A stretch of DNA of 64,000 nucleotides, taken from Heterotrichella gracilis (Eukaryota; Sar; Xanthophyceae; Tribonematales; Xanthonemataceae). This document shows positions 1 through 64,000 of this stretch, one piece after another. The notes under the pieces were generated by a model. The model was not told the origin of the DNA and made no database searches. It saw nothing but the letters and a program-made list of their open reading frames with translations. The translations under genes were made by a program, and so were the position numbers. The first letter of the stretch is position 1; the number at the start of each line of letters is the position of its first letter. Location: contig JAULBX010025386.1 in NCBI GenBank assembly GCA_032358255.1, positions 186,001 through 250,000 on the forward strand, read 5' to 3'.

Positions 1-1028
1 CTTCCAGAGGGGCACTACAGAGGGTTTTATGCGGACAGGGTGCTGCGGGGTATTCAAGAGCGCATACGTTGATTTCCCAGTGTGGGGCAAGGGGAGTGCT
101 CTCCTTGGGAGTAATTCTCCTAGGCGTTGGGATATGAAAATGGCAGACATGAGCATTGTAGGAATGCATCGCAAACTCTGTGGTGTGAATCTGACGGCAG
201 GGCCCCTATGCCTAGCATGCTCTGTGTGATGTGTATCTTACATGGCTTGGTGTTGTGATTGGAGGTCAGCTAGCTTACCATAAATAGGTTTAGTTGCCAG
301 CATAATGCACACTGATCGCAATGGACGTTAACACTGAATGGAGAGCCTACAACACACCCTTGGTGCCAACTGCAAGGCATCTGCGGGGAGACACGCACAC
401 AGGGCTGTTACTGACTGTCAATTTGTTCATGCATGAATGGAAAAACATTTTAAAAATTTATATAATTTCCAAATATTGATGTGTCCACGTGTCAGGCCCT
501 CAGGACTTACAAGTTGGAGGATACGACAGCCAGATAAACTTTTTTGCTCAAGGCAAAAAATGCTAAGCGACTCTACTTCACAGTGCAGTCACAGTACTGA
601 AACTCCGTTCAAGACAGTGAGTTTATTAATTGAGGTATCGCCAGTCAATTGCAAGACCAGCTTGGGTGGTTTGATCTGTGCCTAGGCCAGTGACATAGAG
701 GCACAGTTGTGGCATGGGGGCGCAGTGATACGCCAGTTCAAGAACATATCGAGGAGTAGCAGCAGGACCCCTACAGCAAGTATTCAACGGGAGGCCTCAA
801 TTACGTTGCAATGTTTGCATCACTGGGCAAGGGTACCACCGTACAACCGAGGTACGTCGACCAGTGGCTCGCTTGACTGCCCACCACGCCTGCCTGGCCA
901 ATATGCAGGAGCTAGCGCCGTTTACAAGGGTCAGGTTGACAACACGGTGGAACCCACTGCAGGAACTGCGTGGCAACTGCGTCTCTGTCTAGCTCCAGAG
1001 CTGCGGTGGCGCACGTTCCCCTGAGGCC
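1..1028. other. Spacer upstream of HST, no gene seen
   Basis: Both strands were read. The open frames here are short, lack recognisable domains and have no convincing splice structure. The stretch probably holds the promoter and 5' UTR of the HST gene that starts near 1029, and possibly the 3' flank of a gene outside the window. Confidence 0.5.
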
Positions 1029-3806
1029 ATGCTTGCCACTAGCCGCTCCTTTCAGCCACGGCCAGGTAACGCCTCCCTCAACCTCATCAAAGCCTGGCAC
1101 ACCCATGAGTAGCATAACAAAATGTTTTGTTTCCGTGATATAGTCATGCCAGAGGGTCTTAAGAAGTATTGGGATACTATTGGCACATGCATGTGGCAGC
1201 AGAATGCATCTCAACCACTCGTAGGTGCGCGCACAACGGCTGTCTTCCGGCAGGAGGTGCGTGAGGGTGACTGCTTCTGCAGCTTCAGCAGCAGGAGATG
1301 CTCCGGTGAGTCTTGTTGCTTTCACATTCAGGAGCAGACATGCCACAAGCACTCAGTGCATCCATGCGATGTCTACCTCGCTTGTCTCGGGTGGCGTCAA
1401 CGGGCCATCAACTGTGCAGGGAGCCAGAATGATCTGTAGGGTTTGCAAATTACTAGCACTCGCTGGTGCTAGGTTATTTATCTGAAAACCAGTTGTGGTG
1501 GTGTATGCCGCTTGCTTGCCAAGCTTAACCCTAAAACCCTAACCGCAAGTTGGGTGTGCAGAGTGAGCAGAGTACTGCACAGAAGGTGGTGGCCTTCCAG
1601 TCAGCTTTCTGGAAGTTCCTGCGGCCGCACACCATCCGTGGAACCATCCTTGGGGCCTCCGCTGTCACCGCCAAGGCGCTGCTGGAGAACCCACAGGTGG
1701 GGTTTAGGGTTTAGAGTAACTTTGCACAGCTGACAATGTGTCGAACGGGGCAAGGAGGTTGCTTGGAGCACCCACAGGTACTGTTGCACAGCTGACACGT
1801 GTCACACCGGGCAAGTGGGGTGCCTGGGCGCAACTTTATCAATATGTGTGGCAGTATACACTGCGCAGAATTGACAGGCTGTAGACATGGGTGCTCAATA
1901 CCCTGTGCCAGGCCATGCGCTTCTCCTGCACACCTATGATAGGCATACAGTTTCATCTTTTGGTACGGTAACAGAACGCAGTAAATTGTCCAGCCATTTC
2001 TGTTTATGCCATCATTTTGCGTTCCTTCATCTGCAGCTCATTGACTGGGGGCTGCTACCTCGTGCGCTGCTGGGAGTGCTTGCGCTGCTGTGTGGGAATG
2101 GCTACATTGTCGGGATCAACCAAATATATGACGTCAACATCGACAAAGTCAACAAACCGTTCCTCCCAGTCGCTGCTGGTGAGTGCTGGCCCTCTGGCGG
2201 TTTTGCTAGCATGTGCAACCTGTGTCAGGACAGGATGTCTGGCGCCGCTCACACAAGGGTGGCTACAAATCCGGCTGTGTGGCTGAAATGCATGTGACGC
2301 TCTCGCTAGAACGGGATGATCCAGATGGCGCATGTGACAACATCACCTTGCTTTTAGCTCTGGCAACTTGTGGCCATAACCCCCACTATGCATGCGCTGT
2401 AGGTGAGCTGAGCCCAACCACTGCCTGGGTGCTGTGCCTGCTGCTGGCTGGGCTGGGCCTGGCAATCACCTCCACCAACTTTGGGCCTCTCATCACCTCC
2501 CTCTACAGCTTTGGCCTGTTCCTGGGGACCATCTACAGCGTGCCACCTTTCCGGTAAGAACTGCAGGGCATGCGGAGGTGGGACATGGAGAATCGCATGC
2601 TGGCGCAGGCCCCATCAGTGCAAATCATATGAGCATAGCACTATAAGATGCATGAAGTGATGCATCTTTGTAGTTGCTGGAACACCAATGCTCCATTGGA
2701 GTTTCACCACCAACTGCATGCCATCTAGGGAACTCACAATACAATTCCAGAATATATGCACTCCGAGCATACACTTACAGTTCCAGTTACATGCATGCCC
2801 CTGGAGGGATGCAGCCGCCAACAGTAGCCCACGCCATGCATTTCTGTCCAACGAAGTCTCTGCCAGGTGCCAGACCCGAGAAGACCTCTGGCAGTAATCT
2901 CTGCGCATGGTTGTTGGGGAAATTGCTCAATGATATTCTTGCTCACCCATCCCTTGCCTTTTGCAGCCTGAAGCAGTCTGCGTTTGCCGCCTTCTCCATC
3001 ATCGCCACCGTGCGCGGGTTCCTCCTAAATTTCGGGGTGTACTACGCCACCCGGGCTGCCCTGGGCCTGCCCTTCCAATGGTCCCCCCACGTGCTGTTCA
3101 TCACCTGCTTCGTCACCCTCTTTGCGGTGGTCATCGCAATCACAAAGGACCTGCCCGACATTGAGGGGGACAAGAAGTACAACATCGACACGTTCGCAAC
3201 CACCTTGGGACCCAAGCGCCTGTCGTGGCTAGGTAGGTTGTTTACGTGCCTTGAACCATGATGTGCAGGCTTCAATGTTTACAAAACCATGGGGTACGGG
3301 GGAGACAAGTGCTTTTCGAATTGCCAAATGCCCAGGACTTGCAACATGCCCGTGTGGCATCCCCCGAATGTGTGGCATTATGGTGTCGGGTGTGCTACAT
3401 GCAGCCATGCATTGGATGTGCCATCCCATCCATAATGCACGCCAGACTGTCTCTCTTCCCATCGCCCTGCGCATAATTTCGCACCTGTCTATCTACCTGA
3501 CAGTTTTCTATTTGAAGCTCTATAATGTGTGCACCCCAAACCAGTACTCAAGTTTACTCTTTTGCATCCCCAGCCACATCCCTGCTGCTGGTCAACTACG
3601 GAGGCGCCATCGCCCTGGCCCTGCGCGTGCCCCAGAGCTTCAACGTGCCCCTCATGGTGGGCCTGCACGCCACCCTGGCCCTGGCTTCTGTGTACCAGAC
3701 ATTCAAGCTGGAAGCCGGCAAGTTCAGCAAGGGCGCCATCCAGGCCTACTACCGCTTTGTGTGGAACCTGTTCTACACCGAGTACGCACTCTTCCCCTTC
3801 ACGTAA
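1029..3806 (+). CDS. HST: Homogentisate solanesyltransferase, chloroplast
   Basis: Prenyltransferase that condenses homogentisate with solanesyl diphosphate, with decarboxylation, in the plastid envelope; this is the committed step of plastoquinone synthesis. Exons: 1029-1065, 1283-1305, 1562-1696, 2037-2178, 2403-2553, 2967-3232, 3574-3806, giving one continuous frame of 328 residues. The sequence shows the HST hallmark [13 protein letters not shown] (residues 36-48), the first Asp-rich prenyl-diphosphate site NQIYDVNID (93-101) and the second, KDLPDIEGD (223-231). Several hydrophobic helices follow, and the end [16 protein letters not shown] is typical of plant HST. It fits HST better than the tocopherol-pathway enzyme HPT, judging by the RPHTIRGT block. 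The first two exons encode a Ser/Ala/Arg-rich leader that looks like a transit peptide; they are tiny and were chosen on splice signals and phase, so the start is the least certain part. Intron 3 begins with telomere-like repeats. Confidence 0.93.
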
Positions 3807-5959
3807 ACCCAATGAAGCTTGAAGGCGCAAGTGGCTGCCTCTGAGGACCTACAGGCGGGTGAGAGGAGTAAATTACAGTGTGTATGCCGAGTGATTTTGG
3901 CCTTTGGGCAGCGACGCTATCAGTACATGTATGTTCGACTTGTATCACTGGTATTGGCGCGGCATGCCCTGGGAGCTGAGGGGTGAATCTGGAGAATTTG
4001 AGGGTCCAAGCGTAGGGTGACGTTATGTTAATTATTGAGCTGGCGTACAGTACCAGTGGAGGCCAATGCTGTCATTGAAAGCGGCAGAATCAGCATGGTT
4101 GATCACATGGGGGCTTGTGGAAATGGCAGCATTCAGATTTTCAAGGCATTTGAGTAGATTTTTGTCAGTCTGTCGTTTTTCACGTGGCCGTCACCGATGG
4201 TGAGGCCGCCTGCGGCAGTCGAGTACGGTTCCGCATCCAGCGCCAGTAATACTTTACCCCACATACTATGCACAGTGATTTGTTTGCAAATTTGGTGCTC
4301 TGGGCATGATTGTTGCAATTGCAACTACGTAATGCACACCATGTCTGAGGGCACTGGAACCACCATATCATCATTTTTGCAGAGCTTGAGTGGCACAGTC
4401 TGTCCTCTTTCGTTGTTTCCATCCGAGAAGGTAACACATATGGGAGCATATTTCATGGGCTGCGGTTCAACTTGGGAGGGAGAGTCACGCAGAGTTTTGC
4501 GCATTGCCACTCTTTGCCAGGTGGACCAGCACTAGCCATTGGCAGGATACCGTTGGCACTGCCAGGGATGTAATCATATGATGCATGGTGATCAATGATT
4601 TAATAGTATACTGATATATCTGTGGGGGCCTAGCAGCATGCCGCATATTATTATGTGCCACAGTGACTGGGGTGTCTCCAACAGCTGTGGCAACGATCAA
4701 ATGCAAGTCTGCGGATAAGCCTGAATATTTCAACACTTATGTAGTGTACCAACCCCCCATCCCAGTTGACTGAGTCAGCCGGCTGTGGACGACACCAGGC
4801 TGCTGTAACGATCAACATTACGATCCCATGTTGAAATTTTTGACGTAACGTTACACCGCTAATAGCTAAATCAGCCAGATCTAGAAAACTGGGCCAAGGT
4901 ACTTGTGGATTATAGCTTACATCTGATATCATGATTCCAGCACCCACTACTGAACAGCGCATAACGACATGGCCATGCCCGGCACTTTCTGGACAGTGTC
5001 ATGCATTGTGGAAACATTATTGACGTCCACAAAATTCATTGCCGATAATCTACGATAGTTATCGCTATAATGGCAATACGCCAATAGAAAGCTAATGGTA
5101 CCACGCCAGCGAACACTGCAGTACATACATGCAAAAACAATTAGTTTCTGTGGCAAGCGTTCAAATCAAGTTTACTATACAATTGTCCTGTGCTGCCAGA
5201 CTTCACTGTGGTAAAGAGAGTGTCTGATATTTATTCTAATGTATGCATGCAAAAATTTGCACCCCTTGCGGTGCACCAACCACCCTGGCCACCATGTGTA
5301 GTGGCCGATACATGACCTGGGTTGACTTGTGAGAACTAGCTGAGCTCAGCTGAATGCTCTTCCAGGCATGCCCTGTTGGTATACTGGCGGCAAAGGCTGT
5401 AACTGTATCTGTATGCTGTGCGCTATCCGTGCTGGAGTACCAGCAATCACTGCGCACCAGTTCTGCCACATGCATTGCCATTGTTGCTGTGGCAATCCAT
5501 CCCCATTTATGTGCGCCCAACCTGGGGCCAGGCCTGGTACAAGGGCACGAGGTACCCTAGGATTGAGCTTTGCACCCCCTGCCTGCAGCTGATAGACATC
5601 ATTTTGGATGTCGGATGATGCGTGCCTTGGCCGGTGTGGTGGCTGTGGGAGCTGCCCTCTTCATGGTCAGCGTATTGCTCCACATGCAGCCCAGCGATAG
5701 TTGGCTTCCCTGCAGCGGGAGGCACCAGGTCCCTTGATTGGTCACATTCGAACGAGGGGGTACCATAAACTCATGTCGCTGTGCATTTCCTTTCATGTGG
5801 CGGTATCAGCTTGGCTCAAAGCGTGTCCAATGGGCGCAGGCCACCACTAGCGTAGACACACAATGCAGTAAAAGAGGTGGGTCATATAGTAAGCGGTGCG
5901 GATAATCCCGGCACATATTAATGCTGGCTGTACTGAATCCAGTAATTTCGGCAGGGTTT
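3807..5959. other. Convergent intergenic region, 2.15 kb
   Basis: This lies between the 3' ends of HST (+) and the START-like gene (-). No homologous coding exon was recognised. The only oddities are a cysteine-rich open frame at 5368-5592 (+) and, just after it, a 40-residue ATG frame at 5615-5737 (+) with one hydrophobic stretch (MRALAGVVAVGAALFMVSVL). They may be chance or parts of an unrecognised small gene. Confidence 0.4.
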
Positions 5960-7544
5960 TCAAGGGGAGAAACATAAAACTTCTGTCAAATCAGTACCTG
6001 CTTTGATGCGGGCGACCTCCTTCTGCAGATCTTCCATCATGCCGACCACCTGCTTGGCAGCGATGCCCTTGAGAACACCCCGCAATCCTGGGGGAGGCAT
6101 GATGTTTGGGGCCACTGACTGCTCCAAGGTAGCCAGTGCGGCCTGTGGCGGCCTGGAGAATAGATCTGCAAGCAAGTGGCGAGGTGAAAATCCATGTTCT
6201 TCAAGAAGGTAGGTTTCTCCCTTCGAAATCGCATGGCAGCACTGTCTGCAAAGATGGTGCTGGCCACGTGATAGCAAGCATAGACAAACTTCACATGGAC
6301 TGCATATTGACAGGACAAATATGCACAAATGTCAAGGACAAATATGCATGGTGCACGCCTCGTACATAATCTGTGGATGCGTACAATTACAGCATGAAAT
6401 CATAACGCTGTGCTCATGCATGCCAGGGACACACAGGAGCAGAATGGAGCCATCCTTACTCTCTGAGAAGCTGTGCAGTGCGCCGGTGATGCTGCTCCAG
6501 GGGTGCTTGGGTCTCACAGGATGCTCACTCCCAGACCCCAGCTCCAGCTCCAGGGATTTTTGCGTGAAAGGCCTGATCCTCCACGTGCCCCCAAAGTCCT
6601 TCATCATCCCAGGCTTGGCAAGCCTGAAGCTGATCTGCAGACAACGCGTACGCAGTCAGTTGTAATGCCCAAGATGGCATCAAGGGCAGCAGGGTTTAGG
6701 CTCCACACACACAAGCAACTGCAAGAAAAACCTCCAAACCAAACATCATCGTTTTTTTCCCATGTCATTTTTGGTGCACCAGGGTGGTTTAAAAAGACAA
6801 ATGGGTTTTCACTTACTGTGCCTGCCCTCCTGTCCTGTGACACAATCAGCCGGGTGCTGAAGCTTCCAGAAAACACCATGAACTTCCATTTGCTGAGGTG
6901 CTCCACCTCCACCACCTGCCTCCCTTTGCCATCGTCTTCCAGCACTTTGCGGTAAGGCTGTGCCTGTATATAAGGGAAAACATTCGGGGTTAATCTGGTG
7001 TGGCTGCCCACCAGTGTTTAATGGCATGGCATGTATATGCGGTTCCCAGGAATCCACCAGTAAAAATTTAAACATGTGGTTGTGGGTTTCAGGTAGGCAG
7101 TTTGTGGGTTCTAGGGGAGCATGTCTGCTTGCAGGCCTCACCCCAAATCAAGTGCAATGGCACACCCTAAAACCTGGTCCAACGTGGCAGAATGTAGCCA
7201 GCCATTCCTGCTGCAAACCAAGGTTTTGTGCTACTCGGTGCAACCCATGCTACTTAGTGCAACAAAAAGTGGAAGCGGCATGTTATCTGCGATACATGCA
7301 TGCATATACGGCATGCGTCCACATAAATCCGGTTACAAACCAACACGTCACTCACCTTGATACCTGAGAAGATGCGGTAGTTTTCTGGACTCGTCAGCAT
7401 ATCAAACAGCAGCGTTGAAGGCAGGTCGACCTTTGCCCTCAAAGTGATGTTGCAAAGGAATCCTTCTGCCTGACGAACTACCACCTGTGTGTTGCCTGAG
7501 GACCATGTTTCAGGAGCCAGCTGGTTCTCTGTGTCGGTTGCCAT
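5960..7544 (-). CDS. START/SRPBCC-fold polyketide cyclase-like protein
   Basis: Four exons on the minus strand: 7544-7356, 6963-6817, 6634-6460, 6165-5960; continuous frame, 238 residues. The block YRKVLEDDGKGRQVVEVEH followed by KWKFMVFSGSFSTRL, QDRRAGT and MKDFGGTWRIRPF matches the plant 'polyketide cyclase/dehydrase and lipid transport' family (Coq10/START-like helix-grip fold). Members bind hydrophobic ligands, but the ligand and reaction are not known for this branch. The N terminus (N..LPSTLLFDMLTSPENYRIFSGIK) is the first helix-strand of the fold, and the C terminus (LRGVLKGIAAKQVVGMMEDL) is the long closing helix. No clear transit peptide is seen. The donor of exon 3 was chosen as AGA|GTAAGG because it restores frame and family spacing; a donor slightly downstream is possible. 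The C-terminal tail after KAG could instead be removed by one more splice at 6003. Confidence 0.8.
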
Positions 7545-8804
7545 CAGACAAACGTGGGTTTAAAAGCTGTGTTTGAACGGAGAGCATGCCATCCCTCTAA
7601 TCTGCTACACTTATATTTGATGGCAATCTTTACAGGACCCAGATGGACCACACGATCACGTTGGTATCTGCTGGGTATCTGCCCAATATGTAGCACAACC
7701 CGTTGCAAGGGTTGCAAACGAGGGTATGTATGGTGTGACGTCCTGTCAGAGCCTCACCATATGCCACTATTGGCTGTTGAACTGTCAATGTTTGGCAGAC
7801 CCTCTGGGCCACTGCCCTGTAAAAAATTCGGATTTGCCAGCTCAACGGCCCAAAAACCTTTGCCATGGCCAGAAGCACTGTGTTCCTCCCTCAACAAATG
7901 CATCTCTGACCCACTTTCTGACTTGGGTTTCCTATGTGTTCATGTTGTGCGGCAGATTGTGCTCGCAAGGTGGGATGTGCATGCGGGTGTAACAGCCTGT
8001 CGGGGTAAGGAAGGAAGTACGGCACCATGCAGAGTTTAAAGGGCACACGTGCTATCCAAAAGGCTTTGCATCGTGGGCACCACCGCGCAAGAGTGGTCAG
8101 CATGATTAATGGCATTAGCCGATAGTCAATAACAATGCGATGAAAAGCAGCAGGTTCCACATCTCGCTAACAGTCAGCCAAACTCAGTATTACAGGTAAA
8201 CCTTCACAAAGCATACGGCTCATGCCTGTACTGAACACCCCAAGGACAAACAATGGGCTCATGCATTGGTGGTCCGCAATCAAGGATACTAGCACATCAT
8301 TGCCCGTCTTACCACAAAGGCATGACTGGGTGAGTGCCATTCAACTCAGATGTGTATGCATAAGGACAGCAATAAACCCATCGCCAAATTGTGCTGCCCA
8401 TCGCAGGGTATAGGGCTTAGGGATGGGATGCAGCAGGAATAATTTACGAGGAACGTTTGAATAAAAATTAATTGACCGTCAGCAGCAAGAAAGCTAAGGA
8501 TGTACACCTCAATCTACACTGCACCACGATACTATGTGCCGTCACCATTTATTGCTTCCCACACCACGGCACTAAGCAGTCATCATTTATTTGCTTCCAT
8601 TCTAGTGCATATGCAAGGTAAATTTGTATAAATTGGGCTAGCGCGCAATAGGCTACGTCAAGTTGGAGCTTTAACAGGCTCTACTTCAATGGCAAGTGTA
8701 ATAAAACAATACATGCACCAAAGTGTAACACAAACACTCACATAACCAAAAAAGTGAACCCCATCCCGCAGCTGCAACCCAAAAGTGTGAAGGAAAATTG
8801 GACG
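7545..8804. other. Spacer between two minus-strand genes
   Basis: Contains the promoter side of the START-like gene and the 3' flank of the PFL activating enzyme. Open frames here are short and lack any recognisable motif. I see nothing else in it. Confidence 0.5.
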
Positions 8805-10461
8805 CTACTGAGCAGTCTGCATGACAGGAGGCGCATGGAACAGCGGCTTTGAGTCACTCTCGTGCACCGCAGACAGCACGTTCAAGCCTGCGTCTTGGAG
8901 CCCCTTGATGAACTTGAGTGACTCTTCTGGAGTGGGCACAGGCACTCCTTTCAAGGGATACTCCAGCCCAAGCTCGTCCCACTTTTGTGCGCCCAGTAGA
9001 TGGTATGGAAGCACCTCAATGCCCTGCAGGCGAGCAAATGGGCCCAAGTAAAAATCCCAGTGTTGAATGCACCTGCATTTGCAGGATAGCTAGTACTATA
9101 AAGGCAAGAATATGTACTGTATGTGCCAAACGTGCTGGCTTGCGGCAGTGGTGCAGGCGGCACAGTGCCGTCTTTTTAACAACCTTGCAAAATTTCCGTG
9201 ATTTACGGGGTAATGTGCGGACCACGCCCTAGTCAAACCGCATGGCCCTTGACGGCATGCTACTAACGATGGTTTCATGCAGCACTCACCACCATGGCCC
9301 GCTTGGACTTGCAGTACTCCACCAGGGCGTGCAGGTCTTGTGGGCGGTCTGTCCAGCCGGGCAGCAGCACGTATCGCAGCCAGTAGTGGATGCCGCGCGC
9401 CTCCAGCTCCCGGATGAACTGCAGTACTGATGATTGCGTGCGCTTGGTGATGCGCGCGTACATGTCCTCGTCCAGCGACTTGATGCACACCAGCACGTAG
9501 TCGGTGTTGGGGAGCACCTTGTCCCAGTGCCGCTGCTTAGTCCCCTGCCCTGTGGCAAGCAAGAGCCGTTTAGGTTTTAGGGTTTAGAGTTGCCGTTCCT
9601 CCTACTACCCCCGCATACGCTGTGCTGTGCCTCGGGGCCAAACCGACATGGCATGGACCAGTAGGAGGAGGGTAATTAAGGTTATGGCACCCCCAGTGTT
9701 GGTGCACGGCAGTGCACTCAGCAAGTGTTGTTCCAGCAGTACCTGTGGTGTCGAGGCAGGTAGTGATGCCTCTCGCGTGCGCCTCATGGAACAAGGCAGC
9801 GGTGAACTCAGGCTGCAGCAAGGGCTCCCCGCCAGACAACGTCAGGCCGCCGTATTTGTTGTCCGCGTTGTGGATGTATGGAAGCATCCTTTCAACGCGC
9901 TTCATGACAGCTTTGGAGGACATCAGCGAGCCTGGGAGTGCGGCACAGGGTGGGTGAAGGGACTGCTGTTGACAGGCCAGTGGTTGGGTTCTGACCTAAG
10001 CCAGGTCATTGCTGCACACGTGGCTTACCTTCTTTGAACGCCCAAGTATCTGGGTTGGAGCAGAATACGCATCTGAACCCGCAGCCTTGCAAGAACACCA
10101 GAAACCGCACCCCGGGGCCGTCAATAGCCGAGAAGGACTCCGTAGAGTGAACGTACCCAAATACCTCTGGTATCATCTGGGGTTGGTGTCGCCATGGCCT
10201 TTTGGTCCAGTCATACGACTGCAGTTGCGCGGTTTGCTGTTCAGACAGCGCGGAACCCACCGCACAGGCACACTTGGCGTTGGGCTCGCTAGCTTGTGTG
10301 CCAGCTTGTGTTTGGTGCAAGCGGGTCAGCAAAGAGGGCAAGAACCTTGCTGACAAGGCTGCAAAGTTGCAGACAGTCTGTGGGTAGAGAGACGATCGTT
10401 GGGCTGCTGATAGCAGCGGCCCAGCCAACGTGGATGTCATCGTCCCGTGGAATGCATGCAT
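8805..10461 (-). CDS. PFLA: Pyruvate formate-lyase activating enzyme (radical SAM)
   Basis: Radical SAM enzyme that installs the glycyl radical on pyruvate formate-lyase and so switches on anaerobic pyruvate cleavage to formate and acetyl-CoA. Exons: 10461-10029, 9931-9743, 9549-9290, 9023-8805; continuous frame, 366 residues. The iron-sulfur ligands form CxxxCxxC at C127, C131 and C134 ([15 protein letters not shown]). SGGEP (177-181) is the SAM-binding motif, and [20 protein letters not shown] and [13 protein letters not shown] match PflA through to the C terminus. A leader of about 90 residues rich in Ser, Ala, Leu and Arg suggests organelle import, as for the Chlamydomonas enzyme in plastid and mitochondrion. 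A second in-frame ATG (10440) would shorten it by seven residues. A telomere-like tract lies just upstream of the exon 3 acceptor. PFL itself is not in the window. Confidence 0.93.
9569..9589. repeat. Telomere-like repeat in PFLA intron 2
   Basis: Degenerate TTTAGGG/TTTTAGGG tract about 20 bases upstream of the exon 3 acceptor of PFLA (read on the minus strand as CCCTAAA). One of many such tracts in introns of this window. Confidence 0.7.
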
Positions 10462-11895
10462 GCATGCATATGCAAATGTCCCGAGACTCTTATCGAAAAC
10501 TTCTCAGGTTAGGTTCAAACCGTAAAACTTCAAAGAAGTGTTCCCAGACTAACGCTGAGGGTCTGCTGTTCGTGAACGAGGCCTAAAAGGTCCAACGACG
10601 TCCACATCGTGGCACTTGTATAATCTTTATTGGATTTCACACGAAATCCACCCAGATATTCACATGGCGCCTCCAGATCCTAAACCCTTTAGAACCCTTG
10701 GGGGCTTGGGAGCCAGTATTGTGTGAAAAGACAACGGTGGTGGCACCATTGGCATCCAACCAGCTATGTGAGGGCTATAAATACACCACTTCACAGCTCC
10801 ACCAAGGTACAGCATCCTGCGAGCCTCAGGTTACTTCAGAGGAACGCCATACGACCAGTGAGGGGCACATGTTGACAACCATTACATAAGTGGGAACCCA
10901 AGAGGTGAACTAATATTGGCGCAATAATTGGTAGAAGCAAATGGAGCCATCAGTGACTGCGCACCACGTAATGGCCGTGGCGATGCTGAAGTTTAATGCG
11001 GGCAAGTCCTTCAAGGGTACACAGTGCATACAGCCAGCTTGTCTTTGTTCGTTTGATCTGTGGGTTTTGTGCAATAAGTCAGTGGCTTATCTAATACTGC
11101 GTGTTACAGTGCCTGCACGGCTCAGACAGTTGCCAAAGCATGTGGACAACTGGACTCACTTCTGCCAGAGAAGTTCTGTGCTTGCATGTTAAGTAAGCTA
11201 ACTCAAATATCTATCTATTTAACTAACAATCTATCTACTATCTACCAGACAAAAAGAGGGTTGGTGCCATGGGCACACTAACTACAGCAAACTGGCCAGT
11301 AGCAATACCTGCGCGGTGGCCATATCATGACTTCCCAATGTGTTGCAAGAAAAGGAGGCTACATAAGTTAACAGTTTAAAAAAATCTGCTACAAGCTGCC
11401 ACTATCATTACTATGCTCATTGTGCAGCAGCTTACCAGACCTGCGTTGCTATCCTTGAAAAGAGGCGAACATTGCCTATCATATCTACGTGCAGAAGACC
11501 GAAAACACACTTGCTGATACAGCGACTGGCTTGCCTGACTAACAAAAGGCCAGGGCACAATGAAACGGGTTGGTGTGATCACGGAGCTGTGAATGAAATG
11601 TGGAACGAATTCTGCTGAGGATAGACCGCTCTGGTACAAACCTAGTGCAGGGAAAGAACCCATGAGGGGCACAGAGTGACAACTTTTGGTAGCAAAAACC
11701 TGCAGGTTTGAAGGCAAGCAGGCCAAAGAAAACAGCCTTCAGGTTGGCAACGGGGGCCACACAGCATTTTGGGTTGAAATCTACTGATGTGGCCAAACCA
11801 TGTCAAGTGTCCAGGCAAAAGAATGGGCAGTTTGGAAGTGCTGGGCGATCAGGGCACAATCAACACGGGAACTAGGTAAACTTGCTGCAAGCAGT
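10462..11895. other. Spacer upstream of PFLA
   Basis: Holds the PFLA promoter and the 3' flank of the KEN-box gene. Visible features are a TGCATGCATGCATGCATA run at the PFLA start (about 10453-10470) and a loose CTATCTA/TATCTAC repeat near 11206-11245. No supported coding exon was found; a frame near 11700-11796 (-) could hold a further exon of the neighbouring gene but this is not established. Confidence 0.4.
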
Positions 11896-12437
11896 TCACC
11901 TAAGGTGGCGGAGGACGCGGGTGTCAGCTTCCTGCATGACGTTGGAGCCGAACAGCAAGGTCCTGTTGCTGTTGCCGGAGGTGGGTTTGAAAAGTGCTGT
12001 GACATCACGCAGCGGCTGCCGAGTCCTCAGCAGCTGTTGCGGAGACAGAGGGCAGACGTGCACGTTTGGGCTCACTGCAAGCGACAAGGGGAACGGTGTG
12101 AGGCACTCGGACGGGCAGCAGCGGGAACCGGTCAGCCAGGTGGGCGAGGGTCTGCGTGCCAATGCATTGCAATGCAATGCATTGGTGGGCCACGCAACAC
12201 CAGACGAGCAAGAAGGACAGGTGGTGCGTGCAGGCGCGCGATGCGTTGCATAGTTGACACTAAGCACGGCATCAAACCTACAGGGCGGCTGCCTAACGCT
12301 AACGCAAGTAAACTGTGGCAAGTAACGCTAGGCATGTTGCCTTCCGTTACAAACCCAGCGGGGGGCCACTCACCATTCTCCTTCTCGTGAAGCACCTCGC
12401 GCGGAGGACTTCCAAAAGCGGCGAACTGGGCAGCCAT
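11896..12437 (-). CDS. Small KEN-box and D-box-like protein
   Basis: Two exons, 12437-12374 and 12074-11896, joined by a clean GT-AG intron, give 80 residues. Exon 1 reads MAAQFAAFGSPPREVLHEKEN, ending in a KEN tripeptide. Exon 2 contains SPQQLLRTRQPLRDVTALF, where RxxL followed by RDVT resembles a destruction box or the PLRDITN-type motif found in cyclins and small APC/C substrates such as plant Patronus-type securins. SP sites flank the KEN box. The inference is a cell-cycle-regulated short-lived protein; no homologue was identified by sequence. A splice donor CTTAG|GTGAAC overlaps the stop, so the protein could continue into exons below 11896. Coding status rests on the splice pattern and motifs only. 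Confidence 0.45.
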
Positions 12438-13553
12438 GTTTCAGTGATGGGTTGAAGCTTCGACAGATGGTGCGCGACGTGAGTATCCACTCGCAAATTC
12501 AAGTCCAGTAGTCCAAGTTTTTAAACGGAGCACCTGCACATGATATCATACTGGTTAGCTCGTGTCCCTTGCCCACACCCCGAATCGCACCATACGCACG
12601 GGCCAAGGAGTTCACAAAGGCAATTGGAAGGCACCTAGGGTCAAAGACTGGACCTTTATCCAGTATCTCCAATTGAACTCCAGGCCATGATGCCTGCCTT
12701 AGTAACTTGCCCCACATGCACTTTCCACGGCAAGGGCCCTTGCACCTACCGTTAGGAACCAGCAGCGCCAGATAGTCGGTGTATCAACACCAGACGCAGA
12801 GCAAGCAAAGAGGCTGAGGTGAACGTACGGAGGACAGTTTGCAGGATTTGAGAATAAAGCAAGATGGGGTTGCGGCGAAATGTGGGCAACAGTTTGAAGG
12901 GCGCTCAAGGTCGGCGTGAAGGGCACTGGAGGATCGCAGTCGGCTGATAACCTGTACTGGCACGAGAGACCAAATCTTGGCGTAGCGCGTGCAATAGTGC
13001 GTGCGAGCTGTTAACCCTGCACCTTTCTACTGTTGCCGTTTCTTCCATCGCCAGTGCAAATGCATTGATCTGTCCAAAATTTGATTTTGAACTTCTCGGA
13101 TCATCTACGCGGGGATCCCTGCACTGCCAAGGGTCAACACAAAGTTGGCTATCGAGCGCGCCAGGGCTGGCCCGGCTGCGCGCGCGGGACCCACAAGTGG
13201 GGAGCATTTGCCAAACAGCACTGTGTGTGGCTTTATCTCTGGTGAGACTCTGTTAACGCTGCTCTAAAGCTACAGACATAGTGGATTCTGCACCTAAGAC
13301 CTGCTACTACCAGGGTAGTAGCGGAGTTACAAACCTCACTGTGCCCACGCACCAGCCTGGTTATCAACCTCACAAGGCGCGGTAGTTGGCACCAAACTGG
13401 ACCAGACAACCGTGCTGGGCATCACAGGTTGCAGCTGGCAGGCAGGTTACTGTGACGCAATAATAGAGCTACTGAATTCAGTCGGTCCACAGGCAAGCCC
13501 AACCCTAGAGTCAGCTCCCAAAAGCACAGCAGGACGCCGTGCGTTGCCATGCG
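12438..13553. other. Spacer between KEN-box gene and SBP
   Basis: Minus-strand spacer carrying the 3' flank of the sulfate-binding protein gene and the upstream region of the KEN-box gene. A minus-strand frame at 12717-12499 has a protein-like look but no recognised domain and no clear way to splice into a neighbour. Otherwise nothing supported. Confidence 0.4.
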
Positions 13554-16500
13554 TTACCAGTGGAACCCTTTCTTCTCTGCCTTCTGGGCCAACCTCTGGG
13601 CAAGCTTCTTCTGCCCAACCTCAGTCTGTATTATGTCCAAGATACCCTGCAACAGCAGACCACACGACGCAGTGAGGGCAGGGCGCGGCACGGGATGGGC
13701 ACTATCTGTCCAGCAATGGGTTGGGATAGGGTGCAATGGACGGTCATATGTAACATACGCCATGCACAGTGTGCAAGTAAGCGATGCAGTCTACAATGAT
13801 GTGCACCCTCACTCACCCTGTCATCGAAAAACTTGGCCTGCGCCTCATTCCAGCCACCCAGCTTCTTGTCCACAGCCCACTGCCTGGTCACCGGCGGCAG
13901 GTTCAGCATGTTTTCTTGGCGGGTTGACTTCTCCACCGCCCGGAAGCCGCACTCTGCAAACTCCCGCTGCGCCTCGGGCGTGTACAGGAACTGCAGGAAC
14001 GCCTCCGCTGCATGCCGCACCTCGGGCTCACGGTCATCCACGTTCTTGTCAACAATGGCCACCGGGTTTTCGATGCGCACATTGTTGTTGGGGACAATGT
14101 ACGGCAGCGCCTTGTCCCCATACCTACAGGATACAAGCCATGGCGTTGGACGTTGCCCCGGCAAGCCCATGTCTCATGAGAGGTCTCACTAGAGGCATTA
14201 GACAACAAATGCACAAAACGCAACACTGCTCCCTCCGCAAACCCAGCAACCTGCGATGCAACTTGACCAGTAGACAGCAACCATGCATGTGCAATGGCAG
14301 CTTGCTGGCAAAATGCACTTACACAATGTTGGTGAACACGATTTCATTCTCATAGCTCAGCATGGCATCCCCAGTTCCCTGCCGGTAGAACACATCAGAT
14401 GCCTCCCGAGCATCCCTGGGCTGCACAGTGACCCGCTCAAAGACCTTGGTCACAAAGTCTGTTGCTGCCCTGTCGCCCTTGGCCATCTTGTGGCCCCACA
14501 AGGCCAGGAAATTCCACCGAGCCACGCCAGCTGTCTTTGGATTCGCAGTGATGACCTCCACATCAGGCCTGCACATTGCAAGAAGCCGCTGGAAAAAAAG
14601 AGCTCGCCCATAATGACCATATTTATCCATGAACATCCTTCACATGTGACTGTTTGCAATATATGCCATGCTTGGCTCAGTCAGTGACCTGTGCGCAGCA
14701 GTTGCCAGCTTCATTGGACAAACCCCTATGCTACAAACATGCTCGTGACACTTCCCAGCTCCATCCCCATAGTAATCCGCATCCAGCTGTGGGTTTTATC
14801 CATTAGCCCTTACCTGGTCAGGTCACTCCAGTCCTTGATGTTCTTGGGATTGCCTTCCCGCACCACAATCCCCACCACAGACTCCGCCACCACCGACCGG
14901 TTGGGGAGCCTGTCTTGCCAGCCGGGGTAGATGAGCCCTGCCTCAGCAATCTTCATCACATCCAAGGGCAAGGCAAGCGCCACTGCAGGCCAGGACAAGG
15001 GCAAATGAACAGGCAGCATGCAGCACGACGATTGATACCATCAAGTTGGCCCATCGAATCAATACATCAGCTGTATGAGAGTGCCATCAACCAGCAAACA
15101 GCATGTTAGTGATGGCCAACATGGCTTTGCTGATCATGCAAAATACCTAAATCAACTTTCACTGCCACATGCAGCAGATACACCCGAAGCCCTGACCCCT
15201 TAGCGTCCCCGCAAAGGTGCGCACATGCAGCAAGTCCTCCAAGATGCACCCACATGATGCAGTAAACAAGCGCGATGAGTCGGCCAGTCTACTTGGGTGA
15301 TCACACGTACCAATGTCAGCCGGCAGACCATCGATCACCGCCCGTGCCTGGGTGCCACTGCCCGCAAAGCTGAGCCGGAAGCGCACTTGCCTGCCAGTCT
15401 GCTCCTCATAATGTTGCATGAACAGCTTGACAATCTGCATATGCGCAATGGCATTTGTCAATGACCTATGCAATGTAAGCATGAGCAGGTCTGATGCAGC
15501 TAGCTAGTTTACGCCATCATGGTACTAGTCTGATCATCAAGCAAACACCTGACGAGCCCAGGACCACAATGTGGGCTTGACATAAACCACTGAATGCGCC
15601 ACGCGCAAATGCGCGATGATGCGGCCATAGTGGAAGGGAGGGCCACTAAATCCTCCCTCTCTGTGCCATGTCAGGAACATGGAGCAAGAATATACACAAT
15701 GCTTGCTAGACGCCTACCAAGGGTGCACACCCAAGTGCCACCTACCCTGCTGTACGCTTTCCGCGTGACCGCAAACGAGGCCAGTGTGAGGAGGATGGGC
15801 TTCTTCTTCTTCTTGCCATCTGCCTGGGCAAGGAGGTAATGCTGCTGTGGACCCCCGCCGCCACCTGCGCCAAATGCTATGGGTGAAACCCCTGGGGAAT
15901 AAACGAGGCACGAATGCTTCGAATGTTGGTGTTATGTTATCTATTTTCCTATCTAGCGTTTTGCGCACTGTCCCATATGGACACTGAAAGGGGCTTCCAC
16001 CATAGCGACCCGTAAACGACGTGTGGATGCACAGCAATGGTCAATGTTGGTGGACTTGGTGATTGCTGAGCGCAGTGCTACATGCTCCAAGCCCGCAAAC
16101 CTTTGTGCTCTCATGGACTCACATTGGTTTATTGTATGAGAGCTCAGCTGCACGCTGCTTCTTAGGGTACAGGATTTCAAGTTTAGGGTGTAGGGTGTAG
16201 AGTGATGCCCTACCTGGACCGCCGCCCCAGCCACCCCCATGGCCCCCTGATCCGCCCACTCCCCCACCACCACCACCTTGGAACTGCAGCTGTGGTTGTT
16301 GCGACAACCCGTGTGCAAATGCCCCTGACAGCAGGCTCACCCCAGCACCATTCCTGCATCCATGCCAATACTTAGCCATCGACTAGGCCTGTCCAATAGA
16401 CACGGATATTGCCTGAACATGAACGGGTGCATCAGAGCATTGCACCAATGCCATACCTGGCAAAGTTGCGGTTGAGCGGGATCCCAAATACCCTCCTTCC

Positions 16501-16991
16501 ACCTGCACACAAGTGTGGGTTTGTGACTGACGTGAACGGGAGCATAGGGCAACTGAGCGCCTCTGGCGTCAGTAGCGGGAAATTACTCAAAGAACCCAGA
16601 AGGCGTGGTGAGCAACCAAACTATCACGTGCAGTCTAGCCAGGTCACAGGCAGAGCCTAGGCGCTATGCTACTATGCTCTGCAAGTGACGCCACTTACCT
16701 GGAGTGCTGCTGGCAGAGACTGTGGCTGTCTTGCAAATTCGTGTTCGTTCAGAAATGCTGCATGCACTGCAGCAGTGGCCACCGCATCATATGTTTCTGT
16801 CAATTATATGGGCCAACAGAGACAGCAATGGCATGGGACACGGGGCATGGGCCACGCCAACAGGTCAGGTGCAAGACCAAAGGCAGACATATTTGGAACG
16901 ATGTGCACGGAAAGGTTCCACGTTTGATGACACACCTGCTTGCAACACAAGAGCTGGTGCTACTACTAGCAACAGCTGCCAACATTGCCAT
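13554..16991 (-). CDS. Chloroplast sulfate-binding protein of sulfate ABC transporter
   Basis: Substrate-binding component of a plastid sulfate ABC transporter of bacterial CysP/Sbp type, nucleus-encoded as in Chlamydomonas. Ten exons: 16991-16936, 16757-16699, 16502-16457, 16353-16214, 15891-15746, 15434-15311, 14982-14814, 14568-14323, 14123-13817, 13646-13554; continuous frame, 461 residues. Residues about 1-55 look like a transit peptide (MAMLAAVASSSTSS). Then come a Gly-rich stretch (about 74-114) and a Lys run (127-131). The mature domain starts at PILLTLASFAVTRKAYSR and shows FAGSGTQARAVIDGLPADIV, VVREGNPKNIKDWSDL, ANPKTAGVARWNFLALWG, YENEIV and WAVDKKLGGW, all sulfate-binding-protein blocks. 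Bacterial relatives are exported and mostly lack such an N-terminal Gly/Lys linker. The gene is head-to-head with the LeuD gene. Confidence 0.92.
16181..16203. repeat. Telomere-like repeat in SBP intron
   Basis: Degenerate TTTAGGGTGTAGGGTG tract directly after the donor of the Gly-rich exon (gene on minus strand). Confidence 0.6.
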
Positions 16992-17499
16992 GCCTGTCAC
17001 TGCCTATTCCAGCAAACTGTCACCAACAATAGATCAAGCGCTGCGCCACATTTGACAAGGTCACAGAAATACAGTACGGCCTTGTCTCTATTCAACAGGT
17101 TGCATGGAATGTGCCCTCAGTTCCGATGCATGCATGGCATTGCTTACTGCGTGGGTGCATGCAGCGCGTTGATCCCCTCGGCGGCACCTCAGCCAGTGAG
17201 CGGGAGTCAGAACAACCAACAAAGGGACTATGGCCTGCAGTGGTGCGTGATTGGTGGTGTCCTTGGGATATGCAGCCGGTGCTCAGTGGCTATCTAATGG
17301 GTACCCACACTGCCTGCAGCACGTTGCGGCTGAAGCACCCACCACCCTGGAACTACATATTTTGCACGCTCAATCGCACAGCTGTTTGTGTGGTAACAAG
17401 GCGTGAACCATCCAAGTTGTGCACTAGCTCAAGCAGCTGTCCAATTGCTGGTGCAGCCTTGCAGTCCAAGGTGCATCGAGTGCTCCACACCCACCCAGG
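16992..17499. promoter_or_regulatory. Divergent promoter region, SBP and LeuD
   Basis: The first codons of the sulfate-binding protein (minus, 16991) and the LeuD protein (plus, 17500) lie 508 bases apart and face away from each other, so both promoters and 5' UTRs must sit here unless there are upstream non-coding exons. No TATA box or known sulfur-response element was recognised. Confidence 0.5.
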
Positions 17500-19757
17500 A
17501 TGTTTTCCCAAACGTGCAAACCTTCGTTTATGCGAAGGCCGGTGCAAGTGCTGCAGAGCCAGAGGGCACAAAGGTTCACTGTCAGTGCAAAGACAGGCCT
17601 GGTGGACGGGAAGAGGTTGGTACGAGGCAAGGTGTTCGTCACGAAAGATGTAAGCAGTGGTGGGTTTGCAGGCACACTGTAGCAACTGGTCAAGGGTTGG
17701 TGTGCTAACTCTCCTTCTTTTCGCACAGAACATCGATACAGACCAGATCATTCCAGCAGAGTACCTGACATTGGTGCCCTCAAAGGTGAGATGCCGTTGA
17801 GCAACGCTCTGGAACTGCATGCATTCAACAAGCTGCATTCGTTACACACTCTAGCTCACACGCAACGATGCTGGTGCAGCCTGACGAGTATGAGAAGCTG
17901 GGTAGCTATGCACTGATTGGGCTGCCAGATGAGGAGTACCCACAAAGGTATGCTGCGGCAGCACACGTGGCGTCCCAGCCATGCCTGCATGTGTCATGCA
18001 ACACCTTTGATTGCACCTGCAGCTCACACCTACACATTTACTTGGGAAATTTATCTGCATTGGGCGACATTTTTAGGTACATCCAAGAGGGTGAGATGAA
18101 GACAGAGTACCCTATTGTCATTGGTGGGCAAAACTTTGGGTGCGGGTCCTCTCGGGAGCACGCGCCAGTCGCTATGGGGGCATCAGGTAAGAGGCGGACC
18201 TGGGCGGACAACTCCATATTGATACATGCTCCAACAGTAATGGCTGCACACTATGCGTGTATGTCGCCAGTGCCTAGGCCATTATATCACTATTTTATGG
18301 GTTTTTGGACGTGTATTGCATCCATGCAAACACATTCCAAACGGTGCCGCTTCTTTGATGGTAAGCATATCGCTGAGGTGCCATGATGGGCCACACCTGT
18401 TGTGTTTCTGTACTCTACGCTAGCACTACTCGCCTGTCGCTGCCGATGCACCCCGACAACAATGCCCCCAAAACACCGCGGAGGTACCCTGCATTAAGAG
18501 TTGCCCTGAACCATGCCACAGGCGCTCAGGTGGTGGTGGCCGAGACATACGCCAGGATTTTCTTCAGGAACTGCGTGTCAACGTAAGGCGCCACCCTAAA
18601 CCCTAATAACCCTGTACCCTATGCCAGGGTTTTCTTCAGGAACTGCACGTTGTCACTCTTGCTGCACTTGCCACTCATGCCCACTCGTGTCTACTTTATG
18701 GATACAGTTACAAGTTTGCACGCAGGAACTGAATGCTCGTCAATAGTGGCACCACGCTATGCGCTCCTGTCTTCCTCATGCCAGCCCTATACAAGTCCGT
18801 GCTATTTATAAGGGACACAGGCACAAGTGTGGTGGCTGCCTTGCTGCTTGCTGGTTGGCTGTTCCTTAGTCCTGAAATGCTGCTTATTACCCTCCTGCAG
18901 GGGCGAGCTGTACCCTGTGGAGACCGACCTGCGCTTGTGTGAAAAGCTTGCAACAGGTACGGAACTTGTGAGCCATGCCCTGCAGCTCAATAAAGTTCTA
19001 AAGAACATGGGCTTTTAATGGGTGATCCACCAGGTGTATGACATTGGTCATCCCATGCTCATTGTGCGCCTTCATGCTATTTGTTCCAAGTGCCTAAAAT
19101 GTGTCTGCGCACTCTGCCCACACCGCATGCTAGTACCGTATCTGCTGATGAGACACAGCCTCTCGGCTGTTGTGGCACGAGGCTGTGCTGCGAAGCGTGG
19201 CCCTCCCCTGGCGTCTTTTTTTACGCACACCTGACGCATCCCCCTGCAGGCCAGGAGGTGGAGGTTGACATGGAGAACGACGTGCTGACTGTGCTGGAGA
19301 CGGGGGAGCAGTTCTCACTCAAGCCACTGGGCGAGGTACGGCGCACCAACTGGCACGATGTTTGTCATTAAACGATTTATGTTGTCTGGGCAGGTCGCAT
19401 TGGATCCTGATGCTCGCATGTCATCAAAAGGGCATGCAGTTCCCTTTCATTCACTCTGTGGTGGGATGCTATATTATATTACAAATCAGCACTTGAATTC
19501 TTTTTCATCATTATTATACATTCATTTATTGTATTTATATAAATTAATTTTGCACAGTTACTCTTTTTGTGTGTGGTATAAATGTAAATAAATCACCATG
19601 CAAGATCATGGCACCTTGCATGACCTTGCATTCCATCATGCACACGCGACTGCTGCCTTGACAGGTAGTGTGGCATTTGCAGGCCGGCCCAGTCATTGAC
19701 GCAGGCGGCATTTTTGAGTTTGCCAGGCAGCAGGGCATGATCAAGACAGTGGTTTGA
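17500..19757 (+). CDS. LEUD: 3-isopropylmalate dehydratase small subunit
   Basis: Small (swivel-domain) subunit of isopropylmalate isomerase, which with the iron-sulfur LeuC subunit converts 2- to 3-isopropylmalate in leucine synthesis. Eight exons: 17500-17649, 17729-17785, 17880-17947, 18077-18186, 18522-18582, 18901-18956, 19250-19335, 19683-19757; continuous frame, 220 residues. NIDTDQIIPAEYL (51-63) and NFGCGSSREHAP (111-122) are the family signatures, followed by AETYARIFFRNC. The first 35 residues (MFSQTCKPSFMRRPVQVLQ) are basic and hydroxylated, in keeping with a plastid transit peptide. The Arabidopsis small subunits also serve in glucosinolate elongation, but an alga should need only the leucine role. 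Intron 5 carries a damaged copy of the end of exon 5 (see 18623-18646). Confidence 0.95.
18593..18613. repeat. Telomere-like repeat after LEUD exon 5 donor
   Basis: CCCTAAACCCTAATAACCC tract starting about 10 bases after the exon 5 donor, between exon 5 and its partial duplicate. Confidence 0.65.
18623..18646 (+). pseudogene. Partial duplicate of LEUD exon 5 in intron 5
   Basis: This 24-base segment matches the 3' part of exon 5 (18551-18574) at 23 of 24 positions, 72 bases downstream. It codes in principle for the same ARIFFRNC end but has no acceptor in front and no matching donor behind, so it should be spliced out with the intron. Confidence 0.75.
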
Positions 19758-20618
19758 GGGGTTTACAACTCAGGGTTTTCCTAAATCCTAGACTGTTTGG
19801 GGAGCATGGCGCACCAGGATTCAGAGGACAACATGTGCATGCACGCATTGGTTGAGTGATGAGGAGCAACCATGGTGGTGGCAAGAGCTGCCAGCACCAT
19901 GGAGGGCGATCAGCTGGCAGCACAGGCACTGCCAGGGTACACATGCACTTTGTTCTGGTGACAGAAAGAAAGAAAGAAAGAAAAGGATCGCACAGAGGCG
20001 TAGTTGGGGGCCCACTGGCTCGCACCAGGGCACCACACCAGCCAGAACGGCTGGGCAAGGGGTTGGTATGGGCAGCAGATGCTACAAGGGTGGCAATAGG
20101 AGGAACGAACCTCGTTAACAATCATTGGTGGCATGTATGTCCAGCTGAATTGTCAATTTTCCATGCGTGACAAAATCAACAGTTGGCATGACAACGTGTG
20201 CCATGGCTCCACAACCAGAACATAAATTGCCTTGCACAAACCGGTACTAGAATTTAAGACACACTCGTGTTGTATTACAAAAGAAGTGACCGTCAACGTG
20301 GCGTGGCGGAATGAACAGGCTCACGTGTTCCGTTGCATGCCTCAACTATGCAACCATGGTGCACCTCAGAAATGTTGTTAACCTCTGCGATGTTCATATC
20401 ATGCAGCCAGGCATGTGTGGGAGCAATTGCCATCAAAGGCCACTGTCCCCTCCATCCCTCCTATTAAAATGAAAGAAAATATGGGGGGGGAAATCGCAGC
20501 CATGTGCTTGGACAGTGTGGCGAGTATCGGTCAAGTACGAGAAACTATGCTCTCGTCATCAAGTACGTCATTCAGTTTGCATTGTGGGCCAATGCCCGAT
20601 CGCTCAGCTGCATTCCGG
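19758..20618. other. Convergent spacer with GAAA microsatellite
   Basis: Between LEUD (+) and the PPR-like gene (-). A short (GAAA)n microsatellite lies at about 19965-19983. No coding exon was recognised. Confidence 0.5.
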
Positions 20619-21624
20619 TCACTGTGGGTCATTGCTTGGCTTTGGGAAGTACGTAAACGCGCTGGATATGTGGGCCTCTGTCTCTGTGGTTGCTTGCTTG
20701 TGGAGGTTGGTGCGTTCGTAGATTTCAACAAGCTGCAGGAGACATGCGTGGATCAGGATGTTACTGTTCCCAAATAACATGCATGTTATGTTATGCATAT
20801 GCGAGCCACAGGCAGTAACATAATGACAGGTCCACACACACTTTGCTGTTGCAAAAATTGACCCTTGGAACTATTGGCATTTTCAAAATGGTAAAATTTC
20901 ATTTCATCTGAGGACAATAAAATAGAAAATGGATTCAACAGAGTGTCTCACGCCCAAAGGAGGAATTAAGGGGCCACTGGCTTGCACCATGGCACCATCT
21001 CTCTGTCAATTTGCTTCTACACTGGTATTGGCAAAAGTGGCTCAGAGACCTGTTGCAAGCTGAGCCCACTCAAGCATACCTAGCAGCTTACCTGGAAAAC
21101 AGAATTCATGTCGCCGTTGCTTCCAGCTAGCCTCATCAGCTCATTGAACGCCTCCACAGGCGGATGGAGGTCGCCCTGCAGTGACCCCGTCGCTTGTGTC
21201 GCGCGCACATACCCAAGCTTTTGAGAAGAATAGTGCATAACAGCTATGCAAGTCACAAACAATGCCGCATGAGTCATGCAGGCAACGCGAGCGACTTGAG
21301 GCCCTCAGTGCTGCACCAGATGATGAACATGAGTCTTCCCAGGTGGTGTACACATCTTGCAGGCATCCAGCTTTCCTCCGTGCTAAGGGAAATAGTGAAT
21401 AGTATGGGAGCACTGTCGTCATCCGCAACAACTTGTAAGGAAGGAATGCACCATTCGCATACATCGGGCCCTTTCTGCACCTGATTGGACATTCTTTGCA
21501 CCTAACGGGCAAGCTACTTCAAGAAAGGTATGCAACTGCACCCACTTGCCTGGCTGCAGCCTTTGTGTAGCTGCTGGACCACCTGCTTCAGGCGCGCAGG
21601 GTCTGTGGCCACCGTTGCAAGCAT
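20619..21624 (-). CDS. Helical-repeat (PPR-like) protein, partial model
   Basis: Three C-terminal exons are supported: 21624-21550, 21175-21092 and 20732-20619, all phase 0, ending at a TGA. The text MLATVATDPARLKQVVQQL, VEAFNELMRLAGSNGDMNSVF and LVEIYERTNLHKQATTE has the spacing and helix pattern of pentatricopeptide repeats of about 35 residues. Such proteins usually bind organellar RNA. The first intron of this set starts with GC (CAG|GCAAGT), a known minor donor. The middle exon may instead start at 21220 (after CAAAAG), adding 15 residues. Upstream exons and the start codon were not resolved; a frame around 21934-21780 (-) that ends at a GTACGT donor is a candidate. The family assignment is an inference from a weak, degenerate motif. 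Confidence 0.4.
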
Positions 21625-22200
21625 CTGCAAGGGGGGCGAATAATTAGAATGACACAGGCTGCGTGCTGCATACCTGGGTGTTGCATTGGTGGGAGTTCTG
21701 ACGACAGCCCACCGTGAGTATGTAGCTGAACCAGGGCATACCCAAAGAGCTAGACCCATAAGCAACGTACTTGCTCCCACACAGGTCCAGGATGCTGCCT
21801 TGTTCTGTCTCCAGAGTCGGTGCCGTAGCAAGCGTGCTTGGGAGGCTGTGGATGTGCATGGCAGTGGGGCTGAGCCCAACCTGTACGAAGTGTGGGGCCC
21901 AGAATCCTGGCAAAGGCACATAAGCTGGAAGCACGGTAACGTATCATGCGGGGCAGCTTTAACGCCCGTATAGTGGGTCGCTACGTGCGCCCAGCTGCTT
22001 GTGTGGCTCTGGGCCAAGACTTGCATGCATGCATATGCACTGCTTCACAGGACCGTGGCAGTGGTCCTGACACTCGCCGTACTTCCGATATTGACAGCAT
22101 ACGGGGGATTTTGGCGTCTGGTGATATTCCCCAACTTTAAGAAAACACCCTTCGGGAAAGTTGTGCTTCCATCCCCAACTTTCAAGCCCTACGGGAGTTG
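21625..22200. other. Upstream part of PPR-like gene, unresolved
   Basis: Probably contains earlier exons and the promoter of the PPR-like gene on the minus strand. Candidate splice sites exist (acceptor near 21706, donors near 21676 and 21773) but phases do not join cleanly, so no exon is claimed. Confidence 0.3.
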
Positions 22201-23228
22201 TGCTTGTGTACATAGAAATGTCCGTCGCTTTCCCGCGCTGTTCTCCAAACGAAGGGTTTCTCTTAACTAGGGTTTCCCAATCGCGCGACCCAACTGTACT
22301 GCCGTATCAAAACGTGGAGGCAGCGTGGAGCCGCTGCGAACCGCCAAGGGTTGCTCGTTTGGCAAACGTTCAAACGTTGGAGCGTTTGCGAACGTTCACA
22401 CAGCCCCGGCTACGCCTCACCCCCCCTTCCCTGCCCATGGAATGCGATGCCAAACAGGCTCGAACACGTGCACACGGACGGTCCACATCAAACCCACGTT
22501 CAGAGCTTGCACAAACCTTCGAACGCTGATGCTTCGGCGAAACGAAAGAGCCTTTAAAGCCGTAAGCTAGTTTGCCGTCTGCTAGTTTGCAAACGCACAG
22601 AACTACCCAACTGACTGTCGACGAGGTACGCAGATGTGGGGGGGCCCCGGCTACGCCTCACCCCCCCCCACAACCCCCTCCCCGCCCATCTGGTCGTGAA
22701 ACGTGCCAACTTTCACAACCGTTGACACTGCGGTACAGAAGACGAAACCCAAACTCCGCAGTTGAAACTACACAGCTACTTGCACCGCTGTGCACACCCA
22801 CTTCTGAACCCAAACTGGGCCTCCCCATCTAGCATTGCTACCTAGCCTCCCCTATCTGGTCACAGCGCGTATTCAACCTCTAAGGAAGTTGGGGAGGGCG
22901 ACGTTAGGAGCCATACGTGTGTATAAGGAATGTCTGTGGCTTTCCCGCGTTGTTTTCTGGTTTTGGAGCTAGGGTTCTCTTAACAAGGGTTTACTACCTG
23001 TGTGGAAGCTGTCCACCCTGTCTTGGCAAGGAACATGCTCTCCCAGCCCATTCGCATCAAAGCTTGTAACACCACGATAGCCACTAACAAACTGAGAAAG
23101 AGTAAACACTCCTGCCATTCTCAACGGTTGTAGAACGCCCATATCCACCGAACTTTTTTATGTGGTTGTGCACGCACGTGGGTCCCCGGGGCTCCATTCG
23201 TGACCAAACTCGCGTTCGAACAGTTAAT

Positions 23229-23322
23229 GTGGGGGGCCCCGGCTACGCCTCACCCCCCCCCCAACCCACTCATAGTCCTATCCTGACACGGGGGTGGGGG
23301 AGGCGCAGCCGGGGGCCCCACC
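23229..23322. repeat. Inverted repeat (hairpin) 1
   Basis: Left arm 23229-23262 (GGGGGGCCCCGGCTACGCCT plus C-run) and right arm 23290-23322 are imperfect reverse complements of about 33 bases, separated by about 27 bases. Confidence 0.75.
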
Positions 23323-23510
23323 GGCACTTATGTCACGTTCGAAAGTGCAGTCCACCTCCCATTTCCCACCCTACTCGTTACAAAGGTTGTACTACCACTA
23401 GCCACTATCAAACTGAATAACTGAATAACAGCAGACACACATCTTGCCTTCTTTAATGGCTGGAAAACGCACATATTCACCAAATTTTTCGCTGTGGTAG
23501 TGCATGCATG

Positions 23511-23626
23511 TGGGGGGACCCGGCTGCGCCTCACCCCCCCCCACACCCCCCTCCCAACCCACTCATACTACCCTGTAACGAAGGTGCCCATCGGGGTGGG
23601 GGAGGCGCAGCCGGGGCCCCACCCGT
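23511..23626. repeat. Inverted repeat (hairpin) 2
   Basis: Left arm about 23511-23545 and right arm about 23592-23626 repeat the pattern of hairpin 1 with small changes (GGCTGCGCC for GGCTACGCC) and a longer spacer. This is the second copy of a tandem unit of roughly 300 bases. Confidence 0.75.
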
Positions 23627-23990
23627 GCACTTGAAACGAACCTACAGACCACTACAAAGTGAACTACCGTATTCTCTGCCCCATTGGTGGTGCGGGGAGG
23701 GGGGTGTGGGGGGGCGGGGCCGGGCCCCCCCCCCTACTAGAATCCCCCCACTGGTGACAACGTCTTCCCTACCCTCCAAAGAAAGTTGGGAGGGCGACGT
23801 AGGAGCCTTACGTGTTTTGACGTTTTTGTATACGCCAACTTTGACCCTTTTGTGTTCTGGTGGGTTTGCAGGCAGAGGAGTTTGCAGGGCGGGGCGGGAG
23901 TTTGCAGGGCGATACGCCAACTTTGACCCTTTTGTGTTTGTGGGTGCAGATGCATGCATGCATCTTTCTCAAACTCGGGATACACCGTAT

Positions 23991-24924
23991 CCTCCAGGGT
24001 TGCAGACCTTCATCTGCAACGATTTAGAGGCGTGTGGCTCGGAAATCCCTAAGGTCCAGGGATTGTTTGGGGCCAGGAGTTGAAAGCTCGTAGCTAGGGT
24101 TCGCATGCATGGGAGTACGAGCGCCAAGTACCTGCTTGACCAGAAGAGACTTCAAGTAAAAATGTGGGGAGCGTGGGAACTGGATATCCCTAAAAGAGAT
24201 TTTGGGCACGTTGGAGGGTACGATCCACGCCCTGGATCATGGCCCTAGACCTCATCCACGGCATCGATGTACACAGCCCTTTGACAGGGTACAACTTGTC
24301 GCAAGGCCTAGGGGACACCAGTACTGGTCCTAGGGACATCAAGCCTTCGTATCGTCATGATACGATATGTTCCTTAGCAATAGGGATCAATCAATTCTTT
24401 CGAAAATGGTTGCTTTCGCCTCGACTAAAGGCCATCTGCAGGCCAGCTGGACTATGCATGGCCTAACATTTCGCGTTATCTTTTGTAACGCGATTCTCTC
24501 CGACAGGGCAAGACAAGCGCTCTGGATTCTGGCAGAACTTGACCAAATATACGAGAATTCGTTGTGCAAGCGTGTAACGTACAACTTGCTCCCTCTGCAG
24601 TTCGTGTGGTGACGTTGCTGTTTGGCATGCCATGGCACTAGTGAGTACTCGTCCCAACGGTGAACCTCTTGCAAGCGCGCAACAACCTCTTGGCTCAAGG
24701 TACGTATTGTATTTAAACGCAACGGGACGTTCTATACGTGCTTGAGTACACTCATAACAACCACAACGTCCCTGCAAGCCCTCTAAAGCATCACTGCTGC
24801 GATACAAGCTGGGTAGATGCATTACATATGTACATGTGCACTGTCCCAGGAGGCCTTTGCCGTATAACCGTTTTTGTAGTGCCTGTGGCGCACGTCACGC
24901 CCTGGGCGCTAGGTTAAAAGCACG
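23991..24924. other. Unassigned region after hairpin cluster
   Basis: Frames at 24239-24466 (+) and about 24161-24240 (+) read like protein for short stretches but are in different frames and have no recognised domain. It may be a decayed insertion. I cannot name it. Confidence 0.3.
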
Positions 24925-25464
24925 ATGAGGCTCCGGCCTCTCAATAGGTCCGTTTGCAAGCCGATCGACGTTACAAGCGAGGGAATAAACCTTTGCAAAG
25001 AGAGTGTGTGTAATGTGTGCGTTGATGCGCACTCGTCTGTACTAGACTGCGAGGGAGCCATTGCGTGCCTGGAACTCGCCACGGCCGCTCAAATCCTCTA
25101 CATCACTCGTATGGCTGCCTCCACCATACGGTTGATCAAAGAGGGCACCAAGGAGGTCATACGTGCGAAAGTGGGTGAACCAATCCCAGCCATGGTGGGA
25201 GACACTTTGGACCTGGGCAGGGCGGACATTGCTGACCCACCAACACAGTTTGCCTACCTCGTCGGGACTTTAACACCCGTGGCTATCACGCCGAATCCTC
25301 TGCAACTTCAACTGGTGCGGGTGTGCAGTTTGAGTGTCCGTTTGCTCTCTATTGGCCTGGTTGCACTTGTGTACACATCACGGACAACCCAACCACTGTC
25401 TCAGCTTTTTCTGTTTGTGGGCCACATCAAGCCAACACTTGAGCAGATACCTTTCATATCCTGA
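24925..25464 (+). CDS. Orphan ORF of 179 residues
   Basis: An ATG-initiated uninterrupted frame of 179 residues with a cysteine-rich start and a mid-section (TMRLIKEG-like helices, then PTQFAYLVGTLTPVAI) that does not match any family I know. It has no evident intron, unlike all neighbours, and sits next to the repeat cluster. It could be a chance ORF, a decayed mobile-element gene, or an intronless gene. It is not obviously joined to the GTPase gene 100 bases downstream. Confidence 0.25.
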   Translation: MRLRPLNRSVCKPIDVTSEGINLCKESVCNVCVDAHSSVLDCEGAIACLELATAAQILYITRMAASTIRLIKEGTKEVIRAKVGEPIPAMVGDTLDLGRADIADPPTQFAYLVGTLTPVAITPNPLQLQLVRVCSLSVRLLSIGLVALVYTSRTTQPLSQLFLFVGHIKPTLEQIPFIS

Positions 25465-25566
25465 TACACAGGCTCAAACACGTTTCCTGTGTCTGATCAG
25501 GTGCCAAACTCAACTCCCACTCCCCCATCGACCACCTCTGTCCTTGGACATCAAGTGTTTGCAACA

Positions 25567-28500
25567 ATGTCCAAGCAAGCCCAAAAGACACCTTGGGCCA
25601 AGAGGTCCTCGTTGGAAGATGGACAGGACACCCAGGCCTCCCAGAAAAGGCAAAAGGGACAGCAGAAGCCTTCGCCTTTGGAGTGCAATGAGATGCCACA
25701 CCTGAACCTCCTACCAAGGCGCTTGACGCGGGACGTCCGCATGACAGACAGAGGAGCTCCACGTCGTTTCCCAGCCCTCACTGGCTCCACCTCAGCACCA
25801 GGCTCTGGACGAGCACTAGCTCTAGGGCTGCTGCCATCAGCTGCGGCAGGGGGACAGGCATGGTACCACCGGTGGGAGACTCGTGGTCTGCAAGATGGGC
25901 TGGCCTGGATATTGTCCACCTGCAACAGGGTATTGGCCCAGGCAGAGCTTGTGCTGTGCACTCCTGCTGGCACTGATGGAAGGGCAGGTGGGTACACAGG
26001 ATACCGAGAGAAAACCCTTTAGCTTATTCCACACGTGTGGCCCCCTGTGACCCTGTTTCCCCTACCCTGTATATATCCCAGGGGCTTGTGTGCCGTCGTG
26101 CTCCTCTCTGTGTGTCCTCGCGGTTCGTTTGTGTTCCAACTATTTTTGTTCCCTATTGTTTCTCAGGTACCCTCCTCCCCTTGGAGCGCACCATCAGTCT
26201 GGCTAGGGTCATCGCCGACCTCCGTGACACCTTCTGCCAGCCAGAAACCCTCATCGGGGTGGTGGGCGACATCGGTGCAGGCAAATCCTCCCTGCTCAAC
26301 TGCCTGCTGGGCGAAGAGGAGCTGCTGCCTACCAGTGGCATGCGGGCCTGTACCGCTTGTGTGGTGGAGCTGCGCTACAGCGACTCCAGCAGGTGAGCTC
26401 AGGGTTAGAACATAGGGTTTTAAGTGAGTCCCTTAGGGTTTTACCTACCTGCATCCCCTCCAGCAAGTGCTCAGAAGCGATACCCGTTGGGGCAGAAAAT
26501 GCTTGAGAGGGTGGAGAACACATTCCATGCATAGGTTATGGCATAGGGTTTTCAGGTTGAGGTGCACCGCCTGTGCAATGGAGCAATGCTAAAACTCCTC
26601 CAAGGTGGGGAGCAGGAATCCATTAAATAAATATATACCGTAAATACCCCATCGCACATTTAACAAAACCCTAAACACTTTGCACCCGCATTCCTGCAGC
26701 TATCACGCCGAGGTGGAGTTCCTCTCCCAGGAGGAGTGGCAGGCACAGCTTGAAATGCTGTTTTACGACCTGTGGGATAAGGAGGATGGGAGGCTGAAGG
26801 TGACTCGCCTGCCTGACAAGGACTCGGTTGCAGGGGTGGCGCAGGCGACCATTGAGGCGGTTCTGGGCAAGGAGGTCCTGAGGTGAGTGAAAATCTTTGG
26901 GAAGAATTTCAAGGATGTGCAGTGTTCTACAAACCCTGAAAAGATGCTGCGGTTGTAGGCGCAGTGGTGGCGTGGGATCATTGCAATTGCGTGACCAGAT
27001 GCATGGGAGCACAGGCATTCATTAAGGCAGTGCTAGGCAGCTTTTATTCTATTAGTCAGTTAGTTAGTTACATGCATTCCAGCAATACAGCCAGATTTGC
27101 AGTCGGTCTTGCACATGCGGCGCCACGCAGCTCTTTCCTGGCACTGTTTGAACTACGTATTGATCCCACGCGACTTGAGGTCCTGCTGGAGTAAGTCAGC
27201 CCACGTGGCCCTTGCCTTACCTACCCCCGTTGCCCCCTCTACCCAAACACCATACATTTAGGAACCCTATCGTCTGATAAACGTCCTAAATGTCCCAACC
27301 AGCGTAGCCTAATGTCCCTGAGTTTGTCACCTATGCTTTGTTGCCCACGCTTGATAAGGAGAACGGAATTCTTTTATTCTGTGATTGTGACTATTGGACT
27401 CAGTGACCTGCTGCCAAGCCGTTTTCTGAAATGTTGTCATACAACTGTGATGGCTGACCTTTTGGTTTAATTACTTAAACCGCCCTACACTCCACACCCG
27501 TGCAATGGCAAGGCTCACAAAACAAACCTGGCACATATCCCAGTCCGTGCTTCCCTCCCCCCCTCCGCAGATCTTCCAACATCACTCTGGAGACCCTGAA
27601 ATTGGCCTCTACAAGTATCACCCAGCTGCTGGGCACCACCCCTTGCTTTGATGAGCAAAACGCCAATGATTTTGCCAGGGAGCTGAAATTCTACATTGGC
27701 AGCGCCACTGACCGCGATGCCCTCTCCCCCTGGCCCCTGGTCAAGGTGTTCAAGGTTCGCCACAACTGGGAGGTGAGCACAGTACTACAGAATCCCTACC
27801 AAATCCCTACAAATATTCTACAAACATCTATAGAAACCTTACATGGTGATAGACATCTGGAACAGCGATTAGCCACACGGCAGGTGCAAAGTGAATATAG
27901 TGAAACTTGATTCAGAGCTGAATGCCACATGATGACAGCAACTCTAACACGAATGGTTGTTTTGTCCCCATAGATTTTGTCCTCCGGTGCTGTGCTGGTG
28001 GATCTCCCTGGTATGGCGGATGCCAATGAGGCTCGTGGGAGGGTGGCTGAGAGGTATCTTGGGCAGTGCAAAGCCATTTGGATTGCGGCAGATATCACAC
28101 GCGCAATTGACAACCAATCTGCCAAGGTGGGTGTGGGTGGGAATAAATGTGAGAAGAAATAGATAAATAGATGCGTGCCGAGGTGAGGGTGACGGTGACC
28201 ACAATTTTGGTCACCCAAAACAAGGGTAATAATATAATAAATATGACCTTTGTTATCTTATGACCCTTGCTCGAAGAAGGAGAAGCAAAAAGGGATTAGA
28301 GTAGAGGATTTGTGCATCTAACGTATTATGGTAGGGAACATAGTTGGAATGAGGGTGACTTCATGGACAAGCAGGGCATTTCCGATTTGCTCCTCCTCCA
28401 TCGCACCTGTCCAACATGTCCCCTGCAACAATGACACCTTCAAGCCTAGATGCAAACCTAATCAGGCACCCTGAACCCTAATTCAGCACCCTAAATCCCA

Positions 28501-31500
28501 AGTTATCGCTGCAGAAGCTACTGAGCGATGAGTTCAGGATTCAGATGCTGATGCAAGGCAAGTACGGGGCAATCTCCTTCATCTGCACCAATTGGCATGG
28601 CATGTCTAACCTGCACACCATCTGTCTTGCAAGACAGATGGTGTGCAGGTTAGACAGGCCATCAACGACTTCTGCTCAAGCGACCTGGTGCATTAAACCC
28701 TAAACTCTATATGTTTTAGCACAAAGCTAAAACCCTACGGCACAAGATTAGCGTCTGTGCAACCACCAAACCGTTGAATGCTATGGCTCTGCCAAGATAT
28801 ATATGTTTTGCGTGGCTTTGAGCAAGGCTGATCAGTCGGCTGATCATCTGGCTGTGCCGGTTCTGCTGGAACTATAATTCATCAACTGATTGGGTCGCAG
28901 GAGAGGGATGGAGTTGCATACATCTGCCGAACCACTGGCTGCCCAAAGGAGCGCTTTGAGAAATGACAGGTAATTTGGGTGCAGGCACAAGGGCTCGAAA
29001 TTAAGTGCAAGGCAGTTATATATTTTAGTGTGCATACGCGTATACTGATCACTAGTGGAGGAGGTCCAACATTGAGGCTATTAGTGGGATTTCTGCCTGT
29101 TTTTATTGTTACTTGTCCTGTGGTTTGTTGTACATTCGATGAATTCTTTGTTACTGCACTACAAATTCAGACAGTTGGCATAGTGCTAATAACAAAGCCT
29201 TATACCAAGACAGCTTCCCAATGATAGTGCTTCATATTTTTGCAGGAAGACCTGAGAGGGCTACTTCAGCAGAAACACAACCTGAATAAGAAGATGGCTG
29301 CTGTTGGCAAAGATATCAATGCTTTGGAAACCACCAAAGTAAAGCTGACGAGGCAGATGGACAAGCAGCGTGCCGAGGCCCTGCAGGTAAATGAAATACA
29401 ATAGTGTAACACAGCTTGAATATAAGAAAAGGTGAACGTGTAAGTGAATAAGGCAAAGAAGAAATGCCACTCTACTAGACAGTTGACCCTCAGGTGCTCT
29501 GACCCTTCCGTCAACCAGCTCAAAAGATATTGTAGACTTGTTTTTCAGTTGTTCATCCTTGCAGGTGAGGAAGAGCGAGAGAGAGAACCAGGGCTGGGCA
29601 AGAAGGGACCAGGGAATAGGGGCCCAGTTGGGCCGCAAGGACTGGGCAATCTCAAGCTCGGATGGTGATGATGATGACCCGGACCAGGAATCCAAGGAGG
29701 AGGAGGAGGAGGAGTACCTTGTGAGTGATGGGGGTGATCGGAGGTGGTGATCACACATAGAGGTGGTGGTGATGGGGTGGACACAATGATGATCAGGGAA
29801 ATCTTGCGATTGTAATCAATACCCTTTGCAATCCCTCTAAGCACTTCCAGTGCGGTTGCCTGAGTCACGCTTTCCCCATGTCGCAGGATGACGCATGCGA
29901 AGCCGTCAGTGTCATCCACTGCCAGCTTGACGAAGTCAAGGCGGTAAATCCTACTAAAACCTAGACCAAACCCTAATTGTGTACCCCACCAAACTACACT
30001 TTGCTGTCCCCGTTCCACTTATAGGAGTTATGCTACCTGCGTTAAGAGCAGGCACCGCAGTGAAGCTCAAAGGTGGCCAACAGTGTAGTACAAATGTACA
30101 TGTTAAATGGCACGATGTGGCATCAAGCCAAGTATACAAATGCGCAGGGCGCCCTGTGCTGCATTCACTGTTTCCTTTCTTATTCACCCGCAATAGGTAC
30201 GCCGCCTGTCAGTGCACCATCCTGTCCCCTACGCTGTCTGAAAGTGCCTATGTGCAACATGCGCATTTTGCAATTGTCCCTCTGCCTGTCGTACTTTTTT
30301 CCTCCCGTTTTTCACGCAGGAGTTGCTCCCCTGCACTACACGCAGGGCAAGCTATATGGAGCATTCAACTTTGGTGACTGAATGCACCATGTGCGCATTG
30401 TTGAGTATCATTTGGCATCAATCCACACTCAACTCAATCAACACACAACTATTACTCGTCGAGCTCAAATTACAGAGTCATATTAATTACAAAATAATAA
30501 TGATGAGCACTCGTTGAGACATTACAGGTATACAACTCCCAGCATTGTCTCACTATTTCCCTCCCCGTATCTCCCTGCAGGCGTCACTTACCCTGGACCG
30601 CGAGCAGGCCAAGCTGCATAAACGCCTGGACAGTGTCAACGGAAAGATAGCGGGCACTGAATTACTATTGAAGGGCGTGTGTGCCAGAGCACGCAACAGC
30701 TACAGCAAGGAGTGCTTGAAGAAGGATTTCAAGGAGGGGCTTGAGGTAACTGCTGTCGGACAGCATGGGATGAGTGGGTTTGATGTGGATGCTGGGACAT
30801 AGATGGAGGGGAAAATTTGTGAAGGTTGGCTATGTCCTCTATTCTTTGGCTGACATAGGTAGCACAAAGGGTGCGGATCACGGCGCAACTGATCGGCCAC
30901 CATCTGTTTCACTAGAGACAGCGCTAGAAGAGCACCGGCAAACCCTAACCCCCTAGCCTGTGGTTCCCGCAGGAGATGCGGCTCCAAGCCGGCGATGGCT
31001 CCCCCCCCGCCACTGTCCTGGAGGTTGACCTGCCTGTGTTCTGTGTGAGCGCAACGGATGCACAAGCGCTGGAGTCACGGGGAGGGTTGGGCGGGCAGGC
31101 GAGCACCTTCACCCGGCTGAAGTACACTGGGGTAAGGAAGGTTGCTGTTGAGGCATTGGCATGAGGTGGGATTGAATTGGCACAGAGTGGGTTCTGTTTC
31201 CGATTATATTCCCCCTAAGTTTAGCGCAGGCCCCATGCACTTCCGGACGCATGCTTTTCGTATACTTGCGGTGTTGCCTTCCCCAAAGCACATTGTATGT
31301 AACTCTGCAACGGTGCCCATACATGCCTCAATGACAAACCCCTGCGGATGTTCTTCCTTCCCTGCTTGCAAGATCTTCACTTGTTTGCGCATGTGCAGCA
31401 GCTGACCCAATTTGACCCCATGACCAGCCAAATTGCCAGGATCAATTACCCCCGCCTACTGTCGCCAAGGTCTGCCCTTCAGTGTGAAATTTACCTGTTA

Positions 31501-34500
31501 ACATCCTACTATATCCCTTACCCCTTGCAGGTTCCCCAGCTGCGCGTACATGTACGGGAGCTGGCCCAGCCTGCCCGTGACAACCTGGCCTGCAAAATTG
31601 CATCGGCCACAACCCACGTCCTGGCCACCAGCACCAGCGCCCTGATGAATGCCGGGGAGTTTGGCGCCAAGCAGAGGCAGGCAATGGAGGAGCTTTTCAA
31701 GGGTCAATGTGTAGACATGAAGGAGAGGATGGAGGGGATGCTGGGGAGGTGCGCCTGCTCCTAATCTCCCTCATGTTTTGAACCCCTCTGCAGCCTGCTT
31801 AGGTTGGATCCAGGTCCATTTTGCAGTTTGGGCTCATTTGAGATCAGAGATTTGATCTTACAATCCATCAACATCATTACTGTGTCATACCTATGGTATG
31901 CTTACACAGTCCCTATCTCCCACGTAACAGCATTCCTGACCAAATCCAACACGCACTGCCCATCCTTGTCTGTGCTTTAACACACCTAGTGGCATTTGCA
32001 TGCAGTTAGGTGTATAGGTCACATTGCAACGCCAAATGCGTGGTTTTCAGCTAATTGACAATTGGGCTGTCAATGTTTGGCTTTGCATATTAACCAACTT
32101 AGCATCGTCTAATACCTGTACAGCATTGCGTACAATAATTTTTACACACGTTATATTCACCAGCTCACTTGTCCATCTGTTTTACTGCAACACCGCTGTT
32201 CAAATTATTTATGACCAAAAAACACTCGATCAAAGTAGAACTTTCTATTTAAGAACTTTTTGTCACTCTGTTAATTGAAATAAAAAACATAGTTTTCATT
32301 GCTGTTACAGGTGGTCCAGTGCCTTCCTCCAGCTGTTCACCCAAGGACGCGTAGCACTGTCGCTGACCGTCGGGGTGCGCCGGGCCCAAGAGAGGGCACA
32401 GGCTACTAGTGAAGGCTGGAGCAAGCCTGCAAGGGAAGGAGGCCTAGGCCTCCATTACAAGACGTTTAACGTGCGGGAAATGCTAGGCATCTTCCTTTAC
32501 CCTGCAACCAGATGCAAGGGTAACCTGTCCAGGGGCTACGCGGCATGCAATTACCCCCCCAAATTGGTCATGGCACTCAAAAGGGAAACCAATCAGCACC
32601 AGGAATCCTCAGAACATGTAGTTGTCAATGTGTGACATGTGCTTCCTTCCTGCTGTTGTGACAACCAGCTCAAAAACAGCCTTAAGCAATTGCAAAAGCT
32701 GGACAGTCTTTGTGCCTTTGTATACCTTTCTTTGTTTCCAGCGGGTTGACAGTCTAGTTGTGTATAACTTTCTTTGTTATTATGCTTATTCTGCAGGCAA
32801 CTGTAAGTCGCGGACGGGATGGGTGCTACTCGGACGGTAAGAAGCCAACCAACTTCAACAGAGACCTTGCTGCACCCATCAAAAGTGCAATTGGACTGGA
32901 ATGGGAGGGGCTGTTCTCGTCTGTCAGTTCCAAACTGGAGTAAGTGCCACAAATTGGGTCAGGATGTGGGCCATGGGGTGGGGTGCCTGTGTTTGTGGGC
33001 AATGGAAGCCCCGTCATGCATACCATTCACAGAATGGACTACAAAGAGTGACCAGGTTGTCACGTGATCAGATTTTAACTGTGAGTAGTAGCGCAGCCTG
33101 TGGCAACCCTGCCGCCGTCTGTCTGCCAGAGTTCTGCTAGCTTTAGGATATAGGGGTAGGGTTGTTGCCTACTCTAGCCGCGGCGGCCATGCAAGGTTGA
33201 AATTGTTGCAAGCTTCTTCACACACTTATTGCACAAATTCCTTCGTTGCTTGTTTTCTCCTTACTACAGGTATATGGTAAGCTTGATGCACATGTAGCCT
33301 TCCCAGACCATGTTAATTTTGCGCAACATGATCAACAGCAGTATATATAGTCTACTATATTTCAATTTGGATAACACCATTTTGTGGTCCCACGGCTTCA
33401 ATCCATCTCCACTGTTCTGTCGACGGCAAACTGAGGAGTCCAAATTTGCCCCTCTGTGCAGGGATTTCTGCACCTCCTACACTTCAATCCTCAGGTCCTT
33501 TCTGGCAGAAACCAAGCCAGGGTTGCTTGAAAATGGTCTGGACGAGGCATACTTGCAGCGTGTGGAGCAGCAGGTGAAAGCTTACGATAAACACCCGTTG
33601 CATCACAGCACTGTTCGTAGGCCCGGAGTGGCTTGGCACATTCAAGGCTGTCAGCCGTAAGTTCCTCCTGCCTGGAGCAATTTAATATTCCTGTTGGCAT
33701 GGCTTGCCACCGGTGGATCATCCAGGATGGGTTGGAATCTGTAAGCAGCACACCTGCAGTGCATGGAGGACAGGAGGTGGTCCTATCTGACCTCTGAATA
33801 CACAATGGTGTCAACAAGACTCTTCTGAGAAGTGCTGGATGTCGTATGCCATATGGTCACTGTCACCTGGCTGAAAATGATAAGGAAAAAATACTTTCCA
33901 TATGGTTTTTTCATACCTACTTTAAACCGTTGCACAGGTGTTGGTTGATGAAGTCTTGCAGGTAGAGCTGTCTACTGAGCTCTAGTATGAAGTCCCGCAG
34001 GAAGGCCTGCGGGACCCACATCACCAACAAGCAGGAAAGAATTTCCCGCACTGCCATCACGCCCATCGTCAAGGGGGCAATGCTGCCGGCATACGCTGCG
34101 TGAGTAGCCGACAAAAAAGTCTGCACTGATACAGAAATCACCTCACACATATCCTGCACGATGTGAATATTTGACGTGGGAGCAGCGCGATGTTTTGAGA
34201 TTGGCATGTCCAAGATCATTCCCAAGCTGCCCCTAGGGCTCCTGGCACATACCCGTCCTAGGTTTTAAAGTCCTGCCATGGGTTTCTGAGCTGTTCTGAG
34301 TTCCTTGCTAACTCATTCTCACAGGCGTGGAGGCCATTACAAGCGCATGGCGCTTCCAAAATCCTGCTTAGGGTTCTTGGCACACACCCTTCCATCGTCT
34401 AAACCCTGCCATAGGGTTTCTGGCGCATGCCTTTGCACCCTCCACGCCCCAGAGTTCCCTGCCATAGGATTTCTGATCTTCATTTTTGATGCAGGTGTGA

Positions 34501-36029
34501 CGCTGAGAGTGGCCCGGGCCACTACAAGCGCATGGCGGCCATCATGCGCAGACACATGGCCAACACACACATGACAATGTTCACAGCAGTCCAAGGTAAG
34601 ACATGTATAATATCTAAGAAATCAGATGTGCATTGTTGTGGCTGATGTCTGCAAAATCATTATGACAACTATTCCAATCAGTGTAAGAAAAACTAAATTT
34701 GTTGATTTTAGCAAGATAATTTCCGGAACACAGGCAGCGGAAAAAATCTCCACATGCGCTGCCTGTGTTTAAGCTTCTGCTCCCCACCTATTCAACCCGT
34801 TGTTGCAGCAGCAATTGCTTATAGCTTATAACATGTGAAACGAGCACCTGTTTGAGGGGGTCGTATTCATTTATTCATTCACCCATCACCCCCTTTCATT
34901 CGTGTCCTTTCTTTGTGTAGACAAAGTGCTGCAGCAGTTGGAAGAGGTTGCTCGAGACGTGGAGGAAATGCTTGCTGCTGGACTTGGGGAGATGCTGCAG
35001 CGGGTGATGGAGGCGTTCCAGGACATGTGGTATGTTACCTTTGTGCATTGACATGGCTGGGGTTTGATATCATCTCTGACGAGTCCGCCAACCAATAGGG
35101 TTTACTCTAGAGCTAGGGCACAGACGGAGCACGAAAGTGGAGGCGCGTTCAATTTAGTGGGCCTTGCGCAATCGGCTTACTTGCGCAAAACCCTGGGAGC
35201 AACTTATCTGGAATTGAGTACTGTGCTTTCCAAATCTGATTGTTTTACCAACCTGTGTATCCCCCATATTTCCTACATTCCTGCTTTTCCCCTTCAGGGA
35301 GGAGCGCCTGGTTGCGCCAGGTAAATTGGGCCGTATAATAAATGTAGTGTCCAGAAGTGAAATGTTAACTAGTAAAGTGTTGAACTTGTACCGTATACGA
35401 ATTTAATATATTGTCCGCATGGATTTCGAATTGTACTGTACTTGTAACCATAGTGGTGCTTAGCGTCACACACCTTTCAAAGTATACATCATGTAAGTTA
35501 CCAAATTGCCACCCATGTTTTTCATGAATGCCCCATCCCCTCGTGCAGGGTGGAGCCCGTAAGCGACCTTCCCCGCCGCCAAGCCGCCATTGCGCAGCTG
35601 CAGGGCCTGCTTGAAGAGGTGGGGCAGGTGTGCGAGCAGGCGGGGATAGACATCCCGGCCCTGGATGATGGGGGCTTGGCACTTGAGGCTGAAGGGGCTG
35701 AGGAGGTTGGAGAGGATGATGGGGCTGAGGCTGAGGAGACAGAGGAAACAGAGGAGACTGAGCAGGCTGAGCAGGCTGAGGAGGTTGAGGCTGGGGGCCC
35801 TAAGGAGGCAGAATATGAGTCTGAAGAGTCTGATGAGGAGCCTGAACAGGACGAGGAGCTTGGGCAGGCTCTGGCAGAGGGTGAGGCTGCGGGTGAGGCT
35901 GCAGCTGAGTTCGAAGGAGCAGAGGCTGGGGAGGTTGAGCAGGCTGTTGCGGCTGAGGCTGAGGTGGATCGTGTGCCTTTGAGTACTCGGAGGGAGCTGC
36001 TATCTCAGGGCTTTCTGCAGATGAGTTGA
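25567..36029 (+). CDS. Large nuclear GTPase, SLIP-GC/dynamin-like
   Basis: Dynamin-superfamily GTPase resembling vertebrate nuclear GTPase SLIP-GC and its fungal relatives. Proposed exons: 25567-25987, 26167-26392, 26700-26882, 27571-27772, 27974-28126, 28515-28687, 29246-29386, 29565-29720, 29887-29943, 30581-30745, 30973-31131, 31531-31748, 32311-32470, 32797-32939, 33462-33573, 33966-34099, 34495-34595, 34921-35029, 35549-36029. G1 is GDIGAGKSS (174-182), the switch I threonine lies in MRACTACVVELRY, and G3 is VDLPG (353-357). Helical and coiled-coil segments follow (LRGLLQQKHNLNKKM, ARARNSYSKECLKKDF), then the conserved LPVFCVSATDA and GLHYKTFNATVSRGRDG blocks, and a Glu-rich tail. Basic clusters near the start could act in nuclear import. 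Exon 6 contains a 35-nt inverted-duplication insertion that breaks the frame; without it all exons form one frame of 1152 residues. The start of the 33966 exon is uncertain. As given, the gene may be damaged. Confidence 0.8.
28603..28656. repeat. Perfect 54-nt palindrome in GTPase exon 6
   Basis: Every base from 28603 to 28629 pairs with 28656 to 28630, with no loop. The right half is in frame with TNCKTDGV, which fits the G4 (TKxD-like) region; the left half is its inverted copy. Bases 28593-28627 (35 nt) are the apparent insertion. Confidence 0.95.
34228..34494 (+). pseudogene. Tandem repeat with broken copy of GTPase exon 18
   Basis: In the intron before the exon at 34495 the segment 34332-34352 matches 34517-34537 of the exon at 20 of 21 positions (GGCCAYTACAAGCGCATGGCG). 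Surrounding text is also repeated: TCTTGGCACACACCC... and CCTGCCATAGGGTTTCTG occur in two to three degenerate copies about 145 bases apart. The first copy has an acceptor-like CTCACAG but its frame and donor are lost, so it reads as a dead exon. Confidence 0.7.
35665..35985 (+). repeat. Glu-rich low-complexity coding repeat
   Basis: The last GTPase exon carries imperfect GAGGCTGAG/GAGACAGAG repeats coding for an acidic tail (AEETEETEETEQAEQAEE). Such tracts expand by slippage; here the frame is kept. Confidence 0.8.
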
Positions 36030-36170
36030 GGAAGGCAGGGATTCACAAATGCCTGGGAAACCTTGAGGGGTATAAATTCAGTGAGTGTTAACAGGGTGTC
36101 TATATATACCTCCTTCTGTGTGCCATTAGTTTTGAACCCAATGTCGAAAACCCTCATTGAGTGACTTGTT

Positions 36171-36175
36171 TGTAA
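36171..36175 (+). promoter_or_regulatory. TGTAA polyadenylation signal, GTPase gene
   Basis: TGTAA 142 bases after the stop codon; this pentamer is the usual poly(A) signal in chlorophyte nuclear genes. Confidence 0.45.
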
Positions 36176-37931
36176 GCCAATGATTTGGGATATATTGACT
36201 CTCACCTCCTGCTGAGACAATGCCTCTTTAACCGTTGATATGAACTGTACAGTTGGGTGTATACATGCATGTGAGGTTTCTATCTTTTACATGATAATCG
36301 ATTATTGATGATCATCAATTGCTGTCTGGCAGAGGGCCAGGGTGGATGCGGGTGAAGCAGGAGGAAGGGGCGGAGCCCTGATGGATGGGGGATGTTGCAA
36401 GGATGATTTCTCGAAGCTTTAGGGGATTCAGGGGAGGAGTTGAACAAGAATGACTCAGTGAGATGACATGATGGGGATCCATGATGGGAATTTGAAGGTT
36501 GCTGGGGAGCAAATGCTCTCTGGGACTTTGGAAGGAGAAGGACCGTAAGGTCAATTGAAGCTGCTTCCTCTCCAGGGATGCAGTGGGCAAGCGGGACTCC
36601 TCACCTAGACAATTATAATTAGGAGGTCCTTGGACCAAACATGATGATGAAAAAAATTGTAGATGATGATTAAAGTTTTGCTGCCAATTTGCCAAAGCCA
36701 TATAATGTGCGCCGACAGCGTACTAGTTTGGGCTGCAGCGCATGCGCTATATAATACACCATGACAAGGTGCAGGGGCTTATCATACGAGTTGTACAGTG
36801 TCAGATGGCAACTACTCTGGTGTGACATTCAAACTGTAACAGGTTTCATGTGGAACACCAGTATTTTTTAAGGATTTTAAAAAGCTCAGACAAGTATACA
36901 CGGAGAGAGTGCATGCTGTCCACATTGCGCATGCCACATGCATGCATGTCTAGAGTACCTCTGTTGGCCATGCCAAGGTGCAGGCTGCTTGTGGCATGAC
37001 AAGACTTGGCGCATTGTGGCAGAACACGGTGATAAATTCCTTTCCTACAAATTTTGTTACGTGCGTCCATGTAAAGAACATCACATTGATGTGGCCACCG
37101 GTGTATGATCTTCTGTGGGTGTACCGTGTTTTTCAAAGAGACAGCAGCAGGCTTATTACTAATGCTTCTCCAACATGCCTGCTATGCTCGTGCCATTGCC
37201 AATGCCACTGCCAGGTTCTCAGTGGATGCATTAAGCTCTCGCATGCATGCCAAGCGCAAGCCATCCAATGTGCCTCACATAGCTCTTCTGGTGCCCACTG
37301 AAGCCATGCTGGGCCACCATACAGCCACACTGAAGCTGCGGTCCTTGAGCTTGAGTATATTCCAAGATCCAGCTCCAGCAGATGCTCCGCCAGCCTGATC
37401 AATCGACTCAGACTTGAGTATGGGCGGAGTGGACGCATGCCACTTATGTCAGAATGCACATGCTTGATCCGGCAATCGTGGGCCCTGGTTTGGGCCAGTT
37501 CTCCTGCAAGCAACCACATCGTATAGGGTTTAGGGTGAAATGTTAGGGTTTAGGGCCAGTTCTGATGCAAGCAACCACATTGTTTTGTGGTTAACAGGTG
37601 ATTAGCAGCATGCTGATTAGACAACACCACAATGACAGGTCATGTTGCAGGTGCATCACGAAATCGCAAACATGCAAGCAAGCATGACATGGGAACCTGT
37701 GCATGCAACATAATTGTGCAGCCATTTGAATACCAATCTCAGCCTTTGGGCACTGCGTATGCAGTCACCACTGTTGCCCTGTTGGCAATAGTAACCTTTA
37801 CCTGACATAAACCGGCACAATGAAGACACTCTTATGCAGTAACGCCCAATATTCTGCCATTATCCGCGTCATTGTTCACAACTTTGCACAGTAGGTATTG
37901 AGAAGCCCTGGCAAGGGTTTACAGCAGGTGT
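36176..37931. other. Convergent spacer
   Basis: Between the GTPase gene (+) and the Cys-rich gene (-). Contains a telomere-like tract at 37523-37556 (TAGGGTTTAGGG, interrupted) and several GCATGC-type palindromes near 36930-36950 and 37240. A minus-strand frame at 37519-37133 has no recognised domain. No gene supported. Confidence 0.45.
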
Positions 37932-40900
37932 TCACGACCAACCCACCTGGTATGGGAGCAGGCGCAGGCGTGTGCCCATGCAGTCCGCCGCTGTGCATCC
38001 CTTGTTGGCCACGCAGGAGCCGTCGCTTGTGCGGCAGCCAATGCACGGGAGGCAAGTGGAGGGGGCGTTCTTCCAGTCCTTGCGGAAGAAATCAGCGGGG
38101 CACTTGCTGTAGGGGAAAGCAGGGGAAGGGGGTTAAAATGAGTTGGATGTTGAAGGTGGGCAAAAGAGGGAGTTGACATGGTGAGGTAGGTGAAATACAT
38201 GTCTTCATAACCTCTTGTCTTCATAACCTGGCATGCCGTCAAGCGCACCTTGTGGCCTGCAGTTAAAAACAAAAGCAGATGCGTTATCACCAGCAAGAAT
38301 ATCCATGCTGCAACGTACTCTGCACTTCACGCAGCCACATCATGCAGTCCAGCGCATGCAGCCACATCACGTGGCCCACATGGCATCTGCGCTAGCTAGC
38401 AGGATATAATAATGAGTCCTAAACTGTTACAACAGCAGTTCAAGGGTTTTTACAATGGTCGAAACCCTTACGTGCACCCCTTTACTTGGTCGCACTCGGT
38501 GCAGCCCAGATCCTTTGAACAGCTGCCGCATGACTTCAGGTGTTTGCCCGCACGGGTGTAGAAGGAGCCCAGCGTGAGATACGAGCCCTTGGGGCATGAC
38601 GTGCATCCAGATGCGCCGTTGCACTTGCCTGTGCACCCTAGGGAGCTACAGGATGTGCACACGGATCCCAGCGCCGCGTTCTTGTACTGCACTTTCTGCC
38701 ATACGCACGCACAAGGGGTGTTAACGGGTGCCAGTGATTCAAATGGCAGCACAATGTCAACAACGATCAGGACTGGGGGGGAGGTGAGGGAAGGGTATGA
38801 CACATGGAAAGAGCGCCTTGGGGCACGACGGCAGCTGGTGACGCTGCTGCACTTGCCCGCACACCCCAGCAAGGCGCAGGGCATTCATATGGATGCCAGG
38901 GGCGTTATTGAGTCATTGGTATAACAGCTTTAGTTGTAAAAACGACACACCACATGATGTGCAATCATCGACTAGTCATCGCGCGCCACTACATACATGG
39001 TACACACCCGCTTTGTGGGTAAGGGTTTAGGGTTAGCATACCTCAATAGTATGACACGCACCAGCGTGAAGTTCAGGGTCGGTCTTGGAGTAGCATGTGC
39101 CGATATGTATCATGGTATAACTGGCTTGGAGTTCAGGGAAAAGGGTTAATGGTGTTGCTGCATGGTGTCGAGAGTTATTATATTCAGGGTACGCACCGGT
39201 TTGTAGTTGATGACAGGGGCAGTGAGGATGGACCCTGACTTGCATGCCAGGCAGCCAGCAGTTGGGGAGCAGTCGGCTTTGGAGGTGCTCTTGCAGTTGG
39301 CCCTGCATACACAGGACGTGCTCAGCCAATGCCACCCCAGTTTCCACTTTGGTGACTCCATTAAATGAATTTCCAGCTTTCACAGTTTTTGCATGCATCT
39401 TGACCATACTTGTTGAACCGGTCAAAATATTACCAGATCAAATTATTTAAGGGGTGCATTGGTCTACAATACCGTTGAACATTATCATGTTGGCGCCGGG
39501 TTGCAGTGCATGCCATTGTCAACCATGTTTGAAAACCACAATAAAGGGTTGCCGCACCTTTTGTCTATGCAGGAGCGGCACACTTTGAAGGATGGCGGCA
39601 GCAGCGGCTCAGACGAGGTCACCAGGGTGCTGCCTTGTGCGCATGTGGAGCAGCCAGTCACAGCGCTGGGCTTGGGGCACCTCGTCACCGAGCCGGCTGC
39701 GCAGAAGTTGTTGTTTGTCACCCTGCGGGGGCACTGTATGTGATCACTCCGCCTGGTGGTGGTGGTTCAGGCATGGGAAACCTTATGATTTGTTGAAGAC
39801 GGGTGTTGCATGCATTGTGGATTCAATCTTGGTCAATATGCTCCAGTACACATATGGCGCCCTGATGGAGAAAGAAGACTAAATTGGGGTTACAGGGCGC
39901 AATGTAATCTATTAGCTGGTTACAGGGTCATGTAGACAGTGCTTGCAATGTTTTTCAGTGTAAGCAAATGCCCTTACCAGAAGGGGATGCCGTGGTTGTC
40001 GAGTGCGCCTACCATGAAGTACCCTGGGAAGTTGGGCTGGAAAGGCTTGGGACCTGCATGGTTGGTATACATCCCAAATCAAACTGGATTGAAGGCAACA
40101 GTGGTTCAACGCCTTCGAACAATTAGCTGCAAAATCCCAGTTTTGCTGTTTAAATCGTGGATGTGGGTGTCAATTTATTTCTGCCCATTCCATCTTATAA
40201 CCTTGAGGCCATGAGATGAGCATGGATTGTGATTTTGGCTGCTGGGTGCAGGGTTCTTCCTTGGAGACCGGGAAATCACGAGCTACATCTAAATACTGGG
40301 ACAGATTGCTGACAGCATTCTAGGCAAGAGGGGGCAAACAAGCCTCATTTCAGTTGCCCTGACACTTTACACGTAATATAGCCTCTGCGACCCTCGGCGC
40401 ACCATCGCCATATTCAAAGCTGTAGTCCACCGCCGGTGAGGAGCTAGGGTTGTAGCGCGTGGATCCGGCTGGGCAGGAGGTGCACACCTTGCTTGTGCGG
40501 CAGGCAGACGCACCGCACCCCGCATCGGAGCACTTGATGCACGCCTGCAGCGTGAGGGGCACATTTTTAGGGTCTTGTATGCGATACAGTTGTTGCGCAC
40601 TGACCGTAGCAACACTGCTGGCGTGCAGTTGTGAATCACTTGTAATATGGTACTAAAAGTGTGTGAGAGTACTTTTTGAAGCGGGTCCAAATTGTACGCA
40701 GTAAAGGATAGAGTAAATGCCAGATATTTCTGTTTTAACAGCCCTTAAGAATGTATATATGTACCCACCTTGAGGGTGGCCCCGGGGACCTGATACACAG
40801 AGCTGGAACCCCCGCCAGTGATGAAGGTCTTGTCAAAGGCGACAGAGCCTGCGGGGCAGGCGGTGCACCCCCCCTGGCCGCACTTGCCCTTGGGGCAGTT

Positions 40901-41963
40901 GAGTTCAGAGCATTTGACACATGCCACGCTGTTACCTCTGCAACAAAAATGGGCATTGGAGGTTCTGTGAGCAGTGGTGGGGTATGGAAGAGTGAATCCG
41001 GGCTGAGCACATTTGCAACGCCTCACAAGCTTCAACTTGCCCGTCAAATGCTTTCACGTGTGCATGAGGTTGGAGGGTGCAAGAGCAGTTACAGTTCTCG
41101 CGTAGCCGCATTTCCCCGATTGAATGGGTGTTTAGGGTTTAGGGTTTAGGGTTATGGAGCAAGTGTCTGCAGGGTTCAGGCAGGGTTCCGGGCCACCCAC
41201 CTGTTGAACTGGTTGGGAAAAAGGTACTTGGTAGTGACCTTGATCTCACCAGACTTGCACTGAGCCGCCGCAGGAGTGGCAACGCCTGCACAGCGGCGGT
41301 GTGTCTAAGGGTCACTTGTGGTGTCACCACATGGAGATGTACAGCTCCACATGCATTGGGATATAAGGGATGCTGACTCAGCATTGCTGAGACGGGATTT
41401 GGGGAAACCATCCAGTGCGTGGCTTTTGCTTTGAAAATAACTAGCTGACGTACATAGCCCCCTGGAACAGCGCTGCTAGCCAGTACTCCTGAACGCATCA
41501 AGGCATGTAAACGGGCAGCATCACCTGACGCAGTGTCTGTAGAGCTGTGCCAAACTCCGATGCAACGAAGATGTACCCTCAGGCTCGCTATAGACTGCCA
41601 CGCCAGGGCATCAAGGCCTCAACCGCTCGGGGCAATGGGCATGCAACGCAAGGCTAGCCACAGCCCAACAGGCACTTGCACAGCTGGCGAGACATGAAAT
41701 GCATTGCCGGCATGGGGGTGGTGGCACACCCTGGTGAAAGGCTTGTTAAAGACTTTGTACCACATACACGGGCTTTGTTTGCCCTATGCACCCTGCGATG
41801 GCTGGCGGCCTGCCGATAAGGTGTTGTGGTGATGCCAGCATCAGTTGACTAGTACTGCAAGCATATTCGCAAGCTCCAACCAGCACCAACAGCAACTAAT
41901 GGCCTTGCACTGCCTACCTGCCACCAGGAAGCACGCCAGGAGTAGCGTAGACCCTCTCATCAT
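37932..41963 (-). CDS. Secreted cysteine-rich CxxC-repeat protein
   Basis: Ten exons: 41963-41918, 41285-41201, 40937-40769, 40544-40373, 40053-39978, 39722-39558, 39302-39197, 38695-38472, 38256-38212, 38106-37932; continuous frame, 420 residues. It starts with a clear signal peptide (MMRGSTLLLACFLVAG, then AATPAAAQ-like cleavage region). The rest carries repeated modules of the pattern CxxC..C.GKC...GCTxCPAGS, for example CVKCSELNCPKGKCGQGGC and CTSCSSLGCTGKCNGASGC. No transmembrane anchor is visible. The pattern recalls furin-like/GCC repeats and Giardia variant surface proteins, all disulfide-rich extracellular folds, but no true homologue was recognised. The function is unknown; cell wall, gamete surface or secreted matrix roles are guesses. 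The last exon may be spliced again at 37947 (CAG|GTGGGT) instead of stopping at 37932. Confidence 0.75.
38816..38884 (-). pseudogene. Frameshifted relic of a Cys-rich exon
   Basis: In the intron between exons 7 and 8 of the Cys-rich gene the minus strand reads CALLGCAGKCSSVTSC, close to the module CSSLGCTGKCNGASGC of the next exon. It then loses one base relative to the exon (CGTCGTGCCCCAAGG versus ACGTCATGCCCCAAGG), shifting the frame. A stop lies just upstream with no AG acceptor between. It is therefore a decayed duplicate rather than an exon. Confidence 0.6.
41131..41153. repeat. (TTTAGGG)3 in Cys-rich gene intron
   Basis: Three perfect consecutive TTTAGGG units, about 50 bases after the donor of exon 2 (gene on minus strand). 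This is the longest perfect telomere-type tract in the window. Confidence 0.9.
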
Positions 41964-43081
41964 AGCTGATGAAGCTCCGACACGTGTGACAAAAGTCGAG
42001 GAATGGTAGCTACCTGGCTATTCACCAGTACTCTCCTACGAACCTTCTTAAGCTCGCGTAGACAGCCTCGTTCTACCTATAGGTAAGCGAGGTACTGCAG
42101 GTGATACCTTGAGTTGATGCAACAACGTTGGGTGCTCACGGCTGCTGTGAGGATGGTTCCAGTGTGCATCATGCTCACCATGTCACAAAAGTTGTGCATC
42201 AGTGTGTGCCGCCGCAGCTGTGCGTGCCCTCCCTATGGACTGTGTGTCTCAAACATGCGTACCTGTGCGCTTGACGTCTCGAGAATAGTGCTGGACCCGG
42301 TGCAGGCTGTGCCTTTTCAAGGGTGATGTTGACTTGGCTTTTTTGTCGGATAACCCCAACATTTACCCTAGGGTAGGGTTTAGTGGTATGATGAAGCCTT
42401 CGGGGGGCCTTCATTGATGTGTGACAGACAACCAGAAAGCTGATTCGGCCACACCTTTGGACTGTGGACGACTTTGGTTTTGGTAAAAAATCCCCGCATG
42501 GCACCGCATTGTTGCTACTGTAGTCACCTGCGTGGACAGCTTAAACCCGTGCAATGCCTAGCGCTCTATTGAGTCTGACCAGGACGTTGCGTCTGTGCCT
42601 ATTACCCATAGCACTGCGCAGCCGTGGCACTCACAGGAAATCGCTGGGTGCAGGCTTCACTGGCAGGTGAGCCGGCAATGCATGCATGCCATCTTGTTGC
42701 AGATGTTTTATGCATGCATGTGCCCTTGTTAGCACAGTCGCAGTAACGCAGTTTGCCTAGAAACGTCATAGTTGCACTCCTACTCCCTGCTGCATTGCGC
42801 AGCCTTAGCCCCCATAGGACACCCACTGGAGCCAGTCCTTAGGTGCATGTGAGGTGCACCTACCGGCCTCCTGCTCAGTAGTTATGCACGCATGTATTGT
42901 GGTGGCGCGTGGAGGAGGAGAGAGCACAGCTGCTTTAACGTGACTACGTGAAACCTTGGCGGTGTCTGCTCAACTACATGTTTTCACATAACGCCTGTGA
43001 GAAGGATCTTTGAATTGCATTTCACTGTGTACCCCTGTGACTGGACAACCTTGTATCGATAGGTTGCACTGCAGCTGCACA
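41964..43081. promoter_or_regulatory. Divergent promoter region, Cys-rich gene and SDR
   Basis: 1.1 kb between two genes transcribed away from each other. It contains a telomere-like CCCTAGGGTAGGGTTTA at about 42366-42382 and GCATGC palindromes near 42679-42720. No core promoter motif or coding exon was recognised. Confidence 0.4.
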
Positions 43082-45508
43082 ATGAAGGACAGCGTGTACT
43101 TTGTAACTGGGAGCACGGATGGTATTGGCCAGCATACCGCCCGGCGCTTGGCAGCAACTGGTGCAACAGTTCTGGTACATGGCAGGTAGGGACGGCCACA
43201 GGTTTTAAGGGCGCCTTATCTGGTTTCAGGGTTTAAGCACAATTCCTTGTTGGATCATGGACGTGTCAACGTTGCCAGTGTTGCAGCCAGCTGCACGGTG
43301 AGCCCTGCCTTGGTATACCTCCCGCTCAGCCGCTCGGCCGTAGTGCGTGCACCAGGCACACCCTATCCACCCGCCTGTGGCCCTCAAATTCCACAGCGTT
43401 GACACCACCTGACTTTGCTGCATCTACCTGGCAGAGCAACGCCAGCGTTGCTCTGCCAGGGGGGTCAACTATTGTGTTTACGGCGGCAGTGTCAGTGGCA
43501 AACAGGGCATTCAAGGTGGCATGGCTGGGGTAGGGTACCGGTTTAGCGTTCAGGTAGTCTTGGATTGAGTTGAATGGCCCTGCCTGAGACCCTACATGCG
43601 GAAAGTGGTTCATGATTACCAGGTGCATGTGCAGCCATGTTAAACGCTTGGTACTATTCATTGCAGGACTGCAAAGCGGGTAGAAGACACCGTGGCAGGC
43701 ATCAAGTCTGCCACCGGCAATGACCAAGTGCATGGGTACTGCTACGACCTCTCATCATTAGACCAGATCAGGCAGCTGGCAGACGATGTGAAGCGATGCC
43801 ACCCCAAAATAGATGTGCTCATCAACAATGCAGGTGGGCGTCTATCACCCTCACTAGCATCTCCTTCGAGTCTCCTGGTTATTGTCATACACAGAATGGT
43901 ATAAGCAGGGCATCTTCACCGCTTGTGGAGTTTTAGGCACTTGTGCATGCATGTGTGTGGCTGCAATGTGGGCGCACACAAACCTTGTTGCGGTGTCTGG
44001 GTGAGGTGTGATCAGGGGTTTTCAGCCAGCCCCTGAAGCAGTCAATTAACACTTAGGGTTTAGGGTGCGCACCTGGTTGCCAAAAAGTGCGCGATGAGCG
44101 AGGTGGGCTCCTCGGCATACACCGTGGAGATGAGGTCTTTCACCCCAGTGGGCAGCAGCGTTAAAATCTTATTTCTTGGTTGTTTCAAACAATGTTTGCT
44201 CAATTATTGCTTTGTTTTTTCAGGTGTATTCGAGCAGTCCATGAAGAAGTCGGTGGATGGGTTTGAGATGACGTGGGCGGTGAATGTACTGGCTCCGTTC
44301 CTGCTCACCTCCCTGCTCCTGGACCGCATCACCAGGCGCATTGTGAACGTCAGCTCACTGTCTGCCTCCAGCCAGATTGACTTCAACAACTTGAACCAGG
44401 TAGGTGCTGCATTGGCTTGTGTCGAGGATGGCAGTGCTGGCATGTGAGTGGCAAATGGACGGTCCATTCGTGGTAACTTTGCACATAAGGTAGTTGGTTA
44501 CGTGCATTCCTGGTGACTTTTCGAGCATCGTGGATGGTAGCTCAGCAGTTCAGATCAGCAGGCAGCTTGCAAAGCCGGCGTAGAGCATACATCTTTATAT
44601 TTCAAATTCTACAATGGTAATGAAATGGCAATGAAAGAATAGAAGCAGAGAAAAAGGAAAGTGAAAAGAGGCATGGCGCCCCTGCAGGAGCGCGGTTTCA
44701 GCTCGCACAACGCCTACTCCCTGTCCAAGCTTGCCTCCATGCTGTTCACCTATCAGCTGGCGGAGCGACTGAAGCCACGTGGCATTACAGTCAACTGCCT
44801 GGACCCTGGCACCGTCAACACCAAGATGCTGTATGCGGGCTGGGGGCCCTGCGGCATTGATCTCAAGGTGGGTGCAATGTAAAGAAACACTAAAAATGTG
44901 CTGTAATGTAAATGCCGTACAGCCCTTGGGGTTGGGGTGCGGCCGGGCTTTCGGGACAATTCATTTTGTTCGGAGGTTGGGAGGTCATCAGTGTGAACCA
45001 GCTGCTGCATGCCGTGCGACTTTATCAAGGCAGCAGGCATCTGCTGTCTGGACAGATCTTCCTCTGGACTCTGATCATGCCATGAATGACATTTCGCCCC
45101 TATGATTGAGCCAGGTCAAACCTCCGCCAGGCACACTGTCCTATCTCAATGTTGTATACCTGAATTCGAGGTTCTTTTACAATGCCGTTGCATGCTATGC
45201 CTCACTGCAGCCCACCTACGAATTCAAACCGCTGCCACGGTGGGCGACCACCTTTGGCTAAAACCAATCATCTTTCTTTTTCCTAACTTGTGCATTGCAA
45301 ACATACAATACCTCAATTTTAACCACTGCAGGATGCCAATGACGAGTTCTTTCTTGCTACGGACCCATCCTTGGACGCTGTCACGGGGAAGTATTTCGTG
45401 TACAGCAAGCAGCGCCAGTCCCCCTCAGTGTCGCACGACAAGGCGGTGCAGAAAAAGCTGTGGGCGATAATGGAGGAGCAATCAGGGGCCAGCTACCCTG
45501 CCAATTAA
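43082..45508 (+). CDS. Short-chain dehydrogenase/reductase
   Basis: NAD(P)-dependent oxidoreductase of the classical SDR family. Five exons: 43082-43185, 43667-43833, 44224-44399, 44688-44867, 45332-45508; continuous frame, 267 residues. The cofactor motif TGSTDGIG (9-16) sits four residues after the start, with NNAG at 88-91, the active-site Asn at 111, Ser about 135 (NVSSLSASS) and the catalytic YSLSK (159-163). The arrangement resembles retinol dehydrogenase/RDH12- or WWOX-like and plant TIC32-like SDRs, but the substrate cannot be read from sequence. There is no N-terminal targeting signal; the protein begins right at the Rossmann fold, so it is probably cytosolic. Intron 2 holds a TTTAGGG tract (44052-44067). 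Confidence 0.93.
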
Positions 45509-46438
45509 TTATGGTGGTGTGGGTTGTGACATGCACATTTTTGCTTCAGCAGCACTAGCAGCTCGTCTTGTATACACTGCACCAGGGCGGTCGGATGGCA
45601 ACACGACTTGTAGGGTTTAGGGTTTGTGCAGCGCCGTTCCCCACAGTGCCGTATGGCAAGGCGGAACAAGAGAGGCAGATATTTTTTTAACGAGCTCCAC
45701 CAATTTATGTTTTGTAGTCGCGTTGGGTGTCATCGTGTTTAGTGCACTGGAATTGCTGGTATTGGGTTGGGTTGACTTCAACACTTGCAGTGCTTGGATA
45801 TTCCATTGATGTTGTTGCCTTTCTGTTAGGGTCAAAGGTTTTGTTTTAAACTAGGATGTGGATGTTGCATGCGCACTGCACGGCCTGCATCCATCCGGGA
45901 ATAATATTGTGATGTGCATGCACGGACATGACGTGATTATGGGAGAATTGGTACCATGGTACGATGGAATGGCGCCATTCCATGGCACATAAGCTATTAC
46001 TGAAAATAACTCAAAAGGATCATTGGATTGCAGCAATACCTAAAGTGGGAAGGAAGTGTGCAGCACTGCAGAGTAATCAGGCCTGAGTTCAGTTGTGGTC
46101 CAGTGGCGCACGTGGCTTTGTGCGGGTGTGGCCATGCTTCAAAAACTAACTGGCAATTTACAAGTGACCGACCAATTACAAGGGTGATATGTAGGCCATC
46201 AGAGCCAACAGTAGACACAAAGCTTTGAGAGCCAATTCTCTGGTGACATCAGCCCATCAGCAGCAAGGTGACGAAGAGTATCAATGTGGACGAGGCTGAG
46301 GACAACCCCCACATTCAGCGATTGTCAAGCTCTTGTTTCGGTTTGATAACAGCTCCCATGAAGCGTGAACGAGACCCCAAACACATATGCACACTCCTTG
46401 TGTTTACTTGCGATGGAGCGACCTTGAAACATCCAAGG
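45509..46438. other. Spacer SDR to DUF5054 gene
   Basis: Includes a TAGGGTTTAGGGTTT tract at 45611-45625 and the promoter region of the next gene. No coding exon recognised. Confidence 0.5.
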
Positions 46439-49400
46439 ATGGTGTCAGGTCGTCTCTTGCTGACAGCTGTTTGCTGCGCACTGGTGCTTGCTGTCTTGCC
46501 TGGACCTCACAGCTTCGTCGATTTCCTTTCCAAAAAATCGCGACGGATACATACGGTGCATGTCGTCTTCTCAAATCACCTGGTGGGATTCACATTTAGG
46601 GGGTAGCGACACATGCTCCGAGACCTATATGCATGCATGTGCCGCTATCGGGAACATCGTTAGGTGCAACATCGAAAGGATGCAACTTTTAATTAAAAAC
46701 AAAAGTTTGCCTTTGTGCTTTACAAATGTCACCATTGATGATCACCCTGTGTGTGTTCCCGTTGGGGTTTGGCAATCCCAAACCCTAAACCCTACATTCA
46801 TGCCCAAGGAGGGTCACCTGACGCCACTCTGTGTATCCAGGACATTGGGTTTGATGGGATAGACCCGCAGGTTGGCACAGATGACAATGTTATCAATACT
46901 TATTTTGATGTCTACTTTCCAAGGGCGGTACGTGTGGGTTATTTGCTCACATATCACAGCACACTTTGCTGCACTATGGAGCTTAAATGCTAACATATGA
47001 CCATTGCAGATCAAGTTGGCAAGGGAATTGAGGAGAGACCACCACTCGGAGCGGTTCATATACACCACTCAGGTGTGCTGCTATGCATATAACCTGCATA
47101 ACGCCACGCTGCTCTGCTGAACTGTACACCAGCCATAATTGTACCTAGAAAATGCACGGTTGTCTTTGTCATGAGAGCAACACAGTTCTTGGGTTGTTCA
47201 CCAATCTGATTAGCGTGCCTGTGCGCAGTCCTACTTGATATCTCTATACCTGGATTGCCCGACGCAGTTGGGGCTCCACTGTCCGGATGCGTCCCAGCAG
47301 GAGGTATGTGCAGCAATGCAATTGCTGTTTTCTATGCACCGGCGTGATGCACACTTGACAAGCACCACCTTGGATAGCAACATCAATAAGTGGTGTAAGC
47401 GCACAATGTAACTGTTCAGCAGTGCATGTGCAAGGCTGACTGCAAATCCAGAGATTTCATGTAGCAATTGTTTTTCATGGCAATTCATTACCAATTCATT
47501 ACCAGTAATTGTAATTAAAATGATTTATCACATGTTGCACACCCCATGAAAGGCCACAGAATGTAGGTACCTGGCTGCAGCATCGAACAAACCCTAAACC
47601 CTAAGGCCAAGGTCAGTGGTTAGATTGCCAACCCACGCACGCAGGACCTGAAGCAGGCAATCCGCGATGGGGACATCACATGGCATGCGCACCCTTTCAA
47701 CGGTCAGCCAGAGTTTTACGACATCGACCTCTTCGATTTTGCAACCAATCTCACGCACGAGCTGGATGATAGCTTTGGTTTACCACATAAACAGCTGATG
47801 AGTCAGGTAAGGCCAACCCATGACCTTGTGCTTTTGTTCTCTGCTGCACGAGGAAATACATTGCCGGGGTGATGAAGACTTCATTTCTGTGTGGTGCACC
47901 ATGATGGTCCTTCAATCGTTGGATTAATCATTTATATCGATGGAGTAACAATTAACATTTAAAATGTTACGTAACGTATAGTCTTATTACTATGTTTGAA
48001 AAACATTTATGAAATCCTGCAAGAAAATGTCAGCTGTTTGAAAAGCAACACCTGGATCTCTGAATGTATACTACGATCGGTGCAGCGGGATGTTCCCGGC
48101 ATGACCCGAGCAGCCATTCCTCTGCTTGCGGCCAGGGGAGTGAAAGCGTTGTCGGTGGGGGTGAATGGAGGCTCTGCTCCACCCGCAGTGCCCTGGTTCA
48201 CCCCTTTCATTTGGAGGGATGAGCATAGTGGGTCGCAGCTGGTTGCATTCTGGCATCCAGGTAAACGAACTGCTTGTGGATATGGGTCATGTGCTGTAGG
48301 GCCCTTCTGTTCCTACAGCTGATGATGTACATGTTCCCTACAGTTGCAACTTAATGGCATGCAAAGAATGAGGATTGTCAGACACACCTCTTTGGGAATT
48401 TTTGCAGGCGGCTATTCCGGGGATCCTGTTGATACTCGAGAGCAATGTGTGTCCACTCGGGGTTTTGACCATGCATTGTGTTTGTCGTGGCGCAGCGACA
48501 ACCAAGGACCGCCTGAAACAGTGGACGAGGTAGGTTAACAGCTAAGAAGCTCTGGCTCTGAGACTGTTGCTCTCTGCAGCTGTTCAATATAGGTGGAAAT
48601 TCTGTTCTCATGTGTGATGGTATGCCTGAGTGCACGTTGTAATACCCTGTTGATCCTGCCGTGTTTGACATGATCATGCCTTGCTTGTGTGGGCTTGCAA
48701 CATTTCGTTACTGGTAACAAATATGGATTTGAAACCGTATAAACCCGGTCCCAGGTCCTAGATGTGTTGAATCGGGTCAAGGCCGATTTCCCCAAGGCCT
48801 TGGTCAAGGCCTCCACGTTTGAAGACTTTGTCGGACCGCTTCTGAAAGCAGCTCCCAAGCTGCACCTGCCCGTTGTCACAAAGGAGATTGGGGACACCTG
48901 GATCCATGGCATTGGGAGCGATGTCAAGAAGACTGCGCAGTTCAAGGAGCTGCTGCGGGCGCGAACTGCCTTCAGGGATCAGTACAAGGAGCCCTACTTC
49001 AAGGAGTTCCATCGGCTGCTGCTCAAGGTCGGAAATAATATTGTTGAATAATACGCAGCCTGGGTCAGATGGAATACCCGCCCACTTGCGTGGCTGGCAG
49101 TTTTATGGGGCATGCCCTTTTTTTAAATTCTAATCCCCACTCTTCAATTCCAATCCTGCTTGTGCACAATGCACTCCATATCTCCCTGGAAGGGGTCATT
49201 CCTCGTAGCTAGTGACACTTCAGAAATTGCACACAACCCTGCTCTGCTGCGTCTGTTGCTGCGATGGACCTGGCAGCGTGCATGGACACATCACCGAGCT
49301 GCACCACGGTGATGCCATCACCCTGTTGCTGCTGTTGCAGGTTGCAGAGCACACATGGGGCCTGGATGTCAAGAAATGGCCCGGTGATTGGGAGCATTGG

Positions 49401-51630
49401 AACAACACCGCCCTGCAGCAGGCAGTGAATGCGCCACTGGAAGGGTTCCAGCTGGCCGTGAGCTCGTGGGTCAGGCAGCGAGCATACATCATCTGGGCCG
49501 TCGAAGCGCTCGGCAACTCCACGGCTGCATTGACAATGTTGAAGCGACTTGCAGAGCTGCAGGGCTTGACTGTAAGTTTCTTGAGAGTATGATGGATGGG
49601 AATGCATGGCATGTGACCGCTGTTGGTGGATGTATGCAGAAGTGAGCATGCTTCAACTGTTACTGTAGCTGGTCTCGAGAATAAATGAGGGCATGTTTGC
49701 CATGCCATGATTATGTGAGCTCCCTTAGTTTTCATACATTCTGAATGGACGCAGGAGGCTCCATCGCCCATCTCACTGGGGTTGCAAAAGGCAGACTTGC
49801 AAAAATCACTCAACTTTTCTTCGGCACATTGGGCAATTGAGATTGATCCCCAGACAGGTATCTTGTACAACCACTCAGCCATCGATGGGTTAACCTTTAC
49901 TCCGGGGTTAAGGCTCTTTGCTCAAATCCCGTTTGTTGCTTACCACTATGTCTCTTTAGTGAAAGCCCTACCGCCCTGACACCCTTGCTGTCTTACAGGT
50001 GGTTTGATCCAATTGCAGCAGTTGTTTGAGGGAAAACCTGGCCTGAATTGGGCTTCAAAAGACAGGCAGGTGGGGAGGGTAATGTACAGCACTTACAATG
50101 AAGAAGACTACAATGTCATTTGGGACGAATACTCGTTCTTCCCCAAAGCATCTATGGCTGAGTGGTTCTACAAGGTAAACAAATGCTGACGTACTGGCAA
50201 GTCAAAACGTTAAAAGATGATGAATATTTTGTTTCCCATGATAAAACACCTGCAGCAGCAAGGGCAATAATGCAAACCATTTTGAGCAATAAAGAGTTCT
50301 ACCGTGATAAATTTCAGCAAGAATAAATCCAAAAATTATCATGATAATTAAGATAGTAATTGGTGAAAACCGTTACCAGTGCACCAGCACGTCAACTCCT
50401 CATCTGCCATTGCAGAGTACATCCAGCCTTGTTTGATGTTGCAGGACTTTGGGAAGCCAAACTGTTCTGTTGCTGCGCACACTCGAAGAGCTGACACATA
50501 TGCAAGGCTGGAGAACCTCTGGTACCACGAGGAGCCATCGTCATTTCATCTCCTCATGCACCTGAGCTTGCCTGGTTGGGCAGTCTCTGAAGCAGGTGCA
50601 CCAGCGCAGCTGTGGATTGACTTGTCATCCAGTGGTGGTACAAACGATCTGGAATGCAAGCTCCTATTGGTCAACAAGACAGCCACGAGGCTACCTGAGG
50701 CAAGTACTTGCTGCTATAGAGGGTCGATGTTGCAGGGCAGTAAACAATGACAGCAACATGCTTTCCAGTCAAAGAGTGGCCTGATGGTGGAAATGATTCT
50801 TTCTACCATCATTTCTATCATGCTCATATCATGGTGTACAGTAGGGCAGCATATTATCCATCGGGTGCAAAGCTGCGAGGGCGCGGTTGCAGCCGCATAT
50901 CATACCAGCTCACAAACCATACTACTGGCTTGCAGGCAATGTGGATGCGGTTCATGCCTGATCCGGATTCAGCAGATGTCAGCTCGTGGCGCATGAATAA
51001 ATTGGGCCAGTGGATCTCTCCTTCCGAGGTGCTGTACAACGGCAGCCATTCCCTTCATGCAGTCAGTGATGAGGGAGTGCTGATTAAAACACGCGGAGGC
51101 TCTGGGGAAACGCTGCAGATCAGGCAAGTGTGCAGGGTCAGAGAACATACCGTTGCAGTCATTGGCAGGGGAACGCCTTGCCGTGATTGCATTTGTGAGC
51201 ATTAACAGACGCTGCTTCCGCAAACCTAATCGAGTCCTGCTGCAGCAACTTTGTGTGTGCATGCATGCAAAATTACCAATCACGGCGTCGCTGCTGCCAA
51301 GTATAAAACAGCTGCCCATGATCTGCTTACTATATTGCATTTCCGAGCCTCGATAATGGGTGGACCTGTTGTTAACCCTCATCAAAACATCTGTCCGTGG
51401 TGTGCAGGAGCCTAGATGCCCCACTGGTGAGCCCAGGCAACCCCACCCCCTTTCCCAACACTCGGCACCCGCCCAACATGGAGTATGGGATGAGCTTCAA
51501 CCTGCTGAACAACATCTGGGGAACAAACTACGTCATGTGGCAGCCGTACACGGAAGGGGACAACAACATGCTGTTCCGTTTCACAATATCTGGCGCTCAA
51601 AATTCAGAAGGGTCGAAAGCTACCACCTAA
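46439..51630 (+). CDS. GH38-like DUF5054 family protein, secretory
   Basis: Fourteen exons: 46439-46582, 46841-46927, 47010-47072, 47229-47303, 47645-47806, 48086-48260, 48408-48529, 48755-49027, 49341-49571, 49755-49857, 49999-50174, 50445-50703, 50754-51123, 51408-51630; continuous frame, 820 residues. A signal peptide (MVSGRLLLTAVCCALVLAVL) leads into HTVHVVFSNHLDIGFDGI, the divergent form of the GH38 alpha-mannosidase entry strand with its His and Asp. Next come WHAHPFNGQPEFYD, VGVNGGSAPP, EIGDTWIHGI and AEHTWGLDVK, all found in the DUF5054 family of algae, plants and some animals. The family is predicted to be a glycosidase of the GH38 fold; activity is not established for it. NxT/S sites are present. 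The exon 13 donor is GC (ATCAG|GCAAGT), required by phase. An in-frame ATG at 46358 gives a longer N terminus. Confidence 0.88.
46779..46795. repeat. Telomere-like repeat, DUF5054 intron 1
   Basis: CAAACCCTAAACCCTA tract about 45 bases before the exon 2 acceptor. A similar tract sits in intron 4 at 47590-47604. Confidence 0.75.
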
Positions 51631-53201
51631 CATCTGCTTGCATTATCCATCTTATTTCCCATGTGCTGACCATCATGTATGTTGATTGGCACGAACGCGC
51701 CACATATTTTCCAAGGTTGCTTGTGCCAGGCCCTGTTGTATGATGCCGCTTGGATAGGATTTTGCTCTGCGGAAAATAAAAGACATTATGAGTATTTTTG
51801 TGGATTTTCGTTTTCAACTGGCATTCATGTTACCCCAACTTGGGGCAATTGTGCATGCATGATCAATTAACACTTCAACTTATTGCTACAATTGTTGCTA
51901 CAGTTGCAATGGTGCCGCGCAGTGATTTAGTGGACTGGCGCTGGCGTGGACGCTGGCGCCTCGCGGCAGTCCGCTATTGTATATAGGGGCTCTGCAATGG
52001 CACCTGGTGGAATGAAATTTACCAATATTTCACTTATTTGCAAATGAATTTCACAAGCCTTGTGGAAGTTCCAACATACCCTGGCGGAGTGTTTGGTGTT
52101 TTCACCTGTTTCACAACCTTTCTGCTGGGTTTCACTTGGCATGACCTCAGAATTCGTTGTCACAATCTTGCCCCCGTGAATATAACCGCTGATCACGGTG
52201 TGCAAGAATAAATCACGGTGTGCAAGAATACCTACTTGGACCAGCGCATTGTGCAGCAATTACCATAGGCACAATATGGTTGGTATCCATACTTGAGGGT
52301 CAGCGAAAAGTAGGGTAGCAAAGTTTGCAACCCTAAGTAAGGGTTCGGATACCTAGCCCGATCGATTGTGACTCTCTGACGACTTCTAAGTGCTGTGGAA
52401 CCTCATCTGAGGCCCCATTTGGTGGTTTCAAGTCCACAACAGTTAAGCTCTGCAACACACACGTACGGTGCTGAGCGCGTTTTCCTTGTTGTGGTTGCGC
52501 GCCGACACAGTGCACAACCCCAGTGCACACTGCATGCCACACGATGTACATTCGTGGCACACCAGCTCTTCACGAACAAGTCAAAGTTATAGTGGAAACC
52601 CACTTATGTTCACTTTGACCTGATGCCCACTGGGGTTTCGTATGTATAAAGCGCTAAGCTGAACTCCCACGCCACCCACATATATGCGCAACACCAACGT
52701 GCTGGCTGCATACATATATGCGACCGTTATGTTCAAGGGCTTGTATTGAAAGGACGGTTGTGCGCTGTAAATGATGTCTTAGTTTGCTCCAAGGAAACGC
52801 TGAGCTTGGATATCCGTGTACAAGCACGTCCAACCTGCAGAAAAGCGGGATATTGCCGCAGCGACACATTTCACAACAGCACGGAGGTGAAGGTATCATT
52901 ACCAGGAGAAGAAAACTTTCCTAGGTATGACAATGGTTGGCATAAAGTGTTTTCCCAGAGTAGTCAAGGCATGCCGTATTTGTGGCATGCTGCTCAACTC
53001 TTCGACACCAAGTCACAAGCAGTGAAACCACTGTCCTGACTTGCATAGTGAATTTGTGGCTTCCATTTATTACCTGTCGGCACGGCGTCTGAAACCCGCG
53101 CAATTGCTATATGCATGCATTCGTCAGCCAAGTGCAACTGTCTTCAGGTCAACACTACCTCACCCAAGTAGGGGACTTGTTCCCAAACGTAGCCTGTGGC
53201 T
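51631..53201. other. Spacer DUF5054 gene to CEP131
   Basis: Holds a perfect 20/19-base tandem duplication (ATCACGGTGTGCAAGAATA at 52192-52211 and 52212-52231). A 97-residue frame at 52746-53039 has no ATG at its start and no recognised domain. Otherwise this is the promoter region of CEP131. Confidence 0.45.
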
Positions 53202-56200
53202 ATGAAGGGCGATACAGCAAAGCCTACAACTCCAGCCAAAATCCAGCAGGACAGCAAGGAGAACCAGGTACAGCGCCAAAAAACCAGCCCACTTCAGCAG
53301 GTCAAACCAGACAGTGCCCACAAGGCAAAAAAAGCTGCTCCTGGAACCACCGCACCCAAACGTTCCCCAGGTGGTGACTTGAAGACACGACGGAGGTTGC
53401 TGGCGCAGCAGGTGGTACTGCATATATTTAATGGATTAACACAATCTGCCGTGCACCCACCACATCTGACCCCTGTGGGCGCGTTCACGCAGGAGGCTCA
53501 AAACGAGTTGCTGGCTTTTTTAGAAGACCGAAATGAAGCCACCAATGCTGCAGGATTTTGCAAAGTTGTGTCAGCGCCAGCAGCAGCTACTGCCAGCAAA
53601 CCTCCAACACACCCGGGTAGCAGGGCCACCCTGTCCCCACTATCGCCCATAGCTGCACACGAGCAGTTTTCAAATGAGCAATTTTCACACCCAGAAACAG
53701 CGACAACGCAAACGCAGCAATCTCCTCTTGTGGTGCGCGTCACACTTGATGAACAGCTGCAGCACAGTGCAGACACTACAGCAACAGATAGCCCACTGGA
53801 ATTAAATGTGGATGATCAAGTGCTATCCCCAATTTCTGGGACAGTAAATGCTCCGGCAGGTGGTGTGTGCATGACACCAGCACAAGTGGAGGTTCTCACA
53901 GATGCTGCTTTCAATGTTGCGGGTGCTACCGGTGGAGACTCAGAGTCAACGTCTGAACCTGGCGAGTTCACAGGAGGTGATGAGGGTCATAGTGCATACA
54001 ATATTATGCCTTTAGCGTTGATTTACTGAGCTGCCAGCACTTGGGCTTCATGGCCACTCTACCTGCAAATGGCCATGCTATAGCCACAATTTAAAAAACC
54101 ATCTTCCTCTACATATATATTTGCAGAGGGCATACGGTGTGTAGTTGGTGCTGTTGCAGGGACTGGCGACCAGCTGAAGAGCAACCATCATGCACACATT
54201 GTTGGTCATGGCAATGACTCAGCTCGCTGCAGTTCTGCTGGTGCATCGGTGGAAAGAGCCAGTTTGCCGGTGATAGATATCCGCCAGTCTCAAGAGAGAA
54301 TGAGCAGCATCCTGCACTACCTAGATGAGATAGAAGGACAGGTAAGGAAAAACGAAAATCTGAATGGAGGTTTAATCCTCCAATTGGCAAGGGAATGATT
54401 CTGCAAATATGCGTGTGAATACAATGGAACTACTTGCCAGTTGTAAACATTGTGCCGCGCACATGCAGAGTGGTGGGGTCACTTGCTCTGGCACACATAG
54501 TCAGCTCCCAGATGAACAGTTAGATTGTGATGGGTCTCAACTACGGCACAGCGCTCACCAATCAGGTGACTGTTGTTGACTATGTGTCTTGCCGTCATAA
54601 TCTGTAGTTGGCAGTGGCATTGCATGAAACTAAAAAACTAAAATTGTTCACAAAGACCTTTGCAATTGCAGTGCCGGTGATGCTATCCTCCACAGCAAAT
54701 ATCTCTGCCAGCAACCCAAGCCTCCTAGCTGCGTCTGTGTACTCTGAAGTGAGGCAAAAGGTCAAGCAGGTGAGAATGGATGCCTATAACATTTGTTGCT
54801 TAATTGACACAGACCAGTCCAGTTAAAATGCCGTACATGCCGAAACAATGTGTTGAATGCACTTACATGCATTCCTTATAACAGTGGGGTAGGTGACAAG
54901 GAGGGGATCCCATCAATGTGAAAGATGTGTAATGCCACATGAACACTCTGCCTGCACTCGTTTTGCAGCTCAAGGCAGAGATACACGACAAGGACGCGCA
55001 AATTGAGGAGTTGCAGAAGGAACTGCAGGAACTGATGCAGAACCAAGAGCAGTTCATGACTTCCTTAGAAGCCCAGCAACAGGTAATATTTATAAATTAA
55101 TAAAAAATGCCAGTGGTTTATGTTTCCATTCATGAGTAGTTGGTGCTTGTGGTGGCTATTGCAGTGGTAGCACTGGGAAAACGTAATGACCATCTCTCAT
55201 GCTGCACCCTTTACCATTGGTGATGCAGGAGGCTTTGCAGAACCAGAAAATAGAGCACGATAAACACCAGGCGAGACACCTCGAGTTTATTGATCGACTG
55301 CTTGCTGATAAAGATGCATTGGCAAAACGGTGTTGCGAAGTAGCAAAGCAACTAAAGGTACGGCTCAGATTACTTGTTTTAACATAATGCCTTTATATTT
55401 TGGGTACCCGGTCTGTCATTAGGATCACTGCATTTCATACATGAGATTCTTTTTCAAATGATGTCATGTCATGGCAGGGCTTGCAATCAAAACATGCACA
55501 GCACATAACAGAGCTCCGAGGGAGCTGGGCAATTGAGTTGGGGAGGCAAAAAGAAGCGTGGTTGGCAGCTGAGAAAGACAGACGCAATAAGTGGGTCAAT
55601 GAGAAGACAAAAGAAATCAAGGAGGCAGCACGCAAGGTACAACTTGTCAGAACTGCATTCCAATGCTAATTTGTATGCTGCTGCCTGTGAGGCATGGTAG
55701 TTCAGCATCCTGTCCTGTAGCTCTGTGATCCTGTAGATCCTGGCTTGAGCTTACAGCAGTGTTTTCCCCTGGACAGGCAATGGAGCCTGAAACGCAGCGC
55801 ATAATTGAAAGACACAGAAAGGAATTGAGAAATGCTGAGGAAACGGCTAGCCAGGAACTGCATCGCAGCCTGCGTGAACAATCCCAGCGCAATGACGAAT
55901 ATGTTCGACAGTTGCGAGAGCGCTTGCTGAAGGTATGCTACTGTGATCCAGGCTTACAGGATATGGAACAAGAAGGGAAATTTGTCAGGACTTCAATGCT
56001 TCTCTGTGATGATTGCTCAAATGGTCAACCTGATCAAATTAGACCCTGCATTAGTCACTATCATGATCTTATTGGTACACGTTCTGCATCTTGGAGGCGT
56101 ATGGGAATTGGTGAAGGCTTTGAGTACCTGCTGACTGTCACCTACCCACACAAATATATACTGGTTTTCGTTTTTGGTGGGTTATGCCAGATTCAAAGTG

Positions 56201-58170
56201 ACAAACGCAGGAAATGGACGGAGCTGTGGAGCGCGAACGGCTTGCGGCGAACACCAAGATGGGCGAGCTCGCAGAGAAGTATGAGGCCCAAATGCATGTG
56301 CAGCGCATGCGCCTCATCTCTGAGCACGACATCCGCGTGAAGCAGATTGAATTGTCAAAACAAGAAGACCTGGAGCGTCAATCCAGGTACACAATACAAC
56401 ACTTCATGCCTGCTACTATACTCAAACAGCATGCATAAATGCACCCTATTACCGGCCAGAACTGGCCAGCACGCGTGATTAATAGGGTCCCTACCTGATC
56501 ATCCATATCATCATTCATAACTTGCGAGTGCAGTACAGCAATTATGTCCGGTTGCTAGCATGCAATACCCTTTGAGCCAGTCACTATGGCGTATTGGTGC
56601 TACAAACAGGGAAAGCAAGCAATTCATTGAAGACATGAAGGCTACTTTCGCCCGAGAGAAGCAGACCCTGGTGGCTCAGACTGCAGACAAGTTGGCAGCT
56701 CAGCATAAAGTCTTTGATGTAGAGAAGGTGCGATGCCATTAGGGACCAAGGAGGATACCATTATTTAGAGATAGTTCTCTCAATGACACGTCTGGTATGT
56801 CTGCACCTTACTTGCTGCAACCTCTATGTGTACAATGGGTGCAGGCGGAATGGCAATCTAGGACAGCCCTAGAACAGCAAGAGCACCTTGGCAAGCTTGA
56901 AAAGGAGCTTGTGCAGCGTCTGGAGCTGTCACGGGATCAGGAGATTGCCCGGGTTCTAGAGCGGTTACAGCTGGAGCACCAGCAAAAGTTGGAAGCCCTG
57001 CAGGTACGCATGCATGCATGTGGGCTACAAAAACCTACCCCGTACTATACCTGCATACCCTTGCAATTTATCAAATGACCATGGTGCAAGACTCTAGAAA
57101 GGTGCAGATGGAATTGGCCACTTTGCAGATGCTGTGATTGTGTCACGGCTACTATGTCTGGGTTTTCGCTTGCACAAGAAGGGTGACCAGTTCAAAATGC
57201 TGATTCAGGCTGAGATACCAAGCACTGGAGCCTCCAAGCACTGGAGCAGCAGCATGCATTGGAGCTGGGCAAACTACAAAGCGAGCATGCCATGGCTTTG
57301 GAACAGCATAGTAGGGTCACAGGAGCCCTTGAAGAAGCACACCAGCAGATCATCCAAGCTGAAGAGGTTGCACATGAAGCTCAGCAAAGGCTGAGAGTGC
57401 TGGAGGACAGTAACGAGCAGCTGGAGACGCAAGTAAGATGCTTGGGGATATGCAATTATTAACTCTTTATGATGGTGATTTATAGATCATCTACAAATGC
57501 TGTAAAAAAATATGGCATTCTCAAACAAGTGGTGCGATTGCATGCAACACCATTACGAGCGTACTAAACTGTCTGCAGATGCGGATTTACAAGCGTGAGG
57601 CCGAGCGGAAAGAGGACGCTGTCAGGCAACGGTATGCCGGCCAGGTTGAGCTTGAGCGACAAACAATTGGCACACTGGAGCAGGAGATCGCACAGCTCAA
57701 AGCCAAGGTGGGCTTGCACGATCACAATGAATCAGCTGGCCTTGGGCTTGGGGTTTGTGGGGTTTGTCTCAGTAATGCTGAGCTGCATGTTTCTGTAGCC
57801 ACTGTAGTCCATGCTACATTGCTACCATGACAGGACGCTGTGCTGCCAGACATGCATCAGCCTTATCATGGAGGCTATGTGTATTATATCCCGCATTGTG
57901 CACTCTATAATTGTGGCATTTGTATCTTTGTTCCTTTTTTAGTCCACATGGTTGGTCATTCAGGTGGCTGATGCGGATACTCAAGCTCTACAGTTGCAAA
58001 GCAGCAAAAATGAGGAGCTGAGAAGGCTTGAGGACCGTGTCAGGGTGGCCATTCAGAAGCGCGATGACACCATCAGCTTGCTGCAGCAGCAGCTGTCAGG
58101 CAGCCGAGAACAGCTCCACTTGACTGAGGCGCTGCTTCAACGACAGACACAGCTTCTAGAGAACATTTAG
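53202..58170 (+). CDS. CEP131: CEP131/AZI1-like centriolar satellite protein
   Basis: Coiled-coil protein of the CEP131 (AZI1) family, which acts at centriolar satellites and basal bodies in cilium formation and stability. Fourteen exons: 53202-53976, 54160-54341, 54469-54565, 54672-54769, 54969-55082, 55229-55357, 55478-55636, 55777-55932, 56211-56386, 56610-56727, 56845-57003, 57223-57432, 57579-57707, 57964-58170; continuous frame, 902 residues. The first 300 residues are low-complexity Ser/Thr/Pro/Gln. The rest is heptad-rich helix with the diagnostic run WVNEKTKEIKEAARKAMEPE then TQRIIERHRKEL, and a C-terminal RRLEDRVRVAIQKRDDTISL block, matching vertebrate CEP131 in order. Exon 2 may start at 54127 instead, adding 11 residues. 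The start of the 57223 exon is uncertain because a 16-base tandem duplication sits there. Confidence 0.85.
57219..57246 (+). repeat. 16-base tandem duplication at CEP131 exon boundary
   Basis: CAAGCACTGGAG occurs twice, 16 bases apart, across the proposed start of the exon at 57223. Sixteen is not a multiple of three, so one copy must fall outside the coding frame or the acceptor must have shifted. Confidence 0.75.
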
Positions 58171-59091
58171 ATACGCAATGCACATGTGCATGCATTATTT
58201 TAGCGCATGCATATAGCAAGGCATCAAGCTTAATGAGTTGCGGGCCAGAGTGCTGCCGTAAACATGCACTATAGGCGGATGCAAGTGGTATGCTGCAAGT
58301 CGCGGGAACTTGTTTGACTTGCGGGGTATCAAATTTGATTGCCACCAGGTCTAGCCACCTAGCACAACATTGTAATAATGTCTGTGTGAAATGTTGGGAT
58401 AAGATAGCTGGTGCAGTTTCGAAGGGGTGCTATCTGTGACAGCGTACACCCCGACGTGCCACTTCAAGTGTCTCCCCCTTTGAGTGCCAAGTTTCTCACT
58501 GGAAAATCAGTGGTACCCTTCCTTTGAACAGACAGAACAGGTGTAGCTTTTTCTTGCATTGCAATTGCTAGACTGGTGTGTGTCCCATAGGCACGTGCTC
58601 ACCAAAAACCCTAAACCCTAAACGGTGGCCACCACGAAAAACGTTTGCTGACTCGACTTTGAAAGCAACGCAGAGCAGATGGCAGTGCCATCTATATTGA
58701 CAACGTTCGCAAATTAGCTTGCACCTTCCTTGTTACTGGGACCCTCGGCATATGCAACTTGCGTTTGTATGACACTGAACAGGGTGCGCAACAGTTGCCC
58801 AGCTATCGTTTCTTTGCCTCCGTATGCATGCGTGCACAAAAACCTTTTTGAGTAGTCGGGCGGGCAGTAGCTGAACGACTTAGCTATCACCCCAAACACC
58901 ACGAGCTCTGCTGTGGACGTGAGAAGTGTTGCGGACAATTAGGATGCTCGTCATCTATATGCATGCGTAGCTGCTACAGTGGGCGTCCTGGAGAGCTGTA
59001 AACTGAAGGGACATGGAGGCACCAGCAATCAGCAGGATATCTTTCCACGAATGGATCGCCTCAGCCTCTGGGACCGACCCGACCGACCCGC
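58171..59091. other. Spacer CEP131 to last gene
   Basis: Contains a TGTAA poly(A) signal at 58371-58375, about 200 bases after the CEP131 stop, and a CCCTAAACCCTAAAC tract at 58608-58623. No coding exon recognised. Confidence 0.5.
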
Positions 59092-62000
59092 ATGGTGAAC
59101 ATGCGGAAGGCCGGAGCGGTGCAGTGCCATCGCTTGCGGACAACGCTTCGCTTGCACAAGGGAGTAACGCCTCCACAAGGTACTGACTGCCCTTCAGTAA
59201 AACTGAGTAGCTTTATTGACAGTGCAAAATTTAAAGGAACTCTTTTTATTGCCCAGCATGGCGTCCCTGACATGGGTGGTCTTGGTTTGGCAAGCACTGA
59301 CCGAAACGCTTGCAACAGGTCTACAATAAGCAGTTCTGCAAGGGACCAAATCTCAGCAGCTACACCACAGCAGCAGAGTGCAGCATCCAACAGAGGAATG
59401 TCGATTCATTCCTGCTTGCCCAACTGCTCCACAGAGAGCCATCTACTGGAGAATGCTCAGGAAGGTCGCCAGGAGCTATCAGTCAGCTTTGCTATCCCCG
59501 GGGTACCACCTGTGAAGGGGGCACCGCCACCGGTCCTCACCATGTCAGAGGTAAGTTTGCGTCCCAATGCTTCACTTAAACCCTGATACAGAGGCACTGG
59601 CAGGTTGCACCACCAAAACCACTGAGTGCCTTAAACCCATGTCAAATAGGAGGCACTGAGTGTGTGTCACACCCCACAGATATCAGCATTGGCACAAGCA
59701 CTGTCTGAGCCACTGGCGGTGGTGCGGTGCGGCCGGCTGACCCGCTATGCCACCCAGCACGACCCACGGCGCTTGCATCCCCGGGATGAGGCAGGCAGGC
59801 TGGTGGTGAGCTTGCTGCCAACCAATGAGCTGCACCTGTCCTGGGTGTGGAAGCCAAAGGTCCTCCCTGTCCCCCGACCCAGGTACGCACAAGATGCAGT
59901 CACACGAAATAAATCAAATAATAACACTTTAGATTGACTGCTAATCTTTTGTACTGCTGGAACGCATGTGAGTAAGGAAAATAGGAAGAATAATCAGTAC
60001 CCGCCGTGGCTCACAGAATCATAAGCGACACAGTGACGTCACAGTTGCATGCGCTGGCCCTGATGGGATCCAGCACATGCAACACGCTGCTGGCCCACCA
60101 AGAATGTATCGCCCCAGTATACCAACTCTGGCGCATGGCGATATTTTCTAAGGGATTCTGTAACCCAATCCCTCACCTTCAATTGCACTGTGGTATTGCA
60201 GGACCATGACACAATCAGCAGGCTTTGGGCAGCATTCGTCAGCACGCATGTTGATGCAGCTGCAAGGGGCGGACGACCCCACTGAGGAGGTGGAAACGGT
60301 CATCGAGCTGTCCGAGGAAATAGCGCGCATTCCTGTCGGGGACAGCCATCCTCGCGAGCTTCCAAGCTGCACTGTGGCGATTGAACGCCTCCCACAGGTA
60401 GTGTACCACGGGTACTACTATAAACCCTAACCCCGAAACCCTATTCCCTATTGAACACCTCTCACATGTAGTGTATCATGAGAGCTACTGATCAGCCCAC
60501 TTGTTCGTAGGCACGTCAGAAGGATTATGCCATGCATCTCAGTCAAATTTTGAAGGCTGACGTGTTCCGTCTCCAGTTCCATTCCACCTTTCCACTCATT
60601 GCCAAATGCGGCTGTAATTGGATTTTCTTGTGGGTTTCCCAGGATCGTTCAGGGCGCTCATTTCGCGTCGTCAGGAATTTTCGGGGCACAACGCCTGCAC
60701 AGCGATTGGAGGCGCTGCAGGGGAGCATGGGCAATTTTGCTAATGGCGTAGGAGATGTACCATCAAAAGACATGCACAAGGTGTGCTGTAGACAGTATGT
60801 AAACAAACCCTGAACCCTAAACCCTAGACAGTACAGGGTGGACATCCTTTGGAGTGCAGTATCATATAGAGTGTGCAGCACTGCATGGTGAAGATTACTT
60901 GCTGGAAGCATCAATGGCATTAAAAATTTGTGTACCAGAGTATCCTAGTGGTTTGTGACTGGCAAATTGTTTGCATGCCATGCCAAAGCATCATACCACC
61001 CTATTGAATATTCTTGCAAAAATCATCATCCCGCTTTTAAGAGGAGATCTGCAGGCCAGGGCTTTACAGGCATAAATTTTTTGTTTACATCCTTTTGTAC
61101 CACAGGATTCGTTCTATTTTTGGCTGGCGCATTCTACTCTGGAGGATGGCTGCGAGCAACTGGATAAGATGATTTCGGTGCTGGCCGACCAACCCACCGT
61201 GGAGCAGCTGAGTGGTGTTGCGCCAGAGAAGCTGCAGCGCATCATATCCTACTTCGGTACACTGTCGGCTGGGATGGCTGCTGGACAGCAAAACCAACAG
61301 CCAGGTAAGCCAAGCCATTCCTGGCTGGCAACTTGGGTAGCTTGCGTTGCGTTTATCGCTGTCCCGCAGGTTTTGTCATAATCATGTCATGCAGTCTTCC
61401 ATTGGCACACAGCTGTCCATTGTCAATTGCAATTTCCCCCGCATGGGAAAATGGTGTTTGTGTTCAATGTTTCCATTGCAAAATAATGATTGTATCAGCG
61501 CACTGCCCGTTTGCGTAAAGTTGAATGTGCAGCCACTGGTTCACAGGCGCCAATCCAGGACCTGGAGATCATGCAACGCAGCGGGCTCGGTCAGTGGGTG
61601 GTGGTACATCCATGCCAATGGGGCCTTCAAGCGCATCGCCCAGTGGGAGGTGTGAAGGGGACCTGGGAGACATCCTGCCACCAGACGAGGGCATGGCAAG
61701 CCAATTCGGTGGAGCTCCTGGTCAACCTGTTGATGGTCAAAGCGCTGGTGCTGTTCAGACATCAGGGGGGATGATTCAGGTGAGATTGTAGGGATTGCAG
61801 GTGCAGCCGGCACTGCAACTGCATCCACGATGGGCATGTGACCAACAAACGAATTTAAATTTAATTCTCTGGCAACGTAGTGATGGTAGCTTACTGAAGA
61901 ACCGGGGTGACACCCACTCGACAAGATTTAATGCTGGCATTTACCTCACCATGAAGTGCCACCATGCAGGCCACAGGGACGTTCTCCACCATTGCAAATG

Positions 62001-63811
62001 CGACCATCACAGAAACAAACCTTGGTGTGATATTTGTGTCCCTGGTGGGTGCCACAGTAAGTGTAACCCTGAGGGCTGCTGCACAGCTGAGGGATGACAG
62101 GAGCGCATGGCCCACCCAGCAGCAGATGCTGGTCCTCAAGGCAAACGTTGATGCAAAGCAAACGGTATGGTACAATTTTGTCGTCAACATTGTGCACTAT
62201 AGGTGAAATCCAGGGATGCTCCCTGAACTCGATGTATTTGCACTATTTTAATTGCACGTGCTGATGCGTATGATCAGCTGAAGTCAGCAGTACATAGGTG
62301 CGTTCAATTGGGCTGATGATGTATGAAAGTCTTTAATATATGCCCCAATTTTGGCTTGTGCAGGCTGATTTGTATGCCCAAAGGCAAGCGGAGACCATAG
62401 GACGCATGCATTTGGAGGCGGCAGTCGCAGAGAACATGGTGTGTGGGTCTCTCTATGGTTCTGGCTTCACTGCGCCAGCTCGCAGAGGGCAATGGGGCAA
62501 CTTCTATGGTGGCATGTCTGCAAGGGCCTTCCCAGCAGCCTCCTCCACGGGCCGATTTACTGCCAGGCATCAGCAGGTACATGCACTAATACTTGTGGAT
62601 GCATCCCTCCCGGGGCACGCATGAAATTATATTTATGTTAACTGTATACTATTGCGTGTGTCTGGACAGACCTGCCTGGCGCCGTGTGTAGAAGGGTTGA
62701 CTGCTAGACGTCATGCTATGTGTTGGCAATTCCTGTGACTGAGCTTGAATGACAGAGAACACTCACAAAATTGGTTGCAGCTTTTGTGCCTTACTAACAA
62801 GTACCAAATTTGCCAAATTTGCAGGTGCTCAAGGACCATCGGAAGAGGTTGACCGCGCGGTTGGAGTACAAGCAGCAGCAGTCCCTGCGACTGTGCAAGG
62901 GGTACCTCCTGGGCTGCAAAAACAGCAAGAGCGCATACTGCGTTCCAGGCACTGTAGCAAAGAGCCATGAAGAGGAGGCTGCTGAACGAGAGCAGTTGGT
63001 GGCTCTGGTGGACTACATCGCCCGGCCACTGACCCAGCCTGGTGATCAGCCTTCAGCAGATGCCTCAGGCTTGCTCAGGCCAGCGGCAAAGGGTGCTGCT
63101 GTCCAGCAATCTGCTGTGAAGCCTGTGCAATCAACTATGCTGGTGGACAGTGCAAAGCCATGCATGGTGGCATCATCTCCTGCCATAGTTACACCAGAGT
63201 TTACCAGAGCAGCTGATGCGCCGGCAGCCAACACACAACGAGTCCCAAATGCGCATCCCACGCATTCCTCAGATGCATGGGTTTCCATCAGGACGCAGCC
63301 CTCACCACCTGGGCCAGGCAAAGAAGGTGTCAGTATGTCGCCTGCTGTGGTACCTCCTACTTGGAGCAATGTACAGCCACCAACAGGGAGCAAACGCAGG
63401 CAGCCCTCCACAGCAACTGTTCCCATTCATTCAAGGTCCCGCGTGTGCACTGCAGCGACCAATCTGCAAGCCACACAGCCCACCACCTGCAAGATGGTTC
63501 AGGATCCGGCAAGCACGCAGCCTGCAGTGTCCCTGGCCAACCTAGCCTCTGTGTTCAACAACGAGCATCAATGCAAACCACTTTCTGCCCCGGCTTCCAG
63601 CACATTGCTGTCTTTTGGAGCACAGCCAGTGGCGCCCAGCACCTTTGGTGCACATGCATCGTCTGAATTCCTTCGGGCTCGTGAGGCTGCTGTGCTGGGG
63701 TCTGCAAGGGCCGCAAAGTGGGGATTGCCCAGGACTGATGGCGACCTGTCGGCAGACAGGCTGCTGGAGCTGCTGAGCATGCGCTGCAGCAGCAGAGGTT
63801 GGGCAACCTGA
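59092..63811 (+). CDS. Uncharacterised 984-residue protein, possible PH/Pru-like fold
   Basis: Nine exons: 59092-59550, 59680-59882, 60202-60397, 60511-60780, 61106-61304, 61547-61779, 61970-62164, 62364-62576, 62825-63811; continuous frame, 984 residues. I do not recognise the family. Residues about 155-220 (AVVRCGRLTRY..GRLVVSLL..ELHLSWVWKP) and the later ADVFRLQFHS and DSFYFWLAHSTLEDGCEQLD have the strand and aromatic pattern of a PH/Pru domain like that of proteasome receptor Rpn13, with a long insertion; this is a suggestion only. It then has a Gly/Pro/Ser/Gln linker, a basic helical segment (VLKDHRKRLTARLEYKQQQ) followed by CKGYLLGCKNSKSAYC, and a 240-residue Ser/Pro/Ala-rich tail. There is no signal peptide or membrane segment. 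Telomere-like tracts occur right after two of its donors (about 60421-60452 and 60804-60829). Confidence 0.7.
60804..60829. repeat. Telomere-like repeat after exon 4 donor
   Basis: AAACCCTGAACCCTAAACCC tract, with flanking text AGACAGTA repeated on both sides (60790-60797 and 60827-60834), about 25 bases after the donor. Confidence 0.75.
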
Positions 63812-64000
63812 TGTCCTACCAGTAGCTAGGCATGAGGCAGAGGTGCTGCGCTGGGCTTTTGCAGTGCAACACCTTTGGGGTTGGTTTTCTTTTGAGTACG
63901 GTTAGGCCTTAGCTAGTAGCGCGTGACCCTTCAGAGGCAAAACGTATGTACATGTGTAAGGCTTTATAATAATGCAATCGATTGATTGATATCATTGCTA
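63812..64000 (+). promoter_or_regulatory. 3' flank with TGTAA poly(A) signal
   Basis: TGTAA at 63955-63959, 144 bases past the stop of the last gene, matches the chlorophyte polyadenylation signal. Nothing else is seen before the window ends. Confidence 0.5.

What the first reader, a model, noticed from the sequence alone, without database searches (positions are those of the whole stretch)
28593..28656. Fold-back inverted duplication breaks the GTPase G4 region
A perfect, loop-free 54-nt palindrome lies inside a conserved exon. Removing 28593-28627 (35 nt) restores a frame reading ICTN then CKTDGVQVRQ, as expected for the nucleotide-specificity loop of this GTPase family. With the insertion the frame is lost. 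Either the gene is newly inactivated by a template-switch event, or the palindrome is a sequencing/assembly artefact. The inverted half also happens to carry a CTAAC and pyrimidine-rich stretch ending in GCAAG, so a cryptic splice use is conceivable.
Basis: partly seen in the sequence, partly recalled or inferred. Interest (0 to 1): 0.75.

Follow-up and report, generated by a model that had tools for sequence, protein, structure and literature searches.

The report
Fold-back duplication inside algal GTPase gene
A copying error seems to have pasted a short backwards copy of a gene's own sequence into an algal GTPase gene, whose next exon also carries a stop, so the gene is probably dead; the error is of a known kind.

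Summary
The palindrome is in the assembly and far beyond chance: arms 28597-28629 and 28630-28662 (33+33 nt, no loop, one mismatch; perfect core 28603-28656). A search of its own 68.5-Mb assembly found only itself. It lies in exon 6 of a 20-exon model of a SLIP-GC-type (dynamin-like) GTPase gene of a green alga; nearest relative found: Symbiochloris. The right arm is the gene's own coding sequence (KTDGVQVRQ, G4 loop); the left arm is the copy. In 90 of 101 scored relatives G4 is contiguous, so the net insertion is 41 nt, not 35. 18 of 19 exon junctions keep phase; exon 6 to 7 does not. As the window stands, the shifted frame passes that TGA and stops in exon 8. No GT/GC-AG intron inside exon 6 keeps both frame and KTD. 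Best reading: a short-range template-switch inverted duplication in a young pseudogene or null allele; such mutations are known in yeast and apes. An assembly error cannot be excluded without reads. In passing: a dispersed ~47-bp palindromic repeat, at least 40 places.

The parts
25567..36029 (+). SLIP-GC-type (dynamin-like) GTPase gene, 20-exon model placed by hand; first exon (25567-25987) and last exon (35549-36029) are the least certain
   Evidence: Homology; borders and phase:
26167..26392 (+). Exon 2, G1/P-loop (GDIGAGKSS)
   Evidence: Dynamin_N 1.4e-17 for the joined exons
27974..28126 (+). Exon 5, G3 (VDLPG)
28515..28687 (+). Exon 6, carrying the insertion; 173 nt, of which 132 remain (phase 0 to 0) if 41 are counted as added
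28590..28630 (+). 41-nt net insertion between the ICT and KTD codons (placement ambiguous by a few nt because CAA stands at both ends)
   Evidence: G4 spacing in relatives; phase break at the exon 6/7 junction
28597..28629 (-). Left arm: inverted copy of 28630-28662, one mismatch (28602)
28630..28662 (+). Right arm: the gene's own coding sequence, KTDGVQVRQ (G4 and after)
28603..28656 (.). Perfect 54-nt loop-free palindrome core
28901..28969 (+). Exon 7 (ERDGVAYICRTTGCPKERFEK*Q in the expected frame), TGA as second-last codon: second lesion
   Evidence: 0 of 2000 shuffles as good against Symbiochloris P0074 and Micractinium P0076; not significant against five other algae

Best explanation
A DNA polymerase switched template while copying exon 6 of this algal SLIP-GC-like GTPase gene, copied about 33 nt of the adjacent exon in reverse and then went back. 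The result is a net 41-nt insertion that makes a loop-free palindrome and shifts the frame at the G4 motif. The next exon also has a TGA in the expected frame, while the rest of about 3.5 kb of modelled coding sequence is open, so the gene is a young pseudogene or a null allele of this strain. Shown: the palindrome, which arm matches the family, the size of the insertion against the family, the phase break, the TGA in an exon recognisable by homology, no second copy found in the searches answered. Inferred: that the event was a replicative template switch, which lesion came first, and that no working protein is made.
For: Right arm encodes KTDGVQVRQ where relatives have KTDD..., left arm is its reverse complement. 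G4 contiguous in 90 of 101 scored relatives. 18 of 19 modelled junctions keep phase; the break is at exon 6 to 7. Insert bounded by CAA on both sides, with an uneven left shoulder and one mismatch. The joined flanks contain 6-bp inverted repeats at the site (CATCTG/CAGATG and CTGCAC/GTGCAG) that could help a stalled strand fold. Exon 7 holds a TGA in the expected frame; as the window stands the shifted frame ends eight bases into exon 8. One locus for a 236-nt DNA query and for a 77-aa protein query. Precedents: a 66-bp insertion after a 55-bp fold-back copy in rad27-delta yeast (PMC5677150, passages and part 1 of one section); template switches copying up to 128 nt in great apes (PMC7954356, passages and one section).
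Against: No close relative with the exon was found (best Symbiochloris, 51% over 265 aa), so the ancestral DNA is inferred from proteins. No reads or RNA. The exon borders were placed by hand at AG/GT sites and at least one donor (exon 16) was chosen with phase in mind, so the phase tally is not a blind test. A loop-free centre is harder for a simple snap-back and favours switching to the other strand; the bases left of the copy are not fully explained. Apart from the two lesions the gene is open, which also fits a working gene with local sequence errors. Exon 7 homology was significant for 2 of 7 algal relatives only.
Confidence: 0.74

Rival explanations
1. Assembly or library artefact: a fold-back chimera or bad local consensus put an inverted copy into a gene that is intact in the cell.
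For: The rest of the modelled gene is open; one locus only in this assembly; no read data. The contig has a gap of 100 N elsewhere (L014) and two of four other contigs sampled have a very different composition. A second unique loop-free 48-nt palindrome on the same contig could be an artefact of the same kind.
Against: No N in the window; the mismatch and altered shoulder beside the copy look like real mutation; a second lesion, a TGA, sits in exon 7, although that too could be a base error.
Confidence: 0.17
2. The gene still makes a protein by leaving out exons 6 and 7 together, so that exon 5 joins exon 8 in frame.
For: Exon 5 ends and exon 8 begins in phase 0; both lesions fall in these two exons; a -70.9 kcal/mol fold around the palindrome could hinder recognition of exon 6.
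Against: The product would lack the stretch that carries G4, so it should not bind GTP properly (inference); no RNA evidence.
Confidence: 0.04
3. The palindrome, or part of it, is removed as a tiny intron.
For: A 50-nt GT-AG stretch (28604-28653) would restore the downstream frame.
Against: It removes KTD. Of the 52 in-frame, stop-free candidates of at least 25 nt inside exon 6, none with GT/GC-AG ends keeps KTD; six AT-AC ones do, with ends unlike the minor-class consensus (recalled). The model's introns are 166-688 nt, and with the frame restored the exon 7 TGA would be read.
Confidence: 0.02
4. A mobile palindromic element inserted here, like the dispersed 47-bp palindromes of this genome.
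For: Such a family exists in this genome and is nearly loop-free too.
Against: The exon palindrome matched only itself, one arm is the gene's own family-conserved coding sequence, and the longest repeat shared by the two flanks is 5 nt.
Confidence: 0.02

Closest known systems
Palindrome expansion / template-switching insertions in rad27-delta yeast (PMC5677150)
   Same: Insertion made by copying adjacent sequence in reverse; comparable size (66-bp insertion after a 55-bp fold-back copy, text to their Figure 6).
   Different: Theirs were seen arising in a mutant line, and that one expanded a pre-existing 15-bp palindrome; here the event is inferred in an alga and only 6-bp inverted repeats are seen at the joined flanks.
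Short-range template switches in great apes, four-point model (PMC7954356)
   Same: One nearby inverted repeat created by two switches; the orders 1-4-3-2 and 3-2-1-4 that make single inverted repeats are their majority patterns.
   Different: Copied stretch 33 nt against their median of 12 (maximum 128); here no aligned ancestral sequence, so no likelihood test was made.
Nuclear GTPase SLIP-GC family (Dynamin_N, PF00350; many with PF24564)
   Same: G domain up to ICT aligns to Symbiochloris P0074 at 51% over 265 aa and the part after the coil at 30% over 468 aa.
   Different: G4 interrupted by a frameshifting insertion, and a TGA in the next exon.

Membership tests
Short-range template-switch mutation | Inserted sequence is the reverse complement of adjacent sequence | tested here: met
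   33 of the 41 nt, one mismatch
Short-range template-switch mutation | Ancestral state known, insertion polarised | tested here: inconclusive
   Polarised at protein level only: right arm fits the family; no close relative found
Short-range template-switch mutation | Four-point model fits better than an ordinary indel by likelihood | not tested
   Needs an aligned ancestral sequence
SLIP-GC / dynamin-like GTPase | Dynamin_N domain with G1 and G3 | tested here: met
   PF00350 1.4e-17, 64.7 bits against a cut-off of 27; GDIGAGKSS and VDLPG
SLIP-GC / dynamin-like GTPase | Intact G4 (T-K-x-D) in frame | tested here: not met
   Frame lost before KTD in the sequence as it stands; so it is a broken member
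Pseudogene | At least one lesion that truncates the product | tested here: met
   Frameshift in exon 6, ending in exon 8 as the window stands; TGA in exon 7 in the expected frame
Pseudogene | No functional product / relaxed selection | not testable with these tools
   No RNA, no close relatives for dN/dS
Palindromic MITE | Several dispersed copies | tested here: not met
   Only itself
Palindromic MITE | Flanking target-site duplication | tested here: not met
   Longest shared flank 5 nt, at unequal distances from the arms; only CAA stands at both ends of the insert

The most novel reading that the evidence does not exclude
This alga's genome has a raised rate of loop-free inverted duplication, perhaps from weak flap or hairpin processing, so that single-copy perfect palindromes of about 50 nt occur roughly once per 130 kb and sometimes kill genes. 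Evidence so far: two that matched only themselves (54 and 48 nt) in 254 kb of one contig, and 9 of 27 inverted repeats with spacer 0-50 having spacer 0-2. Of these nine, one belongs to the dispersed family, two were tested as unique, six were not tested. Against it: 40 kb of four other contigs had none with spacer 0-2, and eukaryotes in general are enriched for spacer-free palindromes (PMC13155455, passages).
Probability: 0.1. Interest if true: 0.5.

Novelty: new member of a known kind. Interest (0 to 1): 0.27.

Why it matters
It is a clean single-copy example of a short fold-back duplication disrupting a conserved motif, and shows how such an event can silently cut a gene model. If reads confirm it, it marks a gene loss in a green alga and gives a locus for testing whether loop-free palindromes arise often in this genome. 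If reads do not confirm it, it is a warning about assemblies.

Tried and rejected
Selenocysteine or another reading of the exon 7 TGA: no SECIS among the 5 matches at E up to 1 in 25300-36600; the aligned residue is Ala in Symbiochloris and Leu in Micractinium conductrix. The microRNA matches on the palindrome (best mir-3927, 42.3 bits against a cut-off of 90) only reflect a perfect hairpin. Paralogue rescue: no second locus for a 236-nt DNA query or a 77-aa protein query; a search with the full Symbiochloris protein did not complete. A first exon table had several borders off by one to a few nt and read those exons out of frame; it is replaced. Literature, listings only: template switch + inverted repeat + pseudogene + green alga, 3 papers, none on this by title and abstract start; SLIP-GC and Trebouxia + palindrome, nothing used; led to the three papers opened; (MITE/Mutator/palindrome), nothing opened.

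Full report
What is there. The window holds a loop-free inverted repeat with arms 28597-28629 and 28630-28662, 33 nt each, with one mismatch (28602 A, 28657 G) and a perfect 54-nt core at 28603-28656. Among perfect inverted repeats with spacers up to 20 nt it has the longest arms (27) in the 254,249 nt of its contig that I held (the window, 19 stretches of 10 kb and one of 249 nt), while ten Markov-1 sequences of that length had longest loop-free arms of 8-10 nt. The window lies at C288:186001-250000 of a 68.5-Mb assembly of 903 contigs. A 236-nt query over the site found only itself and its own opposite strand.

What gene it is in. Joined exon translations from the window match Dynamin_N (PF00350, 1.4e-17) and SLIP-GC-type GTPases: 73 proteins with a 574-aa query and 58 with a 1023-aa query, together 109 distinct proteins, plus six short ones with a 143-aa query. 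In some searches only the roughly 8000 candidates sharing most words were scored. The best is a 1343-aa protein of Symbiochloris irregularis (P0074), 51% identical over 265 aa of the G domain and 30% over 468 aa of the later part. Other good matches are from Micractinium, Chlamydomonas, Astrephomene and Volvox. So the host is a green alga, probably a trebouxiophyte (inference). Guided by these, I placed 20 exons from 25567 to 36029 by hand; the 19 acceptors are AG and the 19 donors GT. Because I chose the borders at such sites, and one donor (exon 16) partly for its phase, this is a consistency check and not a blind test.

Which arm is old, and how much was added. The right arm reads KTDGVQVRQ directly after the centre, and relatives have KTDD-like residues directly after SFICT. 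Of 109 proteins, 101 had a recognisable G3; of these, 90 had the G4 residues contiguous by a fixed pattern. Of the other 11, by eye six are also contiguous but cut short or atypical (P0002, P0016, P0021, P0032, P0042, P0061), four lack the stretch (P0018, P0028, P0030, P0040) and one is too divergent to say (P0049). The net insertion relative to the family is therefore 41 nt (28590-28630, with a few nt of ambiguity because CAA stands at both ends). Phase agrees: 18 of 19 junctions fit and exon 6 to exon 7 does not, by the remainder that 41 nt leaves (35 nt would leave the same remainder, so this supports the insertion and not its exact size).

A second lesion. Exon 7 (28901-28969, 69 nt) reads ERDGVAYICRTTGCPKERFEK*Q in the expected frame. 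It aligns with the matching stretch of Symbiochloris (DGIQGVCEYAQIPREDFEKAQ) and of Micractinium conductrix, each with 0 of 2000 shuffles scoring as high. For the other five algal proteins tested the alignment was not significant: 165, 509, 370, 444 and 1355 of 2000 shuffles (P0075, P0077, P0078, P0079, P0001). Taken exon by exon in the expected frame, this TGA is the only stop before the terminal one. No SECIS element was found. The two lesions do not simply add: read as the window stands, exon 6 shifts the frame, exon 7 is open in that frame, and the stop comes eight bases into exon 8. Either way the product ends soon after ICT.

Splicing. Inside exon 6, 52 candidate introns of at least 25 nt (GT/GC-AG or AT-AC) leave the exon in frame without a stop. 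None of the GT/GC-AG ones keeps KTD; six AT-AC ones do, with ends unlike the minor-class consensus (recalled). The model's introns measure 166-688 nt. Leaving out exons 6 and 7 together would keep the frame, but the product would lack G4; this is a weak rival.

Mechanism. The left arm copies the adjacent downstream exon in reverse and ends where the old reading resumes. That is the product expected when a polymerase switches to the other strand, or back on its own strand, and returns. Six-bp inverted repeats (CATCTG/CAGATG, CTGCAC/GTGCAG) stand at the joined flanks. The shoulder (TTGGCATGGCATG against an expected TTGATGGCCTG) shows changes at or after the event; this is my reading. Yeast lacking Rad27 makes insertions of this kind, one of 66 bp after a 55-bp copy (PMC5677150, passages and part 1 of one section). 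In great apes, template-switch copies have a median of 12 and a maximum of 128 nt, and the two switch orders that make single inverted repeats are the majority patterns (PMC7954356, passages and one section). So the kind of mutation is known.

Real or artefact. No reads are available. Against an artefact: the mismatch, the changed shoulder, the second lesion, no N in the window. For it: an otherwise open, apparently single-copy gene and a composite-looking assembly (two of four sampled other contigs have 35-36% GC and CpG observed/expected of 0.93-1.17, against 51-57% and 0.47-0.61 in the 10-kb stretches of C288, C50 and C150). I put the artefact at about one in six.

Wider context. Among 27 inverted repeats with arm score 12 or more and spacer 0-50 in 254 kb, 9 have a spacer of 0-2. 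One of these belongs to a dispersed family, two matched only themselves (the exon one and L021:8955-9002), and six were not tested. Forty kb from four other contigs had none with spacer 0-2, but two of those contigs are of the odd composition. A survey of 118,019 genomes reports that eukaryotes are generally enriched for spacer-free palindromes (PMC13155455, passages), so this alone is not remarkable.

Verdict. Ordinary in kind, a clean example, with a second lesion that makes loss of the gene more likely than the palindrome alone would.

Noticed in passing
L008:1810-1860 (C288:31810-31860): A nearly loop-free palindrome of about 47 bp (AGGGGTATAC...GTATACCCCT) belongs to a dispersed family: 82 hits counting both strands, at 40 places on 40 contigs by my count, a lower bound (40 of 44 candidates scored). 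In the three copies read, 9 of 9, 8 of 9 and 8 of 9 flanking bases repeat on the other side. It looks like a very small Mutator-like MITE (label recalled, not tested).
   Followed up: partly
L021:8955-9002 (C288:168955-169002): Another perfect loop-free palindrome, 48 nt, on the same contig; a DNA search matched only itself.
   Followed up: partly
window 43427-43460: 34-nt inverted repeat, 16-nt perfect arms, 2-nt centre.
   Followed up: no
window 12159-12185: 27-nt palindrome, 13-nt arms, 1-nt centre, made of ATGCATTGCA-like repeats.
   Followed up: no
L017:3020-3284: Inverted repeat with 115-nt arms (14 mismatches) and a 35-nt loop, perhaps a foldback element.
   Followed up: no
L025 (C1:20001-30000) and L027 (C100:20001-30000): 35-36% GC and CpG observed/expected of 0.93-1.17, unlike C288, C50 and C150 (51-57%, 0.47-0.61): these contigs may come from another organism or compartment.
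   Followed up: no
L005-L023: The telomere-type heptamer TTTAGGG/CCCTAAA occurs 83 times in 190 kb, both strands counted, against about 23 expected for a random 7-mer (own arithmetic).
   Followed up: no
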